Positions 1 through 64,000 of a stretch of 64,000 nt of DNA are shown piece by piece. The notes beneath the pieces are model-generated. The model was not told where the DNA came from, did no database searches, and worked only from the letters and a program-made list of their open reading frames with translations. Source of the DNA: Tsuneonella sp. CC-YZS046 (GTDB lineage: Bacteria; Pseudomonadota; Alphaproteobacteria; Sphingomonadales; Sphingomonadaceae); assembly GCF_035581365.1 (NCBI RefSeq), contig NZ_CP141590.1:124001-188000 (forward strand), written 5' to 3'. The position numbers and the translations under genes were made by a program. Positions within the stretch are counted from its first letter, which is position 1, and the number at the start of each line of letters is the position of its first letter.

Positions 1-1
1 G

Positions 2-970
2 GGCATGCCCTGCATCAATGTCGGCGGCGCCTGCGCTGCCGGCGTGATTGCGCTGCAATCCGCCTATTCGCTGATCGCCAGCGGGCAATATGATGTGGTT
101 GCGGCACTCGGAGCGGAGCGGATGCCCAAGGGTTTCATTCCCCGGCCGCCGGGCGGCAAGGACGACCGCACCGACAATGATTACCTGCGCTGGGTCACCA
201 TGGGCGCGACCAATCCTGCCTATTGGGCCATCGAAGCGCGGCGCAGGCAGCACGATCATGGCACCACTGCGGAAACGCTGGCCAAGGCCTCGGTGCTGAT
301 GCGCAGGAACGCAGCCGGAAACCGCTATGCGCGGTATCGCGATCCGGTGGGCGTGGAGGAGGTCTTCGCGTCGCCCATGGTCGCGGATCCGCTGCACCTT
401 CTCCAGATCTGCCCGGTAAGCGATGGGGCGGCCGCCGTGATCCTGGGCAGCGAGGATTTCGTGAAACGTTCGGGCAAGCCTGCCGTTTGGGTTGCCGGTT
501 GCGCAGTTGGCTCAGGCCAGTTCGGCGATCCCGCGCGCCGCATTCCGACCATCGCGACGACGGTGCGCGAAGGCATTCCCCACACCAGCGAGGTCGTGGG
601 CGCGGTTCGCCGGGCTTTCGAGATGGCCGGGGTCGCGCCGAAAGACATCGATGTGCTTGAAATGGCAGACAATACCGCCTGGCATATCCTGGCCTGGCCG
701 GAGCTGTTCGGTTTCTATGAGCCGGGGCAGGGCGACTGGATGCTGGAAAACGGGAAGCTGGCGATCGATGGCGAGATCGCGGTCAATCCCAGCGGAGGCT
801 TCCTCTCCTTTGGCGAGGCGACGACCGCCCAGGCCTTGCTGCAGGTGGCGGAAGTCCTTTGGCAATTGCGCGGCCAGGCGGAGGGGCATCAAGTATCCGA
901 TGCGAAAGTCGGGATGACCGCGGTGCTGGGCCTCGGCGCCAATGGCGGCTCGGTGATACTGACCCGCTGA
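2..970 (+). CDS. thiolase-like (SCP-x/Ltp family) protein, 5' end outside window
   Basis: The reading frame is open at the left edge, so the N-terminus is missing. What remains is the C-terminal part of a thiolase-superfamily protein of the lipid-transfer type, which acts on acyl-CoA intermediates. The nucleophile-loop cysteine is present (VGGACAAG, 10th residue counted from the ATG at 5), and NPSGG is present near the end. The two usual catalytic histidines are not: the HD-C-F position reads MADNT and the GHP position reads FGEATTA. Such substitutions are known in Ltp2-type retro-aldolases that cleave side chains as acyl-CoA, so aldolase activity is as likely as thiolysis. A DUF35 partner would be expected upstream but is out of view. 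Family is sure, reaction is not. Confidence 0.8.
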   Translation, partial: GMPCINVGGACAAGVIALQSAYSLIASGQYDVVAALGAERMPKGFIPRPPGGKDDRTDNDYLRWVTMGATNPAYWAIEARRRQHDHGTTAETLAKASVLMRRNAAGNRYARYRDPVGVEEVFASPMVADPLHLLQICPVSDGAAAVILGSEDFVKRSGKPAVWVAGCAVGSGQFGDPARRIPTIATTVREGIPHTSEVVGAVRRAFEMAGVAPKDIDVLEMADNTAWHILAWPELFGFYEPGQGDWMLENGKLAIDGEIAVNPSGGFLSFGEATTAQALLQVAEVLWQLRGQAEGHQVSDAKVGMTAVLGLGANGGSVILTR

Positions 971-988
971 GGCGTTCCGGATGCCCTG

Positions 989-2608
989 TCAGATCGTCGT
1001 CTTTTCCCTGGCCCTGCGCAGGGCGAATCCGCTGTAACCGTCGGCAGCGGTCTTCTCCAGGATGCGGCGATAATATCTCACCCCGCCGGAATAGGGCATG
1101 AAGACACGCGGTTTGCCGGGCATTTCCGCTCCCATGTAGTAGGATGGCGTCTTGAGATAGAGCGTCTCCTTGGCCCGTTCGTTGACATGGGCAACCCATT
1201 CGCGCTCGGCATCCGCGGTCGCTTCGATCTCCTGAATATCGTTGGCGCGCGCATGCTCGAACATTTCCGCCAGCCAGTCGATCTGCTCTTCCGATGAAAG
1301 GAGCACATTGCTCAGGAGCGAAGGGCTTCCCGGGCCGACGATGATGAACAGGTTGGGAAAGCCGTTGACGGCGATGCCCAGATGGCTGACTGGCCCCGCG
1401 GACCATTTGTCCTGCAGGGTAAACCCGTCCTTGCCCACGATCTCGGGCTGGAGCAGGGAGCCGGTGAAGGCGTCGAAGCCGGTGGCATAGATTATGATAT
1501 CGAAAGCGTATTTGGCGGCGCTGGTGCGAATGCCCGTAGGAGTGAAGCTCTCGATCGGAGTCTCCGATATGTCGACGAGTTCGACATTGGGCCGATTGAA
1601 CGTCCGGAAATATCCGCTGTCCACCGAGGGGCGCCGCGTACCGAAAGGAAAGCCTTTGGGGGTAAGCTTGTCCCGCAATATCGGGTCTTCGACCTGTTCC
1701 GCGATCTTGCGGCGGATGAAGTCGGATGCGGTCGCATTTGAAGCCTCATCGAGCAGGATATCCTTGAATACGAGCGCGAAGCCGAAGCCCAGACGATTCC
1801 AGGCCCGCTCATAGGCTTCTTCCCGTTCCTTTTCGGGAACTTCGCTGGCGGAACGATTGTCGGGCACGAAGCCCAGTCCGCTCGGCGAATTGCGCGCCTG
1901 TTCCCGCCGTTCCCTGTAATGCGCCTTCACCTCGGCGTCTTCGCGATCCGAAACCGGGGCGTTGGCCGCAGGAATGGAATAGTTCGCGGTCCGCTGGAAC
2001 ACGGCAAGATGGGCCGCCTGCTCCGCGATAACCGGCGTCATCTGCACGCCCGATGATCCGGTGCCGATAATCGCAACCCGCTTGCCCGAAAAATCGATTT
2101 CCCGATCACGCGGCCATTTCGCGCTGTAGATGATCTCGCCCTCGAACCGATCCTGGCCGGGATAGGTGGTATCCTTGGGCGTCGAGAGCTGGCCCAGCGC
2201 CAGGATCACATATTGCGCATCCCAGGCGCGGCCGTCTTGCGCCTGCACCCGCCAGCGCCCGGCCTCGGCGTCATAGCGGGCTTCGCTGACGAGGGTGTTC
2301 AGTTCGATATCGCGCCGAAGATCGAAACGGTCGGCAACATGATCGATGTAGCGCAGGATCTCGGGCTGGGTCGCATAGCGCTCGCTCCAGCGCCATTCCT
2401 GTTCCAGCTCAGGGGAAAAGCGATAGGAATAATCGTAGCTTTCCACATCGCAGCGCGCGCCGGGATAGCGATTGAAATTCCAGACGCCGCCGATCGCCTC
2501 GTCACGCTCCAGCACGATGACCGAATAGCCCAGCTTCCGAAAGGTGTAGAGCGCGCGCAGGCCCGCAAAGCCTGCCCCCACAATCACGATATCCACTTTC
2601 TTAGCCAT
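989..2608 (-). CDS. Baeyer-Villiger monooxygenase (flavin-containing)
   Basis: An FAD- and NADPH-dependent monooxygenase that would insert oxygen next to a ketone to give an ester or lactone. Two Rossmann motifs are visible: GAGFAG close to the N-terminus and GTGSSG in the middle, with the RYPGARCD segment typical of BVMOs. The BVMO fingerprint FxGxxxHxxxW reads FEGEIIYSAKW, so the conserved histidine is a tyrosine. The start at 2608 (MAKKVDI) gives 539 residues, the usual length; the longer open frame upstream to 2902 is non-coding in composition. It ends close to the convergent thiolase-like gene and its promoter region is shared with the acyl-CoA ligase at 2965. Confidence 0.88.
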   Translation of the reverse strand: MAKKVDIVIVGAGFAGLRALYTFRKLGYSVIVLERDEAIGGVWNFNRYPGARCDVESYDYSYRFSPELEQEWRWSERYATQPEILRYIDHVADRFDLRRDIELNTLVSEARYDAEAGRWRVQAQDGRAWDAQYVILALGQLSTPKDTTYPGQDRFEGEIIYSAKWPRDREIDFSGKRVAIIGTGSSGVQMTPVIAEQAAHLAVFQRTANYSIPAANAPVSDREDAEVKAHYRERREQARNSPSGLGFVPDNRSASEVPEKEREEAYERAWNRLGFGFALVFKDILLDEASNATASDFIRRKIAEQVEDPILRDKLTPKGFPFGTRRPSVDSGYFRTFNRPNVELVDISETPIESFTPTGIRTSAAKYAFDIIIYATGFDAFTGSLLQPEIVGKDGFTLQDKWSAGPVSHLGIAVNGFPNLFIIVGPGSPSLLSNVLLSSEEQIDWLAEMFEHARANDIQEIEATADAEREWVAHVNERAKETLYLKTPSYYMGAEMPGKPRVFMPYSGGVRYYRRILEKTAADGYSGFALRRAREKTTI

Positions 2609-2830
2609 GCTCTGATCTGCTCCCATATGTCCGGCTCTGTCACGATGCATATGGAACGTCAACGATGATGTGGAAAATTGGCGTTTGACCGAGGCATTTC
2701 CCTGATTGTCTGGCAAATTGCCGGAGCGGCAACAAAAGGGCGGAAATTCGAGGAAGGAGAAGCATCGTGATGGGGCTGATAGCTCCGGCCGATACGGCTT
2801 TCTTGCTCTGTATCGGCAAGGAATGTGGAA

Positions 2831-2850
2831 ATTCCACGATACCATTGACA
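2831..2850. promoter_or_regulatory. class A operator half-site and promoter in divergent region
   Basis: The minus strand reads GTATCGTGGAAT here, the same 11-12-mer found at 9307 and 11068 and close to the site at 6419. The second arm is poorly kept (4 of 8 positions), so this is a half-site. On the plus strand TTGACA (2845-2850) followed after 17 bp by GATCGT could be a promoter for the ligase at 2965. The site lies between the divergent BVMO and ligase genes. Confidence 0.5.
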
Positions 2851-2964
2851 AAATTGGGGCGGGTGTAGATCGTCCTCGGGCAATAAGGCGGCGCTGCCGC
2901 ACCCGAAGGCAAGTGGTATCCCCCCGCGAGCCTTTGCGGGCTGGGCAAGCGTCGGGGAACTGCC

Positions 2965-4695
2965 GTGCGCAGGATGGGAGTTGAAGTCTTGGAAGTGGGA
3001 AGCGTATCGTCCCGGCAGGCTGCCTTGGCTCAGCATTATGCCCCCTGGAGATCGAGAACCCTGCATGATCTCCTGGATGAAGCGGCGCAGCGATTTCCAG
3101 AGCGCCCTTATGTCATAACCGATGGGGCAAGCTGGACCTATTCGGACATGGCCGCCTGGTCGATGCGCATTGCGGCGGGCCTGCAGGCAAGGGGGATCGG
3201 GCCGGCGGACAAGGTGGCCAGCATCATGGCCAATCACCCGGAGTTCGTGGCCCTGAAATTCGCGATCTCGCGCATTGGGGCGATTGCGGTTCCGCTCAAT
3301 ATCTTCAATCGCGAACGCGAACTGGAATATCTCCTGCGGCAATCGCAGGCCTCGATGCTGGTCACCATGGCCCGCTTTCGGGAACTCGATTATCTCGACA
3401 TGCTCGACAGGCTGGCGCCCGGTTGGGAAGATCATGGCGGCGGAGAAAACCTGCCGGACCTCGCGACTCTCATTGTGTTCGATGGGGCGGAGCGCTCCTC
3501 AGGAAAGGCCGCGTTTCCATTCGCCGCACTCGAGATCGATGCGGACAATTTCCGGCGAGAGGAGGTCGAGCCTACCCAGCTGTGCGACATCCTCTACACG
3601 TCCGGCACGACCGGCGATCCGAAGGGGGTGGAGATCACGCATGACATGCTGACCCGCACGGCGTTCGGATCGGCTTATGGGCGTGCCTTCGAGGACGGCC
3701 ACCGCATTCTCTTCGCCCTGCCGATGTATCACGTCTTCGGTTACGTGGAGGGGATGCTGTCGGTGCCCTTCGTCGGCGGTTCGTTCATTCCGCATCTGAA
3801 ATTCGATGCCGAAACGATGCTTGAGGCGATCGAGCGCCACCGAGCGACCGATGCCCTGCTCATCCCGACCATGACGCTGGATATGCTTCAGCTTGCCCGC
3901 GAACGCGGCTTCGATCTTTCGTCCTTCCATTTCGTCCTGGCGTCCGGTGGCCGCGCGCCCGAGCGCATCTGGCAGGAAATCCGCGACGTGTTCGGGGTCC
4001 GCGAGATAACGACCGGCTATGGCATGACCGAAACCACGGCCTCCACCACCGTCACCCGGCCGGATGATCCGATGGAGCGCCTGCTGAATACCAATGGCCG
4101 CCTGCGCAATGTAGGGCCGGCCGGTGATCCCGCGATCGAGAACCGGCTGGTGGACTACAAGGTCGTCGATCCGGAAACCGGCGCCGACCTGCCGGTCGGG
4201 GAGATCGGGGAACTGGTGGCCAGGGGCATCGGCGTGACGCGCGGCTATTATCGCAAGCCGGAAGCGACTGCCGCCGCCTTTACCGCCGATGGGTGGCTGC
4301 GGACCGGCGATCTGGGGCGGATCGACGCCGATCGATACATCACCCTGCTGGGGCGGACGAAGGAATCCTATCGGTGCGGTGGCGAGCAGGTGCTTCCGTC
4401 GGAGGTCGAAACGGTGCTGGTGAGCCATCCCACGGTATTGCAGGCCCATATCGTTCCCGTTCCGGACGAAAGGATGGGCGAAGTGGGGGTTGCCTTTGTC
4501 GTTGCCAGACCAGGTGAAACGATCGACCCGGGCGCGCTCGATCATTTCGTGCGCGAACGGGTCGCGCGCTTCAAGGTGCCGCGCCACTACATCCCCCTGG
4601 ATGCGGAGGAGATCCCGGTTACCGCATCGGGCAGGCCCCGCAAGTTTCTATTGGCCGAAATGGCTATGCAAAGGCTCCAGGGGGCGCAGGCATGA
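2965..4695 (+). CDS. AMP-forming acyl-CoA synthetase (ANL family)
   Basis: Activates a carboxylic acid to its CoA thioester through an acyl-adenylate. The P-loop-like motif YTSGTTGDPKG, the GYGMTET motif and the hinge segment GWLRTGDL are all present, and 576 residues is a normal length. In the C-terminal A10 motif the catalytic lysine position is arginine (ASGRPRK instead of SGK), which could slow adenylation. The GTG at 2965 follows GGGGAA; an ATG at 2974 is an alternative start. It overlaps the SDR at 4692 by four bases, so the two are co-transcribed. The substrate is unknown. Confidence 0.88.
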   Translation: MRRMGVEVLEVGSVSSRQAALAQHYAPWRSRTLHDLLDEAAQRFPERPYVITDGASWTYSDMAAWSMRIAAGLQARGIGPADKVASIMANHPEFVALKFAISRIGAIAVPLNIFNRERELEYLLRQSQASMLVTMARFRELDYLDMLDRLAPGWEDHGGGENLPDLATLIVFDGAERSSGKAAFPFAALEIDADNFRREEVEPTQLCDILYTSGTTGDPKGVEITHDMLTRTAFGSAYGRAFEDGHRILFALPMYHVFGYVEGMLSVPFVGGSFIPHLKFDAETMLEAIERHRATDALLIPTMTLDMLQLARERGFDLSSFHFVLASGGRAPERIWQEIRDVFGVREITTGYGMTETTASTTVTRPDDPMERLLNTNGRLRNVGPAGDPAIENRLVDYKVVDPETGADLPVGEIGELVARGIGVTRGYYRKPEATAAAFTADGWLRTGDLGRIDADRYITLLGRTKESYRCGGEQVLPSEVETVLVSHPTVLQAHIVPVPDERMGEVGVAFVVARPGETIDPGALDHFVRERVARFKVPRHYIPLDAEEIPVTASGRPRKFLLAEMAMQRLQGAQA

Positions 4696-5459
4696 GCGGT
4701 CAGCCGCCACAGCAGAGGATCGCCATCGTAACGGGCGCGGCGCGGGGGATCGGCGCGGCCATCGCGCTGCGTCTGGCGCAGGATGGCCATGCCATCGCCT
4801 TGCTCGATCTCCGCGCGGCGGATTGCGCGGAAACCGCGGGTCTGGTGGAACAGGCGGGGCGTCGCGCCCTTGCGGTCGATTGCGATGTATCGGACGAGGA
4901 GATGGTCAAAGCAGCAATCGACGAGGTGGCTTCAAGGCTCGGCCCGCCCACGGTGCTGGTCAACAATGCCGGCGTGCTCAAGGATCGCACGCTTTCCAAC
5001 ATGACGCTGGATGACTGGAATCTGGTGGTCGACGTCAATCTCAAGTCGGTCTTCCTGACCTGCCGCGCGGTTGCTCCCTTAATGCGCGAGGCTCGGTGGG
5101 GGCGGATCGTCAACCTGTCCAGCATCGCTGCCCTCGGCGTGTTCGGCGAGACCAACTATTCCGCGGCAAAGGCCGGCGTTCAGGGGCTGACCAAGACGCT
5201 GGCGATCGAATTGGGCGCGTATGGCGTCACCGCCAATGTCGTCGCTCCGGGCTTCGTGGTGACGGAAATGACGCGGGGCGTCGCGGCCAGCGCCGGCATG
5301 ACCATGGATGAGCTTTCGCAGCTCATGCTGCGGGACATCGTGGTGGGGCGAACGGGCGAGCCGGACGACATTGCGCAAGCGGTGGCGTTCTTTGCCGATC
5401 CCCGCTCGTCCTTCGTCACCGGGCAGGTGCTGTATGTCGCTGGCGGGCCGCGAACCTAG
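4692..5459 (+). CDS. short-chain dehydrogenase/reductase
   Basis: An NAD(P)-dependent classical SDR of 255 residues, related to FabG. TGAARGIG at residues 14-21 binds the cofactor, NNAG is intact, and the catalytic Ser and YxxxK (YSAAK) are present. It probably oxidises a hydroxyl or reduces a ketone in the pathway started by the ligase just upstream, with which it overlaps (ATGA). The C-terminus ends YVAGGPRT rather than the common VDGG. Substrate cannot be inferred. Confidence 0.88.
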   Translation: MSGQPPQQRIAIVTGAARGIGAAIALRLAQDGHAIALLDLRAADCAETAGLVEQAGRRALAVDCDVSDEEMVKAAIDEVASRLGPPTVLVNNAGVLKDRTLSNMTLDDWNLVVDVNLKSVFLTCRAVAPLMREARWGRIVNLSSIAALGVFGETNYSAAKAGVQGLTKTLAIELGAYGVTANVVAPGFVVTEMTRGVAASAGMTMDELSQLMLRDIVVGRTGEPDDIAQAVAFFADPRSSFVTGQVLYVAGGPRT

Positions 5460-5651
5460 CGTGCTCTGGGCCGCCCGGAAAAGCAGCGCCCCTTGCCCGC
5501 GCATGATGGTGGTTGCGTAAATCGCCTTATCTCTGCAAACCTTGCATGCGCTCCATCGATGCGATGCCGCACATGCCTGGGCCGCCGGTGACTTCGGCGC
5601 CAGGATAGCGGGTGCCGGTGGCCTGGTTCTTTTGGGTGTTTGGAGTGAGGT

Positions 5652-6302
5652 TTGGATACGAAGTCGGTCATTGGAAGGCGGCGCTCCAGCGCACGGAAGG
5701 AAGCGCGGGCTTCCTACGAAAATCGCAAGGCTGAGATCAGCGAAGCGGCAGTGCGGGTCTTTCACAGGCTCGGCTACCAGGGGGCGAGCCTGAGCGCGGT
5801 GGCGGCGGAAATCGGCGTCGATCGCGCGACGATCTACTATTACTTCTCTTCCAAGGAAGACATGTTCGATGAAGTCGTTCGGTCCGTGCTCGAGGAGAAC
5901 GAACGGCTCGCGAAGCGCATTGCCGGAAGCGACATCAGCCCGCGCCGGAAGATGCGCGAACTGCTGATGGCGTTCATGACATCCTATGTGGATAATTATC
6001 CCTTGCTACACATCTATGTCCGCGAGGATCTGACCAAGGTGCAGGGCAAGCGATCGGATTGGTCGCTTCATATGCGCAATCTGAACCGCAACATCGAGAA
6101 CTGTTTCGTCGAGATAATTGAGCAGGGCTATGCCGATGGAAGTTTCCGCCGAATGGGGGCCGCGCGCACGGTAACCTACGGAATACTCGGAATGCTCAAT
6201 TGGAGCCATCGCTGGTTCAATCCCAATCGTTCAGGTGGCGCCGAGGAAATCGGGAACACTTTCGCGGAACTGGTCCTGGGCGGCCTCGAATCACCCTACT
6301 GA
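5652..6302 (+). CDS. TetR family regulator, 216-residue type (copy 1)
   Basis: A DNA-binding repressor or activator with an N-terminal TetR helix-turn-helix (recognition part VDRATIYYYFSSKEDMFDE) and a C-terminal ligand domain of the TetR_C type containing the NYPLLHIYVRED and MLNWSHRWFNP segments. TTG at 5652 is the start, directly after GGAGTGAGG. It is paralogous to the regulators at 13613 and 39932: all three are 216 residues with the starts chosen here and share the MLNWTHRW-like motif. It sits between the ligase/SDR pair and the TonB receptor, so it probably controls one or both, perhaps through the class A sites. Confidence 0.9.
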   Translation: MDTKSVIGRRRSSARKEARASYENRKAEISEAAVRVFHRLGYQGASLSAVAAEIGVDRATIYYYFSSKEDMFDEVVRSVLEENERLAKRIAGSDISPRRKMRELLMAFMTSYVDNYPLLHIYVREDLTKVQGKRSDWSLHMRNLNRNIENCFVEIIEQGYADGSFRRMGAARTVTYGILGMLNWSHRWFNPNRSGGAEEIGNTFAELVLGGLESPY

Positions 6303-6410
6303 CCGTCGCACCGGCCCAGCGCCGGTAGCTACACAACCATTCATTCCTGCAGCCTGCTCGCCGGAGAGAGGAGAGTTGCGTCTCCCCTCCCGGCACGTTA
6401 GCAATAAGCG

Positions 6411-6430
6411 ATTCCACGGAGTCGTGGAAT
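6411..6430. promoter_or_regulatory. class A palindromic operator, perfect 8-4-8
   Basis: The arms ATTCCACG and CGTGGAAT are exact inverted repeats around GAGT. It lies about 30 bp upstream of the first -35 element of the TonB receptor promoter region. It matches the sites at 9298 and 11060 and the half-site at 2831. The arm and spacer geometry fits a TetR dimer. Confidence 0.75.
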
Positions 6431-6445
6431 GAAGTTGGGCAGTCT

Positions 6446-6465
6446 GTTCAACGAGAACGTTGACG
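6446..6465. promoter_or_regulatory. class B operator overlapping a -35 element
   Basis: The sequence is GTTCAACG-AGAA-CGTTGACG, with 6 of 8 arm positions paired. Its right arm contains the -35 hexamer TTGACG (6460-6465), which is followed after 17 bp by TATCGT. Binding here would compete with RNA polymerase. Related sites are at 15979, 16043, 22511 and 40642. Confidence 0.65.
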
Positions 6466-6555
6466 TGATCGCTTGGAGTGGCTATCGTAGGAACAAATAA
6501 GATTACCTCTGCAAACGCTCCCGGTCCGCGAAAGGATCGGGATCGAGACGATGCC

Positions 6556-6575
6556 TTGCAACAGCAGTGTTGTTG
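6556..6575. promoter_or_regulatory. class C operator next to second TonB receptor promoter
   Basis: The sequence is TTGCAACA-GCAG-TGTTGTTG, with 5 of 8 arm positions paired including the whole CAACA/TGTTG core. It overlaps the start of a second -35 TTGACG (6573-6578), which is followed after 17 bp by TATCTA. Related sites are at 33434, 33769 and 40773. Confidence 0.55.
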
Positions 6576-6664
6576 ACGCGATTCTTTAAGGAGGTTATCT
6601 AGAAGGCAGCAAAGCCAATAAGCTTGCGCTCGCAAAGCGGGCAGCATGAAGAAGGGGAGGAGAG

Positions 6665-9040
6665 ATGAAAATGGAAACATACAACAGTGGTGTGTTCGGA
6701 GTTGGGCTGAAGGTGGTCCTGCTGGGTTCGGCTGCGCTCGCCGCGGCTCCCGCCATGGCCCAGTCGAGCAGTAGTTCCGGCGGGCTTGGCGAAATCGTCG
6801 TCACCGCCACGAAACGCGCCGAAAATTTGCAGGACGTTCCGGTCAGTATTTCCGCCATCGGTTCGGAGCAGCTCGCATCGCGCGGCGTCACTTCCTCGAA
6901 CGATCTCGGTGCGGTGGTTCCCAACCTGCAGGTCAGCTCGCAATATGGTGAAACCTCGCCGAACTTCTCGATGCGCGGCGTTGGCGTGACGAATGAGTTC
7001 GCGGCAAACACGGCGTCTCCGATTGGCGTATATGTCGATGAAGTCAGCCAGACCTTCCGTTATACCCACGGCCTGCAGCTTTACGATCTGGATCGGGTCG
7101 AGGTTCTGCGCGGGCCGCAGGGCACCTTGTTCGGGCGCAATACCACGGGCGGCGCGATCAGCATGTATACGCGTCAGCCGCAACTGGGCGAGGCGAACGG
7201 CTATTTGACCGTCGGCTATGGCAATTATGACCGCTGGAAGCTGCAGGGCGCGGTTGAGGCAACGCTGGTCGAGGATCAGGTAGGCGTGCGCGTGGCGTTC
7301 AACCGGGTCAAGGGTGACGGCTATTTCAAGGAGCCTGATGCCGGTTTCCGCGCAAACGGCCCGGACAGCTACGGTTCCTCCGATTCCATCGGCGTGCGCG
7401 GCAATCTGCGGATCAAGCCCAATGAGGATTTGGATATCAAGATTGGCGGTTACTACGCCAAGGACGATCCGGTGGGCTATCCGTTGCATTACATCGGATT
7501 GGTCGGGATGGACGCCAACGGGAACGGCGGGACCGATATCGTCGGCAGCACCCGTCAGGGCGGCATCACTCCCAATGGCGATGTCTGCTGCAGCTACAAT
7601 GAAGTTTCATTCGACAAGGGTGGAAAATATATCACCAAGTCGTGGGGGCTTTCGCTCAACATCAACTACCAGATCAGCGATAACTGGTCGATCACTTCGG
7701 TCACCGGCTACACCAAGTCGGATTACAAGCTGAACATCGACAATGATGCAAGCTACAATGACGTCTATTTCATTATCTATGGGTCGAAGGGCAAGGATTT
7801 CAGCCAGGACTTCCGGGTCAACTATGACAGCGATCGGTTCAAGGGGCTGCTCGGCGTCTATTATGGCAAGGACAGCATCCGTTCGAGAAACGAGGTCATG
7901 GCCTACAATTTCCTTCCGGACGCCACCAGCGTCCTCGATTGGGCCCCGGGCTTGTCGACCTCGCTCAACGTCCTGTTCGGCTACAACCAGAAGCGTGAAA
8001 CATTCGCGGTGTATGGCGAAGGCACCTTCGACATCACCGACAAGCTCGCTCTGACCGCCGGCCTTCGCTATACCAAGGATCATGTGGACTTCCTGGACGC
8101 CTATTCGGCGCCCTACACGGATTTCCCGGGCACGCAGCTCGACCTCTTCGGGGACCCGTTCTTCCTGTTCAACGATGCCAATATCAAGAACAGCTACGAT
8201 AACTGGTCGGGCCGCGCGATTCTGAACTATGCCTGGACCGACGAGATCAAGACCTATGTCAGCTTCAGCCGTGGCTATCGTTCGGCAACCTATAATGGCT
8301 ACGGCTTCATCGATCAGAACGCGATCTACTTCGTCGAGCCGGAACGCCTCGATTCCATCGAGTTCGGCTTCAAGACCCGCTTCGCCAACGACCGTGTGCA
8401 GCTGAACGGCGCATTGTTCCACTATGACTACAAGAAGCAGCAGGTTCAGGAAGTCATCGGCGGCGTCGCCTATCTGCGCAGTCTCGATGCAAAGGTGAAG
8501 GGCGCCGAACTGGAATTGCTGGCTAAGCCGATCCCCGCACTGACCCTGCGCGGTTCGCTGGGCTATCTCGATACCAAATACAAGAACGGCCAGCCCCTCA
8601 GCATGATCGAAATCGGCGGGAATGAAATTCCGTTCGCGTCGAAATGGACGCTCAGCTTCGGCGGCGACCTGACCTTGGGCAATGTCGCCAGCGGCGACAT
8701 CGTATTCAGTGGCGAGGTCGCTTATAAGAGCAAGGTGTTCTACGATCCGTTCAACGATAATATCCGGCCTGACCCGACCGGCCTCTATGGCGGCGACCCG
8801 GACCCGACTGACGGCATTCCCGCAGGGCAGACGGACCTTGTCCAGGGCAAGGGTTACGCGCTGGTCAATGCCAGTCTGGCCTGGAACAGCAACAACCTGC
8901 AGGTTCGCTTCTGGGGCAAGAACATCTTCGACAAGAAATATTATCCGTTCGGCTATGATACGGCCGGGGCTTTCGGCACCGTTCTGCTTACGCCAGGGCA
9001 GCCGCGCACCTATGGCGTGGAAGCCACGATCAAGTTCTAG
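6665..9040 (+). CDS. TonB-dependent outer membrane receptor
   Basis: A 791-residue outer membrane transporter expected to take up a bulky or hydrophobic substrate with energy from TonB. A signal peptide ends near AMA-Q (residue 32). The plug domain follows, starting with GEIVVTATKRAENLQDVPV and including LRGPQGTLFGRNTTGGAI. The rest is a beta barrel ending in an aromatic residue (ATIKF), as required for outer membrane insertion. The subtype is typical of sphingomonads and is usually annotated without a substrate. Its gene stands alone behind an unusually rich control region, next to BVMO and hydrolase genes, which points to uptake of the catabolic substrate rather than iron. Confidence 0.93.
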   Translation: MKMETYNSGVFGVGLKVVLLGSAALAAAPAMAQSSSSSGGLGEIVVTATKRAENLQDVPVSISAIGSEQLASRGVTSSNDLGAVVPNLQVSSQYGETSPNFSMRGVGVTNEFAANTASPIGVYVDEVSQTFRYTHGLQLYDLDRVEVLRGPQGTLFGRNTTGGAISMYTRQPQLGEANGYLTVGYGNYDRWKLQGAVEATLVEDQVGVRVAFNRVKGDGYFKEPDAGFRANGPDSYGSSDSIGVRGNLRIKPNEDLDIKIGGYYAKDDPVGYPLHYIGLVGMDANGNGGTDIVGSTRQGGITPNGDVCCSYNEVSFDKGGKYITKSWGLSLNINYQISDNWSITSVTGYTKSDYKLNIDNDASYNDVYFIIYGSKGKDFSQDFRVNYDSDRFKGLLGVYYGKDSIRSRNEVMAYNFLPDATSVLDWAPGLSTSLNVLFGYNQKRETFAVYGEGTFDITDKLALTAGLRYTKDHVDFLDAYSAPYTDFPGTQLDLFGDPFFLFNDANIKNSYDNWSGRAILNYAWTDEIKTYVSFSRGYRSATYNGYGFIDQNAIYFVEPERLDSIEFGFKTRFANDRVQLNGALFHYDYKKQQVQEVIGGVAYLRSLDAKVKGAELELLAKPIPALTLRGSLGYLDTKYKNGQPLSMIEIGGNEIPFASKWTLSFGGDLTLGNVASGDIVFSGEVAYKSKVFYDPFNDNIRPDPTGLYGGDPDPTDGIPAGQTDLVQGKGYALVNASLAWNSNNLQVRFWGKNIFDKKYYPFGYDTAGAFGTVLLTPGQPRTYGVEATIKF

Positions 9041-9297
9041 AAAAGCCCGATATACATCTGGCCGAGAGCATCTCTTGTCGGCCGAAAGCGCATAGCTTCA
9101 ACTTTGCGGGGATCGTTCATTCGTCACACGGATGAGCGGTCCCCCGTTCGTTTTGAAAAGCCGCAAGTGCCGCCCGGTTTCGGGCCTGCCTCCGCCCCGC
9201 TAGCCTCCCGATTGCCGGCATGGCGCGCAGCCTTCCAGATCCAGCCCCATGCGATCTCGCATCGTATCAAAAGTGCGATTGCGCGCGCCCTGCAATT

Positions 9298-9317
9298 TTT
9301 CTACAGTATCGTGGAAA
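9298..9317. promoter_or_regulatory. class A operator before BVMO gene
   Basis: The sequence is TTTCTACA-GTAT-CGTGGAAA, with 6 of 8 arm positions paired and the GTATCGTGGAA core shared with 11068 and the minus strand at 2842. TATCGT inside it could be a -10 element. It ends only 17 bp before the BVMO start codon, a position where binding would block transcription or early elongation. Confidence 0.65.
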
Positions 9318-9334
9318 AAATGGAGGATGTCTGA

Positions 9335-10990
9335 ATGCCGGCAACAGCCGAACTCGAAAATGGCCCGCAGGCGACAGTTGAGGAAATCGACGCTCTGATC
9401 GTCGGGGCCGGATTTGCCGGGCTTTACCAGCTCATTCATCTTCGCGAGAAAGGCTTCAACGCCAAGGTCTATGACATGGCCGAGCAGATCGGCGGGATCT
9501 GGTACTGGAACTGCTATCCCGGCGCGCGGGTCGATACGGAGGCGCCGATCTATCAGTATTCGCGCGAGGATCTGTGGCGCGACTGGAATTATACGGAACG
9601 CTTCCCGGCCTGGACCGAAATCCGCGCCTACTTCCGCTATGTCGACGAGAAACTCGGGCTGGATAAGGATGTCCGCCTCAACACTCGCATCGAAAAGGCG
9701 CGGTGGGATGAGCAATCGCAGCGTTGGCTGGTTGCCACCGACAAGGGCGACATGGTCAGCGCACGCTATCTGATCGTCTGCACGGGCTTCGCTTCAAAGC
9801 CCAATTATCCGCAGATCGAGGGAATCGAAAAATTCAGGGGCGAAACCGCGCATCCCGGCCGCTGGCCGCAGGCGGGCGTGGACTTCACCGGCAAGAATGT
9901 CGGCATCATCGGCACCGGGTCCAGCGCGGTCCAGCTGACCGAACAGGCGAGCCTCAAGGCCGGGAAACTCACGCTGTTCCAGCGCACGCCAGCCATTGCC
10001 CTCCCGCTTCAGCAACGGCCCTTTTCGGTTGAAGAGCAGGACGAGTTGAAGAAAACCTACAAGGCGCTGTTCGAATCCCGCCGGCACACCTTTGCGGGGT
10101 TCGACTATCAGTTCGAGGATGTTTCGTGGTTCGATCTGACGCCGGAAGAAAGGCTCGAGCACTATCGGCGCAAGTGGCAGATGGGTGCCTTCTACGCCTG
10201 GCTCGGCACCTTCCGCGATCTGCTGGCGGATGAGCGCGTCAGCAATGACGCCTATGATTACTGGCGCCAGCGTGTCCATGCCCGGGTGAAGAACCCTCAG
10301 ACCGCTGAAACGCTTGCTCCGGAAAAACCGCCCTATCTCTTCGGCACCAAGCGAATGCCGCTGGAGCAGTGGTTCTACGATGCGTTCAATCAGGATAATG
10401 TCGAACTCGTCGATCTGAAGAAGAACTCGATCCTGCGCGCCCGCGAAGATGGCTTGGAAACGGCGGCCGGATTCATTCCGCTTGACATGATTATCTTCGG
10501 GACCGGGTTCGATGCGGTCCATGGCGGGCCAGCCTCGATCGACATAGTCGGCGCCAATGGGCAGAGCCTCGCCGAATATTGGAGCGATGGATTCCGCACG
10601 GCGCTTGGTGTCGCCAGCGCCAATTTCCCGAACCTCTTCTTCATCTACGGCCCGCAGTCGCCCGCCGCCTGGACGAACGGCCCTTCCACCGCCGAATATC
10701 AGGGCGAATGGCTGGTCGCCTGCATCGAATATATGCGAGACAAGGGCTTCACGCGCATCGAGGCGAGGCCCGAAGCCGAGGAGTTCTGGAAGAAGGAGAT
10801 CGTGGAGTCCGCGAATGCCACGCTCCTGCCGAAGACGGCGAGCTGGTGGTTTGGGAACAATCTGCCCGGACGGGAAATGGAGCCGTTGTATTATGCCGGC
10901 GGATTGCCCCGCTTTCTCGAGTTGAGCTGGGCCAGCGCGAAAAACGGATATCGGGACTTCACGCTTTCGCGAGAGAAGGCACCGGCATGA
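9335..10990 (+). CDS. Baeyer-Villiger monooxygenase (cyclohexanone monooxygenase-like)
   Basis: An FAD/NADPH monooxygenase of 551 residues expected to convert a cyclic or aliphatic ketone to a lactone or ester. GAGFAG near residue 29 binds FAD, GTGSSAVQ in the middle binds NADPH, and the fingerprint FRGETAHPGRW matches FxGxxxHxxxW exactly, unlike the copy at 989. The segment YWNCYPGARVDTEAPIYQ is typical of type I BVMOs of the CHMO group. The ATG at 9335 follows GGAGGA. The class A operator just upstream ties its expression to the TonB receptor and the amidohydrolase. A promiscuous ketone range is common in this family. Confidence 0.92.
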   Translation: MPATAELENGPQATVEEIDALIVGAGFAGLYQLIHLREKGFNAKVYDMAEQIGGIWYWNCYPGARVDTEAPIYQYSREDLWRDWNYTERFPAWTEIRAYFRYVDEKLGLDKDVRLNTRIEKARWDEQSQRWLVATDKGDMVSARYLIVCTGFASKPNYPQIEGIEKFRGETAHPGRWPQAGVDFTGKNVGIIGTGSSAVQLTEQASLKAGKLTLFQRTPAIALPLQQRPFSVEEQDELKKTYKALFESRRHTFAGFDYQFEDVSWFDLTPEERLEHYRRKWQMGAFYAWLGTFRDLLADERVSNDAYDYWRQRVHARVKNPQTAETLAPEKPPYLFGTKRMPLEQWFYDAFNQDNVELVDLKKNSILRAREDGLETAAGFIPLDMIIFGTGFDAVHGGPASIDIVGANGQSLAEYWSDGFRTALGVASANFPNLFFIYGPQSPAAWTNGPSTAEYQGEWLVACIEYMRDKGFTRIEARPEAEEFWKKEIVESANATLLPKTASWWFGNNLPGREMEPLYYAGGLPRFLELSWASAKNGYRDFTLSREKAPA

Positions 10991-11059
10991 CTCTCGCGAA
11001 AGCCGCTCATTCTTCGAGCGGCATCAGAGCCGCTGCGCATTCCATTTTGAGGATGATAA

Positions 11060-11079
11060 AATCCACGGTATCGTGGAAT
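11060..11079. promoter_or_regulatory. class A operator before amidohydrolase gene
   Basis: The sequence is AATCCACG-GTAT-CGTGGAAT, with 7 of 8 arm positions paired. TTGAGG (11047-11052) and TATCGT (11069-11074) form a possible promoter with a 16-bp spacer, so the operator would cover the -10 element. The start codon lies 133 bp further on. Confidence 0.7.
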
Positions 11080-11212
11080 AAGCGATTTGGAGTCGTCGTT
11101 AACGTGACGGGTCGATGATGGTCGCACCGGCCAGAGGCCGATTGGCGGGCTGCGAAGGATAATGGCCGGAGCAAACCGGCGGCACGACAGATAGATAGAA
11201 TAGGAGAGCGAG

Positions 11213-12328
11213 ATGATTGGCGACTTCTTTGTACTCGATGCGGTGACGCACGCTTACAATCAGGTGAGGGAAAATTACGCGGAGCCTATCTTCGCGGATG
11301 CGATGGTGGAAATGGCCTACCATCTCGGGGCTGATGCGCCGGACCCGCGCTATGCCATGAATCGCGAACAATATATCGTCGACTGGCAGGTCGACGGGCT
11401 GGCCAATCTGCTCTTTGCCGAAAGCGACACCGATGTCGCGGTCATGCATCCCCTGCTGTTCGCTTCCTTCAAGGATGGCTATTCGTCGATCGAAAAAGCT
11501 GCGGAAGCCCTGGAAAAATATCCGTCGCGCTTCATCGGCGCATATGCCTTTGCGGACCCGCTCAAGGGGCCGGACGCGGTGGCGATGCTCAAGGAGCAGG
11601 CGAGCCTCTGGAAGCCGCTGGGCATGAAGGTCTATCCCACCAGCTGGACCGGCGAGAAGTTCATCAGCTTCCGGATGGACGATCCGAAGATCGCCTATCC
11701 GCTTTACGAGGAAGCCCAGAAGCTCGGGATAGACACGGTTGCCGTCCACAAGGCGGTTCCGATCGGCCCCTTCTCGGTCGGCGATGCCTTCAATCCGACC
11801 GATATCGAAGCCGCCGCCACCGATTTTCCCGATCTCAATTTCGAGATCGTGCATGGCGGGCTGGCCTTCCTTGAGGAAACCGCGTGGCTGCTCGCGCGCT
11901 TCGGCAATATCGCGGTCAATATGGAAATCCAGAATATCCTGATCGAACGCCGTCCGATGGCTTTCGCCGAAGTGCTGCTGGGGCTTTGCAAGGTTGGCGG
12001 CTCGGATATGCTTGGGCGCATGTTCTGGGGTTCCGGCGGCACATTGTGCCATCCGCAACCCGCGCTCGAGGCGTTCCGCGATTTCCAGTTTCCCGAAGAG
12101 ATGCTGGACAAGGCCGGGCTGTTCAAGCCGATCCGCCAGATCACGAATGAGGATAAGAGGAATATCCTGGCCGGCACGTATGCCCGGCTGCACCGGCTCG
12201 ATCTCGACAGGATAAAGCAGGGCATCAAGGGCGATCAATTTGCCCGCCAGCCCGGCGAACCGCCGAAGCCGCCGCTATCGACCATAGAGCACGGCAAGGC
12301 GAAGGTCGGCGAGGCGGTTCATGCTTGA
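11213..12328 (+). CDS. amidohydrolase-2 family protein
   Basis: A 371-residue TIM-barrel metal-dependent hydrolase or decarboxylase. The N-terminal metal motif is relaxed (DAVTHAY), while later histidines are seen in VHKAVPIG and IVHGGLAF on the expected strands. The final strand motif is WGSGGT, without the usual SD. Enzymes of this family in aromatic and alicyclic pathways hydrolyse C-C bonds or lactones or decarboxylate ring acids, so ring opening downstream of the BVMO is possible. ATG at 11213 follows GGAGAG. Its end overlaps the MIP18-like gene by eight bases, so they are translated together. Confidence 0.8.
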   Translation: MIGDFFVLDAVTHAYNQVRENYAEPIFADAMVEMAYHLGADAPDPRYAMNREQYIVDWQVDGLANLLFAESDTDVAVMHPLLFASFKDGYSSIEKAAEALEKYPSRFIGAYAFADPLKGPDAVAMLKEQASLWKPLGMKVYPTSWTGEKFISFRMDDPKIAYPLYEEAQKLGIDTVAVHKAVPIGPFSVGDAFNPTDIEAAATDFPDLNFEIVHGGLAFLEETAWLLARFGNIAVNMEIQNILIERRPMAFAEVLLGLCKVGGSDMLGRMFWGSGGTLCHPQPALEAFRDFQFPEEMLDKAGLFKPIRQITNEDKRNILAGTYARLHRLDLDRIKQGIKGDQFARQPGEPPKPPLSTIEHGKAKVGEAVHA

Positions 12329-12686
12329 TGCGCAGGCTGGCCTGCGAGAGCGTATCCTCGCGGAACTCGACCAGATCAAGGACCCGTGCAGCGTTGCTTC
12401 AGGCGCGCCGCTCGGGCTGGTGGAGATGGGGCTGATCAAGCAGCTGGACATTTCGGAGGCAGGGGAGGTGCATATCCAGCTCTGCCTGACCGCGCCGTTC
12501 TGCCACATGATCGCTTTCTTCAAGAAGGAAAGCTCGGAGAGGATTGGGCGGCTTCAGGGCGTGACATCCGTCTCGCTGGTCCCGGACAACGGTCTGGACT
12601 GGTCGCCCGGACGGATGAGCCTCGCCGTGCAGGCAAGGCGTGAGAAGCTGCTGGTGGCCGCTCATGCCGAGTTGGAAACCCGTTAG
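12321..12686 (+). CDS. MIP18/DUF59 family metal-sulfur cluster assembly factor
   Basis: A small protein of 121 residues with the MIP18-family features: a DPC motif near residue 22, GLVEMGLI, and LCLTAPFCHM with conserved cysteine. Relatives (PaaD, SufT, MIP18) help insert iron-sulfur clusters or mature metal enzymes. Here it overlaps the amidohydrolase gene, which is not known to need a cluster, so it may serve the Rieske protein, the ferredoxin or the neighbouring metal enzyme. Both conserved cysteines are present. Function within the pathway is inferred only from position. Confidence 0.78.
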   Translation: MLDAQAGLRERILAELDQIKDPCSVASGAPLGLVEMGLIKQLDISEAGEVHIQLCLTAPFCHMIAFFKKESSERIGRLQGVTSVSLVPDNGLDWSPGRMSLAVQARREKLLVAAHAELETR

Positions 12687-12748
12687 CCGCTATGATTGCG
12701 GGAATCCGCACCCAGTGGCTGGCGGCTTTGCCATAGTCTGAGGCTTTG

Positions 12749-12774
12749 CTGCTGCTTCCCCCGCTGCGCAGCAG
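12749..12774. terminator. hairpin between convergent genes
   Basis: CTGCTGC and GCAGCAG (7 bp) pair around a 12-base pyrimidine-rich loop in the gap between the MIP18-like gene and the convergent SDR. There is no T-run, so termination is a guess from position. Confidence 0.4.
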
Positions 12775-12785
12775 ACACTCTCCAC

Positions 12786-13532
12786 TCAGATGGCGGTCAT
12801 GCCGCCGTCGATCACATGCTCCATGCCGGTGATGAACGAGGATTCGTCAGAGGCCAGGAACAGCGCCAGGTTCGAAACCTCGATGGGGTCGGCCATCCGG
12901 TTGAGGGGAATCATGCCGAGCGCATCGCCGCCGCCCTCGTCGGTCGCCTCGACCATCATCGGTGTCTTGATAAAGCCCGGGTGGATCGAATTGCAGCGGA
13001 TATTCTTGTCCCCGAACTCCACCGCGACCCGCTTGGTCATTCCCCGCACGGCGAACTTGCTCGCCACATAGGCGATGTTCGGCAGGCCGTAGCAGGCGAC
13101 CATGCCGGCGATGGAGGAGATATTGACGATCGAGCCGCCGCCGGCCCTGATCATCGAAGGCAACACCGCCTGGATGCCGAGGAAGACGCCGGTCTGGTTG
13201 ATGTTGCAGACGAAGTGATAATCTTCCTCCGCGAATTCGAGCGTGCTGCTCACCTTGCCGATGACCCCCGCATTCGCGACCAGCACATTGACCGTGCCGA
13301 AGCGGGCCTCGCCTTCCTGGACGACGCGATTCCAGTCGGCTTTCCGCGTGACGTCCTGTTTGATGAACAGGGCGTTCTCGCCCAGGCTGTCCGCCAGCGC
13401 CTGCCCGCCCTTCTCGTTGAGGTCGGTCAGGATGACCTTCGCCCCTTCCGCGACGAACAGCTTTGCATGGGTTTCTCCCATGCCCTGAGCGGCGCCGGTG
13501 ATGATTGCTACCTTGTTTTTGAGCCTGTTCAT
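12786..13532 (-). CDS. short-chain dehydrogenase/reductase
   Basis: A classical SDR of 248 residues. TGAAQGMG lies near the N-terminus (MNRLKNKVAIITGAAQGMG), ANAG replaces NNAG, the catalytic Ser is in NISSIAG, and YVASK gives the Tyr-Lys pair. The C-terminus ends HVIDGGMTAI as in alcohol dehydrogenases of the family. The start at 13532 gives the right length; the longer open frame to 13625 runs into the regulator gene. It is divergent from the TetR gene at 13613 and could be its target. Likely oxidises a secondary alcohol. Confidence 0.87.
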   Translation of the reverse strand: MNRLKNKVAIITGAAQGMGETHAKLFVAEGAKVILTDLNEKGGQALADSLGENALFIKQDVTRKADWNRVVQEGEARFGTVNVLVANAGVIGKVSSTLEFAEEDYHFVCNINQTGVFLGIQAVLPSMIRAGGGSIVNISSIAGMVACYGLPNIAYVASKFAVRGMTKRVAVEFGDKNIRCNSIHPGFIKTPMMVEATDEGGGDALGMIPLNRMADPIEVSNLALFLASDESSFITGMEHVIDGGMTAI

Positions 13533-13612
13533 GTCATTTATCGCCTTTGTCGAAAGTTGATCGGCTAATTTCGGGGGAGAGAGGCGGCCTCCCGGCCGCC
13601 GCGATCGAGCGC

Positions 13613-14263
13613 ATGGTGAAAGCATCCAATATTTCGAAACGTCGGGAATCCGCCCTCAAGGAAGGGAGCGCGGATTATCTCGCGAAGCGCGATGAGCTGG
13701 TCCGAATCGCGGCGCAGCAGTTCAAGCAGAGCGGCTATCGCGCCACGACCCTGGCCGAGATAGGCCACAAGGCCGGTTTGGACCGGGCCACGGTCTATTA
13801 CTATTTCGGGAGCAAGGAAGAATTGTTCCGGGAGATTCTGCGCACCGGAGTCGACCAGAATATTCGTGAATGCGTGAAGATCTCCCAGAACGACAAGCTG
13901 GATTCGCTGGAGAAGCTGCAGGCGATAATCCAGCAGCTGATGAAGGCATATGACGAGCATTACCCGCACATGTATGTGTATATTCAGGAGGAAATGGATC
14001 GGATCGCGAGCGAGAAGAGCGTCTGGGCGCAGGAACTCGCCGGACAGACCCGCAAGTTCGAGAAGATCGTGATGGGATTGATTTCCGAAACCATCGCGGC
14101 GGGAAAGATGCGTGACGATATCCCCGTCTCGATCGCGGCCAACGCCATCTTCGGAATGCTCAACTGGACGCATCGCTGGTATCAGCCGGGCGGGGCGCAT
14201 GGCGCGGACGAGGTGTCGAGATCGTTTGCAAGGATATTTCTCGACGGGATGAGGCCGCGCTGA
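13613..14263 (+). CDS. TetR family regulator, 216-residue type (copy 2)
   Basis: A TetR regulator with the helix-turn-helix part GLDRATVYYYFGSKEELFRE and a C-terminal domain containing HYPHMYVYIQEE and MLNWTHRWYQP, the same two segments seen in copies 1 and 3. ATG at 13613 gives 216 residues, exactly the length of the other two; a TTG at 13547 would add 22 residues but has no ribosome site. Genes on both sides (SDR on the minus strand, ligase convergent) are candidate targets. A single AGTTGAT half-site is seen at 13555, within the gap before this start. Confidence 0.88.
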   Translation: MVKASNISKRRESALKEGSADYLAKRDELVRIAAQQFKQSGYRATTLAEIGHKAGLDRATVYYYFGSKEELFREILRTGVDQNIRECVKISQNDKLDSLEKLQAIIQQLMKAYDEHYPHMYVYIQEEMDRIASEKSVWAQELAGQTRKFEKIVMGLISETIAAGKMRDDIPVSIAANAIFGMLNWTHRWYQPGGAHGADEVSRSFARIFLDGMRPR

Positions 14264-14275
14264 TCCACGGGCCGC

Positions 14276-15910
14276 TCAGACGAACTCGCCGAGGCGCTTG
14301 CGCAGGGCGACCTTGTTGACCTTGGTGGCCGACATCGGCCACTCCTCGGCAGTCACGAAATAGATCGCGCGCGGCACCTTGTAGCTGGCGATCTTGCCAC
14401 GACAGTGGCCGATAAGCTCCTCTTCATTCGCGCTGACGCCTGGGTGCAGTTCGACAAAGGCTACGGGCACTTCGTCCATCCGTTCATCGGGCCTGCCGAT
14501 CACCTCGGCGATCTTTACGGCCGGATGGCTGCACAGAAACGCTTCGACTTCGATTGCGGCGACGTTCTCTCCGCCGACTTTCAGCATGTCCTTGGCCCGG
14601 CCGTTGAAAATCAGGCTGCCGTCCGCGCTTCGCGAATACAGGTCGCCCGTATGCAGCCAGCCGTCCTCGTCTATGGCTTCCGCGGTCTTTGCCGGATCGC
14701 GGTAATATCCCTTGGTGACGCAATAACCGCGCACCAGTATCTCGCCCACGGTTCCATCCGGCGCATCCTCGCCTGTTTCCATGTCGATGATGCGCACCTC
14801 GACGCCGGGCACGGCCTTGCCGTGCGATGTCGCGCGCTGCTCGCGGGTTTCATCGGGATCGCTGATCGCAAAGATGCCTGCGGTTTCGGTCATGCCGCAG
14901 CCTTGCAGCACTTCGGCCTGGGGCAGCCGGTCCTGTATTTCCCGCACAAGCAATTCCGGGCCGATGAACAGCATGGTTCTGACCCTGGCGGTGGCTGCAT
15001 CGAAGCCGGGATGCGCCATCAGCGGTTGCAGGATCGCCGGGAACCACGGCCAGAACGCGGTGACGCCCTGCTCCGTCATCAGGGCAATCGCGCGGTCGGG
15101 ATCGAAGAAGCTGTCGGTCAGATATGTCCCGGCAGTGCCGATCGAACCGAGGAAAGGCGCCAGAGAGCCGATGTGAAACAGGGGGCCGCCGCCCCAGGTC
15201 ACGTCATGGTCGGATGAACGGAACCGGCTGTCCGCCCTTTCGACCGGGCCGCGCGTCATGGCTTCGTGAGTCAGCATGCAGCCCTTGGGATTGGCTGTCG
15301 TGCCGGAGGTGTAGAGGATCGCGGCAAGGTCATCGAGCCGGGTGCGGCGGCGCAGTTGATCGATCAGATCGGCGTCGATGCCTGCGCCAGCATCCATGAA
15401 TTCCGCCCGATCGACGAACCCGTTTGCCGCGTCGCCCGAAAGCAGGACGACATGGCGCAGATGCGGCGCTTCCGGAATTGCCAGCGGCCCCGGGTTGGCG
15501 GTCGCCAGTGAGGGCAGGGCATTGCCGAGGACTTCGCGGAAATCGAGATAGCGTGTGTCGGCAGCAGCGCTGAACAGCAGAGAAATCTGCGCATTGTCGA
15601 TGATATAGGCCAGTTCATGGGCCTTGTGCCGGGCATGCAGCGGCACCACCACGCAATTGGCGAGCAGCGCGCCAAACAGGCCGGTCACGAATTCGCGGCC
15701 ATTGTTGCAGAACAGGCCGATATGCGAGCGCGGCTGGATGCCCAGCCCGACAATGCCGCGGGCCACCGCAGCCGCTTCTTCCAGAAGCTCGCGATAGGTG
15801 ATGGCGAACTCCGGCATGACCAGAGCCTTTCGGTTGGGATGATTCGCTGCGCTTCGGATGAGGAGATCGCCGATCGTGCAAACCTCACTCCAGCGTTCAA
15901 ACGCAGTCAT
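14276..15910 (-). CDS. AMP-forming acyl-CoA synthetase
   Basis: A 544-residue acid-CoA ligase. YTSGTTANPKG, GCGMTETAG and GWLHTGDLYSRSADG are present, and the C-terminal motif MSATKVNKVALR retains the catalytic lysine. The protein is close to FadD-type and cyclohexanecarboxylate or benzoate ligases in general layout, but the acid it uses cannot be told. Its gene is divergent from the LLM operon at 16089, and the shared gap carries two class B operators, so both are probably induced together. Confidence 0.88.
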   Translation of the reverse strand: MTAFERWSEVCTIGDLLIRSAANHPNRKALVMPEFAITYRELLEEAAAVARGIVGLGIQPRSHIGLFCNNGREFVTGLFGALLANCVVVPLHARHKAHELAYIIDNAQISLLFSAAADTRYLDFREVLGNALPSLATANPGPLAIPEAPHLRHVVLLSGDAANGFVDRAEFMDAGAGIDADLIDQLRRRTRLDDLAAILYTSGTTANPKGCMLTHEAMTRGPVERADSRFRSSDHDVTWGGGPLFHIGSLAPFLGSIGTAGTYLTDSFFDPDRAIALMTEQGVTAFWPWFPAILQPLMAHPGFDAATARVRTMLFIGPELLVREIQDRLPQAEVLQGCGMTETAGIFAISDPDETREQRATSHGKAVPGVEVRIIDMETGEDAPDGTVGEILVRGYCVTKGYYRDPAKTAEAIDEDGWLHTGDLYSRSADGSLIFNGRAKDMLKVGGENVAAIEVEAFLCSHPAVKIAEVIGRPDERMDEVPVAFVELHPGVSANEEELIGHCRGKIASYKVPRAIYFVTAEEWPMSATKVNKVALRKRLGEFV

Positions 15911-15978
15911 TCCTTCTCTCCGATTCCCGGCATCTTATTCCTTGCCTTGATCTGAAAATGCGCGGCCGGGCCATTTCT

Positions 15979-15998
15979 GTCAACGTTGAAGTTGATAA
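15979..15998. promoter_or_regulatory. class B operator over minus-strand -35 element
   Basis: The sequence is TGTCAACG-TTGA-AGTTGATA, with 6 of 8 arm positions paired. Read on the minus strand it contains TTGACA (15984 to 15979), which is followed after 17 bp by CATTTT, a possible promoter for the ligase that starts at 15910. Confidence 0.68.
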
Positions 15999-16042
15999 AG
16001 CGCATATGGGCAGAATGGTTGACAGGAACGATACGATGCGCA

Positions 16043-16062
16043 TATCAACGTATGCGTTGATA
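16043..16062. promoter_or_regulatory. class B operator, perfect 8-4-8, over plus-strand -10
   Basis: The arms TATCAACG and CGTTGATA are exact inverted repeats around TATG. TTGACA at 16019-16024 and TATCAA at 16043-16048 form a promoter-like pair (18-bp spacer) for the LLM operon, so the operator covers the -10 region. This is the best example of the class. Confidence 0.78.
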
Positions 16063-16088
16063 AAGGGACTCGGTGTGGAGAAGATGCT

Positions 16089-17243
16089 TTGAAATTCCAC
16101 CTCATGCAAACGGGTGTCGTCGGGCGGCGTCACGAAATCGAACAGGGAATGGCCGGTCAGCGAAAGGATCTCTACCAGCGCTTTCTGGAGGAGATTAAGG
16201 GATACGTCCGGCAGGCCGACGAGCTTGGCTTTGCCGGCTATTGCCAGCCCGAGCACCATCTGCAGATCGAGGGCTTCGAAGCGAACAATCATCCCGGGAT
16301 GTTCAGCCTGTTTGTGGGGCTCCATTCGCAGCGTCTCAAGGCTGGCATCATGGGGTATACCTTGCCCACGCATAATCCGGTCCGTGTCGCGGAGGAGATC
16401 GCCACGCTGGATCATATGCTGAAGGGCCGGCTCTATGTGGGTTTCACGCGCGGCTACCATGCGCGATGGGTGGATGCCTATGCCTCGGTCAAGGGCGTGG
16501 GCTGCACCCAGCCCGCCAACGCCAAGGCCAGGGACGCGCAGGACACGCTCAACCGGGAAGTGTTCGAGGAATCGATCCAGATCATCAAGAAGGCGTGGAC
16601 CAGCGATGTGTTCAGCCATCACGGCAAGCACTGGGACTTCCCGCCCAAGGATGGGTCCGCCGGGCATCCGGCCTATGCCAAGTTCGGGAAGGGGCAGGAT
16701 GCGGATGGCATCGTGCGGGAGATCGGCATCGCCCCGCACTGCTACCAGGACCCGCACCCGCGCATCTACGGCGGCTTTGCCGGCACGATGCGCACGGTCG
16801 ACATGTGGGCCAGGGAGAACGGCACGCCGATCGTGCTGGCCGACGATCTGGAGTTCTGCAAGGCTCTGCGCGACCGCTGGATGGATGGCGCGGTCAAGGC
16901 CGGCCACGATCCCGATCCCGGCGATGCCATGGCATGGGGCGGCTTCCTGATGCTGACCAACGACAAGGACAAGCAGCAGGCGCTGATGGATGAGCACAAG
17001 TGGTTCTGGGATGAATGGTTCATTCCCCATGGGCAGCGGATGCCGAACGTCCTGATCGGCTCGGCCGACGAAATTGCGGATCGCATCGGCGAAGCGCATG
17101 ACAAGCTCGGGTTCAACGAACTGTTCCTGATGTTCGGCCAGGGTCATCTCGAACCGCAGCAGAACCATGAGGAAATCGAGGAATTCATGGCGAAGATCGC
17201 GCCGCGCTTCGCCAGCAAGGACGAGCAGGGAATCTATGTCTGA
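16089..17243 (+). CDS. LLM class flavin-dependent oxidoreductase
   Basis: A 384-residue luciferase-like TIM-barrel flavoprotein, expected to use reduced FMN and oxygen to hydroxylate, epoxidise or cleave a substrate. The N-terminal strand MKFHLMQTG, the PEHHLQIEGF segment, and GRLYVGFTRGYHARW are family signatures. TTG at 16089 is used as start after GGAGAAG. No flavin reductase gene lies in the window, so reduced flavin must come from elsewhere. It is first in an operon with a second LLM protein, an alcohol dehydrogenase, a P450 and an SDR. Confidence 0.87.
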   Translation: MKFHLMQTGVVGRRHEIEQGMAGQRKDLYQRFLEEIKGYVRQADELGFAGYCQPEHHLQIEGFEANNHPGMFSLFVGLHSQRLKAGIMGYTLPTHNPVRVAEEIATLDHMLKGRLYVGFTRGYHARWVDAYASVKGVGCTQPANAKARDAQDTLNREVFEESIQIIKKAWTSDVFSHHGKHWDFPPKDGSAGHPAYAKFGKGQDADGIVREIGIAPHCYQDPHPRIYGGFAGTMRTVDMWARENGTPIVLADDLEFCKALRDRWMDGAVKAGHDPDPGDAMAWGGFLMLTNDKDKQQALMDEHKWFWDEWFIPHGQRMPNVLIGSADEIADRIGEAHDKLGFNELFLMFGQGHLEPQQNHEEIEEFMAKIAPRFASKDEQGIYV

Positions 17244-17336
17244 ACCCCTCGGCGCATGAGGGCAGGGCTGGAGCGGTTCGGAAAATAAGAAGCAGGTGCA
17301 CACCGCCACGCACCTGCGCAATCGGAGAGAAAGAGA

Positions 17337-18437
17337 ATGGCAATGCAATGCGGGATGTTCATGACTCCCTACAATCCGCCGAGCAGGACTTCGCGCCAGG
17401 TCTTCGACTGGGCCGTGGAGATCGCCCGGATAGCGGATGACGCCGGATATACGGACTTCATGATCGGCGAGCATTACACGCTGGCCTGGGAGAATATCCC
17501 CTTGCCGGAAGCGATCATCGCCGCCTGCGCGCAGACCACGAAGCAGATCCGCTTCGCCCCGATGGCGCATCTGCTGCCTTATCACGATCCCGCGACGCTG
17601 GCGGTTCGCGTCGGCTGGCTGAGCCAGGTGATGGAAGGCCGCTATTTCCTCGGCGTCGCGCCCGGCGGCCATCACACCGATGCCATTCTGCACGGTTTCG
17701 ACAGCATCATGGAACTGGCACCGATGCAGCTCGAGGCGCTGCATCTGATGGAGCGGGTCTGGGAAGGCAAGCCATTCAGGGAGCAGGGCAAATATTTCAA
17801 GGCAGGCTTTCCGGGGCCGGATACGATGCCGGAATACTGGGTCGAGATCGCTGACAATTCCCCCTACGGTGGGCGTGAAGCGCTGGAAATCGCGGTGACC
17901 GGCCTGTCCGAAAGTTCCAGGTCGATGGAGTTCGCCGGATCGCGCAACTACAGCCCGATCTCGTTCTTCGGCGGCACGTCGCAGATGAAGGCCCATTGGG
18001 AAACCTGGGCCACGGCAATGGAAAAGGCCGGCCACACGCCTGACCGCCGGCGTTTCCGCGTCTGCCGCGACATCTTCATCGCCGATACGGATGAGGAGGC
18101 GAAGCGTCTGGTCCGCAAGACCGGCCTGATGCGGACCTGGAACGATTATCTCAAGGAAATCTACGTCAAGTTCGGCCTGTTCAAAGGCATCATCGCCGAC
18201 AGCGGCAGGGACATCACGCCCGATCAGGTCGATGATGATTTCCTGATCGATCACGTCATCCTGTGCGGATCGCCCGAAAGGGTGATCGAAAAGCTGGAGG
18301 CGCTGGCGGACAAGGTCGGCGGCTGGGGGCAGATCGTGGCCAACCAGCACGACAGCATCGACGATCCCAAGCCCTGGGAAGAATCGCTGCGTCGCCTGGC
18401 CAGCGAGGTGTGCCCCAAGGTCAACATGCCGCTGTGA
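17337..18437 (+). CDS. LLM class flavin-dependent oxidoreductase
   Basis: A 366-residue luciferase-like flavoprotein. It contains MIGEHYTLAWENIP, RFAPMAHLLPYHDP and VGWLSQVMEGRYFLGVAPGG. These segments are closely matched by the protein at 28359, so the two are paralogues, while it differs strongly from its operon neighbour at 16089. Two unlike LLM proteins side by side may act on successive steps or form a heteromer as bacterial luciferase does. The ATG at 17337 follows GGAGAGAAAGAG. Confidence 0.87.
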   Translation: MAMQCGMFMTPYNPPSRTSRQVFDWAVEIARIADDAGYTDFMIGEHYTLAWENIPLPEAIIAACAQTTKQIRFAPMAHLLPYHDPATLAVRVGWLSQVMEGRYFLGVAPGGHHTDAILHGFDSIMELAPMQLEALHLMERVWEGKPFREQGKYFKAGFPGPDTMPEYWVEIADNSPYGGREALEIAVTGLSESSRSMEFAGSRNYSPISFFGGTSQMKAHWETWATAMEKAGHTPDRRRFRVCRDIFIADTDEEAKRLVRKTGLMRTWNDYLKEIYVKFGLFKGIIADSGRDITPDQVDDDFLIDHVILCGSPERVIEKLEALADKVGGWGQIVANQHDSIDDPKPWEESLRRLASEVCPKVNMPL

Positions 18438-18514
18438 TGCATTGGAGCGGCGGCTCCGCGCCGTCGCTCGACCGCCGGATGTAAGGACAAGCGGCGGTCT
18501 GGAAGGAGAGAAGG

Positions 18515-19600
18515 ATGGCAACCGGTAAAGCCTGCGTTCTGGTGGAGCCCAACAGGATCGAAACCTGGGACGTTCCCATTCCCGATCCCGAAGCGGGCGG
18601 CGCTCTGGTAAGAGTGATTGCCGGGGGCGTCTGCGGCAGCGATGTCCATATCCTCACTGGTGAGGCCGGGATCATGCCGTTCCCGATCATCCTGGGCCAT
18701 GAAGGCGTGGGCCGGATCGAGAAGCTCGGCCCTGGCGTGGACACCGATTACGCGGGCGTGCCGGTGAAGCCGGGCGACCTGGTCTATTGGGCGCCGATCG
18801 CGTTGTGCCACAGGTGCTACAACTGCACGGTTCTCGATGAGACGCCCTGCGAGAATTCCCAGTTCTTCGAACATGCGGAAAAGCCCAATTGGGGAAGCTA
18901 TGCGGATTTCGCGTGGCTGCCGAACGGACTGGCGTTCTACCGCCTGCCCGACCATGCTTCGGTGGACGCGGTCATCTCGCTCGGCTGCGCGCTGCCCACC
19001 GCGCTGCGCGGCTATGATCGCTGCGGTCCGGTCCGCACCGGGGAAGCAGTGGTGGTGCAGGGGGCCGGCCCGGTCGGCCTTGCCGCCATACTTCTCGCCT
19101 CGCTTGCCGGCGCGCGGGAGATCGTGGCCATCGACATGCATGAGAAGCGGCTGGAAGTCGCCAGGGCGCTGGGCGCGACCGCGACCGTTTCCCTGAAGGA
19201 TTCCGCGGAGGAGCGCCGCCGCCAGGTCTACGAAATCTGTGGTCCGCACGGACCGGAGGTGGTGGTGGAAGCGGCGGGCGTGCTTCAGGCTTTCCCGGAA
19301 GGCGTCGACCTTACCGGAAATCACGGCCGTTATATCGTGCTGGGGTTGTGGGGCGCCATAGGCCAGCAGCCGATCAGCCCCCGCGACACAACTCTCAAGA
19401 ACCTCACGATCGCGGGCGCGACCTTCCCCAAGCCCAGGCATTACCACCAGGCGCTGCATACGGCGGTGCGCTGCCAGGAACGGCTTCCGCTGGCCGAACT
19501 GGTTACCCATCGTTTCGGCGTGGGGTCCGCAGCCACGGCACTTTCAGCCACGGCCAAGGGTGAAGTCATCAAGGCGGTGATCGATCCCGAAATCGCCTGA
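18515..19600 (+). CDS. zinc-binding alcohol dehydrogenase (MDR family)
   Basis: A 361-residue medium-chain dehydrogenase. The catalytic zinc site is shown by GGVCGSDVH and [12 protein letters not shown], and the structural zinc lobe by [15 protein letters not shown] with four cysteines. GAGPVG binds the nucleotide. It would oxidise an alcohol made by the LLM or P450 enzymes of the same operon to an aldehyde or ketone. Start ATG follows GGAAGGAGAGA. The stop is 22 bp before the P450 start. Confidence 0.88.
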
Positions 19601-19622
19601 CCCAATATCTCAGGAGCAGATT

Positions 19623-20906
19623 ATGACCGAGATGACGAAGATGGAAACGAAGCCGCTGCCCTACGAACCGCCGCTCGACGGAAAGGCGCGCGCGGCGAAG
19701 CCCGCCCATGTCCCCGATCGCCTCGTGCGCGATATCGACATGTATGCGCTCGACGGCATCAGCGAGGGCTATCACGAGGCATGGAAGGCGCTTCAGCAAC
19801 GCGAAGGCACGGAGAAGCTGGTATGGACGCCGCTGACCGGCGGGCACTGGATCGCGATGGACGGGCCAATGGTCCGCGAGATCTACGAGCACCCCGAACT
19901 GTTCTCCAGCCATGTGATCTTCCTTCCCAAGGAAGCGGGCGAGAAATACGCGATGGTGCCGACGCGAATGGACCCGCCGGAACACACCCCATACCGCAAG
20001 CTGCTCGATGTCGGGCTCAATCCCAAGCGGATCCGCGAGGTCGAGGACATGGTTCGCCAATCCGCCGTCAACCTGATCGAGCCGCTGGTGGCCAAGGGGC
20101 AATGTGACTTCGCCCGCGACTATGCCAATATCTTCCCGGTCCATGTGTTCATGGCCATGGCCGACCTGCCGCTCGACGATGTGCCGAAGCTGGCCCGCTT
20201 CGCCGAAGACATGACGCGTCCGCGCGGAAACACGCCGGAAGAGATGGCGCAATGCCTGGATGCCGCGAACAAAGGCTTCTTCGAGTATGTCGAGCCGGTG
20301 ATCGAAGCGCGCAAGGGCGGCAGCGGCACCGATCTGATTACGACCATGGTCAACGGCACGATCGATGGCGGGCCGATGCCGCATGACAAGGCGCTGGGCC
20401 TGATTTCGCTGCTTCTCCTCGGGGGGCTCGACACCGTGGTCAATTTCCTCAGCTTCATGATGATCTATCTGGCCCGTCACCCCGACAAGGTCGCCGAGGT
20501 CAGGAATGATGAATTGAAGCTGCGGCGCGGGGTGGAGGAATTGTTCCGCCGCTTCCCGGTGGTGTCCGAGGCGCGGATGGTCGCCAGGGACCAGACCTTC
20601 CATGGGGTCGAATTGAAGCAGGGCGACATGGTTCTCCTGCCGACCGTGCTGCATGGGCTGGATGAGGATGAGAATCCCGATCCGTTCACGCTCGATTGGG
20701 AACGGATGCCGAAGCACACGACCTTCGGGGGCGGGCCGCATCGCTGCGCGGGGCTTCATCTCGCGCGGATGGAAGCGACCGTGACGGTTCAGGAATGGAT
20801 CAAGCGCATTCCGGAGTTCAGCCTCGCTGAAGGGGCCAATCCCATCTATCACTCCGGCATTGTGGCGGCGGTCGAGAACGTGCCGTTCGTCTGGCCGACC
20901 AAGTAA
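19623..20906 (+). CDS. cytochrome P450
   Basis: A soluble class I bacterial P450 of 427 residues that hydroxylates or epoxidises its substrate. The heme loop [10 protein letters not shown] has the ligand Cys375. The I-helix oxygen-binding motif is GGLDT (Asp270-Thr271), with Gly in place of the common Ala, and the ExxR motif is ELFR followed by [10 protein letters not shown]. Sequence style resembles camphor and terpene P450s (CYP101 and CYP111 neighbours), which is suggestive only. It needs a ferredoxin and reductase: none is in this operon, and the sole ferredoxin in the window is at 48722. Confidence 0.93.
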
Positions 20907-20920
20907 GCGGATCGCGAAAA

Positions 20921-21718
20921 ATGAGCGAACGTCTCGCCGACCGGGTCTGCGTCGTCACCGGCTCCGGGCAGGGCATGGGCAGGACGAGCGCGCTCGCCAT
21001 GGCCCGCGAGGGCGGCAAGGTTGTCATTGCCGACATCAACGAGGAAGCCGGCCGGGAAACCGTCGGCCTGATCGAAGCGGAGGGCAACACGGCCGCGTTC
21101 ATCAGGGTCGATCTGCGCGACAGCGCGTCGATCAAGGCGCTGATGGATGAAACGGCGCGGCTGTTCGGCGGGATCGATGTGGTGCATGCCAACGCTGCCA
21201 TTCACGAGAGCGACCTGACCCCCCGGACCTCGATCGAGGAACTGGACGAGGATATCTGGGATCTGGTCAACGACATCAATCTGAAGGCCGTGTGGCTTTG
21301 CACCAAGCACGCGGTGCCCTACCTCAAGGAGGCGCGCGCTCCTGCCATCGTCAACGTCGCTTCGACCGGGGCGGAAGTCTCCTATCCCATGGCTGGCGCC
21401 TATTGTGCGACCAAGGGCGGGGTGCGGATGCTGACCAAGGCCAGCGCGACCGATCTCGCCAAATTCGGAATCCGGGTCAATTGCTATGGGCCTGCCGCAA
21501 TCCGCACGCCCATGCTGGAGAAATATCTCGAAGCGGCGGAAGATCCGGCGGCGGTCGAGCAATTCCTGCGCGGCGCGCATCTCATCCCGCGCCTGGGCGA
21601 GCCGGAAGAGGTCGCAAAGCTGGCGGTGTTCCTGGCTTGCGACGACAGTTCCTTCATCAACGGCGCCTATTATCTGATCGACGGCGGCGCGCTGGCCTGG
21701 CGAGGCCTAGCCGGCTGA
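20921..21718 (+). CDS. short-chain dehydrogenase/reductase
   Basis: A classical SDR of 265 residues and the last gene of the LLM/P450 operon, starting 14 bp after the P450 stop. TGSGQGMG binds the cofactor, ANAA replaces NNAG, and YCATK supplies the Tyr-Lys pair after NVASTGAEV. It has an insert ESDLTPRTSIEELDEDIWD typical of limonene or carveol dehydrogenase-like SDRs, though substrate is not proven. Probably oxidises an alcohol produced by the P450. Confidence 0.87.
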   Translation: MSERLADRVCVVTGSGQGMGRTSALAMAREGGKVVIADINEEAGRETVGLIEAEGNTAAFIRVDLRDSASIKALMDETARLFGGIDVVHANAAIHESDLTPRTSIEELDEDIWDLVNDINLKAVWLCTKHAVPYLKEARAPAIVNVASTGAEVSYPMAGAYCATKGGVRMLTKASATDLAKFGIRVNCYGPAAIRTPMLEKYLEAAEDPAAVEQFLRGAHLIPRLGEPEEVAKLAVFLACDDSSFINGAYYLIDGGALAWRGLAG

Positions 21719-21724
21719 TCCCTG

Positions 21725-21759
21725 GATTCATTCCGGTTCTTATTGAGCCGGAATGAATC
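21725..21759. terminator. 12-bp hairpin between convergent genes
   Basis: GATTCATTCCGG and CCGGAATGAATC pair perfectly around an 11-base AT-rich loop just after the SDR stop. A second stem (GTGATTTC/GAAATCAC with GGCAGG/CCTGCC inside, 21778-21820) ends at the stop of the opposing gene. Neither has a T-run, but the two face convergent genes and probably end transcription or protect the 3' ends. Confidence 0.6.
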
Positions 21760-21821
21760 TGCACCCGTTCGATTTCCGTGATTTCCGAGCCGGCAGGCGT
21801 TCCACCTGCCTCGAAATCACT

Positions 21822-22481
21822 CTAGGCGATCCCGTCGTGGCCGGGTCCCTCGGCCGCTATATCGAGCGTTTCCATGATCTGGCGGCGGGTCGCGCCCAGC
21901 GCGATGGCGTTCTTCAGGTGAAGGCGGAAACCTGGGCCGAAGGCGTGGGTCGGCGCGATATCGCAGGCGATCGCCACCAGTTCTTTGGTCCGTGCCCGGA
22001 CGGAGCCGATCTTCCAGGGCACCGCGCAGTAATCGAAGAAGGCCTTGAACAGATCGGGGCAGAGCCGCAGCATGGCTGTGAGAAAGCCGGGATTCTCCTG
22101 CTCGAAGCCGATCCAGAACGCATCGTCGCCGACATGCCGGTCCCAAAGCGCCTGGCGTTCCGCATCGAGCGGACTGCCGGGGTCGAGCAAACCGCGCTCG
22201 CCGGCCGCCGCGAGCACCATGGCCTGCGAGATCATCAGTGAGTGAACGCCGAGGCCGGATACCAAGGCAATGATCTCCTCGACCTGATCCACGCTTGCGC
22301 CGGCGTCGAACGCACCCTGAATAGCTTCGGCGATGGCTTGCCGGTCCAGCGCCGTGACGGAAACCGCCACACCCAGCCGGACAAGCGCGCGCGCCAGGGC
22401 ATCCAGCCCTTCGCCTTCCGGGAGGTCGCGCGTGGCGGCGATGGCCTGTTCGCGCAGCCTGGCTGAAATGTCCTGCATCAT
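21822..22481 (-). CDS. carboxymuconolactone decarboxylase (CMD) family protein
   Basis: A 219-residue helical protein with a CMD-like core near the C-terminus (RTKELVAIACDIAPTHAFGPGFRLHLKNAIALGA). The CxxC that marks AhpD-type peroxidases is absent, and a histidine remains, so it is closer to true decarboxylase or hydrolase members than to antioxidant ones. A second half of similar helical composition precedes it. It is divergent from the SnoaL/crotonase operon and the gap has two palindromes, so joint regulation is likely. Possible role in lactone or CoA-ester chemistry; unproven. Confidence 0.7.
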   Translation of the reverse strand: MMQDISARLREQAIAATRDLPEGEGLDALARALVRLGVAVSVTALDRQAIAEAIQGAFDAGASVDQVEEIIALVSGLGVHSLMISQAMVLAAAGERGLLDPGSPLDAERQALWDRHVGDDAFWIGFEQENPGFLTAMLRLCPDLFKAFFDYCAVPWKIGSVRARTKELVAIACDIAPTHAFGPGFRLHLKNAIALGATRRQIMETLDIAAEGPGHDGIA

Positions 22482-22492
22482 CTGGCCCCATT

Positions 22493-22507
22493 TAGTCGAA
22501 GCGACTA
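22493..22507. promoter_or_regulatory. short perfect palindrome in divergent promoter
   Basis: TAGTCG-AAG-CGACTA forms a 6-3-6 palindrome 12 bp upstream of the CMD-family start on the minus strand and 4 bp from the class B site. It may be a second operator, possibly for a different protein. Confidence 0.4.
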
Positions 22508-22510
22508 TTC

Positions 22511-22530
22511 AGTCAACTTTCGTGTTGACC
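22511..22530. promoter_or_regulatory. class B operator with strong promoter
   Basis: The sequence is AGTCAACT-TTCG-TGTTGACC, with 6 of 8 arm positions paired. Its right arm contains TTGACC (22525-22530), followed after 17 bp by CATAAT (22548-22553), a good promoter for the operon that begins at 22576. Confidence 0.68.
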
Positions 22531-22575
22531 GAATGGTCGGCCAGCGCCATAATTCCGGCCGGGAGAGACGAATCC

Positions 22576-23103
22576 TTGGCTACATTGGAAGAACGTGTTC
22601 GCCGGCTGGAGGACAGGGCAGAATTGCAGGATCTGGTCGCCGCCTATTTCCGGGCGGTGGACGATGACGATTACGACGCTGTCGGAGACAGCTTCACCGA
22701 AGATGCGGAATTCGTCGCGTCCGGCTTCGATGGCGACAGAACCCGCGATGCGGTGGTGGCCTTCCTCCGCGCCGCCAGGGCGGGCATGGGGCAAACCGTT
22801 CATACTCCCAACTACGTCCAGATCGAGTTCCTGAGCGATTGCGAGGCGACGGGTCTGGTCGGTGCGCATCTCGAGCTTGGCCTCGGGGAGCAGACATATT
22901 TCGGTGCGGTCCGCTATATCGACCTGTATCGCAGGGCGGAAGGGCGCTGGCGGATCGCCCGGCGCGAAATGAAGGCCATCCACATGGCGCCATGGTCGCA
23001 GGTCGAAACCTCGCTGACCAGCGCTTTCAATGTGCGCTGGCCCGGTGCGCAGCCCTTGCCGAGCGACTGTCCGCGCAAGGGGCGAGCCATGCCCGATGCA
23101 TAG
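22576..23103 (+). CDS. SnoaL-like (NTF2-fold) protein
   Basis: A 175-residue NTF2-fold protein of the SnoaL-4 type: an N-terminal helix LEERVRRLEDRAELQDLVAAY, then AVGDSFTEDAEF and a beta-sheet part ending in WRIARREMKAIHMAPW. Relatives isomerise, cyclise or hydrate small molecules, or are dioxygenase small subunits. TTG at 22576 is the start, after GGGAGAG; the longer open frame overlaps the promoter. First gene of a seven-gene operon. Confidence 0.78.
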   Translation: MATLEERVRRLEDRAELQDLVAAYFRAVDDDDYDAVGDSFTEDAEFVASGFDGDRTRDAVVAFLRAARAGMGQTVHTPNYVQIEFLSDCEATGLVGAHLELGLGEQTYFGAVRYIDLYRRAEGRWRIARREMKAIHMAPWSQVETSLTSAFNVRWPGAQPLPSDCPRKGRAMPDA

Positions 23104-23121
23104 CGGCGCGGCCAAATCCTG

Positions 23122-23613
23122 ATGATTGGAAATGCGATGAAAGGAATGGAAGTGAACAACGAACAGGCGCTGCAGCAGCTGGTGGACGAGCGCGATATCC
23201 AGCGTGTCCTGTCGGATTATGCCTATTATCTCGACATGAATATGCCGGAGAAGATGGCCGAGTTGTTCGTGGACGATTGCGAGGTCGATTATGCGCCCAA
23301 TTTCGGCGCCAAGGGGATCGAGGAATACAAGAAGACGCTGGACGGCATCGGCACCTTCTTCAGGGGGACGAGCCACCATAATTCCGGCACGGTGATCGAC
23401 TGGATATCCCCCACCGAAGTGAACACCCGCACCATTCTCGTCGCGATCCACCGCTATACGAAGGAGCGGCCCGATGGCATCCTCTACGGCCAGTATCACG
23501 ACACGCTGGTGAAAGTGGATGGCCGGTGGAAGTTCAAGCGCCGCGAATTGCGCACCACGATGACAACCGACTATCATGTCAAGGCAGCCAACCCGATTGG
23601 GCGCCGTGACTGA
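23122..23613 (+). CDS. SnoaL-like (NTF2-fold) protein
   Basis: A 163-residue NTF2-fold protein, second of two in a row. The helix ERDIQRVLSDYAYYLD, the segment MAELFVDDCEVDY and the end WKFKRRELRTTMTTDY are typical of SnoaL-4 and related dehydratases. It resembles the upstream protein only in fold. The start may be 23122, 23137 or 23146; AAAGGA favours the last. The stop codon abuts the ATG of the first crotonase. Confidence 0.76.
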   Translation: MIGNAMKGMEVNNEQALQQLVDERDIQRVLSDYAYYLDMNMPEKMAELFVDDCEVDYAPNFGAKGIEEYKKTLDGIGTFFRGTSHHNSGTVIDWISPTEVNTRTILVAIHRYTKERPDGILYGQYHDTLVKVDGRWKFKRRELRTTMTTDYHVKAANPIGRRD

Positions 23614-24453
23614 ATGAGCGAACAGGCCCCCCTCCGAATTGAATCCGGGGATTCGATCGACTGGATCGTGCTGAGCCGGCCTCAGGCTGCGAACGCCTTC
23701 TCCACGGCCCTGCTGGATGCCTTCACCGCCGCTTTGGTGAAGCTCGAAAAGGAAGGCGCGCCGGTTATCGGCATCAGGGGGGAAGGCAAGGGCTTCAGCG
23801 CCGGCGCCGATCTGAGCGAGTATAACGCGGGCGGCACGCCGGTGGAGGATGTGGCGCGCCTGCGCCGCAATCTCGACCGCTGGCTCGCCATGTGGCGACA
23901 TCCGAAGCCGGTGATCGTCGCCATCCATGGCTTCTGCATGGGCATTTCCGCGCAGATGCCGTGTTTCGCGGATATGACGGTGGTTGCGGAGGATGCCCGG
24001 ATCGGGGAACCGGGGATACCTCTGGGCGGCGGCTATGTCGCGCCCGCCTGGGTGCCGCAAGTCGGGGCCAAGCGCGCGAAGGAGCTGGCATTCCTCCCTG
24101 GCAACTGGGTCGATGGGCGCACCGCCGCCGAATGGGGCTGGGCCAACGCCGCTGTCCCGGCCGAAGAGCTGGTGCCCTGCGTGGAGGCGCTGGCCGGGCG
24201 GATCGCGATGATCCCGCCTGCGGTGCTGACCATCAAGAAGCAGTCGATCAACCGGGCGATGGAGGCCGCCGGTTTCCTGTCCGCGGTGAACGCCATTTCG
24301 GAGAGCGATGCCATATTGCATCTTGAACCCGCGGTGCTCGCCATGCGCCAGCGCATCGCCGATGAAGGGCTGGCGGCGGTGGTGGCCCATTACCGGGGCG
24401 AAAGCTCCACCCAGATATTTCAGAAACACAGAAAAGGATCAGCTGATGGCTGA
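23614..24453 (+). CDS. enoyl-CoA hydratase/isomerase family protein (crotonase)
   Basis: A 279-residue crotonase-fold enzyme acting on a CoA ester. The oxyanion-hole segment is GEGKGFSAGADLSEY and the second is HGFCMGISAQMPCFADM; EPGIPLGGGY is where a catalytic glutamate usually lies. Possible reactions are hydration, isomerisation or C-C hydrolysis of an enoyl- or oxo-acyl-CoA. It begins right after the SnoaL stop and overlaps the next crotonase by eight bases. The two crotonases are diverged and unlikely to be redundant. Confidence 0.87.
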   Translation: MSEQAPLRIESGDSIDWIVLSRPQAANAFSTALLDAFTAALVKLEKEGAPVIGIRGEGKGFSAGADLSEYNAGGTPVEDVARLRRNLDRWLAMWRHPKPVIVAIHGFCMGISAQMPCFADMTVVAEDARIGEPGIPLGGGYVAPAWVPQVGAKRAKELAFLPGNWVDGRTAAEWGWANAAVPAEELVPCVEALAGRIAMIPPAVLTIKKQSINRAMEAAGFLSAVNAISESDAILHLEPAVLAMRQRIADEGLAAVVAHYRGESSTQIFQKHRKGSADG

Positions 24454-25216
24454 CGTCGAATTCCATGTCGATAACCATGTCGCCCATGTCAGGCTCAACC
24501 GCCCGCAGGGCATGAATGCGATCACTGGCGGGATGGACGATCTTCTGTTCGAGGCCTGGAAGACGATCAATGACGATCCGGAGATCTGGTGCGCTGTCCT
24601 TTCGGCCGAGGGCGAGAAAGCCTTCTGTATCGGCGCCGACGTTTCGGAAGGGCCGGAACGCAAGACGCGGATGGCGCTGGCCGGGGGACTCACTGGGATC
24701 GGCGGGCCGCTGGTCACGCTCAGGAAGCCGATGGTTGCCGCGGTTCAGGGCTTCTGCGTCGGCGGCGGCTTCGAGCTGGCGATGTGCGCCGACATCATCG
24801 TCGCCGCCGAAACCGCCCAGTTCGGCCTGCCGGAAACGCGGCATGGAATTATTGGCGAATGTGGCGTGGTTCACCGGGCGATCCGGCAATTGCCGCATCA
24901 TATCGCCATGGCGATGATCCTGACCGGAGAGCGGATCGATGCGGCGTCGGCAGCGCAATATGGCCTGGTCAACGAGGTCGTCCCCTATGCCGGGCTGGCC
25001 GAAGCGGCTGCGGCCTGGGCGGCGAAGATCAACAAATGCGCCCCGCTTGCCAATCAGGCGGCCAAGGCCGCGGTGCTCGGGCGGCTTGGCTATCCGCTGG
25101 AAGTGGCGTTGATGACCCGGTTCGAAGAGATCGAGCAATATGCCGAAAGCGATGATGTGCGCGAACGCAACGCAGCAGCGGCGGAGGGACGCAAGCCGGT
25201 TTGGACGGGGCGCTGA
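24446..25216 (+). CDS. enoyl-CoA hydratase/isomerase family protein (crotonase)
   Basis: A 256-residue crotonase beginning MADVEFHVDN, with ATG at 24446 after AAAAGGA. AFCIGADVSEG and QGFCVGGGFELAMCADI form the oxyanion hole and GLPETRHGII carries a likely catalytic glutamate. Hydration of a 2-enoyl-CoA is the simplest role; CoA-dependent ring hydrolysis is an alternative. The longer open frame upstream overlaps the preceding gene and is not used. Confidence 0.87.
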   Translation: MADVEFHVDNHVAHVRLNRPQGMNAITGGMDDLLFEAWKTINDDPEIWCAVLSAEGEKAFCIGADVSEGPERKTRMALAGGLTGIGGPLVTLRKPMVAAVQGFCVGGGFELAMCADIIVAAETAQFGLPETRHGIIGECGVVHRAIRQLPHHIAMAMILTGERIDAASAAQYGLVNEVVPYAGLAEAAAAWAAKINKCAPLANQAAKAAVLGRLGYPLEVALMTRFEEIEQYAESDDVRERNAAAAEGRKPVWTGR

Positions 25217-25218
25217 AC

Positions 25219-26028
25219 TTGGCCGAACGGCGCGCCACAAGTGAGAGATTGACGCGTTATCCGGCGAATCCGAAGTATGGGACAGGCGCCTATCGCCGCC
25301 GCATCTGCTTCACCGCTTCCCCAGGCGGAATGACGGTTTCTTTGTTCGATGACTTCCATGAAATGGTGGTCGAGATCGGCCATGACGGGCGCCGGGTAAT
25401 CGCCGTCGATGCCGAGATGCGGCGCTTCCCCAAGACGACCTGCCAGGGCGCGATTGCCCTGCTGCAGGCGTTTGTCGGCTGCACTATCGCCGATGGCCGT
25501 TATGCCATTGCCGGCAAGTTCAATCGCGGGCCGCACTGCACCCACCTGATCGACTTGACGACCTGGGGCATTTCCGCGCTCCAGCGCGGCGTGGAGGATC
25601 AATGGATCGAAATCGCCCTGACCGATCCCGATCCGGACGGGCGGCAATCGCTCGATCTGTCCGTGAATGGCGAAATGGCGCTGCGCCTCTCGATCCTCCA
25701 TGAATGCCTGGAATTGCCCGCGCAGCATGCCGGGCAATCGCTGTTCGGCGGATTCACGCGCTGGGCCGACGAGAATTTCTCCGGCTTCGAGCGCGACTTG
25801 TGGCACATGGCGCAGATGGCGGCGTTCGTTTCGCATGGCCGCGCCTATGTGGTCGATGGGCCGGTGCCTTTCGCCTCGGCGGATGAGCCTTCACGCAAGG
25901 GTGCGTGCTACAGCTATAGCGATCCCGCCTATCGGACCGCGCTGGATATTGTCGGCTATGTGCGCGACCACACGCGGGGCTTGCCGCCGCGCGACCGTGC
26001 CAGCGAGAGAATCCGGGGGCAAGCATGA
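25219..26028 (+). CDS. DUF2889 family protein
   Basis: About 270 residues with the DUF2889 pattern: an N-terminal RRRICFTASPGG, then DDFHEMVVEIGHDGRRVIAVDAEMRRFPKTTCQGA, and NRGPHCTHLIDL. No enzyme activity is established for the family. Conserved Cys and His residues (TTC, CTH) could bind metal or act in catalysis. TTG at 25219 starts two bases after the crotonase stop, TTG at 25201 is an alternative. The gene overlaps RibB by four bases. Its place between crotonases and RibB suggests an enzyme step on a CoA ester or lactone, but this is a guess. Confidence 0.75.
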   Translation: MAERRATSERLTRYPANPKYGTGAYRRRICFTASPGGMTVSLFDDFHEMVVEIGHDGRRVIAVDAEMRRFPKTTCQGAIALLQAFVGCTIADGRYAIAGKFNRGPHCTHLIDLTTWGISALQRGVEDQWIEIALTDPDPDGRQSLDLSVNGEMALRLSILHECLELPAQHAGQSLFGGFTRWADENFSGFERDLWHMAQMAAFVSHGRAYVVDGPVPFASADEPSRKGACYSYSDPAYRTALDIVGYVRDHTRGLPPRDRASERIRGQA

Positions 26029-27140
26029 CCCGTATCGCCACGATCGAGGACATCATCGACGATGCCCGCAACGGCAGGCCCTTCATCCTGGTCGATGCGG
26101 ACGACCGGGAGAATGAAGGGGATATCGTGATACCGGCGCAATTCGCGACGCCGGAGCGGATTGCCCATATGGCCACCCATGCAAGAGGGCTGATCTGCCT
26201 TGCGATAACCGCCCAGCGCGCGGCGCAGCTTGAGCTTGAACAGATGTCGCGAGACAATCGTTCCGGGCATGGCACCGCCTTCACCGTGTCGATCGAGGCG
26301 GCGCAGGGCGTCACCACCGGCATTTCCGCTTTCGACCGGGCCAGGACGATTTCCGTCGCGATCAATCCTGCCAACGGGCCGGACGACATCGTCACCCCCG
26401 GGCATGTGTTCCCGCTCGTGGCGCGCGATGGCGGGGTGCTGATCCGGGCCGGACACACGGAAGCCGCGGTGGACGTCTCCCGCCTCGCCGGCCTGATGCC
26501 CGCGGGCGTGATCTGCGAAATCATGAATCCGGACGGCACCATGGCGCGCCTGCCCGATCTGCTTCCCTTTGCCGAGCGGCACGGCTTGAAGATCGGGACC
26601 ATCGCCGATCTCATTGCCTACCGGCGCAAATCCGAAAAGCTCGTCCAGCTGGTCGTCAGGGCCCCGTTCGAGACGCATTTCGGGGATGGCTTCTTCATCC
26701 AGGTGTATCGCGATCTTATCGATCGGGCCGAGCATGTTGCCCTCGTGCGCGGCCATATCCGGCCGGAGGGCGAAACGCTGGTCCGCGTTCATCAGGTGGA
26801 TCTGACGGCCGATATGCTGGGATACAAGCATGCCCATCGCGATTACGTGTCGCGGATGCTCGAACGGCTGGCCAGCCACGATGGTCCCTCGGTGGCGGTC
26901 TTCGTGCGCGATCCCGATCCGGAATCGATCTCGCGCCGGGTGCAGGGCGGGCGGCAGGACTACAGCAACCGCTACGGCTCTCGCGACTATGGCATCGGGG
27001 CGCAGATCCTGCGCGATCTGGGCGTCACGCGCATGAACCTGCTGACTTCCAGTTCGGGCAAGATGGCCGCGCTGGAGGGCTTCGGCCTTGAAGTGACGGG
27101 GCGGACGCCGATCATCGAGGAAACAGGAGAAGCCGCATGA
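26025..27140 (+). CDS. ribB: 3,4-dihydroxy-2-butanone-4-phosphate synthase with degenerate GTP cyclohydrolase II domain
   Basis: Makes the four-carbon riboflavin precursor from ribulose 5-phosphate. The N-terminal RibB domain (about residues 1-205) is intact: DDRENEGD at 26-33, RSGHGTAFT and RAGHTEAAVDV carry the metal and substrate residues. The C-terminal part follows the RibA fold (VALVRGHI, YGIGAQILRDLGV, LLTSSSGK) but lacks all the zinc cysteines, so GTP cyclohydrolase activity should be absent. This layout is common in alphaproteobacteria. It lies inside a catabolic operon rather than with rib genes, and the window encodes at least eight flavin-dependent oxygenases, so it may be a dedicated flavin-supply gene. 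Confidence 0.9.
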   Translation: MTRIATIEDIIDDARNGRPFILVDADDRENEGDIVIPAQFATPERIAHMATHARGLICLAITAQRAAQLELEQMSRDNRSGHGTAFTVSIEAAQGVTTGISAFDRARTISVAINPANGPDDIVTPGHVFPLVARDGGVLIRAGHTEAAVDVSRLAGLMPAGVICEIMNPDGTMARLPDLLPFAERHGLKIGTIADLIAYRRKSEKLVQLVVRAPFETHFGDGFFIQVYRDLIDRAEHVALVRGHIRPEGETLVRVHQVDLTADMLGYKHAHRDYVSRMLERLASHDGPSVAVFVRDPDPESISRRVQGGRQDYSNRYGSRDYGIGAQILRDLGVTRMNLLTSSSGKMAALEGFGLEVTGRTPIIEETGEAA

Positions 27141-27544
27141 ACGGGATCGAGCGGAACAAGGCGGCCGCGGCGGCTCTGCTGGAGGCGTTCAGTCGGGGCG
27201 ACGTGCCGGCCATGGTCGCCCTGATGACCGAGGATGCGACCTGGTGGGTGGGCGGCAATATCGCTGGGCTCTCAGGGACCTATCGCCGCGACGAGTTCGC
27301 CGCGCTGGTGGAAGGGGCCAAGGCGGCCTACAAGACCGGCGCCTTGAAGATATGGCCGACCGGCATGGTCGCCGAAGGGGACAAGGTCGCGGTCGAGGCT
27401 CAAAGCCAGGCGGAACTCCATAATGGCCGGGTTTACGCAAACACCTATCACCTGCTGGTCACGCTGCGCGACGGCAGGATTTGCGCGGTAAAGGAATATT
27501 GCGACACATTGCACATGAAGCAGATATTCTTCGATCCGGATTGA
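27137..27544 (+). CDS. SnoaL-like (NTF2-fold) protein
   Basis: A 135-residue NTF2-fold protein overlapping ribB by four bases. It has AAAALLEAFSRGDVPAMVALMTEDATWWVGG at the start and GRICAVKEYCDTLHMKQIFF at the end, resembling ketosteroid isomerase-related proteins. Last gene of the operon; it ends one base before the stop of the convergent TetR gene. Probably isomerises or dehydrates an intermediate. Confidence 0.8.
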   Translation: MNGIERNKAAAAALLEAFSRGDVPAMVALMTEDATWWVGGNIAGLSGTYRRDEFAALVEGAKAAYKTGALKIWPTGMVAEGDKVAVEAQSQAELHNGRVYANTYHLLVTLRDGRICAVKEYCDTLHMKQIFFDPD

Positions 27545-28192
27545 TCAGCCTCCGGTCGGCGGCAGGAAAAGGGCCGCCACGATCTGCCGCATGGTGTCTT
27601 CCAGCGCGTTTTCGAAATCCTCGGTCGCCCGGCCGGATTCCAGATCGCGGGAATAGACGGCAAGCAGATTGAGAAACATGAAGCAGGCGGTGATGAGCCG
27701 CCTCTGCGCCGCGCTGTCGCTCAGGAAACTCAGCTTCTGCCGCAGGAGATTGAGCGTTCTCCTGAGGCCGTCCGGTAGATTTCCGCCGAAGCGGCCATAT
27801 TCCGCGTCCGAATTGCGTAGGAGATACTGGCACAGGAAATTGGCATAGCTGTGGTCGCCGAACTTATCGATCAGCGCAAGCTGGGGCAGGAAGATCACTT
27901 CGGCAATCGTGCGCGGATGCTCCAGCCGCTGCTCCTGTTCCGCCAGGGCGATCATTTCCAGGCGGCGGGCATCCATCTGTTGCATCCGATAATCGAAGAT
28001 GGCCTGGACCAGCCCGTCCCGAGAACCGAAATGATACTGGACGGCATGATGGTTTTTCTGGCCGGAGCTGGCGGCGATCCTGCGCAGGGAAACGCCGTCG
28101 ATCCCCTCGCGCGCGAACAGCACTTCGGCGGCCAGAATCATCCTGGTCCGGCTGTCGAGTTCCCTGCTGAGTATTTCGGCGATTGCCGTCAT
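27545..28192 (-). CDS. TetR family regulator (distinct type)
   Basis: A 215-residue TetR protein of a different branch from the 216-residue trio. The helix-turn-helix region is GVSLRRIAASSGQKNHHAVQYHFGSRDGLVQ, the type often seen with AefR/AcrR-like sequences. The C-terminal domain (YLLRNSDAEYGRFGG) is unlike that of the others. ATG at 28192 is chosen. It is divergent from the LLM/cytochrome operon at 28359, and the gap holds the 6-4-6 palindrome at 28318, its likely operator. Confidence 0.87.
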   Translation of the reverse strand: MTAIAEILSRELDSRTRMILAAEVLFAREGIDGVSLRRIAASSGQKNHHAVQYHFGSRDGLVQAIFDYRMQQMDARRLEMIALAEQEQRLEHPRTIAEVIFLPQLALIDKFGDHSYANFLCQYLLRNSDAEYGRFGGNLPDGLRRTLNLLRQKLSFLSDSAAQRRLITACFMFLNLLAVYSRDLESGRATEDFENALEDTMRQIVAALFLPPTGG

Positions 28193-28317
28193 TTCCGTCG
28201 AACCTTTGTCATGCGATTCCGCTTCCTTTGGCCGCAAACCGGCAGGATTTGAAGCCGTTAGGCGGTCGTCAACGCGCGCGTAGATTTGCCTTGACTTGGG
28301 CTGCCCCTGGGATAGTC

Positions 28318-28333
28318 TAAGCCAAATGGCTTA
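28318..28333. promoter_or_regulatory. palindromic operator at start of LLM/cytochrome operon
   Basis: TAAGCC-AAAT-GGCTTA is a perfect 6-4-6 palindrome. It begins at the last base of the possible -10 TAGTCT (28313-28318), which has TTGACT (28291-28296) 16 bp upstream, so it would sit over the transcription start. Candidate site for the TetR at 27545. Confidence 0.65.
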
Positions 28334-28358
28334 AAAATCAAATCAGGAGAGATTCGCG

Positions 28359-29501
28359 ATGGCTATGGAAACGGGCCTCATCTTCCATCCCTATATGCGC
28401 CCGGGCCGCACTGCCCGGCAGACCTTCGAATGGGGCGTCCAAAGCTCGGTAGCCGCCGACAAGGCGGGCTTCACCAGCATGATGATTTCCGAACATGCCT
28501 CGCAAATCTGGGAAAATATCCCGAACCCCGAGCTGATCATGGCGGCCGCCGCGCTGCAGACCGAGAATATCCACTTTGCGCCGATGGCCCACATCCTGCC
28601 GCATCAGCACCCGACCAAGCTGGCGATGATGGTGGGCTGGCTCTCGCAGATCCTTGAAGGCCGCTATTTCATGGGCATAGGGGCCGGGGCCTATCCGCTG
28701 GCCTCGTATATGCACGGCATTCGCGGCGACGCTCAGAAGACGGAAAACCTCAACCGGATGGTCCGTGAATCGCTCGACATCATGGAGAAGATCTGGAAGC
28801 GCGAGCCATTCTTCTACGAGGGCGAGTTCTGGAACGCGGGCTTCCCTGAAGAGGAGCCGGCCGAGACGGAAGAGGACGAGCAGCATAAGCTTGCCAATTA
28901 TTCGCCGTGGAACGGCGCCTTCCCGGAATTCGCGGTGACGGGCTTCAGCTATAATTCGCCGTCGATGAAGCTGGCTGGCGAGCGCAACTTCAAGCCCGTC
29001 TCGATCTATTCGGGCCTGGATGCGTTGAAGAAGCACTGGGAAGTCTATTCCGAAGCCAACATCAAGGCCGGTTACACGCCCAATCGGGCGCGCCACGCGG
29101 TTTCGCAGACCGTCTTCGTCGCGGACACCGACGCCGAAGCGAAGAAGGAAGTGATGGAAGGGCCGATCGGCTATTGCTTCGATCGCTACCTGATCCCGAT
29201 CTGGCGCCGCTTCGGGATGATGGACGGCTTCGCCAAGGATGCCGGGATCGACCCGCTCAAGGCCGATCTGGAGTTCCTGGTCGACAATGTATTCGTTGTC
29301 GGCTCCCCCGATACCGTCGTCGAGAAGCTCAATGCGCTGTTCGAGAAGTGCGGCGGCTGGGGAACGCTGCAGATCGAATCGCACGATTATTACGATGATC
29401 CCGCGCCCTGGTTCCACTCGCTGGAACTGGCGGCGAAGGAAGTCGCGCCCCGGATCAAGCTGCCGGACCAGCAGCGGACGCCGGAAGGAGCGGACGCATA
29501 A
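28359..29501 (+). CDS. LLM class flavin-dependent oxidoreductase
   Basis: A 380-residue luciferase-like flavoprotein, paralogue of the protein at 17337 (shared ENIP, FAPMAH-LP, VGWLSQ-EGRYF segments). It has an acidic insert EEEPAETEEDEQ near residue 168 that the paralogue lacks. ATG at 28359 follows GGAGAG. It heads an operon with three membrane protein genes, an unusual setting for this soluble family, and may feed or draw electrons linked to them. Confidence 0.87.
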   Translation: MAMETGLIFHPYMRPGRTARQTFEWGVQSSVAADKAGFTSMMISEHASQIWENIPNPELIMAAAALQTENIHFAPMAHILPHQHPTKLAMMVGWLSQILEGRYFMGIGAGAYPLASYMHGIRGDAQKTENLNRMVRESLDIMEKIWKREPFFYEGEFWNAGFPEEEPAETEEDEQHKLANYSPWNGAFPEFAVTGFSYNSPSMKLAGERNFKPVSIYSGLDALKKHWEVYSEANIKAGYTPNRARHAVSQTVFVADTDAEAKKEVMEGPIGYCFDRYLIPIWRRFGMMDGFAKDAGIDPLKADLEFLVDNVFVVGSPDTVVEKLNALFEKCGGWGTLQIESHDYYDDPAPWFHSLELAAKEVAPRIKLPDQQRTPEGADA

Positions 29502-29538
29502 TACCAAGATAGACCTTGGAGATAGATGGGAGTGGGAA

Positions 29539-30273
29539 ATGGATGAATCTACCAAGAGAGCCATAGAGCGCGGGGTGGCCTGGACCGGGCCGATCTTCGT
29601 CGTGGGCTATTTCCTGTGCTGGGGTGTGCTTGGCAGGAATATTCCGCCGCCGAACATGATGGCGATGACGGGCGAGCAGCTGGTCGCGGAATATTACAGC
29701 CAGCCCACCGTCGCGATCGGCATGATCGGGGCGGCGACCTTCGGCATTTTCTACACGATATGGTCCTGCCTGCTCGCAGCGACCATGCGGGACGAAAGCG
29801 GCTCGATGGGCGTGCTCAGCCTGCTGGAGCTTTCCGGCGGCATCCTGACCGGCTGGCTGCTGGCCTTCTGTTCGGCGATCTGGGCAAGCTGCGCGGTGCT
29901 GGCGCAGCAAGTCGACGCGGACGTCATCAAGATGACCCATACCTTCACCTGGATCATCTTCGATTGCACCTACATGATTACCACCATGCAGATGTTCGGG
30001 GTCGGGCTCTGGACCGTGCTGAACAAGCGGCAGGCTATCGTGCCGGCCTGGGCGGGCTGGACCGCCATCGCCATCGGCGCGGCTTTCATCGCCCTGGTGT
30101 TCATGCCGTTCGTGACCGAAGGTCCGTTCACGGTCGATGGCCTGTGGAACTACTGGATCATCTTCGGCACCTGGCTGTTCGCCTATTTCGCGGTGTATAA
30201 TTTCTACCTGCTGAAGCATGTGTATCGCTCGCCCGATCAGCAAAGGATCGCGGCTGGCTTCGCCATGGCCTGA
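29539..30273 (+). CDS. multi-pass membrane protein, unknown function
   Basis: A 244-residue integral membrane protein with about six hydrophobic segments, starting MDESTKRAIERGVAW. I do not recognise the family. Segments include IFVVGYFLCWGVLG, GMIGAATFGIFYTIWSCLL, HTFTWIIFDCTYMITT and YWIIFGTWLFAYFAVYNFYLL. There are no heme-binding His pairs or transport motifs that I can name. ATG at 29539 follows GGGAGTGGGAA; the longer open frame overlaps the LLM gene. A strong hairpin separates it from the cytochrome-oxidase-like pair. Confidence 0.75.
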   Translation: MDESTKRAIERGVAWTGPIFVVGYFLCWGVLGRNIPPPNMMAMTGEQLVAEYYSQPTVAIGMIGAATFGIFYTIWSCLLAATMRDESGSMGVLSLLELSGGILTGWLLAFCSAIWASCAVLAQQVDADVIKMTHTFTWIIFDCTYMITTMQMFGVGLWTVLNKRQAIVPAWAGWTAIAIGAAFIALVFMPFVTEGPFTVDGLWNYWIIFGTWLFAYFAVYNFYLLKHVYRSPDQQRIAAGFAMA

Positions 30274-30292
30274 CCGGCTGAACCGCTACCGA

Positions 30293-30328
30293 GCAAGGCT
30301 GCATTCGCCCCGGGGAATGCAGCCTTGC
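30293..30328. terminator. 14-bp perfect hairpin inside operon
   Basis: GCAAGGCTGCATTC and GAATGCAGCCTTGC pair exactly around an 8-base GC-rich loop, 19 bp after the membrane protein stop and 19 bp before the next start. There is no T-run. It could be an mRNA stabiliser, an attenuator or a partial terminator that lowers expression of the oxidase-like genes. Confidence 0.6.
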
Positions 30329-30347
30329 CCAACAGGATTGCCCGGAC

Positions 30348-30944
30348 GTGGCTGAAAACGACAGGCGGGAAAATCCCGACGGGCCGCATGTCGGCCCGGG
30401 GACGAACGGCATCTGGACCTTCGTCTTCATCGACATGATCGTCTTCCTGATGTTCTTCCTGGTCTATCTGACGGAAAGGCACCGGCTGCACGATGTGTTC
30501 GTGGAAGCGCAACACCGGCTCACGCCGTGGGTCGCGCTGTTGAGCACGCTGGCGCTGCTTACGAGCAGCTGGTGCATGGCCGAAGCGGTTCATGCCGCGC
30601 GCCGCAATGCGCCTGCCGCCGTCCGGAACTGGCTGACCTGCGCCTTGCTGCTGGGCGCCTTTTTCATAGCGAACAAGTTCATCGAATATGGTGGCAAGTT
30701 TGCTGACGGGATCACTCCCGCCACCAACGGCTTCTTCACCTTCTATTTCCTGATCACCGGGCTTCACTTCCTCCATGTGTGCGGGGGAATGGTGTTCATC
30801 GGCCATTGCCGGGCAAGCGCGGCGGCTGAAGCGGGAACCGCCAGCTATACGAGCAAGATCGAGAATGTGGGCCTGTTCTGGCACTTCGTCGACATCTTGT
30901 GGCTGTTCATTTTTCCAATGCTCTATCTGACGGAAGTGCTCTGA
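30348..30944 (+). CDS. cytochrome c oxidase subunit III-like (NorE-like) protein
   Basis: A 198-residue membrane protein of the heme-copper oxidase subunit III family, about five membrane helices. WTFVFIDMIVFLMFFLVYL, FFTFYFLITGLHFLHVCGG and ENVGLFWHFVDILWLFIFPMLYL match the family signature, including the GLHFLHV and WHFVDILW segments. It is short, as NorE is. No subunit I or II lies nearby, so it is not part of a normal terminal oxidase operon. GTG start at 30348. It overlaps the next gene by three bases. Confidence 0.85.
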   Translation: MAENDRRENPDGPHVGPGTNGIWTFVFIDMIVFLMFFLVYLTERHRLHDVFVEAQHRLTPWVALLSTLALLTSSWCMAEAVHAARRNAPAAVRNWLTCALLLGAFFIANKFIEYGGKFADGITPATNGFFTFYFLITGLHFLHVCGGMVFIGHCRASAAAEAGTASYTSKIENVGLFWHFVDILWLFIFPMLYLTEVL

Positions 30945-31201
30945 TGCTGCGCAAGCTGTCTCTTCCGGCCCGCATCTGGCTGATCCTGATGGCGCTGACC
31001 GGGCTGTCGATTGTCCTTGCCGAACAGCTTGGCCTGCGGGCGGTGGCCGTGGCCGGCATATTCCTCATCGCCGCCGCCAAGGCCGAACTGGTGATGCGGC
31101 ACTACATGGAACTGGGGCTGACCGAGCGCTATTGGCTGATCATGTATTCGATCTGGCTGGCGGTGGTCACGATGATGCTGGTGATCGGCCACCTGCTCTA
31201 G
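30944..31201 (+). CDS. cytochrome c oxidase subunit IV-like (NorF-like) small membrane protein
   Basis: An 85-residue protein with three hydrophobic helices (IWLILMALTGLSIVLAE, AVAVAGIFLIAAAKAELVMRHYMEL and YWLIMYSIWLAVVTMMLVIGHLL). The helix with AKAELVMRHYMEL is the mark of the prokaryotic subunit IV/NorF family. It overlaps the subunit III-like gene by ATGA and is presumably its partner in the inner membrane. Confidence 0.8.
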   Translation: MLRKLSLPARIWLILMALTGLSIVLAEQLGLRAVAVAGIFLIAAAKAELVMRHYMELGLTERYWLIMYSIWLAVVTMMLVIGHLL

Positions 31202-31221
31202 GGTCAGGACCCCAGATCCTG

Positions 31222-31247
31222 ATCCCAGGGCTGGGAAAGCCTGGGAT
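31222..31247. terminator. hairpin between convergent genes
   Basis: ATCCCAGG and CCTGGGAT pair perfectly around a 10-base loop in the 53-bp gap after the oxidase-like pair and before the stop of the minus-strand MDR gene. It may serve both directions. There is no T-run. Confidence 0.5.
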
Positions 31248-31254
31248 GGCAGGT

Positions 31255-32262
31255 TCATTCGTGAATTTGCACGATGACCTTGCCGAGATAGCCGCCATTG
31301 AAAAGCCTTGCGAAGGCCTCGGCTGCCCTGTCCAGGCCGTCGACGATCGTTTCGAAGGGCCTGATCCGCCCATCCACTGCCCGGGCCTTGAGCCATTCGA
31401 CGATGTCCGCATTCTCCTGTGGGGTGAGGAGGAAGGCGTTGAAGCCGCGCAGCGACAGGGACTTTTCGATCACGGAGAAGAAATCGGCCGGCCCTCGCCG
31501 GTAATCTCCAGCCTCATACTGGGATATCGCCCCGCACAGGGCAATGCGCCCGTAGGGTTTCATTTTCCCCAGCAGGCATTCGAGGATCGGTCCGCCGACA
31601 TTGTCGAAATAGCAGTCCACGCCCTCAGTCGCCTCGCGGGCGAGGAACGCTTCGGTCGTTTCCTGCCTGTAGTCGGATACGGCGTCTATGCCCGCTTCCT
31701 GCAGGAGCCAGGATGCTTTCTCGGGAGAGCTGCAGGTTCCGAGCACGCGCGCTCCTCGCAGCTTGGCGAGCTGGACCGCGATCGAGCCGACCGCGCCCGA
31801 TGCCCCCGATATGAATAGGGTTTCACCGGGTTGCGGGGCGAGCACGTCCTCCACTCCCAGATAGGCCGTCACTCCTGTGAGGCCCAGAATGCCGAGATGC
31901 CAGTGCGGCGGGACATCGGAACTGACGGGAGTGAGCTGATCCGGCCGCGCGATGAAGCGCGTGCGCCAGCCCATGTTGCCGAGAACCCGCGAACCTTCCG
32001 GGATCGCGGGATCGAGGGAATGCTCCACGATCCCGATGGCGGCGCCTTGCATCACTTCGCCCGGTTGCAGCGGGGCGAGGAAGCCTTTCCGGTCGCCCAG
32101 GCCGAGCCGCATATAGGGATCGACCGACATCCATTCGTTGCGGACCAGAATATCCTCCGGGCCGGGCTTGGGCAGCGCGCTCTCGACCACCCGAAAGTCG
32201 CTTGCCCGGATTTGCCCCTCCGGCTGCCGGGCAAGCTGCACCTGACGCGTCGGGATACCCAT
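31255..32262 (-). CDS. NADP-dependent oxidoreductase of the MDR/leukotriene B4 dehydrogenase type
   Basis: A 335-residue zinc-free medium-chain reductase, similar to the YncB/CurA and prostaglandin reductase group. It has NEWMSVDPYMRLGL, GVTAYLGVEDVL, and the cofactor loop GASGAVGSIAVQLAKL, followed by DYRQE and YFDNVGG. Such enzymes reduce the double bond of enones. It lies 17 bp downstream of the LLM gene at 32280 in the same direction, so the two form an operon. Confidence 0.88.
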   Translation of the reverse strand: MGIPTRQVQLARQPEGQIRASDFRVVESALPKPGPEDILVRNEWMSVDPYMRLGLGDRKGFLAPLQPGEVMQGAAIGIVEHSLDPAIPEGSRVLGNMGWRTRFIARPDQLTPVSSDVPPHWHLGILGLTGVTAYLGVEDVLAPQPGETLFISGASGAVGSIAVQLAKLRGARVLGTCSSPEKASWLLQEAGIDAVSDYRQETTEAFLAREATEGVDCYFDNVGGPILECLLGKMKPYGRIALCGAISQYEAGDYRRGPADFFSVIEKSLSLRGFNAFLLTPQENADIVEWLKARAVDGRIRPFETIVDGLDRAAEAFARLFNGGYLGKVIVQIHE

Positions 32263-32279
32263 GGACGGGTTTTGCCGGG

Positions 32280-33365
32280 TCAGGCGGCGACGCGGCTGCG
32301 CGCGCTCATCCTGCGCAATTCCGGCATGACCTGTTCAGCGAACAGCTTCAGGCTGTTCTGCGCCACGGGGAACGGAATGCCGCCGGACGACACGATCAGC
32401 ATCGCGTTGAAATCGCCGACCAGTTCCATCCGCTCGCGATATTTCTCGATGACCTGCTTCGGGGTGCCGTAATTCTGCGCCTCGATATAAGTCTTCTGAG
32501 ATTCCTCCAGTCCCGCCGATTTTATCAGGTCTGCCCCGGCCTGATAGCTTTCATAGCCGCGGATATTCTTGAAGTGATCGCCGGCGAATTCGTAGTGATC
32601 CGTCACCGCGATGAAGTGATTGCCGATATGCTCGTAAGCCAGGCGCCGGGCTTCTTCCTCGTCCTCGTGGATCACCGTCACGTCGGTCAGCACCGGCGGC
32701 GGCGCCTCGCGCCCATGAACCTTGCGGAAACGTTCCCGATAGAGTTCGATCATCGGCATGTGGCGTTCGAAGGCGAACTGGATGAAGGTCATCATCGAGC
32801 CGCCCAGCTCCGCCGCGGCTTCCGCTGAATCGTTGGACATGGCCACGCAATAGAGCGCATCGCGATAGCCGCGCAGCGGCCGCGGGCGGATGTCCACGCG
32901 CGGCTGCTGGAACAGTTCCGTATCGCTTTCCATGTAGCCCTTGTCGAGCGCGTCCAGCACCAGGCGGGCGCCTTCCTCGAAGCGGCCCCGCGCCTCTTCC
33001 ATGGGGACGCGGAAGCCGCGATACTCGCGGCGGGCAAGACCCCGCCCGATCCCCAGCGCGACCCGGCCCGGCGCGAAATATTCGAGGACGGCCATCTTTT
33101 CCGCGACGCGCAGCGGATCGTTCCAGGGCAGGATCACCGCGCCCGGAACCAGCTTCGCATTCCTGGTTCGGGTGGCGAGATAGGAGAGATACTGGATATT
33201 GTCGGGGCAGAGGCCATAGTCCTCGAAATGATGTTCGACGCACCAGAGTGAATCGAAACCGAGGCGATCGGCGGCGATGGCAAGATCAATCTCGCCTTCG
33301 AACATTTGCTGATCGCTGAGATCCTTGTGCCAGTTCTGCATGACATTCAGGTGGCCGATTTCCAT
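32280..33365 (-). CDS. LLM class flavin-dependent oxidoreductase
   Basis: A 361-residue luciferase-like protein. SLWCVEHHFEDYGLCPDN, PGAVILPWNDPLRVAEKMAVLEYFAPGRVALGIGRG and the C-terminal GTPKQVIEKYRERME are typical of bacterial luciferase-like monooxygenases. The EHHF motif is intact. ATG at 33365 is followed downstream by the MDR reductase gene. The upstream gap carries a class C operator at 33434. Substrate unknown. Confidence 0.87.
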   Translation of the reverse strand: MEIGHLNVMQNWHKDLSDQQMFEGEIDLAIAADRLGFDSLWCVEHHFEDYGLCPDNIQYLSYLATRTRNAKLVPGAVILPWNDPLRVAEKMAVLEYFAPGRVALGIGRGLARREYRGFRVPMEEARGRFEEGARLVLDALDKGYMESDTELFQQPRVDIRPRPLRGYRDALYCVAMSNDSAEAAAELGGSMMTFIQFAFERHMPMIELYRERFRKVHGREAPPPVLTDVTVIHEDEEEARRLAYEHIGNHFIAVTDHYEFAGDHFKNIRGYESYQAGADLIKSAGLEESQKTYIEAQNYGTPKQVIEKYRERMELVGDFNAMLIVSSGGIPFPVAQNSLKLFAEQVMPELRRMSARSRVAA

Positions 33366-33433
33366 GGCATCACTCCCGTTTTCGGATTCGTTCCTCTATT
33401 TCTGCGAACAGGCATAAGCGCTTGGAAATTTCA

Positions 33434-33453
33434 TTGCAACACAGTTGTTGTGA
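33434..33453. promoter_or_regulatory. class C operator near LLM/MDR operon
   Basis: The sequence is TTGCAACA-CAGT-TGTTGTGA, with 6 of 8 arm positions paired and an exact CAACA/TGTTG core. It lies 69 bp upstream of the LLM start on the minus strand. Confidence 0.6.
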
Positions 33454-33597
33454 AATGGATCCCGCGTCGCGATTGGCAAGTCTGTCGTTCGCGCGCGGAC
33501 CGAAATGGCCCGGCTGGCGGCGTCTCCCCGCCCGGGCTGTGGGCCGATCCGCGCCGAATATGTGCGCAGGAGAATTTTGCATCGAATTTTTGAAATT

Positions 33598-33626
33598 ATA
33601 ATATTGAAATATAAACAATAATATTG
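33598..33626. repeat. phased direct repeat in AT-rich stretch
   Basis: ATAATATTG occurs at 33598-33606 and again at 33618-33626, exactly 20 bp (two helical turns) apart, inside a stretch that is far richer in A and T than its surroundings. It may be curved DNA, an UP element or a site for a nucleoid protein. Confidence 0.5.
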
Positions 33627-33768
33627 CGGCCGATGTCCGGCTGGCCTCAATTGGCAGGGCCAGGGTTTCTGCCGGCTGCCATATGCTGCCGGTGGGGCGC
33701 GCTGCATCCGCCGTTGAGATTTTCCGCCCGCAGTCGGGATACGGCAAGGCCGGGCGCCTGTTTTAAAA

Positions 33769-33788
33769 TTACAACAGGTGTGTTTCAA
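33769..33788. promoter_or_regulatory. class C operator before hydrolase operon
   Basis: The sequence is TTACAACA-GGTG-TGTTTCAA, with 6 of 8 arm positions paired. It lies just upstream of TTGCCA (33794), a possible -35 of the hydrolase operon. Confidence 0.55.
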
Positions 33789-33927
33789 AGTTCTTGCCAA
33801 GGGATTTCGCGCCCCTTAGCTATGTTTTTCGACTCATCCGGCCGTTGGGCGGAGGGGGAATTGCGCAGTAGCATGGAAGAACAGATGCCGCCGGCATGAG
33901 CGGCCCGAGGCGGAGAGAGACGCGTAA

Positions 33928-34836
33928 ATGCCAAGCCCTGAATCCGAAGCCGTCCTGCGCCTCAACAGCGAATTGCGCGACGCCTGGCTGGCGGACCCGA
34001 ACTACACGATAGAGGATCTGCGGCGGATATTCGAGGAGTGGCTGGGCCAATTGGCGATTCCCGGCAACACGAAGTTCACGGAGGTGACCTGCAACGGAGT
34101 CCGCTCCATCTGGGCCGATGCTCCGTCCGCCGATCCGGACCGCGTGATCGTGCATTTCCATTCGGGCGGATATGTGGTGGGTTCGGCGAAGGGCTATCGT
34201 TCCTTCGGTGGCTATCTGTCCGGCGCGACGGGATGCCGTGTCCTGCTCGCCGGATATCGCCTTGCGCCCGATCATCCATCTCCTGCCGGTGTGGATGATG
34301 GCATCGCGGTCTATAAATGGCTGCTGTCGGAGGGATATTCTCCGGAAAAAATAGTGCTTTGCGGGGATTCCGGCGGAGGCGGGCTGGTTCTCGCCGCGCT
34401 TCAGAAACTGCGCGATCAGGGCGTCGCGCTTCCGGCGGCCGGCATAGCGATTTCGCCCTTGACGGATTTCGCGCGTACCGGGGAATCCTATCAGTCCAAT
34501 ATTCCGCATGATCCCCTGGTCACGACCGATTTCCTCGGCGCTCTGGGCACACTTTACTGCGGCGACCGCGATCCGAGAGATCCCGAGCTTTCCCCGCTCT
34601 ATGGCGATTGGAGCGGTTTGCCGCCGCTCCTCATTCTCGCGGGCGAAATCGAGATGATGCGCGACGACGGCAAGCTCGCGGCCCAGGCGGCCCAGCGGGC
34701 GGGCGTGGATGCGACCTACTTCGAGGGCGAAGGCATGGCCCATATCTGGACGCTGTATGCCGATCGGCTGCCGGAGGCGCGGGAAGGGCTGGCGCTGATC
34801 GCCCGGTTCGTGGACCGGCATACTCGGGGATCGTGA
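33928..34836 (+). CDS. alpha/beta hydrolase of the GDXG (hormone-sensitive lipase) family
   Basis: A 302-residue esterase or lactonase. HSGG at residues 78-81 forms the oxyanion hole, GDSGGG carries nucleophile Ser148, and His272 lies in MAHIW. The acid is probably Glu242 (GEIEMMRDDG), as in several family members that use Glu rather than Asp. Some relatives hydrolyse monoterpene lactones, and the gene heads an operon that ends with a BVMO, so lactone opening is a reasonable role. ATG at 33928 follows GGAGAG. It overlaps the next gene by four bases (GTGA). Confidence 0.87.
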   Translation: MPSPESEAVLRLNSELRDAWLADPNYTIEDLRRIFEEWLGQLAIPGNTKFTEVTCNGVRSIWADAPSADPDRVIVHFHSGGYVVGSAKGYRSFGGYLSGATGCRVLLAGYRLAPDHPSPAGVDDGIAVYKWLLSEGYSPEKIVLCGDSGGGGLVLAALQKLRDQGVALPAAGIAISPLTDFARTGESYQSNIPHDPLVTTDFLGALGTLYCGDRDPRDPELSPLYGDWSGLPPLLILAGEIEMMRDDGKLAAQAAQRAGVDATYFEGEGMAHIWTLYADRLPEAREGLALIARFVDRHTRGS

Positions 34837-35633
34837 GCGTGTCCGCCAACTCGACAGTCATCGTAACCGGGGGCGGTTCCGGAATCGGCGCGGGGACCGC
34901 CCGTCTCCTGGCCGAACGGGGCAGCCGTGTGGTCGTGGGCGATTATCACGGGGACGCCGCCGAAGCCGTCGCGCAAGAGATCGAACGCAGTGGGGGGTGG
35001 GCGAGAGCAGCCCTGCTCGACATTGCCGACGCGGATTCGTGCGAAGGGCTTTATCGGTCGCTCGCCGATGACGGGCTGGTGGCGACCGGGCTGGTCAATT
35101 GCGCGGGCATCACCATCGGCTGCCCGTTCGAGGATTTCCCGCTCGATGACTGGAAGCGGGTGGTCGATACCAATCTTGTCGGCGCCATGATAATGTCGCA
35201 GCGCTTTGTCCGCCAGTTGGGCGGCGCGCCTGGCGCCATCGTCAATGTGACCTCGGTGATGGCCCACTTCGCGGGCGCCAATCTCTCGCCCTATATCTCG
35301 GCCAAGGGCGGGCTGGCGATGCTGACCCGGGCGCTGGCAGTGGAGCTTGCAGGGCGCAACGTCAGGGTCAACGCGGTCAGCCCGGGCTATATCGAAACCG
35401 GGATGACCGAGCGGGTGCTGAAGGTCGAGCGCTATGCCAGCGCCGTGCTCGCCCGCACTCCGCTGGGGCGCTTTGGCGCTCCCCGGGATGTGGCGAAGGT
35501 GATCGCCTTCCTGCTGTCGGACGAGGCCGGATACGTCACCGGCCAGGTGCTGCCGGTCGACGGCGGCATGACCGCGGGCGATACCATGCTGACATCGCCG
35601 TCGCGGCAGGAGATCGAGCAAGCCAACCGATAA
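34833..35633 (+). CDS. short-chain dehydrogenase/reductase
   Basis: A classical SDR of about 266 residues, with GTG at 34833 (or 34839) as start. TGGGSGIG binds the cofactor, NCAG replaces NNAG, and YISAK gives the Tyr-Lys pair. It ends VDGGMTAGDTMLTSPSRQEIEQANR, slightly longer than usual. It follows the hydrolase gene with overlap and may oxidise an alcohol to the ketone used by the BVMO at 37907 or act on the hydroxy acid after lactone opening. Confidence 0.86.
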   Translation: MSVSANSTVIVTGGGSGIGAGTARLLAERGSRVVVGDYHGDAAEAVAQEIERSGGWARAALLDIADADSCEGLYRSLADDGLVATGLVNCAGITIGCPFEDFPLDDWKRVVDTNLVGAMIMSQRFVRQLGGAPGAIVNVTSVMAHFAGANLSPYISAKGGLAMLTRALAVELAGRNVRVNAVSPGYIETGMTERVLKVERYASAVLARTPLGRFGAPRDVAKVIAFLLSDEAGYVTGQVLPVDGGMTAGDTMLTSPSRQEIEQANR

Positions 35634-35693
35634 GCCACTGAAGTTTTCCGAACCTGCGGTGCAGGGGCAGGACGAGAAATTGGGAGAAAGCCT

Positions 35694-36110
35694 ATGTCGA
35701 CCCGTGATGTGATCCAGACCTATATGGACAAGATGAACAGCGGCGATTTTCCGGGTGCGTTCCGGATGTTCGCATCCGATGGCGCCTACACGATCATCGG
35801 CGACACGCCGGTGTCGGGCACTTATGTTGGGCCTGACCAGATCACCTCGGAGCTGGTGCCGCTGCTCGAAAAGCGGTTCATCGCGCCCCCGGTGGTGACT
35901 TGCACGGAGATCATCGCGGAAGGCGACCGGGGCGTTGCGCTGGGCCATGGGGAAGGGCCGGCCAAGTTCGGCCAGTATCGGCAGCGCAACTATGCCTTCG
36001 TCTTCCGCATCGCGGACGGCAAGGTCGCGGAGTTGATCGAGTTCATGGACCCCAACCAGTTGAGCGCCAATTGCTTCGGGCAGACCCTGTCGGAAGTGGT
36101 TCCGGCCTGA
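35694..36110 (+). CDS. SnoaL-like (NTF2-fold) protein
   Basis: A 138-residue protein of the ketosteroid isomerase-like group: VIQTYMDKMNSGDFPGAFRMFASDGAYTIIGDTPVSG at the start and YAFVFRIADGKVAELIEFMDPNQLSANCFG at the end. It probably catalyses an isomerisation, hydration or dehydration in this operon. ATG follows GGGAGAAAG. Confidence 0.82.
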   Translation: MSTRDVIQTYMDKMNSGDFPGAFRMFASDGAYTIIGDTPVSGTYVGPDQITSELVPLLEKRFIAPPVVTCTEIIAEGDRGVALGHGEGPAKFGQYRQRNYAFVFRIADGKVAELIEFMDPNQLSANCFGQTLSEVVPA

Positions 36111-36131
36111 TGGAACGAGCGGAACTGGCGG

Positions 36132-37061
36132 ATGGCTGACAAGGTCATCATAACCTGTGCGGTGACTGGCGGGGCGCATACGCCGACCATGTCGGATGCG
36201 CTGCCGGTTACGCCTGCCGAGATCGCCGAGCAGGGGATCGCCGCAGTGAATGCCGGGGCCGCGATCCTGCATTTGCATGCGCGCATTCCCGAGAACGGGA
36301 TGCCGACCGGCGACCCGGACGTCTACGCGCAGTTCCTGCCCGTCCTGAAGCAGCGCACCGATGCGGTTATCAACCTGACGACCGGCGGTTCGGCCACCAT
36401 GCCGGTGGCCGAGCGGCTGCTGGCGGCGACGAAATTCCACCCAGAGATGTGCTCGCTCAACATGGGTTCGATCAATTTCGCCTTCTTCGACGTGGCGAAG
36501 CGGATCAAGAGCTGGAAGCATGAATGGGAGAAGGACTATGTCGTCAATTCGGACGACTACATCTTCCGCAACACCTTCCGCGACATCGCCTACATCCTGG
36601 AGACGATGAAGGATGCGGGCACCCGCTTCGAGCATGAATGCTACGATGTGGGCCATCTCTACAATCTGGCCCATTTCGTCGATCGGGGGCTGGTCGAGCC
36701 GCCCTTCTTCATCCAGATGATCTTCGGAATCCTGGGCGGCATCGGGCCGGACCTGGAAAACCTGATGTTCATGAAGGCGACCGCCGACCGCCTGTTCGGG
36801 CGGGAGAGCTTCCAGTGGTCCGTGCTGGCGGCGGGGCGGCACCAGATGCCGTTCCTGACCCAGGCGGCGCTGATGGGCGGACATGTCCGCGTCGGGCTGG
36901 AGGACAGCCTGTTCATCGAGCGCGGCAAGTTCGCCACCTCCAACGCGCAGCAGGTCGAGAAGATCGTCCGCATCCTGCGGGAAATGGGGCGGGAACCGGC
37001 CTCGCCCGCCGAAGCCCGGCAGATGCTGGGCCTCAAGGGCGGCGACAGAGTGGAGTTTTGA
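36132..37061 (+). CDS. beta-keto acid cleavage enzyme (BKACE, DUF849)
   Basis: A 309-residue TIM-barrel enzyme that cleaves a beta-keto acid with acetyl-CoA to give acetoacetate and a new acyl-CoA. HLHAR (His47, His49) supplies zinc ligands; NLTTGGSATM and VGLEDSLFIERGK match the family. The known substrates of BKACEs include 3-keto-5-aminohexanoate, dehydrocarnitine and adipate-derived acids; here a product of ring opening is more likely. It provides an alternative to thiolysis that does not need a CoA ester of the keto acid. The cyclase-family gene starts 2 bp after its stop. Confidence 0.9.
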   Translation: MADKVIITCAVTGGAHTPTMSDALPVTPAEIAEQGIAAVNAGAAILHLHARIPENGMPTGDPDVYAQFLPVLKQRTDAVINLTTGGSATMPVAERLLAATKFHPEMCSLNMGSINFAFFDVAKRIKSWKHEWEKDYVVNSDDYIFRNTFRDIAYILETMKDAGTRFEHECYDVGHLYNLAHFVDRGLVEPPFFIQMIFGILGGIGPDLENLMFMKATADRLFGRESFQWSVLAAGRHQMPFLTQAALMGGHVRVGLEDSLFIERGKFATSNAQQVEKIVRILREMGREPASPAEARQMLGLKGGDRVEF

Positions 37062-37063
37062 CC

Positions 37064-37831
37064 ATGCAGATCATCGACCTTTCGATACCTGTCGAAAACG
37101 AAGTCGCCTCCGATCCCGTGGGATACCGGCCGCAGATCGAATATGTGAACCACAAGCAATCCGTGGAAGGGCTGCAAGCCTTCTTTCCCGGCCTGGCGGC
37201 GGAGGACATGCCGGATTCGGAAGCCTGGGCGATCGAGTTCATCAAGCTCAACACCCATAACGGCACCCATCTCGACGCGCCCTATCACTTCGCCTCGACC
37301 ATGGATCAGGGCCAGCGCGCGATCACCATCGACGAGGTTCCGCTCGACTGGTGTTTCCGGCCCGGGGTGAAGCTCGATTTCCGCCACTTCGAGGACGGAT
37401 ATATCGTGACTGCGGAAGATGTGGCCGCGGAGATCGAGCGGATCGAGCATGAATTGCAGCCCTTCGACATCGTCGTCGTGAATACCGCGGCGGGCGCGAG
37501 ATACGGGCAGGAGAATTACGTCTCGTCCGGTTGCGGCATGGGGCGCGAGGCGACCATGTGGCTGCTGGAGCGCGGCGTGCGCGTGACCGGCACCGACGCC
37601 TGGAGCTGGGACGTTCCCTTCACCTATACCGGGGAGCGTTATGCGGAAACGCGCGACGCTTCGTTGATATGGGAAGGGCACAAGGCGGGCCGCGAGATCG
37701 GCTATTGCCATCTCGAAAAGCTGCACAATCTGGAAGCGCTTCCGCCCTCCGGCTTCACCATCGCCTGCTTTCCGGTGAAGATCCGGGCAGCCTCCGCCGG
37801 ATGGACCCGCGCCGTCGCCATTCTGAACTGA
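37064..37831 (+). CDS. cyclase family protein (kynurenine formamidase-like metal hydrolase)
   Basis: A 255-residue hydrolase with the metal-binding motif HNGTHLDAPYHF near residue 65. The family includes kynurenine formamidase, isatin hydrolase and polyketide cyclase-like proteins that open amide or ester rings. The segment TGTDAWSWDVPF and the C-terminal ALPPSGFTIACFPVKI are typical. With the GDXG hydrolase it gives this operon two possible lactone-opening enzymes. ATG at 37064; the longer open frame overlaps the BKACE gene and is not used. Confidence 0.86.
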   Translation: MQIIDLSIPVENEVASDPVGYRPQIEYVNHKQSVEGLQAFFPGLAAEDMPDSEAWAIEFIKLNTHNGTHLDAPYHFASTMDQGQRAITIDEVPLDWCFRPGVKLDFRHFEDGYIVTAEDVAAEIERIEHELQPFDIVVVNTAAGARYGQENYVSSGCGMGREATMWLLERGVRVTGTDAWSWDVPFTYTGERYAETRDASLIWEGHKAGREIGYCHLEKLHNLEALPPSGFTIACFPVKIRAASAGWTRAVAILN

Positions 37832-37906
37832 ACGGTCCGTCCGCTTGAAACGGGCCTTGTCACCCTCGCCGAAGAGGCGGGGCCATATGATCGATGTGGG
37901 GAAACG

Positions 37907-39883
37907 ATGAACCATCCTGCTTCGCCCGGTGCGCCGCCAGCCGAATGGCTGGAAGCGGCCTTGGCAGTCGCCAACATCCCCACGCTCGCATGCCTGCTGG
38001 TCCAGCTGACCGGCGACCGGCGGTGGATCGAAGGGCGCTTCGTGCCCGAGCGCACGCGCGGCCTGGACGACAATGACGACGGCGGGTTGCCGGGCGATGT
38101 TCAGGAAGAAATCCGCCGTGCCGCCAGGGCCGCGATAGAAGATTGGTTCGCTGGCCGCCCGCCCGCATTGACCGATCCTGCGGATGAACTGCTGTGCGAG
38201 CTGATGGGAGTCTCGCTGGGGGACACGATCCCGGCCGAATATGCAGCGATGATCCGGCATGAATTGCAGCTGCCGGAACCGGGTTCCGGCTCGGAAGCGG
38301 GCAAGGCCGCCGTACCTCCGGGCTTTTCCGCGCTTATCGTCGGTGCGGGTATTTCAGGATTATGCGCGGCAATGGCGTTCGCCCAGGCGGGAATACCCTA
38401 CACCATTCTGGAGCGCGGCGAGAGCGTGGGCGGAGTGTGGTTCGAGAACCGCTATCCCGGCGCCGCCTGTGACGTGCCGAGCCATCTCTACTCCTTCTCG
38501 TTCGCGCCCTATCGCTGGTCGCGCTATTTTGCGGGCAGCCGGGAAATCCACAGCTATCTCAAGGATTTCGCGGAGCGCAACGGCATCGTCCGGAATATTC
38601 GCTTCGGGCTGGAGGTCGAGGAAGCGACTTATCTCGAGAGCGAAGGCAAATGGCGCGCGGTCACGCTCAACGCCGCAGGTGGACGGGAGGTTTTCGCCGC
38701 CAATATCCTGATCAGCGGGGTTGGGGCCTTCAACAAGCCCCGTCTGCCCGATTTGCCGGGAATGGAGCGCTTCAAGGGGCCGAGCATGCACACGGCCCGT
38801 TATCCTGACGAGGGGCTGGACCTGAAAGGGCGGCGGGTGGTGCTGGTCGGCAATGGAGCCAGCGCGATGCAGGTGGCGCCCGCGATTGCCGGTGAGGTCG
38901 CTGCGCTGACGATCGTGCAGCGCACCCCGCAATGGGTCGCCCCCTTCCCGAAATTCGGTTGCGATATTCCCGAGCCGCTCCAGCAATTGCTGGAGCGGAT
39001 GCCGCTGTATCGCCGGTGGTATCGCCTCCGGCTCAGCTGGGCATTCAACGACAAGCTCTATGATGCGTTGCAGAAGGACCCCGAGTGGACGAGGCGTTCG
39101 GATTCGATCAACGCCATCAACGATACGCACCGCCGTGGGCTTACCGCCTATATGGAAGCGGAACTGGGCGAAGCGAAGGATCTGATGCCCAAGGTCCTGC
39201 CGGACTATCCGCCGTTCGGGAAGCGGATGCTGCTCGACAATGGCTGGTTCCGGACATTGTCCCGGCCGAATGTCCACCTTGTCATCGGCGGCGTGACCGA
39301 GGTCGGCGAGGACCGGGTGTTCACCAGCGATGGGGGAGAGCACGAAGCCGATGCGATCATCTGGGCGACCGGGTTCGATGTCGTCAACCTGCTGGCCCCG
39401 ATGCGGGTGAAGGGCGTCGGCGGGCGCGAGCTTCACGCCGAATGGGAAGGGGACAATGCCCGCGCCTATCTCGGCACCGTGGTGCCGGGCTTTCCGAACT
39501 TCTTCTGCCTCTATGGCCCCAACACCCAATTCGGGCATGGCGGCAGCCTGATCTCGGTGCTCGAGCGGCAGATGCATTACATAATGTCGCTGCTCAACCA
39601 GATGTTCGAGAACGCGCTCGCCGTGGTGGATGTCCGGCGGGATACCTACGAAGACTATAACGAGCGGGTCGATCAGGCCCATTCCCGGATGATCTGGACG
39701 CTGCCCAACGTCAGCGGTTACTATCGCAACTCCAGAGGCCGGATCGTGGTCAACAACCCCTTCCGCATATTGGAAGTGTGGCAGATGACCGAACGGGCCG
39801 ATCTGGCGGACTTCCACTGCCTTGCTGTCTCCGATTTCCCTGCCTCCGGGCGCAGGGCGGTCGAAAGTTCTGCCGCCACATAG
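37907..39883 (+). CDS. Baeyer-Villiger monooxygenase with N-terminal domain (HAPMO-like)
   Basis: A 658-residue BVMO. Residues 1-135 form a helical extra domain (LACLLVQLTGDRRWIEGRFVP) as in 4-hydroxyacetophenone monooxygenase. The FAD site GAGISG follows at about residue 145, the fingerprint reads FKGPSMHTARY (His kept, Tyr instead of Trp), and the NADPH site is GNGASAMQ. It should convert an aryl or alicyclic ketone to an ester or lactone. It is last in the operon with hydrolases, SDR and BKACE, which together can take a ketone to acetoacetate-level products. ATG follows GGGGAAA. Confidence 0.9.
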   Translation: MNHPASPGAPPAEWLEAALAVANIPTLACLLVQLTGDRRWIEGRFVPERTRGLDDNDDGGLPGDVQEEIRRAARAAIEDWFAGRPPALTDPADELLCELMGVSLGDTIPAEYAAMIRHELQLPEPGSGSEAGKAAVPPGFSALIVGAGISGLCAAMAFAQAGIPYTILERGESVGGVWFENRYPGAACDVPSHLYSFSFAPYRWSRYFAGSREIHSYLKDFAERNGIVRNIRFGLEVEEATYLESEGKWRAVTLNAAGGREVFAANILISGVGAFNKPRLPDLPGMERFKGPSMHTARYPDEGLDLKGRRVVLVGNGASAMQVAPAIAGEVAALTIVQRTPQWVAPFPKFGCDIPEPLQQLLERMPLYRRWYRLRLSWAFNDKLYDALQKDPEWTRRSDSINAINDTHRRGLTAYMEAELGEAKDLMPKVLPDYPPFGKRMLLDNGWFRTLSRPNVHLVIGGVTEVGEDRVFTSDGGEHEADAIIWATGFDVVNLLAPMRVKGVGGRELHAEWEGDNARAYLGTVVPGFPNFFCLYGPNTQFGHGGSLISVLERQMHYIMSLLNQMFENALAVVDVRRDTYEDYNERVDQAHSRMIWTLPNVSGYYRNSRGRIVVNNPFRILEVWQMTERADLADFHCLAVSDFPASGRRAVESSAAT

Positions 39884-39931
39884 AGGCAATGCGCCCGACT
39901 GCCGTGCCTCAACGGCCCTGCTGATGCCGGA

Positions 39932-40582
39932 TCAATAGGGGGATTCGAGACCGGACAGGATCATTTCGGCGTAGGTCTTGCCGATCTCCTCGGCGCTGAC
40001 CTCGCTGCTGGCGGGCCGGAACCAGCGATGGGTCCAGCCGATGATGCCGAATATCCCATAGGCGACCACGCGCGCCGAACCGACTTTGCGGAAGCTGCCG
40101 TCGGCAAAACCTTCCTCGATCACCGCGATCATCGCTTCTGTAGTCTCTCGGTTCATTTCACGCATCTGCTGCGACCATTCGGACCTTTCATCGCTGACAT
40201 GCGACAGGTTTTCCCGAATATATATGTAAAACAGTGGGTAATGCTCGCCGTAGGAACTCATTACCGAGGTAATCATGTCTCGCAGCTTGCGCCGTGGCTG
40301 CACCTTGCTCTCGGCGATGCGGCGGACCAGCTGCAGATTGCGCTCGACGACGGTTCGCACGACTTCGTCGAAAAGCTCCTCTTTCGAGGAAATATAGTAA
40401 TAGAGGGTGGAGCGGTCGACCTTCATTTCCTGCGCCACCGCCGATATCGTCGCCTTCTGGAAGCCGAGGCGGTCGAACACGCGCACGGCCGCGTCGGCAA
40501 TTTCCTTGCGCCTTGCCTCATAGGCGACAGGATCGGCCTCAACGGCGGCGCGCCGCTGCTCGATCACGCTGAGCTTGGCCAT
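39932..40582 (-). CDS. TetR family regulator, 216-residue type (copy 3)
   Basis: A TetR protein with helix-turn-helix part VDRSTLYYYISSKEELFDE and C-terminal segments HYPLFYIYIREN and IIGWTHRWFRP, matching copies 1 and 2. ATG at 40582 (MAKLSVIEQ) after AGAGGAC gives 216 residues; upstream extension of the frame crosses operators and is not coding. It is divergent from the LLM/beta-oxidation operon. A class B site lies 60 bp upstream of its start and a class C site further on, so it likely regulates itself and that operon. Confidence 0.9.
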   Translation of the reverse strand: MAKLSVIEQRRAAVEADPVAYEARRKEIADAAVRVFDRLGFQKATISAVAQEMKVDRSTLYYYISSKEELFDEVVRTVVERNLQLVRRIAESKVQPRRKLRDMITSVMSSYGEHYPLFYIYIRENLSHVSDERSEWSQQMREMNRETTEAMIAVIEEGFADGSFRKVGSARVVAYGIFGIIGWTHRWFRPASSEVSAEEIGKTYAEMILSGLESPY

Positions 40583-40641
40583 GTCCTCTGCTATCGTCCT
40601 TCCCCTTGCTCGATCTTGCCCGGTAAGCGCCGACCCGATCC

Positions 40642-40661
40642 TGTCAACGTCCGTGTTGCCA
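40642..40661. promoter_or_regulatory. class B operator upstream of TetR copy 3
   Basis: The sequence is TGTCAACG-TCCG-TGTTGCCA, with 6 of 8 arm positions paired. On the minus strand it ends in TTGACA (40647 to 40642), a likely -35 for the regulator gene itself, which suggests autoregulation. Confidence 0.62.
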
Positions 40662-40772
40662 CTGGAGGGATAAATGATAGAACTTTTTATATCCTCGGCA
40701 AGTCGGGATACTCGGGAAAAGCCAGCGAACTTCATGGAATACGCACTGGCTTGATCCACTGTGCGGTTGACG

Positions 40773-40792
40773 CTGCAACACATGTGTTGTAG
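40773..40792. promoter_or_regulatory. class C operator in promoter of LLM/beta-oxidation operon
   Basis: The sequence is CTGCAACA-CATG-TGTTGTAG, with 7 of 8 arm positions paired and a 14-bp perfect core. It fills the 17-bp spacer between TTGACG (40767-40772) and TAGCCC (40790-40795), the classic place for a repressor. Confidence 0.72.
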
Positions 40793-40899
40793 CCCGGATG
40801 GCATGTCGGGTCGCAAGTCTGAAGGCTCGAAAAAGGAACGGCGCCTGCATGAGCGCTGGATCGCCGCCCGAAGGCGGCGTGTCGGGAGAGGAGTGCTGG

Positions 40900-42069
40900 A
40901 TGAGCGATCGCTTGCGTTTTGGAACGTTTATTCCGCCGCATCATTTGCCGGTGAACTACAACCCGACCTATGCGTTGCAGCGGGATGTGGAGATCGTGCA
41001 GCTGGCGGACGCGATCGGCTTTGACGAGGCGTGGTTCGGTGAGCATCATTCGGGTGGTGCGGAGCCGATCGGCGATCCGATGCTGTTCATCGCCCATGTG
41101 GCGGCGCAGACGCGCCATATCCGGTTGGGTACGGGGGTAGTCTCGCTGCCCTATCACAACCCGCTGTGGGTGGCGGACCGGCTGGCCATGCTCGATCACC
41201 TGACGCGCGGTCGGGTCATGCTGGGACTGGGGCCGGGCGCGCTGGCGACCGATGCGGGGATGATCGGCATCCATCCGTCCGAGCAGCGCGATGCGCTGGA
41301 ACAGGATGCGGCGGTGCTGATGCATCTGATGACCAGCGAGGAGCCGATCAGCATCGAGACGCCGCGCTACAGGCTGGTCAACGCCAAGCTGCAGCTGGAC
41401 TTCTACCAGGACCCGCATCCCGAGGTGGCGGCGGCGGCGATCGTCTCGCCCTCTGGTCCCCGGCTGGCGGGGACGCATGGCGCGGGCCTGCTGTCGATCG
41501 GGGCGACGATGAAGGCGGGTGTGGATGTGCTGGCGATGCATTGGGACGTGGCCGAGGCGCGGGCGAAGGAATGCGGCAAGACGGTGGACCGGAAGAACTG
41601 GCGGCTGGTTGGGCTGATGCATCTGGCGGACACCAAGGAGCAGGCCCTGAAGGATGTGGAGTTCGGCCTGCGCGAGTTCTGCGATTATCTGCAGCACACC
41701 ACGCCGACCCCGCAGATGACGCCGACGGGCAGCACGGTGTCGGAATATATCGACTGGGCCCTGTCGACGGGCGCGGCGGTGATCGGGACCTATGACGAGG
41801 CGATCGAGCAGATCGAGAAGCTGCAGGAACTGTCGAACGGCGGGTTCGGCTGCTATCTTCTGTTCGACCACAACTGGGCGCGGTGGGGGGCCAAGAAGCG
41901 GCATTACGAGATCTTCGGGGATTACGTGATCCCGCATTTCAAGAAGACCAACCGCCGCCTCCGCCAAAGCGAACTCGATGCCCGCGCCGTCCGTGAACAT
42001 CTCGCCGCAGAACAACAGGCTGCAGTCGACGCTTTTTCGGCCAAGCACAGGGTTGGGGCAGGCTCATGA
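40900..42069 (+). CDS. LLM class flavin-dependent oxidoreductase (limonene monooxygenase-like)
   Basis: A 389-residue luciferase-like protein. WFGEHHSGGAEPIGDPMLFIAHVAAQT, GTGVVSLPYHNPLWVADRLAMLDHLTRGR and the long C-terminal part FGCYLLFDHNWARWGAKKRHYEIFGDYV resemble limonene 1,2-monooxygenase-type members more than the other LLM proteins here. ATG at 40900 follows GGGAGAGGAG. It overlaps the crotonase at 42066 by four bases and starts an operon that otherwise encodes beta-oxidation, so its product is probably an acid precursor for that route. Confidence 0.87.
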   Translation: MSDRLRFGTFIPPHHLPVNYNPTYALQRDVEIVQLADAIGFDEAWFGEHHSGGAEPIGDPMLFIAHVAAQTRHIRLGTGVVSLPYHNPLWVADRLAMLDHLTRGRVMLGLGPGALATDAGMIGIHPSEQRDALEQDAAVLMHLMTSEEPISIETPRYRLVNAKLQLDFYQDPHPEVAAAAIVSPSGPRLAGTHGAGLLSIGATMKAGVDVLAMHWDVAEARAKECGKTVDRKNWRLVGLMHLADTKEQALKDVEFGLREFCDYLQHTTPTPQMTPTGSTVSEYIDWALSTGAAVIGTYDEAIEQIEKLQELSNGGFGCYLLFDHNWARWGAKKRHYEIFGDYVIPHFKKTNRRLRQSELDARAVREHLAAEQQAAVDAFSAKHRVGAGS

Positions 42070-42836
42070 GCGAAGATAAGACAGTCGAGCTTGAACGGCG
42101 GGGTTCCGTCCTGGTGATGGCGATCAACCGCCCGGATCGCCGCAATGCCGTCAACCGTGCGGTGTCGCTGGCCATGGCCGATGCGCTCGACCTGCTGGAT
42201 AGCGATGAAGGCCTGCGGGCCGGCATCATTACGGGCCGTGGCGGCAATTTCTGCTCCGGCATGGACCTGAAGGCCTTCATTGACGGAGAACGGCCTGAGC
42301 TTGAAGGGCGCGGTTTTGCCGGAGTCTGCGAAGCGCCGCCCGCCAAGCCCCTGATCGCGGCGGTGGAAGGCTATGCGCTGGCCGGCGGATTCGAACTCGC
42401 GCTGGCTTGCGACATGATCGTCGCGGCGGAAGATGCGACATTCGGCTTGCCTGAAGCGGCACGCGGGCTGGTTGCGGGATCGGGTGGCCTGCTGCGGCTG
42501 GGAAGGCGGATTCCGCCCGGAATAGCGCTGGAATATGCATTGACCGCGGCGCCTATCCCGGCATCGGAAGCGCGCCAGTGGGGCCTGATAAATCGGCTGG
42601 TTTCTCCGGGGCAGGCGCTCGAGGCCGCTTTGCAACTGGCCGGGGAAATCTCCGCCAATGCGCCGCTGTCGGTCCTGATGACCAAGCGGATCATGCGGGA
42701 ATCGCGGCTTTGGCCGGATGAGCGGATGTTCGATCTGCAGCGCCCGCTTTCGGAATCCGCGATCAATTCGGACGATGCGCGGGAGGGGGCTCGGGCCTTT
42801 GCCGAAAAGCGCGCTCCGATCTGGAGCGGCAAATGA
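42066..42836 (+). CDS. enoyl-CoA hydratase/isomerase family protein (crotonase)
   Basis: A 256-residue crotonase. GNFCSGMDLKAF and EGYALAGGFELALACDM form the oxyanion hole, and FGLPEAARGLVAGSGG carries the glutamate position. It probably hydrates the enoyl-CoA made by the acyl-CoA dehydrogenase at 43694. It overlaps the genes on both sides by ATGA. Confidence 0.88.
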   Translation: MSEDKTVELERRGSVLVMAINRPDRRNAVNRAVSLAMADALDLLDSDEGLRAGIITGRGGNFCSGMDLKAFIDGERPELEGRGFAGVCEAPPAKPLIAAVEGYALAGGFELALACDMIVAAEDATFGLPEAARGLVAGSGGLLRLGRRIPPGIALEYALTAAPIPASEARQWGLINRLVSPGQALEAALQLAGEISANAPLSVLMTKRIMRESRLWPDERMFDLQRPLSESAINSDDAREGARAFAEKRAPIWSGK

Positions 42837-43675
42837 AGCGGGTTGGCGTGATCGGGGGCGGCACGATGGGGGTCGGCATCGCCTATGTCTGCGCGCAGGC
42901 GGGTGGCGCCGTTACCGTGGTGGAACCGGATGACGAGCGTGCGGAGCGCATGCGCGGGATAATTCGTGATACCGCCGCGGGCGCGGTCAAACGCGGCAAG
43001 TTCTCGTCTGCGGAGGCGGATGCGCTGGATCGCGGGATCGAACGTGTCCGCGAGATTTCCGACCTTGCCGAAGGTTTCGACGTGATTATCGAATCCGTGT
43101 TCGAGGATCTCGAACTCAAGCGTTCGGTGCTGGCAAGCGCGGCGGCCCGGAACCCGGACTTGCTCGCTTCCAATACCAGCGCGCTTTCCATCGACAGCCT
43201 TGCCGAGGCCGTGCCCGATCCTTCGCGTTTTCTGGGAATGCATTTTTTCAACCCCGTGTGGTCGCTCAAACTGGTCGAGATCGTGCGGGGGGATGCGACA
43301 TCGGAGGATGCGTTGGAAACGGCCCGCGCTCTGGCTGCATGGATGGGCAAGGAATCGCTCGTCGTGCACGACGTGCCGGGCTTCGCAACCAGCCGGCTGG
43401 ACCTGATCGCCTCGCTCGAAGCGATGCGGATGCTGGAAAGCGGCGTGACCAGCGCAGAGGAGATCGATCGGGCCGCCACGCTTGCCTATCGTCACCCGGT
43501 GGGTCCTTTGCGCCTCAGCGACATTGTCGGGCTGGACGTGCGCCTGGACGTGGCCCGCGCGCTGGAAGCGGCGCATGGCTCCCGCTTCGCGCCGCCAAAA
43601 ATACTCGAGCAAATGGTCGCGGAAGGAAAGCTGGGCGTGAAGTCGGGCCAGGGTTTCTTCCATTGGCCTCAATGA
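42833..43675 (+). CDS. 3-hydroxyacyl-CoA dehydrogenase
   Basis: A 280-residue NAD-dependent enzyme that oxidises 3-hydroxyacyl-CoA to 3-ketoacyl-CoA. GGGTMGVGIA is the nucleotide loop, HFFNPVWSLKLVEIV carries catalytic His137, and the C-terminal half has the usual helical domain with VGPLRLSDIVGLD and VKSGQGFFHW. Like 3-hydroxybutyryl-CoA dehydrogenase in size. It works directly after the overlapping crotonase. Confidence 0.92.
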   Translation: MKRVGVIGGGTMGVGIAYVCAQAGGAVTVVEPDDERAERMRGIIRDTAAGAVKRGKFSSAEADALDRGIERVREISDLAEGFDVIIESVFEDLELKRSVLASAAARNPDLLASNTSALSIDSLAEAVPDPSRFLGMHFFNPVWSLKLVEIVRGDATSEDALETARALAAWMGKESLVVHDVPGFATSRLDLIASLEAMRMLESGVTSAEEIDRAATLAYRHPVGPLRLSDIVGLDVRLDVARALEAAHGSRFAPPKILEQMVAEGKLGVKSGQGFFHWPQ

Positions 43676-43693
43676 AGCAGGGTTAGCCGCTCG

Positions 43694-44872
43694 ATGTCAT
43701 CGCAGAACATGTTCTATACGCCGCTGATCGATACGCAGGATCATCACCCCGCGCTGCGCGAGAGCGTGGCCAAGCTCATGGGCGGGTTCGGCCGCGGGTA
43801 TTTCCAGGACATCGTGAAACGCGGTGCACGGGCCGATGAGCTGTGGAAGGCGCTGGGCGAGGCGGGGTTCCTGGGCGTCCATATGCCGGAAGAGTTCGGC
43901 GGCGGCGGTGGCGGCATGGCCGATTATTATGTCATCATCGAGGAAGTGTCGGCGCATGGCTGCCCGCTGCTGGCCATGGTCATCAACTCGATCTGCTCGC
44001 CGATGATCGTGGCCTATGGCTCGGAGGAGATGAAGCGGGACTGGTTGCCCGGCCTTGCCAGCGGCGAGCGCCGCATGGCCTTCGGGATTACCGAGCCGAA
44101 TGCCGGGTCTAACACTCACAACGTCAACACCTCCGTGCGGCAAACGCCGGATGGCTGGGTGTTGAGCGGAACGAAATACTGGACGTCCGCCATCGATGAA
44201 TCCGACGCGGTGCTGGTGGTCGCGCGCGATGCCGACCGATCGACGCCGGAGCGGTCCGCGCTCTCGCTGTTCGTGGTTCCCACCGATGCGAAGGGCTTGA
44301 GCTGGAGCAAGATCGACTGCGCCGTCGCCGTCGCGGAGGATCAGTTCTTCACCTACTACGACGACATCAAGCTGCCGCCAGAGGCGCTGGTGGGCGAGCC
44401 GGGCAACGGCCTCAAGCAATTGTTCATCGGGCTAAACCCGGAACGGGTCGCGGTCGCGGCCATCAACAACGGCATTTCGCGTTTCGCGCTGGCGCAGGCC
44501 GCGCAATACGCCTGCGACCGCACGGTCTGGAAAGCGCCGATCGGGGCGCATCAAGGTATCGCCCACCCCTTGGCCGAGGCATTCATCGGCGTGCAGCAGG
44601 CCCGGCTGATGGCGGCGCGGGCTGCCCAACTCTACGACAGCGGCGAAGATGCGGCCGAAGCCTCGAACATGGCCAAGTTTGCCGCCGCCAATTCCTCCCT
44701 CAAGGCGCTGGATCAGGCGATTCAGGTCCATGGCGGCAATGGCATGTCGAACGAATATGGCCTTGCCGACCTGTGGTTCGTCGCGCGGATGCACAAGACA
44801 GCGCCGGTCAGCCGCGAGATGGTGCTGAACCATATCGCGCAACATAGCCTCGGCCTGCCCAAGAGTTATTGA
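43694..44872 (+). CDS. acyl-CoA dehydrogenase
   Basis: A 392-residue FAD-dependent enzyme that makes 2-enoyl-CoA. FGITEPNAGSNTHNVNTSV and W-V-LSGTKYWTS are the flavin and substrate loops, and HGGNGMSNEYGLADLW lies in the C-terminal domain. The end VSREMVLNHIAQHSLGLPKSY belongs to a subfamily without the C-terminal glutamate motif YEGT, so the catalytic base must lie elsewhere. It is in operon with ligase, crotonase and dehydrogenase, giving a complete cycle short of thiolysis. Confidence 0.9.
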   Translation: MSSQNMFYTPLIDTQDHHPALRESVAKLMGGFGRGYFQDIVKRGARADELWKALGEAGFLGVHMPEEFGGGGGGMADYYVIIEEVSAHGCPLLAMVINSICSPMIVAYGSEEMKRDWLPGLASGERRMAFGITEPNAGSNTHNVNTSVRQTPDGWVLSGTKYWTSAIDESDAVLVVARDADRSTPERSALSLFVVPTDAKGLSWSKIDCAVAVAEDQFFTYYDDIKLPPEALVGEPGNGLKQLFIGLNPERVAVAAINNGISRFALAQAAQYACDRTVWKAPIGAHQGIAHPLAEAFIGVQQARLMAARAAQLYDSGEDAAEASNMAKFAAANSSLKALDQAIQVHGGNGMSNEYGLADLWFVARMHKTAPVSREMVLNHIAQHSLGLPKSY

Positions 44873-46383
44873 TGGAGCGGCCGGTGCCCAGCGCTCCGCT
44901 CGATCTGGTGAGCATGCTGGCCGATCATGCGCGAGCGCGAGCGGATGCCGCCTGCCTGCTGTTCGACGGGGAAGCGATCGCCTTCGGTGAACTGGCTGCC
45001 CGGTCCGGCAAGGTCGCAGGTGCGCTGGCTGGGCAGAATATCCGGCCCAGCGACCGGGTCGCGATTCTGGCTCTGTCCGGCCCGGTATTCTTCGAACTGC
45101 TGTTCGGCTGCGCCAGGGCCGGGGCGATCATGGTGCCGATAAACAGCCGCTTATCGGCGCGCGAAGTCGGCGAAATCCTGACCGACGCCGAACCCGCGCT
45201 GCTCGTCGTGGATGAGGCGCTGGCCCGCCTCGTGCCTGACGGTTTGGAGATGCCGGTCCTTTCCACTGGCGATTTTGCCGCATGGCGGGATCGCTGCGAG
45301 CAGGCAACGCCGGTTTCCGTGGAACCGGACGATCCGGTGCTGATCCTTTATACCTCCGGCACGACCGCGCTGCCCAAGGGCGTCATGCTGAGCCATCGCA
45401 ACCTGTCCTATCTCGGCCGGATGGCGGGAGAGCTTTGGGAATTCACCGCCGACAGCACCAACCTGGCCGCTATGCCATTATTCCATATCGGGGGCATCGG
45501 CTGGGGGATGCTGGCGCTCAGCCAGGGCGGGCGGACAGTGCTGACGCGAGCGACCGAGCCCGCCGCCCTGCTCGAACTGATGCGCGTTCATGGCGTTACC
45601 CATGCGTTCCTTGTGCCGACCGTGATCCAGCGGCTGGTCGATCATCTGGTGGAGACAGGCGATCCGGCGCCGAAAGTGGCTCATATGTTCTATGGAGCGG
45701 CGCCGATGGGGGAAGCGCTGCTGGCGCGTTCCATCGAGGCGTTCGGCAGTGCGTTCCATCATACTTACGGGATGACGGAGACGGCGGGCACGACCGTCAC
45801 GCTCGATCCGGAAGATCACTATCCCGCCGGGCCGCATCCCGAACGGTTGCGATCCTGCGGGCGCGCCATGCCATGGGTGGAATTGAAGCTCGTGGACCCG
45901 GCGACGGGCAAGGAGGTCGCTCCGGGCGAGATCGGTGAAATCCGGATGCGCTCGCCCGCCATCACCAGAGGTTATTGGCGCAAGCTCCAGGAAACGGAAG
46001 AAGCGATCACCGCCGATGGCTGGCTATGCTCGGGCGATGCAGCCATGCAGGACGCGGACGGATATGTCTATCTGAGGGATCGCTACAAGAACATGATCGT
46101 GTCGGGCGGGGAGAATATCTATCCTGCCGAGATCGACAATGTGCTGCAGCATCATCCGGCCATCCAGGAAGTGGCGGTGGTCGGCGTCCCGCACCCGAAA
46201 TGGGGGGAGACGCCTTGCGCCTATGTGGTGCTGCGGCCGGGCGAGCGGGCCAGCGAAAGCGAGATCATCGCGTTCGCCAGGGAGCGGCTCGCGCATTACA
46301 AATGCCCGACATCCGTGGTGTTCGCGGAGGATTTGCCGCGCAATGCATCCGGCAAGATCCTGAAGCGGGAGTTGAGGAAATGA
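44872..46383 (+). CDS. AMP-forming acyl-CoA synthetase
   Basis: A 503-residue ligase starting at the ATG that shares its A with the previous stop codon. YTSGTTALPKGVMLSH, YGMTETAGT, DRYKNMIVSGGENIYP and NASGKILKRELRK are all intact, including the C-terminal catalytic lysine (unlike the ligase at 2965). It feeds the acyl-CoA dehydrogenase just upstream in the operon. The acid is not known, but a medium-length or cyclic acid is probable. Confidence 0.92.
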   Translation: MERPVPSAPLDLVSMLADHARARADAACLLFDGEAIAFGELAARSGKVAGALAGQNIRPSDRVAILALSGPVFFELLFGCARAGAIMVPINSRLSAREVGEILTDAEPALLVVDEALARLVPDGLEMPVLSTGDFAAWRDRCEQATPVSVEPDDPVLILYTSGTTALPKGVMLSHRNLSYLGRMAGELWEFTADSTNLAAMPLFHIGGIGWGMLALSQGGRTVLTRATEPAALLELMRVHGVTHAFLVPTVIQRLVDHLVETGDPAPKVAHMFYGAAPMGEALLARSIEAFGSAFHHTYGMTETAGTTVTLDPEDHYPAGPHPERLRSCGRAMPWVELKLVDPATGKEVAPGEIGEIRMRSPAITRGYWRKLQETEEAITADGWLCSGDAAMQDADGYVYLRDRYKNMIVSGGENIYPAEIDNVLQHHPAIQEVAVVGVPHPKWGETPCAYVVLRPGERASESEIIAFARERLAHYKCPTSVVFAEDLPRNASGKILKRELRK

Positions 46384-47171
46384 CAGCCGCTATTTCACCG
46401 AGCGCGGAACTGCTGCGCGCCTTCGCAGTGGATTTCCTGACCTCGCATGATCCTGAAGTCGCCCGCCGGATCATGCATCCCGATTATCGCCTTCTGATCG
46501 GCGGGTATCTACTGTCCGGCCGCGAGGAGGCCTATCTGCCGGCGACCGTGGCGCAGCTCGATCTTTTCCCGGGCCTGTGCGTGACTGTGCATGACGTGGT
46601 GCTTGCGCCCGATGCGGTCGCGATGCGTTTTACCGAGCATGGCATGTCGGCGCGCGAAGGCCGGGTGTCGAGCTGGGGCGGGATCACGCTCTTCCGGGTC
46701 GAGGATGGGACATTGCGCCATGGCTGGGCCGAAGAGGATTATTATGCGCGCAAGCTGCAGCTCCGATCTGGCCATGTGAACACCATCCGGGCGCCGCATC
46801 CCGCCCCATGGGATCAGCCGGTCCGCCAGCCCGATGCCGATACGGAAAGGAGCATCCGGGCCTGGCTGGCCGATCCATCCGTGCTGATCGAGGGAGTGGA
46901 CGAGATCAGCGAAGGCGGCCCGAAATTGAGCGAATTGATCCGGTCCGATGGCTTCGAGCTTTTGGTGTTGATGACAGCCGGCGGCCGGGGGGCATTCCAT
47001 GGCGAACTTGGCGGGGAATATCTCGGCGGGTTTCCTGAAGTGGGTCAGGAGCATCGCGGCCGGCGGATCGCCGTGCCGATTGCAGGGATAGTGGATACGC
47101 TCGATGGAGCGGTGATCGGTGCGCAGATTTGCGCCGACCGGCTGGGACTGAGCCGACGAATATCGTCCTGA
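46380..47171 (+). CDS. double SnoaL-like (NTF2-fold) protein
   Basis: A 263-residue protein overlapping the ligase by four bases. The first 130 residues form a SnoaL-like domain (LLRAFAVDFLTSHDPEVARRIMHPDYRLLIGG, ending GTLRHGWAEEDYYARKLQL), and residues from about 160 look like a second, diverged NTF2-like unit ending IVDTLDGAVIGAQICADRLGL. Two-domain forms are less common. Function could be isomerisation or a carrier-like role; unknown. Start chosen at ATG 46380. Confidence 0.72.
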   Translation: MTAAISPSAELLRAFAVDFLTSHDPEVARRIMHPDYRLLIGGYLLSGREEAYLPATVAQLDLFPGLCVTVHDVVLAPDAVAMRFTEHGMSAREGRVSSWGGITLFRVEDGTLRHGWAEEDYYARKLQLRSGHVNTIRAPHPAPWDQPVRQPDADTERSIRAWLADPSVLIEGVDEISEGGPKLSELIRSDGFELLVLMTAGGRGAFHGELGGEYLGGFPEVGQEHRGRRIAVPIAGIVDTLDGAVIGAQICADRLGLSRRISS

Positions 47172-47234
47172 CCGAGAGAATATCGCCGCGGTTCTGGGCC
47201 GACAGGTATGCGTTTTACTGGATAGTGCCGGCCG

Positions 47235-47276
47235 ATGATCCACATTGTGTCTCTCAGCTACAGTGGTGAGGATCAT
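47235..47276. promoter_or_regulatory. imperfect inverted repeat before SnoaL gene
   Basis: ATGATCC (47235-47241) and GGATCAT (47270-47276) are exact inverted repeats, and CCACATTGTG/CTACAGTGG inside them continue the symmetry with bulges. It may be an operator or an RNA hairpin in the leader, 62 bp before the ATG at 47339. Confidence 0.4.
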
Positions 47277-47338
47277 AACGGCATTGCGCGTCGTGTGGGG
47301 ATTGCCCAACATAAGCCCGCCAATGGGAGAGACGCGGC

Positions 47339-47797
47339 ATGACGAAAAGTGTGGAAGAGCGACTGACGGAGATCGAGAGCAAGCTGGCCCTGTATGATCT
47401 CATGCATGACTACCAGCGCCTGGGCGACGAGAAGCGTTACAGGGAATGGGCCGAATGCTGGACCGAGGATGCCGTTTTCGAAAATTCATTCGGGTCGCTG
47501 CACGGCAAGCAGGAGATATTCGAAGCCTGCGACGGGCAGATGAAGGTGTTTCAGGATCAGGAGCATCTGGTCGGCAATACGCGTTTCCGCGTTTCTGGTG
47601 ACGAGGCGACCGGCACCGGGGTCCTGATCTTCATCGGTGTACCCGATGTGGGCCAGCCCGGAGAGCATGTCATCACTGGCGGCCATTATGACTGGCGTTT
47701 TCGCAAGACCGACGATGGCTGGAAGATCAGCTATGCCTATCTTCGTTTCGTCTGGAGCAAGGGTGATCGCAGCGGAATGTTCACGACGCCCACCTAG
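47339..47797 (+). CDS. SnoaL-like (NTF2-fold) protein
   Basis: A 152-residue SnoaL-4 type protein with VEERLTEIESKLALYDLMHDYQRLGDEKRYREWAECW and the end WKISYAYLRFVWSKGDRSGMF. Unlike most others here it has its own upstream region with an inverted repeat and a GGGAGAGA ribosome site, so it is probably transcribed alone. It ends 48 bp before the convergent TetR gene. Confidence 0.82.
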   Translation: MTKSVEERLTEIESKLALYDLMHDYQRLGDEKRYREWAECWTEDAVFENSFGSLHGKQEIFEACDGQMKVFQDQEHLVGNTRFRVSGDEATGTGVLIFIGVPDVGQPGEHVITGGHYDWRFRKTDDGWKISYAYLRFVWSKGDRSGMFTTPT

Positions 47798-47844
47798 AGC
47801 CAGGATATTGTTCCGCGATCTGCCGCTGAGTTCTTGGACAGGCT

Positions 47845-48519
47845 TTATGGGTCGATGCTGGGCGCTTTATACAGGGGTTTGATATTATTGCGGCATGATT
47901 GGAGTTCGGTTTGGAGTTTGCGCTGTGTGGTTTTGTCGCTGGCGATGGCGAGGAGCCTGATGATGACGCCGAGGCGTGCCTGGAGATGGAACTGCTGGTC
48001 ATCGAGTTCTTCGTGGACCCAGAAGTCGATGACGCCGGAGAAGAAGACGACGAAGTCGCGTGAGAGGTCGTCGATGCCGAGGGTTTGTCCGAGATGGCCG
48101 TGGCGTTCGAGGTCCTGGAAGGCGCGCCACCAATATTGGTAGCCGCGGGTCATGAAGGCGGGGCGGTGGACGGGATCGGGGATGCCGAGCAGGAAGCGCA
48201 TGAGCGAGCGGATGAAGGCGGAATCGGCGGTGTAGACCTTGACCGCCACATCGGCGGCATGGAGGACATGCTCGAACGGATCGGCGGAGCTTTCCAGGCG
48301 CAGCAGCGAGTTGTCGAGGCGATCCTGATACTGGTTGAGCAGGATATAGAGGACCGTCCCCTTGGAGCCGATCAGATTGTAGGTGGTCGGGGTGCTGAAG
48401 CCGGCGCGGGACGCCAGGGCATGCATGGAGAAGTCGGTCGATCCGGTCTCCCTGACCAGTTCCTCGGCTGCGGCGATGATCTGCTGGCGCCGGCGGTTTT
48501 TCTTGTCTTCCAGTTTCAT
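47845..48519 (-). CDS. TetR family regulator (third type)
   Basis: A 224-residue TetR protein, with helix-turn-helix FSMHALASRAGFSTPTTYNLIGSKGTVLY. It is unrelated in detail to the 216-residue trio or the one at 27545. The C-terminal domain includes FIRSLMRFLLGIPDPVHRPAF. It probably controls the ferredoxin and Rieske operons close by. No clear operator of the 8-4-8 kind is seen in its own upstream gap. Confidence 0.88.
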   Translation of the reverse strand: MKLEDKKNRRRQQIIAAAEELVRETGSTDFSMHALASRAGFSTPTTYNLIGSKGTVLYILLNQYQDRLDNSLLRLESSADPFEHVLHAADVAVKVYTADSAFIRSLMRFLLGIPDPVHRPAFMTRGYQYWWRAFQDLERHGHLGQTLGIDDLSRDFVVFFSGVIDFWVHEELDDQQFHLQARLGVIIRLLAIASDKTTQRKLQTELQSCRNNIKPLYKAPSIDP

Positions 48520-48721
48520 TATCGCTTTGCCGATCTTGCCCTGGTCGCGGCTCCGGGTCGCGGAGCGTCATCCCCATGGTTGACTATATGACCAATTTCG
48601 AGGGGCGATGGAATCCCGTTGTTCCGGGCCTGGCCCGGCGTGGCGGATTTGCACCGCGCCGCATGGCGGCGGCAAGCGCGGAGCGCATCGCCAATCCATA
48701 ACCGTGCTGCAATCGCATGAA

Positions 48722-49042
48722 CTAGCCTTCGAACGGGGCGATGGTGAGTGCAAGGCCCTCGAGCCTTTGCTCGGCCAGGATCTGGCAGCTCAGGCGGGAG
48801 TTGGGGCGCTTCTCCAGGCTGCTGTCGAGCATGTCGGCCTCCTGCCTCTGCGCTGGCCCGACGATCGCCATCCATGGCTCGTCGACATGGACATGGCAGG
48901 TCGCGCAGGCGGCCTGGCCGCCGCACAGCGCCTCCACCAGCCCCTCGTCGCGCAGCGCTTCCATGAGCGGACGCCCGGCCTGGGCGGCGAGCGCCAGCTG
49001 TGCGCCGGTTCGGGTGGTAACATGGATCGTCACTGTTGCCAT
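48722..49042 (-). CDS. 2Fe-2S ferredoxin (adrenodoxin/putidaredoxin type)
   Basis: A 106-residue electron carrier starting MATVTIHVTT. The cluster cysteines follow C-x5-C-x2-C (LCGGQAACATC) with a fourth in RLSCQI about 35 residues later, the vertebrate-type pattern used by P450 and Rieske systems. It is divergent from the Rieske oxygenase and is the only ferredoxin in the window, so it may serve both that enzyme and the P450 at 19623. No ferredoxin reductase was found here. ATG 49042 is chosen over an upstream in-frame extension. Confidence 0.88.
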   Translation of the reverse strand: MATVTIHVTTRTGAQLALAAQAGRPLMEALRDEGLVEALCGGQAACATCHVHVDEPWMAIVGPAQRQEADMLDSSLEKRPNSRLSCQILAEQRLEGLALTIAPFEG

Positions 49043-49147
49043 GGTGGTTTGCCGAAGACGGTTCCTTTGGATTTGCGGGGCGGTTGCCTGGCGGGCTGGG
49101 CGCAAATGGCATGGCGTTCTGCGGGAGGTCAACTTTTAATGGATAAA

Positions 49148-49181
49148 AAAGTTGACACCGTTTAAACTTTACATGCATTAA
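49148..49181 (+). promoter_or_regulatory. promoter and inverted repeat before Rieske operon
   Basis: A consensus -35 TTGACA (49152-49157) is followed after 18 bp by CATTAA. AAAGTT (49148-49153) and AACTTT (49165-49170) form an inverted repeat over the -35 and spacer, with GTTTAAAC inside. It is a candidate operator for the TetR at 47845. Confidence 0.5.
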
Positions 49182-49278
49182 AAGGATGGGCGCTGACTCA
49201 CCGGGATACCCCGCCGAGGCAAGCGCCCCGTCGACCGCGGCTCGATCAAGGAAGCCCGCGGCAATGAGGAGAGAACCG

Positions 49279-50523
49279 ATGCGATCCGATTTTACCGAAG
49301 CCGCGGGCTTGGGCAAAGGGCCGGTGCCGCTCGAGCCTTATCGCTCGGCCGATTACTTCGAGCTGGAGCGCGAACGGGTGTTCCGCCGGGTCTGGCTGAA
49401 GATGGGCCGGGTCGAGGACCTGCCCGAGCGGGGCGACTACATCGTCAAGGAAGTCGAGATCTGCGGCGCCTCGATCCTGATCGCCCGCGGGGCGGACAAC
49501 GTCATCCGGGCCTTCCACAATGTCTGCTCGCATCGCGGCAACCAGGTGGTGTGGGAGGAGAAGGGCTCGCGCAAGACCATGTTCCGCTGCCCCTATCACA
49601 ACTGGACCTATGGCAGCGACGGCCGGCTGCTGGCGATATTCGACGAGGACAAGTTCTTCGGCGTCGACAAGTCCAAATGCGGGCTCGAGGCGGTTCAGTG
49701 CGACGTCTGGGACGGCTGGATCTTCATCAACCTCAATCCGGACAACACGGTCGGGCTGAGGGACTATCTGGGCGATATGGGCGAGTTCCTGTCGGACATC
49801 CCCTATCCCAATCCGGATCGGCATGTGACGATCCAGACCTATCTCAAGTGCAACTGGAAGCTGGTGGTGGATGCGTTCAGCGAGTCCTACCACATCCCCA
49901 TCCTGCATGCGAAGACGATCGGCCCCAACTTCTCGTCCCCGTCCGATCCGGCGGGCCATCTGCAGAACGCGGAGTTCTTCGGCCCGCATCATTCGATCTC
50001 GCTGTTCGGCAATCCGGACTACCAGCCGCAGGAAGTGCAGCTGGTGGAGCAGCTGGCCTACAAGCACATGCAATCGGAGAATGTGCTGGCGGCCAACCAG
50101 TCCGGCGACACCGAGGATCTGCGCGCCCATCGCTCGGTCAATCCGGCCAAGTCGAACACCTGGTCGATGGACATCAACGAGTTCTTCCCGAACTTCCATC
50201 TCGATGTGGCGGGCGGCGGCTTCTGGACCCATGAGATCTGGCCGATCCGCCCGGACTACACGCGCTACGAGATGCACTTCTTCGTGCCCAGGCCGGAGAC
50301 GATCCGGGAAGCGTTCCACCAGGAGCATTATCTGGCTCGCCTGGCCGATGTCGTGCTGGAAGACGTGGCCAATGTCGAGCGGACCCAGAAGGGCATTGCG
50401 GCCCGCGCCAAGCATCACATGATCCTGCAGGACAACGAAGTGCTGGTCCGGCGCTTCGCGCATCTGGTCGACGAGTTCACCCAGGCCGCCAATCTGGAAG
50501 AGGCGCTGGAGCGTTGCGCATGA
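49279..50523 (+). CDS. Rieske-type ring-hydroxylating oxygenase, alpha subunit
   Basis: A 414-residue oxygenase component. The Rieske cluster ligands are Cys83-x-His85 and Cys104-x2-His107 (CSHRG, CPYHNW). The mononuclear iron site is made by His205 and His210 in DAFSESYHIPILH with Asp362 likely as the third ligand. It could hydroxylate, dihydroxylate or demethylate an aromatic, terpenoid or carnitine-like substrate. No ordinary beta subunit follows, but a 120-residue protein overlaps its end. ATG at 49279 follows GAGGAGAG; upstream in-frame ATGs exist. Electrons probably come from the divergent ferredoxin. Confidence 0.9.
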   Translation: MRSDFTEAAGLGKGPVPLEPYRSADYFELERERVFRRVWLKMGRVEDLPERGDYIVKEVEICGASILIARGADNVIRAFHNVCSHRGNQVVWEEKGSRKTMFRCPYHNWTYGSDGRLLAIFDEDKFFGVDKSKCGLEAVQCDVWDGWIFINLNPDNTVGLRDYLGDMGEFLSDIPYPNPDRHVTIQTYLKCNWKLVVDAFSESYHIPILHAKTIGPNFSSPSDPAGHLQNAEFFGPHHSISLFGNPDYQPQEVQLVEQLAYKHMQSENVLAANQSGDTEDLRAHRSVNPAKSNTWSMDINEFFPNFHLDVAGGGFWTHEIWPIRPDYTRYEMHFFVPRPETIREAFHQEHYLARLADVVLEDVANVERTQKGIAARAKHHMILQDNEVLVRRFAHLVDEFTQAANLEEALERCA

Positions 50524-50882
50524 GGAACATGGTGACGGTGCCGGCCGGCGAGCGCTGCCTGCCCGAGGGATTTGAGGAGCTTGAGGAGTTCGTGCCCTAT
50601 TGGGCGGTCGCCGGGCAGGATGCGCGCCGCTACCAGAGATCGGACACCACCATGGCCGAGATCGAGCGGTTCTACCACGCGGTCTACCCCCGCGCCGACG
50701 CGGCGATGGACCACCTCGAGAAGTTCCCCCTGCGCGACATGCCGGGGCCGGAAACCCGCCTCAAGCGCCTCATCCTCTCGCTCGCCCAGGCCTCCATGTC
50801 GATCGAAATCCACGGCGAGGCCCGCGTCGCCAACTCGCCATGGCCCAACGAAATGAAAATCATCACTCCAGAAGAACTCTGA
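50520..50882 (+). CDS. small conserved protein co-translated with Rieske oxygenase
   Basis: A 120-residue soluble protein that overlaps the Rieske gene by ATGA. I do not recognise a named domain. It begins MRNMVTVPAGERCLPEGFEELEEFVPYWAVAG and is mostly helical, with TMAEIERFYHAVYPRADAAMDHLEKFPL. It is too short and unlike an NTF2-fold beta subunit, yet it sits where one is expected. An assembly or small-subunit role is a guess. Confidence 0.7.
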   Translation: MRNMVTVPAGERCLPEGFEELEEFVPYWAVAGQDARRYQRSDTTMAEIERFYHAVYPRADAAMDHLEKFPLRDMPGPETRLKRLILSLAQASMSIEIHGEARVANSPWPNEMKIITPEEL

Positions 50883-50929
50883 AATGACATAACCAACTCA
50901 ATCATAACAAAATTAATCGGGAGAGCATA

Positions 50930-53392
50930 ATGGGAAACGATTTTTCCAAGGGGAGCGTTCTGCTTGGCGCTTGCCTGCTTACACTTGCGCCGGCTTCGCT
51001 TGCCTATGCCCAATCGGCGCCGGATGCCGCATCGGCGGATAGCGATGCCGGGCCGGCCGCGCATGGCGGGGGAGCAGGCGAAATCGTGGTCACCGCCAAC
51101 AAGCGCGAACAGAATTTGAGCGATGTGGGCGCGACCATCACTGCGCTGGGAGCGGATGATCTGGTCAAGCTGCGCGTGGCGAGTGGGCAGGACCTCGCCA
51201 GCGTCACGCCCGGTCTTGCCTATGCGCCCACCACCAATAACACGCCGGTCTACACGCTGCGCGGCGTCGGCTTCTACGAAGCCACCCTGGCGGCTTACCC
51301 GTCCACCAGCCTTTACATAGACCAGGCGCCTTTGCCTCTGCCGGTCATGGCGAGCAAGACGGTTTTCGACCTGGAACGGGTGGAAGTCCTGAAGGGGCCG
51401 CAAGGCACGCTTTTCGGGAACAATGCCACCGCCGGCGCGATCAACTTCATCGCGGCCAAGCCGACGCGGGAATTTTCCGCAGGCGGATCCATCGGTTACG
51501 GCCGCTTCAACACGCTGGAATTCAACGGGTTTGTCAGCGGGCCGGTGACGGATGACCTGAGAGTGCGCTTCGCCACGAGGATCGAGAAGGGGGACGGCTG
51601 GCAGAAGAGTTTCTCGCGCGACGATCGCATGGGCGAGAAGAACAATGTGGCCGGTCGCTTCCTGGTCGATTGGGATGCCTCGGATCGCCTCAAGTTCTCA
51701 TTGAACGTGAATGGCTGGCGTGACCGGGACGAGCCTCAGGCCCCGCAACTCGACCGCCTCAGCATCCAGAACCCGGCAGGATCGGCCGGGATCAGCGTGG
51801 TGCCCCCGACCTGGCCGGTCATCAATCTGGTGCCGCCGCCCAAGGGCAGTATACGCGGCGCCGACTGGAGCGATGGGGAATATCGCCCCTTCACCCGCAA
51901 CAGTTTCTGGCAGGTCGCGCTGCGCACGGACTTTGCCGTCACCGACGATATCACGCTGACGGCGCTGACATCCTATGATCGGCTGAAGTTTCTCAATCAG
52001 GCGGATTCCGATGCGACGCCATTGGTCGTCAACCAGTTCGCCAACCACAAGGGCGATGCGAAGTCCTTCAATCAGGAACTGCGGATCGCCAACGGCGGGC
52101 AGGACCGCATTCGCTGGGTGATCGGCGCCAATTACGAACGCACCAAAACCGGCGAAATCTGGGATCTCTACAGCCAGGACAGCACCAACGCAGCGCTGAA
52201 CTCCTTCGGCTTGGTGGTGGACGACAACTACCAGAAAATGAAAAACTACGCGGGCTTCGCCAACATCGAATTCGATGTGAGCGACCAGTTCACCGTAAAG
52301 GGCGGCATCAGACAGTCCCAGTCCAACCGTTGGAGCAACATGGCGGGCTATTCCGCGCCGGGCATGCCCAAGCCCCCTGGCATGACGCTGACCACCAATG
52401 AATTCTTCAATATCATCTATCCCCTATTGTTTCCGGGAACGCCGCCGCTGGCGGAAGGGGATTCCATCCTCATCGACACGCGGGTCAATCCCGATGGATC
52501 GCCGGTCGATCCGGCTACCTACCTCAAGACCGGGCGCTACTTCGGGAAGTTGAAGGAAAGCAGCACTTCCTGGAGCGTGGGCGTGGACTTCAAGCCCTCC
52601 GATGATGTCCTGCTCTATGCCAATGTCGCCAAAGGCTACAAATCGGGCAGCTTTCCCATCCTTTCGGCTGCGCTGTATACTGCGGTCGAACCCGTCAAGC
52701 AGGAGAGCCTGCTCGACTACGAAGTGGGCATGAAGCTGCAGATGTTCGACCGGAAGCTGTCGGTGAACATGGCCGGCTTCTATTATGACTACACCAACAA
52801 GCAATTGCTCACGATATTCGTGGACCCGATCTTCGGCGGATTGCAGAAACTGCAGAATGTGCCGAAATCGCGGGTGAAGGGGGCCGAACTCAGCGTGGTG
52901 GCCATGCCCTTCGCAGGGCTGAAGATCTCGGGCGACCTCACCTATCTCGATGCGAAGGTGAAGAGATATGACGGCGCCATCGGCTCGTTCGTCGGGACGG
53001 ACGGGCTGCGCTACCCGACCCTGGCATCCTTCAAGGGCGTCGACCTGCCGTTCTCGCCCGAACTGTCCTACTCGATCCGCTTCGATTACGATTTCTCGCT
53101 CGGTGACTCTCTTGGGGGTTTCGTGGGCGCCGGCGTCAACGGACAGACATCGTCCTACAGCACTCTCGCGGTCACGGCGCAGGATCGTGCCGACTACAAG
53201 ATCGACAATTATGCGCTGGTCAATGCCACCGCGGGCCTGCGCGCATCCGATGACCGCTGGCGCGTGTGGCTGTGGGGGAAGAACATCTTCAACAAATACT
53301 ACATGATAAACCGGGTCGAGAACTATGACGTGCATGTGAATTATATCGGCCGCCCGGCGGAATATGGCGTGACCGTGTCGTTCAAGATCTGA
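50930..53392 (+). CDS. TonB-dependent outer membrane receptor
   Basis: An 820-residue outer membrane transporter. The signal peptide ends near AYA-Q (residue 27). The plug starts GEIVVTANKREQNLSDVGATI and includes LKGPQGTLFGNNATAGAI; the barrel ends VTVSFKI. It is less than close to the receptor at 6665. The gene lies 47 bp after the small Rieske partner and is probably in the same operon, so it may import the Rieske substrate. Confidence 0.93.
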   Translation: MGNDFSKGSVLLGACLLTLAPASLAYAQSAPDAASADSDAGPAAHGGGAGEIVVTANKREQNLSDVGATITALGADDLVKLRVASGQDLASVTPGLAYAPTTNNTPVYTLRGVGFYEATLAAYPSTSLYIDQAPLPLPVMASKTVFDLERVEVLKGPQGTLFGNNATAGAINFIAAKPTREFSAGGSIGYGRFNTLEFNGFVSGPVTDDLRVRFATRIEKGDGWQKSFSRDDRMGEKNNVAGRFLVDWDASDRLKFSLNVNGWRDRDEPQAPQLDRLSIQNPAGSAGISVVPPTWPVINLVPPPKGSIRGADWSDGEYRPFTRNSFWQVALRTDFAVTDDITLTALTSYDRLKFLNQADSDATPLVVNQFANHKGDAKSFNQELRIANGGQDRIRWVIGANYERTKTGEIWDLYSQDSTNAALNSFGLVVDDNYQKMKNYAGFANIEFDVSDQFTVKGGIRQSQSNRWSNMAGYSAPGMPKPPGMTLTTNEFFNIIYPLLFPGTPPLAEGDSILIDTRVNPDGSPVDPATYLKTGRYFGKLKESSTSWSVGVDFKPSDDVLLYANVAKGYKSGSFPILSAALYTAVEPVKQESLLDYEVGMKLQMFDRKLSVNMAGFYYDYTNKQLLTIFVDPIFGGLQKLQNVPKSRVKGAELSVVAMPFAGLKISGDLTYLDAKVKRYDGAIGSFVGTDGLRYPTLASFKGVDLPFSPELSYSIRFDYDFSLGDSLGGFVGAGVNGQTSSYSTLAVTAQDRADYKIDNYALVNATAGLRASDDRWRVWLWGKNIFNKYYMINRVENYDVHVNYIGRPAEYGVTVSFKI

Positions 53393-53486
53393 TCGCATGC
53401 GGCCCGGAGTTCCCGGGCAGTGCCATGAGGCGGAAATTTCAGCCGCCCATGCAGGGAGATCATAAAGAGAAACGGGAGAGAGTGCT

Positions 53487-54272
53487 TTGAGCAAATCGCA
53501 TAAGGGCCTCGGCCGGCTCGATGGCAAGGTCGCCATCATCACCGGCGCCGCGTCCGGCATCGGAGATTCCACGGCCCGGATTTTCGCGACCGAAGGCGCC
53601 AGCGTGGTGATCGGCGACATCCAGACCGCGCTGGGCGAGGCGGTGGCCCAGGACATCCGCGAGGCTGGCCATCAGGCCGATTTCGTCGAGCTGGATGTCA
53701 GCAGCGATGCGATGGTGCGCAATATCGTTCGGCACACCGTCGAGCGGTTCGGCCGGATCGATATTCTCATCAACAATGCCGGGATGGAAAACTCCAAGCC
53801 GGACATCGATACCAGCGAAGAGGAATGGGACCGGGTGCTGGACGTGAATGCGAAGGGCACGTTCCTGTGCACCAAGCACGCTGTCCCGCATATGATCGCC
53901 GGGGGCGGCGGGGCGATCGTCAATATCTCGTCGGTCTATGGAATTGTCGGTTCTCCGGGCTTCGCCGCCTATCATGCCTCCAAGGGCGCGATCCGGACCT
54001 ATACCAAGGCCGCCGCGGTGGCGCATGCGCCGCATAATATCCGCGTGAACTCCATCCATCCCGGCCTGATCGAGACTCCGCAGATGCGGACCATGCTGAA
54101 CAACCAGCCGGACCCGGCCGAGGCGGAGGCGCGCTTCACGGCCTATGCGCCGGTCAAGCGCTTCGCCGGGCCGGAAGCGATTGCCTATGGCTGCCTGTAT
54201 CTTTCCTCGGACGAAGCCCTCCATGTTACTGGCGCCGAACTGGTGATCGACGGGGGCATGGTAGCCTGGTGA
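53487..54272 (+). CDS. short-chain dehydrogenase/reductase
   Basis: A classical SDR of 261 residues with a TTG start after GGGAGAGAG. TGAASGIG binds the cofactor, NNAG is intact, the catalytic Ser is in NISSVYG, and YHASK supplies Tyr and Lys. It probably dehydrogenates the alcohol or diol made by the Rieske enzyme of this operon. The EthD gene starts 21 bp after its stop. Confidence 0.88.
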   Translation: MSKSHKGLGRLDGKVAIITGAASGIGDSTARIFATEGASVVIGDIQTALGEAVAQDIREAGHQADFVELDVSSDAMVRNIVRHTVERFGRIDILINNAGMENSKPDIDTSEEEWDRVLDVNAKGTFLCTKHAVPHMIAGGGGAIVNISSVYGIVGSPGFAAYHASKGAIRTYTKAAAVAHAPHNIRVNSIHPGLIETPQMRTMLNNQPDPAEAEARFTAYAPVKRFAGPEAIAYGCLYLSSDEALHVTGAELVIDGGMVAW

Positions 54273-54293
54273 AGGAAGGTTGGGAGTAGAACT

Positions 54294-54674
54294 ATGCTGA
54301 TAAAGATGGTGGCGACGACCTGGCGCAAGCCGGGAATGAGCCTTGAGGAATTCACGGCGCGGTGGAGCGACGAACATGCCCGCCTCGTCACCCGGCACAA
54401 GGATGCGATGGGTTTCGTCCGCTATGTGCAGAGCCATACCGTGGCTTCTCCGGAAATCGAGGAATTCGCGCGCAGCCGCGGCTGGGCCAGCCCGCCGGAC
54501 GGGATCGCCGAATTGTGGTGGGACAGCGAGAATGCCCTGCGCCGGACATTCGCCTCTCAGGCGGCGGCCGAGGCGAGCATGATACTGGCGGAGGATGAAG
54601 CGGTGTTCGTCGACACCACGCGCACCGCGGCATTCCTGACCAGGGAATTCGAGGTATTCAACACCATCAAATAG
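54294..54674 (+). CDS. EthD domain protein
   Basis: A 126-residue ferredoxin-fold protein of the EthD family. LIKMVATTWRKPGMSLEEFTARWSDEHARLV is the signature start. Relatives are needed with P450s for ether degradation or act as dehydratases and small isomerases. It ends the Rieske operon. Its reaction is unknown. Confidence 0.83.
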   Translation: MLIKMVATTWRKPGMSLEEFTARWSDEHARLVTRHKDAMGFVRYVQSHTVASPEIEEFARSRGWASPPDGIAELWWDSENALRRTFASQAAAEASMILAEDEAVFVDTTRTAAFLTREFEVFNTIK

Positions 54675-54706
54675 CGCAGGCTGGCCGGGATATTCTGGAC
54701 AGGCAG

Positions 54707-54749
54707 CCCGCGGCGGCCCTTCGCTCTTTCAGGGAAGGGGCGCTGCGGG
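54707..54749. terminator. hairpin between convergent genes
   Basis: CCCGC...GCGGG with CCCTTC/GAAGGG inside forms a long GC-rich stem between the EthD gene and the minus-strand aldo/keto reductase. No T-run follows; it may act in both directions. Confidence 0.5.
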
Positions 54750-54783
54750 TAACGCTGGCTTTAGCCCAAATGCCTCGCCGCGA

Positions 54784-55827
54784 TCATGGGCAGGGATCGG
54801 GATACACGCGGTGGACCTGCTCGATCGCCGCCAGAACCTCATCGTCCAGTTTCAGGTCGATCGACGAAATGTCGGTCTTCAATTGATCGAGCGTGGTGGC
54901 GCCAATGATGTTCGAGGTCACGAAAGAGCGGCTGTTCACGAAGGCGAGCGCCATCTGCGCGGGGTCCAGCCCGAAGGCGTGGGCAATCGCGACATAGCGG
55001 GCGCTGGCGTCGGCCTGCTGGGGCACATTGTAGCGGACGAATTGCCGGGCCACGTCCAGCCGCGATCCGGCGGGTATGGTGCCCCCGAGATATTTCCCGC
55101 TGAGATGACCGGCGGCCAGCGGGGAATATGCGAGCAATCCGACATCTTCGCGCAGGCTGAACTCGGAAAGCCCGCTCTCGAACAGCCGGTTCAGCAGGTT
55201 GTAGGCATTCTGGATCGATGCGACCCGGGGCAGAGCCTTCTCTTTCGACAGGCGCAGATATTCGCTGACGCCCCATGGCGTTTCATTGGAAACGCCGACA
55301 TGGCGGATCTTGCCTGACTGGACCAGGCCGCCCAGGGTATCCAGCGTTTCCTCGATTGCCGCCGTGCCCGGCGCATCGGCGATCTCGTCGAGGCCGCGCT
55401 TGCCGAAGACCGGCACGCCGCGATCCGGCCAGTGGACCTGATAGAGATCGATATAATCCGTCTGCAGCCGTTTGAGGCTGGCGTCGATCGCCAGTTCGAT
55501 GTTGCGCCGGTCAAGATGATTGTCGCCGCCGCGAATGGGAATCCAGCGCGATGGGCCGGAAACCTTGGTGGCGAGCACGATCTTGTCGCGCCCGCCGTTC
55601 CCGGCCAGCCAGGTTCCGATATATTCCTCGGTCCGGCCGATGGTTTCCGCCCGGGCCGGGGTGACCGGATACATTTCGGCGGTGTCCAGGAAATTGATGC
55701 CTTGCGAGAGCGCGTAGTCGATCTGCTCGTGCGCTTCGGCTTCGCTGTTCTGCGAACCCCACGTCATTGTCCCCAGGCAGATGGCGCTTACATTGATTCC
55801 GGTGCGCCCGAGCGGCCTATATTCCAT
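54784..55827 (-). CDS. aldo/keto reductase
   Basis: A 347-residue NADPH-dependent reductase of the Tas-like group. The catalytic set is Asp48 and Tyr53 (LDTAEMY), Lys in LATKVSG and His in YQVHWPD. The cofactor-binding C-terminal part has LLAYSPLAAGHLSGKY and NIIGATTLDQL. It reduces aldehydes or ketones with a broad range. It stands alone with its own direction, and a role in the pathway is possible but not shown. Confidence 0.9.
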   Translation of the reverse strand: MEYRPLGRTGINVSAICLGTMTWGSQNSEAEAHEQIDYALSQGINFLDTAEMYPVTPARAETIGRTEEYIGTWLAGNGGRDKIVLATKVSGPSRWIPIRGGDNHLDRRNIELAIDASLKRLQTDYIDLYQVHWPDRGVPVFGKRGLDEIADAPGTAAIEETLDTLGGLVQSGKIRHVGVSNETPWGVSEYLRLSKEKALPRVASIQNAYNLLNRLFESGLSEFSLREDVGLLAYSPLAAGHLSGKYLGGTIPAGSRLDVARQFVRYNVPQQADASARYVAIAHAFGLDPAQMALAFVNSRSFVTSNIIGATTLDQLKTDISSIDLKLDDEVLAAIEQVHRVYPDPCP

Positions 55828-56015
55828 TTGCGTTTACCCTGTTGCGATGGTGCGGCGTCTCCATAGCGCAGCCAAATGCCAATGCGATCAAAGATTTCCT
55901 TGAGCGATGAAAATATGAACGCCCAGCATCCGGAAGTCGTCGAATTTTCGGGATTTGTGTCGATCCGCCCGGCTGGCCCGCTCTGCTCTTGCCCCTTGCA
56001 TTGGCACTCAGGAGG

Positions 56016-58271
56016 TCAGGATGCGCATTCCACTTCGACCGGAATGGCATTGAGCATGGTGTTGCAGGAAGGGATGTCCATCAGCGTCTCGTCGGCCAGC
56101 AGATTATAGTTCACGCCGGGGCGCGACTTTGCGACGGAATCCCCGGGTATGCCCGGCTCGTCGTGGCCCCAGCCATGCGGCAGGCTGACCACCCCTTCGC
56201 GCATTTCCTCGCTCAATTCGACCTCGACCACCAACTGCCCGGTGCGGGACTTCACCTTGACCTTCTGGCCATGTTGAACGCCGCGCACCTCTGCATCCCG
56301 GGGGTTCATCAGCAGGGTGCACATATGCGGCCCCTTGTTGAGCGTGGGGAATCTGTGCATCCACTGGAATGAACGGATCTGGCGGCGGCCGACCAGCACC
56401 AGGCCTTCCGGCTGGCTGCCATTCAGCCAGCGCTGGAAGCGCGGTATATCGGCAATGATCGGTTCGGGCGCGAAATCGATCTTGCCGCCGGGCAAATAGA
56501 GTATTTCCTCTATGCGAGAACGCATCGGCCCGTAATCCACGCCATGCGGCATGGCCTTGAGCTTGGCCACGGTGAGTCCGTCCGGATTTTCGCCCAGATG
56601 ATCGCCATAGGGGCCGGTTCGCACCAGCAGATCGAACATGCGATCCTGGCCTTCTTCCGCGCCCAGATGCTGCAGCACCTGATCGAAGCTGAATCGCGCG
56701 GCGACCGCGTTGCCCTGATCGATCAATTGCTGGTGCAGCATCCGCAGCGCGCGTTCGTCCGCTTCGAGTGCGCTTGTGCCCAACAGCCTTCCGACCAGCC
56801 CGGAGATGATCTGGGCATCGGTTCGCGAATTTTCGGCCGGCTCGAAGATCGGCGAGCCGTAGCGCAGATAGTCCCGCACCATGAAGAAGGTGTAGAACAG
56901 GGTGAAGTCGGACCGGCTCAGCGATTTTTCCGAAGGCAGGATCACATCCGCGTGCCGGCTGGCTTCATTGATGTAGATGTCGAACGACAGCATGAAATCC
57001 AGCTTCTCGAGCGCGCGCGTCAGCCGGCCGCCGCCATTGGGAGTGGCCAGGACCGGATTGCCGGCCATCGTGATGAGCGCGCGGATCTGGCCTTCGCCCG
57101 GGGTTTCAAGCTCGGGCAGCAGGGCCGAGCACGGCAATTGGCCGGCCAGTTCGGGCAGGCCGGTCGCGCGCGAATGCCACCGGCCATGGGGCAGAACGCC
57201 GTCCTGGCAGCGGTCTGAAAAGAATATGGAATCGATGGCCCCGCGTGGAAACATCGATCCGCCGGGCCGGTCCAGATTGCCGGTCAAGGCATTGATGGCG
57301 ACGATCAGCCAGTTCGTGATCGATCCGAACAACTGCATCGAAGAGCCGATGCGCCCATAGATACAGGCGCGCGGAGCGGCGGCGAATTCACGGGTCAGCG
57401 TGTAAATATCCTCGACGGCCAGGCCGCTGGCCCGGCTGGCGGCCTCCACCGAAAAGGGCTTCGCCAGTTCCCTGAGCCGGTCGAGCTTCGTAGCATATTC
57501 GCCGATATGCTTCAGATCGACCAGATCCTCATCGAACAGGATATTGACCATCGCGAACAGCACGGCGGCATCCGCGCCGGGCCGGATCGAAAGGTGCCAG
57601 TCCGCCAGCTTGGCGGTTTCCGTATGGCGCGGGTCCAGGACAACGACCTTGCCCCCGCGCTGCTGGATCGCCTTCAGCCGGGCGGGCATCCCAGGCGCTA
57701 TGATGAAGCTGCCGTTGGACTGCGCCGGATTGGCCCCGATCACCAGCAGGTAATCGGTGTTGTCGACATCCGGCACCGGCACCGCGCCCAGATTGCCGAA
57801 CATGGTGGTGGTGGTCAGGAAATGCGGATGGCAATCCACGCTGGACGAGGAATAGACCTGGGTCGTGCCCAGCGTGGTGGCGAGAAGGGGCGTGTAAAGG
57901 CACAGCGCGGGAACATGGGCGAGGCCGGTCCCGAAGTAGAAAGCGATGGCATTCTTGCCATATCGGCGCTGGATATCCTTGATCCGCCCGGCGGTGAAAT
58001 CCAGCGCTTCGTCCCAGCTCACAGGTTCGAACCGGCCATCGCGCTTTATCATCGGGGCGGTCAGCCGCTCCGGATCGTGGTGATAATCCTTGAGGGCATA
58101 GACTTTCGGGCAGACGTAGCCATGGCTGAGCGGATCGGACTTGTCCCCCCGCACGCCGATGACTTGCCGGGTGGCCCGGTCTATGGTGACTTCCGTGCCG
58201 CAATGCTGGTCGCAGAACCCGCAGCTGCGATAATGGACCTCGACATCCCCCGCTTGCTCAGCCTTGCCCAT
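56016..58271 (-). CDS. molybdopterin-dependent oxidoreductase (DMSO reductase family)
   Basis: A 751-residue enzyme with an N-terminal [4Fe-4S] site (Cys17, Cys20, Cys24, Cys54) followed by molybdopterin-binding domains (FYFGTGLAHVP, YLLVIGANPAQSNG) and the C-terminal domain with LPHGWGH. Cys147 (VDCHPHF) lies near where the protein ligand of molybdenum is found. There is no Tat signal, so it is cytoplasmic, unlike respiratory members. Substrate unknown; relatives include formate dehydrogenases and hydroxytransferases. ATG at 58271 follows AAGGTGAG. A SnoaL gene lies just upstream in the same direction. Confidence 0.88.
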   Translation of the reverse strand: MGKAEQAGDVEVHYRSCGFCDQHCGTEVTIDRATRQVIGVRGDKSDPLSHGYVCPKVYALKDYHHDPERLTAPMIKRDGRFEPVSWDEALDFTAGRIKDIQRRYGKNAIAFYFGTGLAHVPALCLYTPLLATTLGTTQVYSSSSVDCHPHFLTTTTMFGNLGAVPVPDVDNTDYLLVIGANPAQSNGSFIIAPGMPARLKAIQQRGGKVVVLDPRHTETAKLADWHLSIRPGADAAVLFAMVNILFDEDLVDLKHIGEYATKLDRLRELAKPFSVEAASRASGLAVEDIYTLTREFAAAPRACIYGRIGSSMQLFGSITNWLIVAINALTGNLDRPGGSMFPRGAIDSIFFSDRCQDGVLPHGRWHSRATGLPELAGQLPCSALLPELETPGEGQIRALITMAGNPVLATPNGGGRLTRALEKLDFMLSFDIYINEASRHADVILPSEKSLSRSDFTLFYTFFMVRDYLRYGSPIFEPAENSRTDAQIISGLVGRLLGTSALEADERALRMLHQQLIDQGNAVAARFSFDQVLQHLGAEEGQDRMFDLLVRTGPYGDHLGENPDGLTVAKLKAMPHGVDYGPMRSRIEEILYLPGGKIDFAPEPIIADIPRFQRWLNGSQPEGLVLVGRRQIRSFQWMHRFPTLNKGPHMCTLLMNPRDAEVRGVQHGQKVKVKSRTGQLVVEVELSEEMREGVVSLPHGWGHDEPGIPGDSVAKSRPGVNYNLLADETLMDIPSCNTMLNAIPVEVECAS

Positions 58272-58358
58272 CGTCTCACCTTCCGACCGTTCCGCTTCTT
58301 CACCTCGGCATGGGTAGTGCTGCTCCACTGGCGCCTTGCTCGAACCGCGTTCCCCGGT

Positions 58359-58736
58359 TCAGCCGTGATCCTTCCATTCGTTGATCCGGCCGCGCGCGCT
58401 GAATCCGAAGATCGTGCAAAGCTTGAGGTCGTATGTCTCGCCCGCATTCGCCCAGTTGGGAATGTCTTCCTGGGCGGTTCCGCAAAAACTGGATTCGATG
58501 ATTACCAGATTGTCGCCGACCGTGATCCGGGTCGGTTCGGCGAAATGCCGGTCCGGGGAAAGGCGCTCCGAAAAATTGGGGAAGATTGCCAGGAGGTCCT
58601 TCCATTTCTCGAGCTTGTAGCCGCGATTGTAATGCGCGAAATCCATGTCTTCCTCGACCAGATCGGTCATCCGCTCGAAGTCCTTGGCGTTATATGCCTC
58701 GATGAAATCCAGCGCGACTTGCTTGATGTCGGTCAT
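58359..58736 (-). CDS. SnoaL-like (NTF2-fold) protein
   Basis: A 125-residue NTF2-fold protein starting MTDIKQVALDFIEAYNAKDFERMTDLVEEDMDFAHYNRGY and ending FGFSARGRINEWKDHG. ATG at 58736 follows GGAGAGGAC; the longer open frame upstream crosses the divergent promoter. It lies upstream of the molybdenum enzyme gene (87 bp) and is divergent from the AraC regulator, so the three are likely linked. Confidence 0.83.
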   Translation of the reverse strand: MTDIKQVALDFIEAYNAKDFERMTDLVEEDMDFAHYNRGYKLEKWKDLLAIFPNFSERLSPDRHFAEPTRITVGDNLVIIESSFCGTAQEDIPNWANAGETYDLKLCTIFGFSARGRINEWKDHG

Positions 58737-58954
58737 GCTTGTCCTCTCCAAAACTTGGCGCCTGCATTCCTGCCTACGGGGTATGCGCGAGGATAGGCGC
58801 GGCAAGCCAGTCCAGGCTCGGCCATTGCGGTCCAAAATACCGGACAAATCGGCTTTCGCGAAGGTGTGCCATGAGGGGCCTGTGGTGGACTGAGGCGCGC
58901 GCATGGGGTAGAGTTTCGCCATAATCGGGCCTGAGCCGCGATAGTGGGAGACAG

Positions 58955-59932
58955 ATGATGAGCGCGGCTTCGGGCGCGTCGGTCCAGCTTTTGGGCAATA
59001 TCCCGGGAATGGCGGATTTTCGGCCGCCTTACACGCGTTATGACGATATCGCATCGTTTCGGGGCGACTGGTGCAGCAATCTTTTCGATTGGGACGTCAC
59101 GCCACGGGCGGGCGCTTATCAGGGCGCGCTGTTCAGCCGCCGGCATGAGGATGTGGTTTATTCCGACATCATTTTCGGGGCATGTCGCGCCGACCGCAAG
59201 ACCGGCCATATCGGCCGCCACGATGAGTATATCGGCATCAATCTCTTCCTGTGCGGGCAGGCGGAGATCCACCAGCACGGCCAGGCGGAAACCGTCACCG
59301 CGGGCGATCTGTTCCTGTGGGATGTTTCCAGCCCGACCCATTTCACCACCAGCGCCGAAACGCGCTGCCTCAATATCTTTCTCCCTCGCGCCGTGATGGA
59401 TCGCAGGGCGCTTTCATTGCGCCATTTCCTGGGGAGAAGGCTGGGCCGCGAGCATGAGCTTTCGCCCCTGCTGCTCTCCCACCTGCTGACCCTGCACAGG
59501 GTGATCGACGCGCTTTCCGAAAAAGGGCGCGAAGATGCGCTGCGGATGACCCTGGACATATTGTCCAGCGGCTTCAAACCGGACGACGCCCTGCCCGACA
59601 CCTATTCCTATCTGCGGCGCAATTTCGTCAGGATCACCAGCCTGATCGACGACAATCTGTCGGACGAAGATTTCTCCGCGTCGCAATGCGCGGCGATGCT
59701 GGGGCTGAGCGACCGCTATATGCGACGGGTGATGGCGCAGTTTGGCGTCACCTTTTCTTCCTATATCAGGAAGCGCCGGCTCGAATGCGCGGCGGACGCA
59801 TTGCGCTCCAGGGCGTTTTCCCGGAACAGCGTAACCGGGATCGCCGCCAGCTTCGGTTTCAGCGATCCGTCCTATTTCGCGCGGCTGTTTGCCAAGGAAT
59901 ATGGCCGCTCCCCATCGGAGTTCCGCTCGTAA
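58955..59932 (+). CDS. AraC family regulator
   Basis: A 325-residue activator. The N-terminal part is an AraC-binding-like cupin domain (YIGINLFLCGQAEIHQHGQAETVTAGDLFLWDVSSP), and the C-terminal 100 residues hold the two helix-turn-helix motifs (FSASQCAAMLGLSDRYMRRVM and VTGIAASFGFSDPSYFARLFAKEYGRSPSEFR). It is divergent from the SnoaL/molybdoenzyme genes, which it probably controls. Two ATGs (58955, 58958) follow GGGAGA. Confidence 0.9.
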   Translation: MMSAASGASVQLLGNIPGMADFRPPYTRYDDIASFRGDWCSNLFDWDVTPRAGAYQGALFSRRHEDVVYSDIIFGACRADRKTGHIGRHDEYIGINLFLCGQAEIHQHGQAETVTAGDLFLWDVSSPTHFTTSAETRCLNIFLPRAVMDRRALSLRHFLGRRLGREHELSPLLLSHLLTLHRVIDALSEKGREDALRMTLDILSSGFKPDDALPDTYSYLRRNFVRITSLIDDNLSDEDFSASQCAAMLGLSDRYMRRVMAQFGVTFSSYIRKRRLECAADALRSRAFSRNSVTGIAASFGFSDPSYFARLFAKEYGRSPSEFRS

Positions 59933-60092
59933 GGCTAGGGCTCTTTGCGGGACAGTCCGGGATCAAGCTCTTGATCGCGGGTCGGCGGAACGATCTCCCG
60001 CTGGCACAGGTCAACTTCCCGAAAACCATTTTCAGCCGGTCAAGGGCCGGTGATACGAGTGTCGAACCTACCCGTCTGATGGGGTGTGACCC

Positions 60093-61439
60093 ATGCCGTT
60101 CGATAGATTCCGCGCGTTGTCGTCCGCGCTTGCCTTGCTGGGTGGCATGTTGCCGCTTGCCGCCCCGGCGGCCCAGGCTGCCGGAGACTACGGCTGCGAC
60201 AGCCGCACGATAAAGGCCGCGCCGGTCAGGCTGGCTTCGGTGCCGGTCAACCGCTTTCTCGACTCCCTCGGGGTCAATATTCATATCGACCAGGGATACG
60301 ATCCCGACAGCTACATCGAGCCATTGCACTATCTCGGCGTGCGGCAAGTGCGGGACGGCAATCGCAATGTGAACAACATGCTTCATCTGGCGCGGGAAAC
60401 CGGGGTGCGGTTCTCCCTGATCTCCACCGGCAATATCCCGCATGTGATGGGCGTGGCCAGAATGCTGGCGAAAGCGGATGCCCTGCTGGCTGTCGAGGGG
60501 CCGAACGAGCCGAATAATTTTCCGATAGAATACAAGTGGCGCAAGGGAGGGGGAAGCCACGGCTGGGTGGTGGTCGCGGAGCTTCAGCGCGATCTCTATG
60601 CCCAGGTGAAATCGGACCGGGTGCTCGGCAAATATCCGGTGTTCGGCCCGTCAGAAACCGGCGCGCAAACCGAAAATGCCGGGCTGCAGTTCCTGAAGAT
60701 ACCCAAGGGCGCCGACACGTTGCTGCCGGAAGGCACGGTGTTTTCCGACTATGCCAATGTCCATAATTATGTCGGCGGGGTGGATAATCACTATGGCGAT
60801 AACCAGGCCTGGAATGCCGCCGATCCGACGCTGTGGGGGGAAGGGAACGGGCTCGTCGCCAATCACGGGCGGACATGGCATCGCAGGTTTCCCGGCTATA
60901 GCGACGATCAGCTTCCATCCTTGCCGCGCGTCTCCACGGAAACAGGTTTCCCCGCCGGCGCGGATGCCAGGGAACAGCATCGACAGGGCGCTGTGCTGGT
61001 CAACACCTATCTCGCGCAGTTCCATCGCGGCTGGACCTATACCTTCCTCTATCAACTGCGGGACAATGAGGGCGGCAAGAGCCTGCAAGGGCTCTACACG
61101 GGCAATCGCCTCAAGCTCGCCGCCCATTACATCCACAATCTGACCGCGATCCTGGCAGACGATCCGAAGGCCGCCGATCCAAAGCCGGGAACTGTGCAGT
61201 TCGCTACGGATTCACCTGCGGTGCATGCGCTGGCCTTCGCGAAAAGCACGGGCAAGCGGGCAGTGGTTGTTTGGGGTGAGCGCGTCAGCGGGAGCGATCC
61301 GGCCCGGGTGGATTTCGGCTCGCCGGTTTCGGTGAAGATATTCGATATAACCCGGGGCAAGGAGCCGATAGATACCCTCGGTTCGGTGCGCTCGGTCTGT
61401 CTCGACCTTTCCGATCATGCGATGGTGCTCGAATACTGA
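60093..61439 (+). CDS. secreted TIM-barrel glycoside hydrolase-like protein
   Basis: A 448-residue protein with a signal peptide ending near AQA-A (residue 29). The sequence fits clan GH-A: the acid/base motif is GPNEPNNF (Glu139) and the nucleophile lies in STETGFP (Glu283), with HNYVGG between. The C-terminal 100 residues look like a beta-sandwich (RAVVVWGERVSGSDPARVDFGSPVSVKIFD). It would act in the periplasm or outside on a sugar conjugate. No carbohydrate genes surround it; removal of a sugar from a plant glycoside before catabolism is one idea. The exact GH family is unknown. Confidence 0.72.
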   Translation: MPFDRFRALSSALALLGGMLPLAAPAAQAAGDYGCDSRTIKAAPVRLASVPVNRFLDSLGVNIHIDQGYDPDSYIEPLHYLGVRQVRDGNRNVNNMLHLARETGVRFSLISTGNIPHVMGVARMLAKADALLAVEGPNEPNNFPIEYKWRKGGGSHGWVVVAELQRDLYAQVKSDRVLGKYPVFGPSETGAQTENAGLQFLKIPKGADTLLPEGTVFSDYANVHNYVGGVDNHYGDNQAWNAADPTLWGEGNGLVANHGRTWHRRFPGYSDDQLPSLPRVSTETGFPAGADAREQHRQGAVLVNTYLAQFHRGWTYTFLYQLRDNEGGKSLQGLYTGNRLKLAAHYIHNLTAILADDPKAADPKPGTVQFATDSPAVHALAFAKSTGKRAVVVWGERVSGSDPARVDFGSPVSVKIFDITRGKEPIDTLGSVRSVCLDLSDHAMVLEY

Positions 61440-61468
61440 CGGCCCCGCCCCGGCTGGTATCGGATCGC

Positions 61469-61777
61469 CTAGGTTTCCATATCCATGTCCAGCAGCAGAT
61501 AGATTGCAGCCTTCTGCCAGTGCAGCCCGGCGTGCAGGCTGGCATAAACCCCGCCCGGCAAGGCGTTCTGGATCACGAATTTGAGCGCCAGCAGGCCGGG
61601 CAGGGCATAGCGTTGGACGGTGCCGGGCATGACCCGGTTCAATTCGGCCTGGACTCGATCCACGGTCAGGAACTCTGCCAGGCGTGCATATTCATCCTGT
61701 CCCACGGCGACCACTGTAAGGTCGAGCGTGTCCGCCTTGTCGCCGGACCGGCCGCATGCGATGTCCCCCACCTTCAT
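61469..61777 (-). CDS. AtuA C-terminal ferredoxin-fold-like protein
   Basis: A 102-residue protein starting MKVGDIACGRSGDKADTLDLTVVAVG, the hallmark of the small domain found at the end of many AtuA-related proteins. Here it is a separate gene overlapping the large AtuA-like gene by ATGA. It is thought to work with it, function unknown in detail. ATG at 61792 is a less likely start. Confidence 0.82.
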   Translation of the reverse strand: MKVGDIACGRSGDKADTLDLTVVAVGQDEYARLAEFLTVDRVQAELNRVMPGTVQRYALPGLLALKFVIQNALPGGVYASLHAGLHWQKAAIYLLLDMDMET

Positions 61778-63105
61778 GGGATGTTGCTCCATTCGACCGA
61801 AGGTTTCACGAGTTCGCGGTCGATGTAGCCATTGACCACTTCCAGCCGGGGGCGCTGCTCGCTGCGGACCCCGCATCCGCCGGCTGGGCCGGAAAGGGTA
61901 AGGGCATAGACTTCGTCTTCGGCCAGCTGGGCGTCGCCGGCATCGTCGAATTTCGCGGAGACATGCACTCTCACTTCCGGCGGTTCGCTGTTGATGGCGC
62001 GCGATGCGGCGCCCAGCACGGAATTGAGCCCGACCAGATCGATCCTGAGATCCTGCTCCGGAAGATGCGCAAGGCGAAGGCGCAGGACATCGGCGGCGCG
62101 GCGCGCCCGGTCGAGCGCTCCGCGCCCGGCGAAGGCGATCTCCACATCGCTGATCGCGCCGGGCCGGTCGACGAAGCCGGATACCTTGAGCCTCGCCGGC
62201 CGGTCTGCGGCGCGGGCGCCCGAGACGCGAACGCGGGAGGGGCCGATCTCCTCGATCGATACTCCGCTGAAATCCACGGTCAGATCGGGCGTTATATAGG
62301 CCGACGGGTCATGCACTTCGTAAAGCAGCTGCAACGTGCAGGTCAGCCGATTGATAAGCGCGGGGCTTCCATCGACCACCGTGATTTCCGCCGTCCCATC
62401 CTCAAAGACGCGGGCAATCGGATAGCCGAGATTGGCAAGGTCGCTGCTGCCAAGCGGCGGAACGCCAGGCGCCTCGAAATTGCCGCCGGTAAGCTGCCCG
62501 GAACATTCGAGCAGATGTCCCACCGCGATTGCACCGGCGAATGCGTCCTCGCTGCCATCGAGATACGGCAGGAGATCGCCGGCGAACAGGGCGGAATCGG
62601 CGGTGCGGCCGGTGACTATGATGTCGGCCTGGTTCTCGACGGCCTCGACGATGCCGTTCGTGCCGAGATAGGCATGGGCGCCCAGCAAATCGCCCTCGAT
62701 CGACCCGTCCCATGCAATCCGGTCGGCCAGATGACGGACATCGTCACCGATCGCCGCCGCGATGCGCATTCCGGACCGGCCGAGATCCTTTGCAAGGCGC
62801 TCGATCCGTTGCGCGCCGGATACCGGATTGGCCGCCCCGAAGTTGGAGATGATCCGGCACTTGCTGCTCGCCGGAGATTGAAGGATCGGCGTCAGCCGCC
62901 GTTCGATCCGGGAATCTGCGCCGCTGCCGGGATCGCGGCGCCGCGCTCTCAGCCCGGGGACAAGGGTGCGCTCGGCCAGGCATTCCAGCACGATGGTGTC
63001 GACCTGCCCGGATTCCGCCAGCTTCACGGCGGGATCGGTGCGGTCGCCGGCAAAGCCCGCGCCGCAGGCGATGGTGCGGACAATGCGGTCGTCGGTTCCG
63101 CTCAT
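61774..63105 (-). CDS. AtuA-like (DUF1446) acyclic terpene utilisation family protein
   Basis: A 443-residue protein of the DUF1446/AtuA family, first known from acyclic terpene catabolism in Pseudomonas. TIACGAGFAGDRTDPAVKLAESGQVDTIVLECLAERTL, ISNFGAANP, DIIVTGRTADSALF and GHLLECSGQLTGGNF are family signatures. Its enzyme activity is not settled. It overlaps the PQQ dehydrogenase gene (ATGA) upstream and the small AtuA partner downstream. Start at ATG 63105; the longer frame is not used. Confidence 0.87.
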   Translation of the reverse strand: MSGTDDRIVRTIACGAGFAGDRTDPAVKLAESGQVDTIVLECLAERTLVPGLRARRRDPGSGADSRIERRLTPILQSPASSKCRIISNFGAANPVSGAQRIERLAKDLGRSGMRIAAAIGDDVRHLADRIAWDGSIEGDLLGAHAYLGTNGIVEAVENQADIIVTGRTADSALFAGDLLPYLDGSEDAFAGAIAVGHLLECSGQLTGGNFEAPGVPPLGSSDLANLGYPIARVFEDGTAEITVVDGSPALINRLTCTLQLLYEVHDPSAYITPDLTVDFSGVSIEEIGPSRVRVSGARAADRPARLKVSGFVDRPGAISDVEIAFAGRGALDRARRAADVLRLRLAHLPEQDLRIDLVGLNSVLGAASRAINSEPPEVRVHVSAKFDDAGDAQLAEDEVYALTLSGPAGGCGVRSEQRPRLEVVNGYIDRELVKPSVEWSNIP

Positions 63106-64000
63106 CAGCGCGCCTTCGGCAGAGCGTAGGCGATCACATAATCTTCCGCCGGGCTGCGCAGCGAAGCATTGCCGCCCGCCGCGATGACGATGAACTGGCG
63201 GCCGCTCCTGGGGCTGACATAGGTCATCGGCGTGGCATGGCCGCCCGTCGGCAGCGGGGCTTTCCACAGCAGCTTGCCGGTGCGGCTGTCGAAGGCGCGG
63301 ATCAGCCTTTCCTGGGTGGCGCCGATGAAGATCAGGCCAGTGCCGGTCGACAAGGTTCCGCCGGTGTTGGGGACGCCCATGGGCAGCGGCAAGGTGGATC
63401 GGAACCCCATCGGCCCGCTATCCGCGCTGGTGCCCAGCGGCTTTTGCCAGAGCAGCTTGCGGCTATCGAGATCGACCACGCCGATCATGCCGAAGGGCGG
63501 CTGGGTGCAGGGCATGTCCAGCGGAGAAAGGAACGGCTCGTTCAGCACGGCAAAGGGCGTGCCCGCCTGCGCGGTCGGGTCGCCCATATGGACCATTCCC
63601 GTTTCGGTCGGCTGGATGTCGCCCGCTTCGGCCCTTGGCACCAGCCGCATGTAGATCGGCACGCGGTTCCAGTTCACCACCAGCAAGCGCCGTTGCGGAT
63701 CGATCGAAACCCCGCCCCAGTCCACGCCGCCCAAGGTGCCCGGATAGAACACGGTCGGCTTGACGCCGGGCGGAGTATACGGCCCGTCATGCCGCGCGCC
63801 CTTGAAGCGGATGCGGCACCAGAGTTGGTCGAGCGGAGTGGCGCCCCACATCAGCCTTTCGGAAAGGACGGTGTCGTCGAAGGAGGGCATGCCGACGGAG
63901 AAGGGCTGCGTCGGGCTGAGGAAATCGCCCGCGGCCGGTCCTTGCGGGACAGGCTTTTCGACGACTTCGGTAAGCGGCGTTCCGGTCCGCCGGTCCAGCA
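63105..64000 (-). CDS. membrane-bound PQQ-dependent dehydrogenase, C-terminal part
   Basis: The gene starts beyond the right edge; 298 codons of its 3' part are seen. The segment LDRRTGTPLTEVVEKPVPQG at the edge, then PTQPFSVGMPSF, GGVDWGGVSIDP, GTPNTGGTLSTGTGLIF-like text and FDSRTGKLLWKAPLPTGGHATPMTY match the glucose/quinate/shikimate family of quinoproteins. The PQQ-binding propeller acts in the periplasm and passes electrons to ubiquinone. It could oxidise a cyclic polyol or alcohol. It is translationally coupled to the AtuA pair. Confidence 0.9.
   Translation of the reverse strand, partial: LDRRTGTPLTEVVEKPVPQGPAAGDFLSPTQPFSVGMPSFDDTVLSERLMWGATPLDQLWCRIRFKGARHDGPYTPPGVKPTVFYPGTLGGVDWGGVSIDPQRRLLVVNWNRVPIYMRLVPRAEAGDIQPTETGMVHMGDPTAQAGTPFAVLNEPFLSPLDMPCTQPPFGMIGVVDLDSRKLLWQKPLGTSADSGPMGFRSTLPLPMGVPNTGGTLSTGTGLIFIGATQERLIRAFDSRTGKLLWKAPLPTGGHATPMTYVSPRSGRQFIVIAAGGNASLRSPAEDYVIAYALPKAR

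Follow-up and report, generated by a model that had tools for sequence, protein, structure and literature searches.

How sphingomonads time the production of their many TonB-dependent receptors is, to our knowledge, poorly understood, and the promoter examined here raises the question of how many repressor inputs a single receptor gene may answer to. The window, i.e., the whole 64,000-nucleotide stretch that was analyzed (positions 124001 to 188000 of a single-contig, 3.35-Mb genome whose close named relatives belong to the Sphingomonadaceae), carries a catabolic cluster encoding FAD monooxygenases, several luciferase-like monooxygenases, acyl-CoA ligases and enoyl-CoA hydratases, along with one acyl-CoA dehydrogenase, one P450, two TonB receptors and TetR regulators. 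One receptor gene (6665-9040) encodes both a plug (PF07715) and a beta-barrel (PF00593) domain, which identifies its product as a TonB-dependent receptor; its position in the cluster suggests a putative role in import of the pathway substrate. As for the nature of this substrate, nothing was found on the enzyme set in the open-access titles and abstract beginnings that were searched.

Palindromes and promoters upstream of the receptor gene

Three 8-4-8 palindromes (A, B and C) precede the receptor gene (Table 1). The initial annotation had described A as a perfect palindrome, an arm of B as the first -35 box and C as abutting a second -35 box, with two promoter-like pairs of 17-bp spacing. A recheck of the sequence confirmed this observation, and the coordinates of the palindromes and promoter elements were all right. 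The arms of A pair at every position, the 4-bp center excepted, and the right arm of B contains the -35 box of the first promoter, P1. The position of C was correct as well, but its contact with the -35 box of the second promoter-like element, P2, is a 3-base overlap and thus more than abutting. While both 17-bp spacers stood, only P1 passed a sigma-70 consensus scan as a good match; P2 fell below the pass mark of the stricter scan and is the weaker match of the two. The spacing of A and B is 35 bp.

Table 1. Features of the receptor promoter, the TetR paralogues and the predicted operators in the window
Feature	Position	Strand	Details
TonB-dependent receptor, 791 aa	6665..9040	+	PF00593 127.2 bits, PF07715 64.2 bits
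T1, TetR repressor, 216 aa	5652..6302	+	PF00440 58.1 bits, PF17932 65.4 bits; T1 clade in tree
T2, TetR repressor, 216 aa	13613..14263	+	PF00440 55.3 bits, PF17932 83.3 bits (longer ORF 13547-14263)
T3, TetR repressor, 216 aa	39932..40582	-	PF00440 44.1 bits, PF17932 63.9 bits (longer ORF 39932-40816)
Operator A (predicted), T1-type	6411..6430	.	ATTCCACG-GAGT-CGTGGAAT; 8/8 arm positions pair
Operator B (predicted), T1-leaning, T2 possible	6446..6465	.	GTTCAACG-AGAA-CGTTGACG; 6/8 arm positions pair
Operator C (predicted), T3-type	6556..6575	.	TTGCAACA-GCAG-TGTTGTTG; 5/8 arm positions pair
Promoter P1	6460..6488	+	TTGACG 6460-6465, 17 bp, TATCGT 6483-6488; 9/12, 0.1 expected
Promoter-like P2	6573..6601	+	TTGACG 6573-6578, 17 bp, TATCTA 6596-6601; 8/12
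T1-type operator before monooxygenase gene 989-2608	2657..2676	.	22.1 bits; in training set
T1-type operator, divergent promoter shared with 2657 site	2831..2850	.	20.0 bits; in training set
T1-type operator before monooxygenase gene 9335	9298..9317	.	18.5 bits; outside training set
T1-type operator (class A) before amidohydrolase gene 11213	11060..11079	.	19.9 bits in training; 15.4 bits left out
T2-type operator between acyl-CoA ligase and luciferase-like genes	15978..15997	.	Class B; in training set
T2-type operator, TATCAACG palindrome, same promoter as 15978	16043..16062	.	Class B; in training set
T3-type operator before luciferase-like gene 32280-33365 (-)	33434..33453	.	Class C; in training set
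T3-type operator before operon 33928+	33769..33788	.	Class C; in training set
Ambiguous operator before T3 gene	40642..40661	.	TGTCAACG/TGGCAACA; T2 18.6, T1 16.1, T3 15.6 bits
T3-type operator between T3 and luciferase-like gene 40849	40773..40792	.	Class C; in training set

The cluster encodes three TetR paralogues, T1, T2 and T3, all of which score above the curated cut-offs for PF00440 (24 bits) and PF17932 (TetR_C_24; 26.4 bits). As annotated initially, each has 216 residues, a length that relies on the gene-caller starts (5652, 13613 and 40582; own script). Palindromes were found at and near the three regulator genes, and ligand-released binding of these operators by T1, T2 and T3 is predicted. 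A phylogenetic tree, in which 8 of 24 inner branches are well supported, separates the T1, T2 and T3 groups. It joins the window T1 with that of genome G397 (100/99), the window T3 with those of G397, G398 and G071 (96/95) and the window T2 with that of G397 (91/77); the tree was built without the T2 of G398, which was missed by the gene caller and found by tblastn, and without the T2 of G071. A T2 orthologue is absent from G366, G087, G081 and Sphingopyxis sp. FD7 (G122), in which the best T2 matches were the genomes' own T1/T3-like genes (no more than 35% identity). The recognition helices of T1 and T2 are near-identical (DRAT[IV]YYYF), which makes cross-binding plausible. A fourth relative of T1-T3 (48% to T1) lies at a distant site in the genome that encodes these three (L075:10640-11281). 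In FD7, plasmid pSFD01 carries decayed T1-like regulator fragments next to a transposase gene of the IS3 type (L062:10728-11216).

To evaluate the abundance of such palindromes, the core pattern CMACRN4YGTKG was searched, with the reversed pattern as a control. Three cores were observed in 6303-6664, compared to two or more in 0 of 100,000 Markov-1 samples of the same region. Genome-wide (3.35 Mb), the core occurred 48 times and the reversed control 22 times. Eleven of the 48 cores fall in 44 kb (G000:C1:120568-164789); three of these lie in the receptor promoter and one is intragenic. The Markov samples and this clustering together make a chance origin unlikely. T1-homologue regions were then taken from the 12 of 397 family genomes, counting that of the window, in which a match reached E 1e-45, and G397 and G398 were added via receptor matches. 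The regions from this set of 14 genomes comprised 174,284 intergenic bases with 70 cores and 725,574 coding bases with 17 cores, i.e., an about 17-fold higher intergenic density per base. In more distant relatives, forms close to TGTCAACA-N4-TGTTGACA were frequent by eye. A core was located within 400 bp of 10 of the 16 TonB genes in TetR-bearing regions (the receptor gene counted) and of 0 of 7 TonB genes in other loci, a count drawing on 20 of 22 loci; that TetR is missing was verified in the L026 and L027 genomes. Enrichment and conservation thus support the operators as real, with binding predicted.

Arrays of operators were also seen outside the window. Three operators precede a further TonB receptor gene of G366 (L043:17883-18094), in a promoter divergent with a monooxygenase gene. 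An operator pair 23 bp apart precedes the T1-adjacent TonB gene of G087 (L044:9637-9679), G081 (L046:9871-9913) and FD7 (L061:20701-20743). Three stacked operators occupy the promoter between ligase and luciferase-like genes near a T2-like gene in G036 and G176 (L105:7933-8044 and L106:10541-10652), indicating that stacking recurs in this regulon.

Operator classes and their regulators in related genomes

Each class was said to occur elsewhere at pathway operons, and this was borne out for A (11060, with hybrids at 2657 and 2831), B (15978 and 16043) and C (33434, 33769 and 40773). Sorted by module, the sites take the form TTTCCACG/NGTCAACR at T1, TATCAACG at T2 and mostly NN[AG]CAACA at T3. 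The T1 class was seen at the T1 modules of the window, G397, G398 and G366. Sites of the T2 class were found at the ligase/luciferase-like module beside T2, and NN[AG]CAACA-type sites at the T3/luciferase-like module, in the window, G397, G398 and G071. In the divergent promoter of the T1 module, located between the FAD monooxygenase gene and the ligase-SDR-T1 genes, NGTCAACR-N4-YGTGGAA is present in the window, G397, G398, G366 and G071, the ligase gene not being called in G397 and G071. The monooxygenase/ligase promoter of G087, G081 and FD7 has CAAC on both sides, not CCAC. These three genomes and G366 carry CCAC-type sites elsewhere near T1, and since all four have T1 and lack T2, the CCAC half, and with it operator A, appears to be tied to T1 rather than to T2. 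Taken together, the comparison across related genomes supports the view that operator classes track orthologous regulators.

The exact 18-mer TTCCACGATACCGTTGAC was found in 4 of the 14 genomes (G000, G397, G366 and G071). CCAC-type matches without T1 occur in G176, G094 and G071; in the latter, the contig stops 225 bases past the SDR gene that T1 follows elsewhere, which may account for its CCAC sites without T1. By eye, a CCAC half was present in 21 of 55 intergenic cores in T1-bearing genomes versus 0 of 15 in T1-less genomes. Once loci L104-L106 were added, it was found in 2 of 27 cores of T1-less genomes, and more matches were present in G094, such that exclusivity of CCAC half-sites to T1 genomes, considered at one point, was weakened. 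A T2-type palindrome missed by the strict core pattern, AGTCAACTTTCGTGTTGACC, lies before a SnoaL-like gene of the window (22511-22530), and similar sites accompany the SnoaL-like gene in G397, G398 and G071.

Predicted assignment of the receptor operators to repressors

To assign A, B and C, we built profiles of 8-base half-sites from T1 (9 sites), T2 (6 sites) and T3 (8 sites) modules, leaving out all receptor promoters. The training sites were picked by gene position and are therefore not independent of the hypothesis, although they included neither A, B and C nor any site at the orthologous receptors. The monooxygenase-gene site of G071 is outside the T1 set because the search pattern missed it, and site 40642, claimed clearly by no profile, was put in the T3 set by position. 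With full training, A scored 22.8 bits as T1, 3.5 as T2 and -0.4 as T3, B scored 18.2, 10.8 and 8.9, and C scored 6.0, 5.0 and 22.8, respectively. When training was restricted to other genomes (5, 4 and 4 sites), the scores were 19.8, 6.2 and 0.6 for A, 19.0, 11.8 and 5.3 for B, and 7.0, 7.5 and 22.4 for C. The margin of A as T1 and of C as T3 is at least 13 bits, also without the training sites of this genome, which makes the predicted assignments of A and C a little stronger. In 2000 bootstraps of the near sets, A and B were always placed with T1 and C always with T3; with wider sets, B was placed with T1 in 1995 of 2000. The assignments were stable after dropping 11060, after dropping all sites of this genome, or when only four sites adjoining the T1 operon were kept. 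In a leave-one-out test of an earlier training set, 18 of 21 sites were assigned correctly; L083:8774, window 40642 and L081:6054 were not. In control loci (238,678 bases), 0 profiles reached 16 bits, and 14 bits was reached at 0, 1 and 2 places.

That three classes amount to three inputs, as initially annotated, is not supported as stated, given that B fits T1 over T2. With B scoring better as T1, and with most class A sites outside the receptor promoter being CCAC/CAAC hybrids (as at 2657 and 2831), A and B look like two T1 operators; the best reading of the sites is two T1 operators 35 bp apart, with C as a T3 operator. We also considered that B could merely be a -35 box and rejected it, since the left arm accompanies 12 of 27 intergenic YGTTGAC occurrences in regulon loci versus 1 of 15 in controls. 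The profiles thus support two predicted repressor inputs at the receptor promoter, and a third is possible. Of the broader claim that several signals control the receptor, what stood is that the sites are enriched and conserved, that the TetR proteins are sisters and that class follows regulator; three separate inputs were not supported as stated. Within the window, only the receptor promoter combines a T1-type and a T3-type site that are both clear. A promoter of G397, at L081:5852-6073, between genes like window 33928 and 32280, likewise has a T1-type site (5852) and a T3-type site (6054), which makes the receptor promoter less special.

Orthologues of the receptor, about 73% identical, are present in G397 and G398. 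A search of named genomes yielded 17 loci, two of them above 70% identity, and among the matches listed for 149 genomes around G397 (E 1e-180, 6 candidates scored per genome) only G397 and G398 appeared. Besides the window's own, the matches listed for the 397 family genomes (E 1e-150, 2 candidates scored per genome) included only receptors of 43% and 41% identity; the genus was sampled by one other genome, 67% complete. A MAFFT alignment of the three orthologous receptor promoters gave no trustworthy columns, and sites were thus read by eye and then by profile. The G397 promoter, at which half-site TTGCAACA of C recurs, has a T3-type site upstream (TTGCAACACTGCTGTTGAAA, 25.2 bits as T3) and a TCAACG-like operator (GATTAACGCTAGCGTTGACA) on the -35 box, 17 bp before TATTGC by eye; no promoter in this region passes the sigma-70 scan. 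It lacks a T1-type site even though T1 adjoins. In G398, CATCAACGGGTATGTTGACA lies on the -35 box and is the one operator shown there. These -35 operators of G397 and G398 were best as T2 in 2000 and 1919 of 2000 bootstraps with the near sets and in 1951 and 1781 of 2000 with the wider sets. All three promoters thus have an operator on the -35 box, two of the three have a T3-type site and one has a class A site, with the sites arranged in differing order. Conservation in relatives, proposed as a check by the initial annotation, is therefore observed for the type of input but not for the layout.

A model of receptor control and its alternatives

A TetR dimer positioned over or beside a -35 box blocks RNA polymerase. 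We consider it probable, from the site assignments, that two or more of the TetR paralogues jointly repress the receptor gene, which undergoes OR-like derepression by at least two intermediates, a model that draws on three orthologous promoters only. T1, encoded directly upstream of the receptor gene, would hold A and B; at B it would cover the -35 box of P1 and block RNA polymerase there, possibly aided by cooperation with another T1 dimer bound at A. T3 would hold C, touching the -35 box of P2 and blocking this promoter. Since C lies about 60 to 80 bp downstream of the expected P1 start, T3 may also hinder or slow P1 transcripts. Upon appearance of the T1 ligand or the T3 ligand, the matching repressor would leave and one promoter would open, so that release of either one would produce OR-like logic, in which T3 might additionally act as a brake on P1.

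The most likely ligands are acyl-CoA compounds that arise as intermediates in the T1 and T3 modules. KstR2 has ligands of the CoA thioester class, and its operator differs from these palindromes. Its structures (PDB 4w1u and 4w97) are among the closest solved relatives of T1 (E 9.9e-16, with sequence similarity alone being measured), and this kinship, together with the response of MbdR to 3-methylbenzoyl-CoA, makes acyl-CoA ligands likely.

An alternative is a three-input promoter, with T1 at A, T2 at B and T3 at C, each released by its own intermediate. We regard it as unlikely. T2 is encoded in the same cluster, the TCAACG half is common to T2 sites, and the -35 operators of the G397 and G398 receptors score highest with the T2 profile. 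However, B in the window is 7 bits better as T1 than as T2, in a comparison for which the T2 set is small (6 sites), and its halves GTTCAACG and CGTCAACG are found at T1 modules and do not begin with TA, as the near T2 sites usually do. Quite unlikely too is the possibility that a single regulator, either T1 or freely cross-binding paralogues, occupies all three sites for tighter repression and no signal integration. Each T1-linked TonB gene of G087, G081 and FD7 is preceded by two operators, with 400 bp containing no additional core, three-site stacks such as L105:7933-8044 recur in the regulon, and the recognition helices are alike; yet C scores far higher as T3 than as T1, and its half-site is the one that recurs at the G397 promoter. 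Finally, the palindromes could have arisen by chance around two -35 boxes, given that parts of the right arms of B and C coincide with TTGAC and that both palindromes pair imperfectly. This strongly disfavored explanation is very improbable in view of the enrichment, the class conservation and the control counts.

According to the available passages of the papers cited here, parts of this arrangement have precedents. MbdR, a TetR protein that represses 3-methylbenzoate degradation in Azoarcus sp. CIB, has 3-methylbenzoyl-CoA as inducer and was shown to block polymerase when bound over or beside the -35 box (PMC4424350). As is predicted for the present system, a TetR homodimer with an acyl-CoA inducer is matched by palindromic operators that are spread over several promoters within a single catabolic cluster, the operators overlap -10/-35 elements and one promoter (P3R) has three of them; unlike here, these passages describe one regulator with one operator code, ATACN10GTAT, and neither a TonB receptor target nor a mix of paralogues (PMC4424350). 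In Sphingobium sp. SYK-6, the cluster-encoded repressor DdvR acts on the TonB receptor gene ddvT and a catabolic gene, with induction by the substrate, but it is a single regulator of the MarR type (PMC6874591). Loss of PheR, a catabolic-operon repressor of Sphingobium sp. SHPJ-2, likewise raises TonB receptor expression; PheR differs from T1-T3 in belonging to the IclR family, and its receptor effect comes from transcriptomics (PMC13273656). In the bsd I cluster of Caenibius tardaugens, another sphingomonad catabolic cluster, the TetR gene EGO55_16300 lies beside amidohydrolase and transporter-type genes and palindromes were proposed as operators; these (ATAGGGCCATTG and GCATGCGGGATGC) are unlike A, B and C, a distinction drawn from the palindromes and not from the proteins (PMC12882949). 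Repression of a TonB receptor and a catabolic gene by one regulator is hence already known from DdvR/ddvT, with PheR suggesting the same, as are palindromic TetR operators on catabolic promoters from MbdR. What appears to differ here, judging from the predicted sites, is that three repressor paralogues have operator codes separate from one another, and that the receptor promoter mixes at least two of these codes. No description of this operator system was found in the titles, abstract beginnings and passages of the open-access literature searched.

We tentatively propose, as a possibility that we do not favor strongly, that duplicated repressors split an ancestral operator, about TGTCAACA-N4-TGTTGACA, into codes for each pathway segment, and that the receptor gene kept operators of two or three of these codes, distributed here over two promoters, to act as an OR gate for several intermediates whose repressors turn over between species while multi-input control is kept. 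The diverged half-sites CCACG, TCAACG and [AG]CAACA and their TetR paralogues would form a natural series for studying how repressors escape from cross-talk. If the uptake promoter has several repressor inputs, more than a single product of the breakdown pathway could influence uptake, and with the receptor promoter, the three sister repressors and the predicted operator codes laid out, such integration is directly testable. Within the same cluster, a riboflavin synthesis gene (26025-27140) whose product combines DHBP synthase and GTP cyclohydrolase II domains fits the many flavin monooxygenases encoded there, and a ribB gene is likewise present in the cluster of Sphingopyxis sp. FD7.
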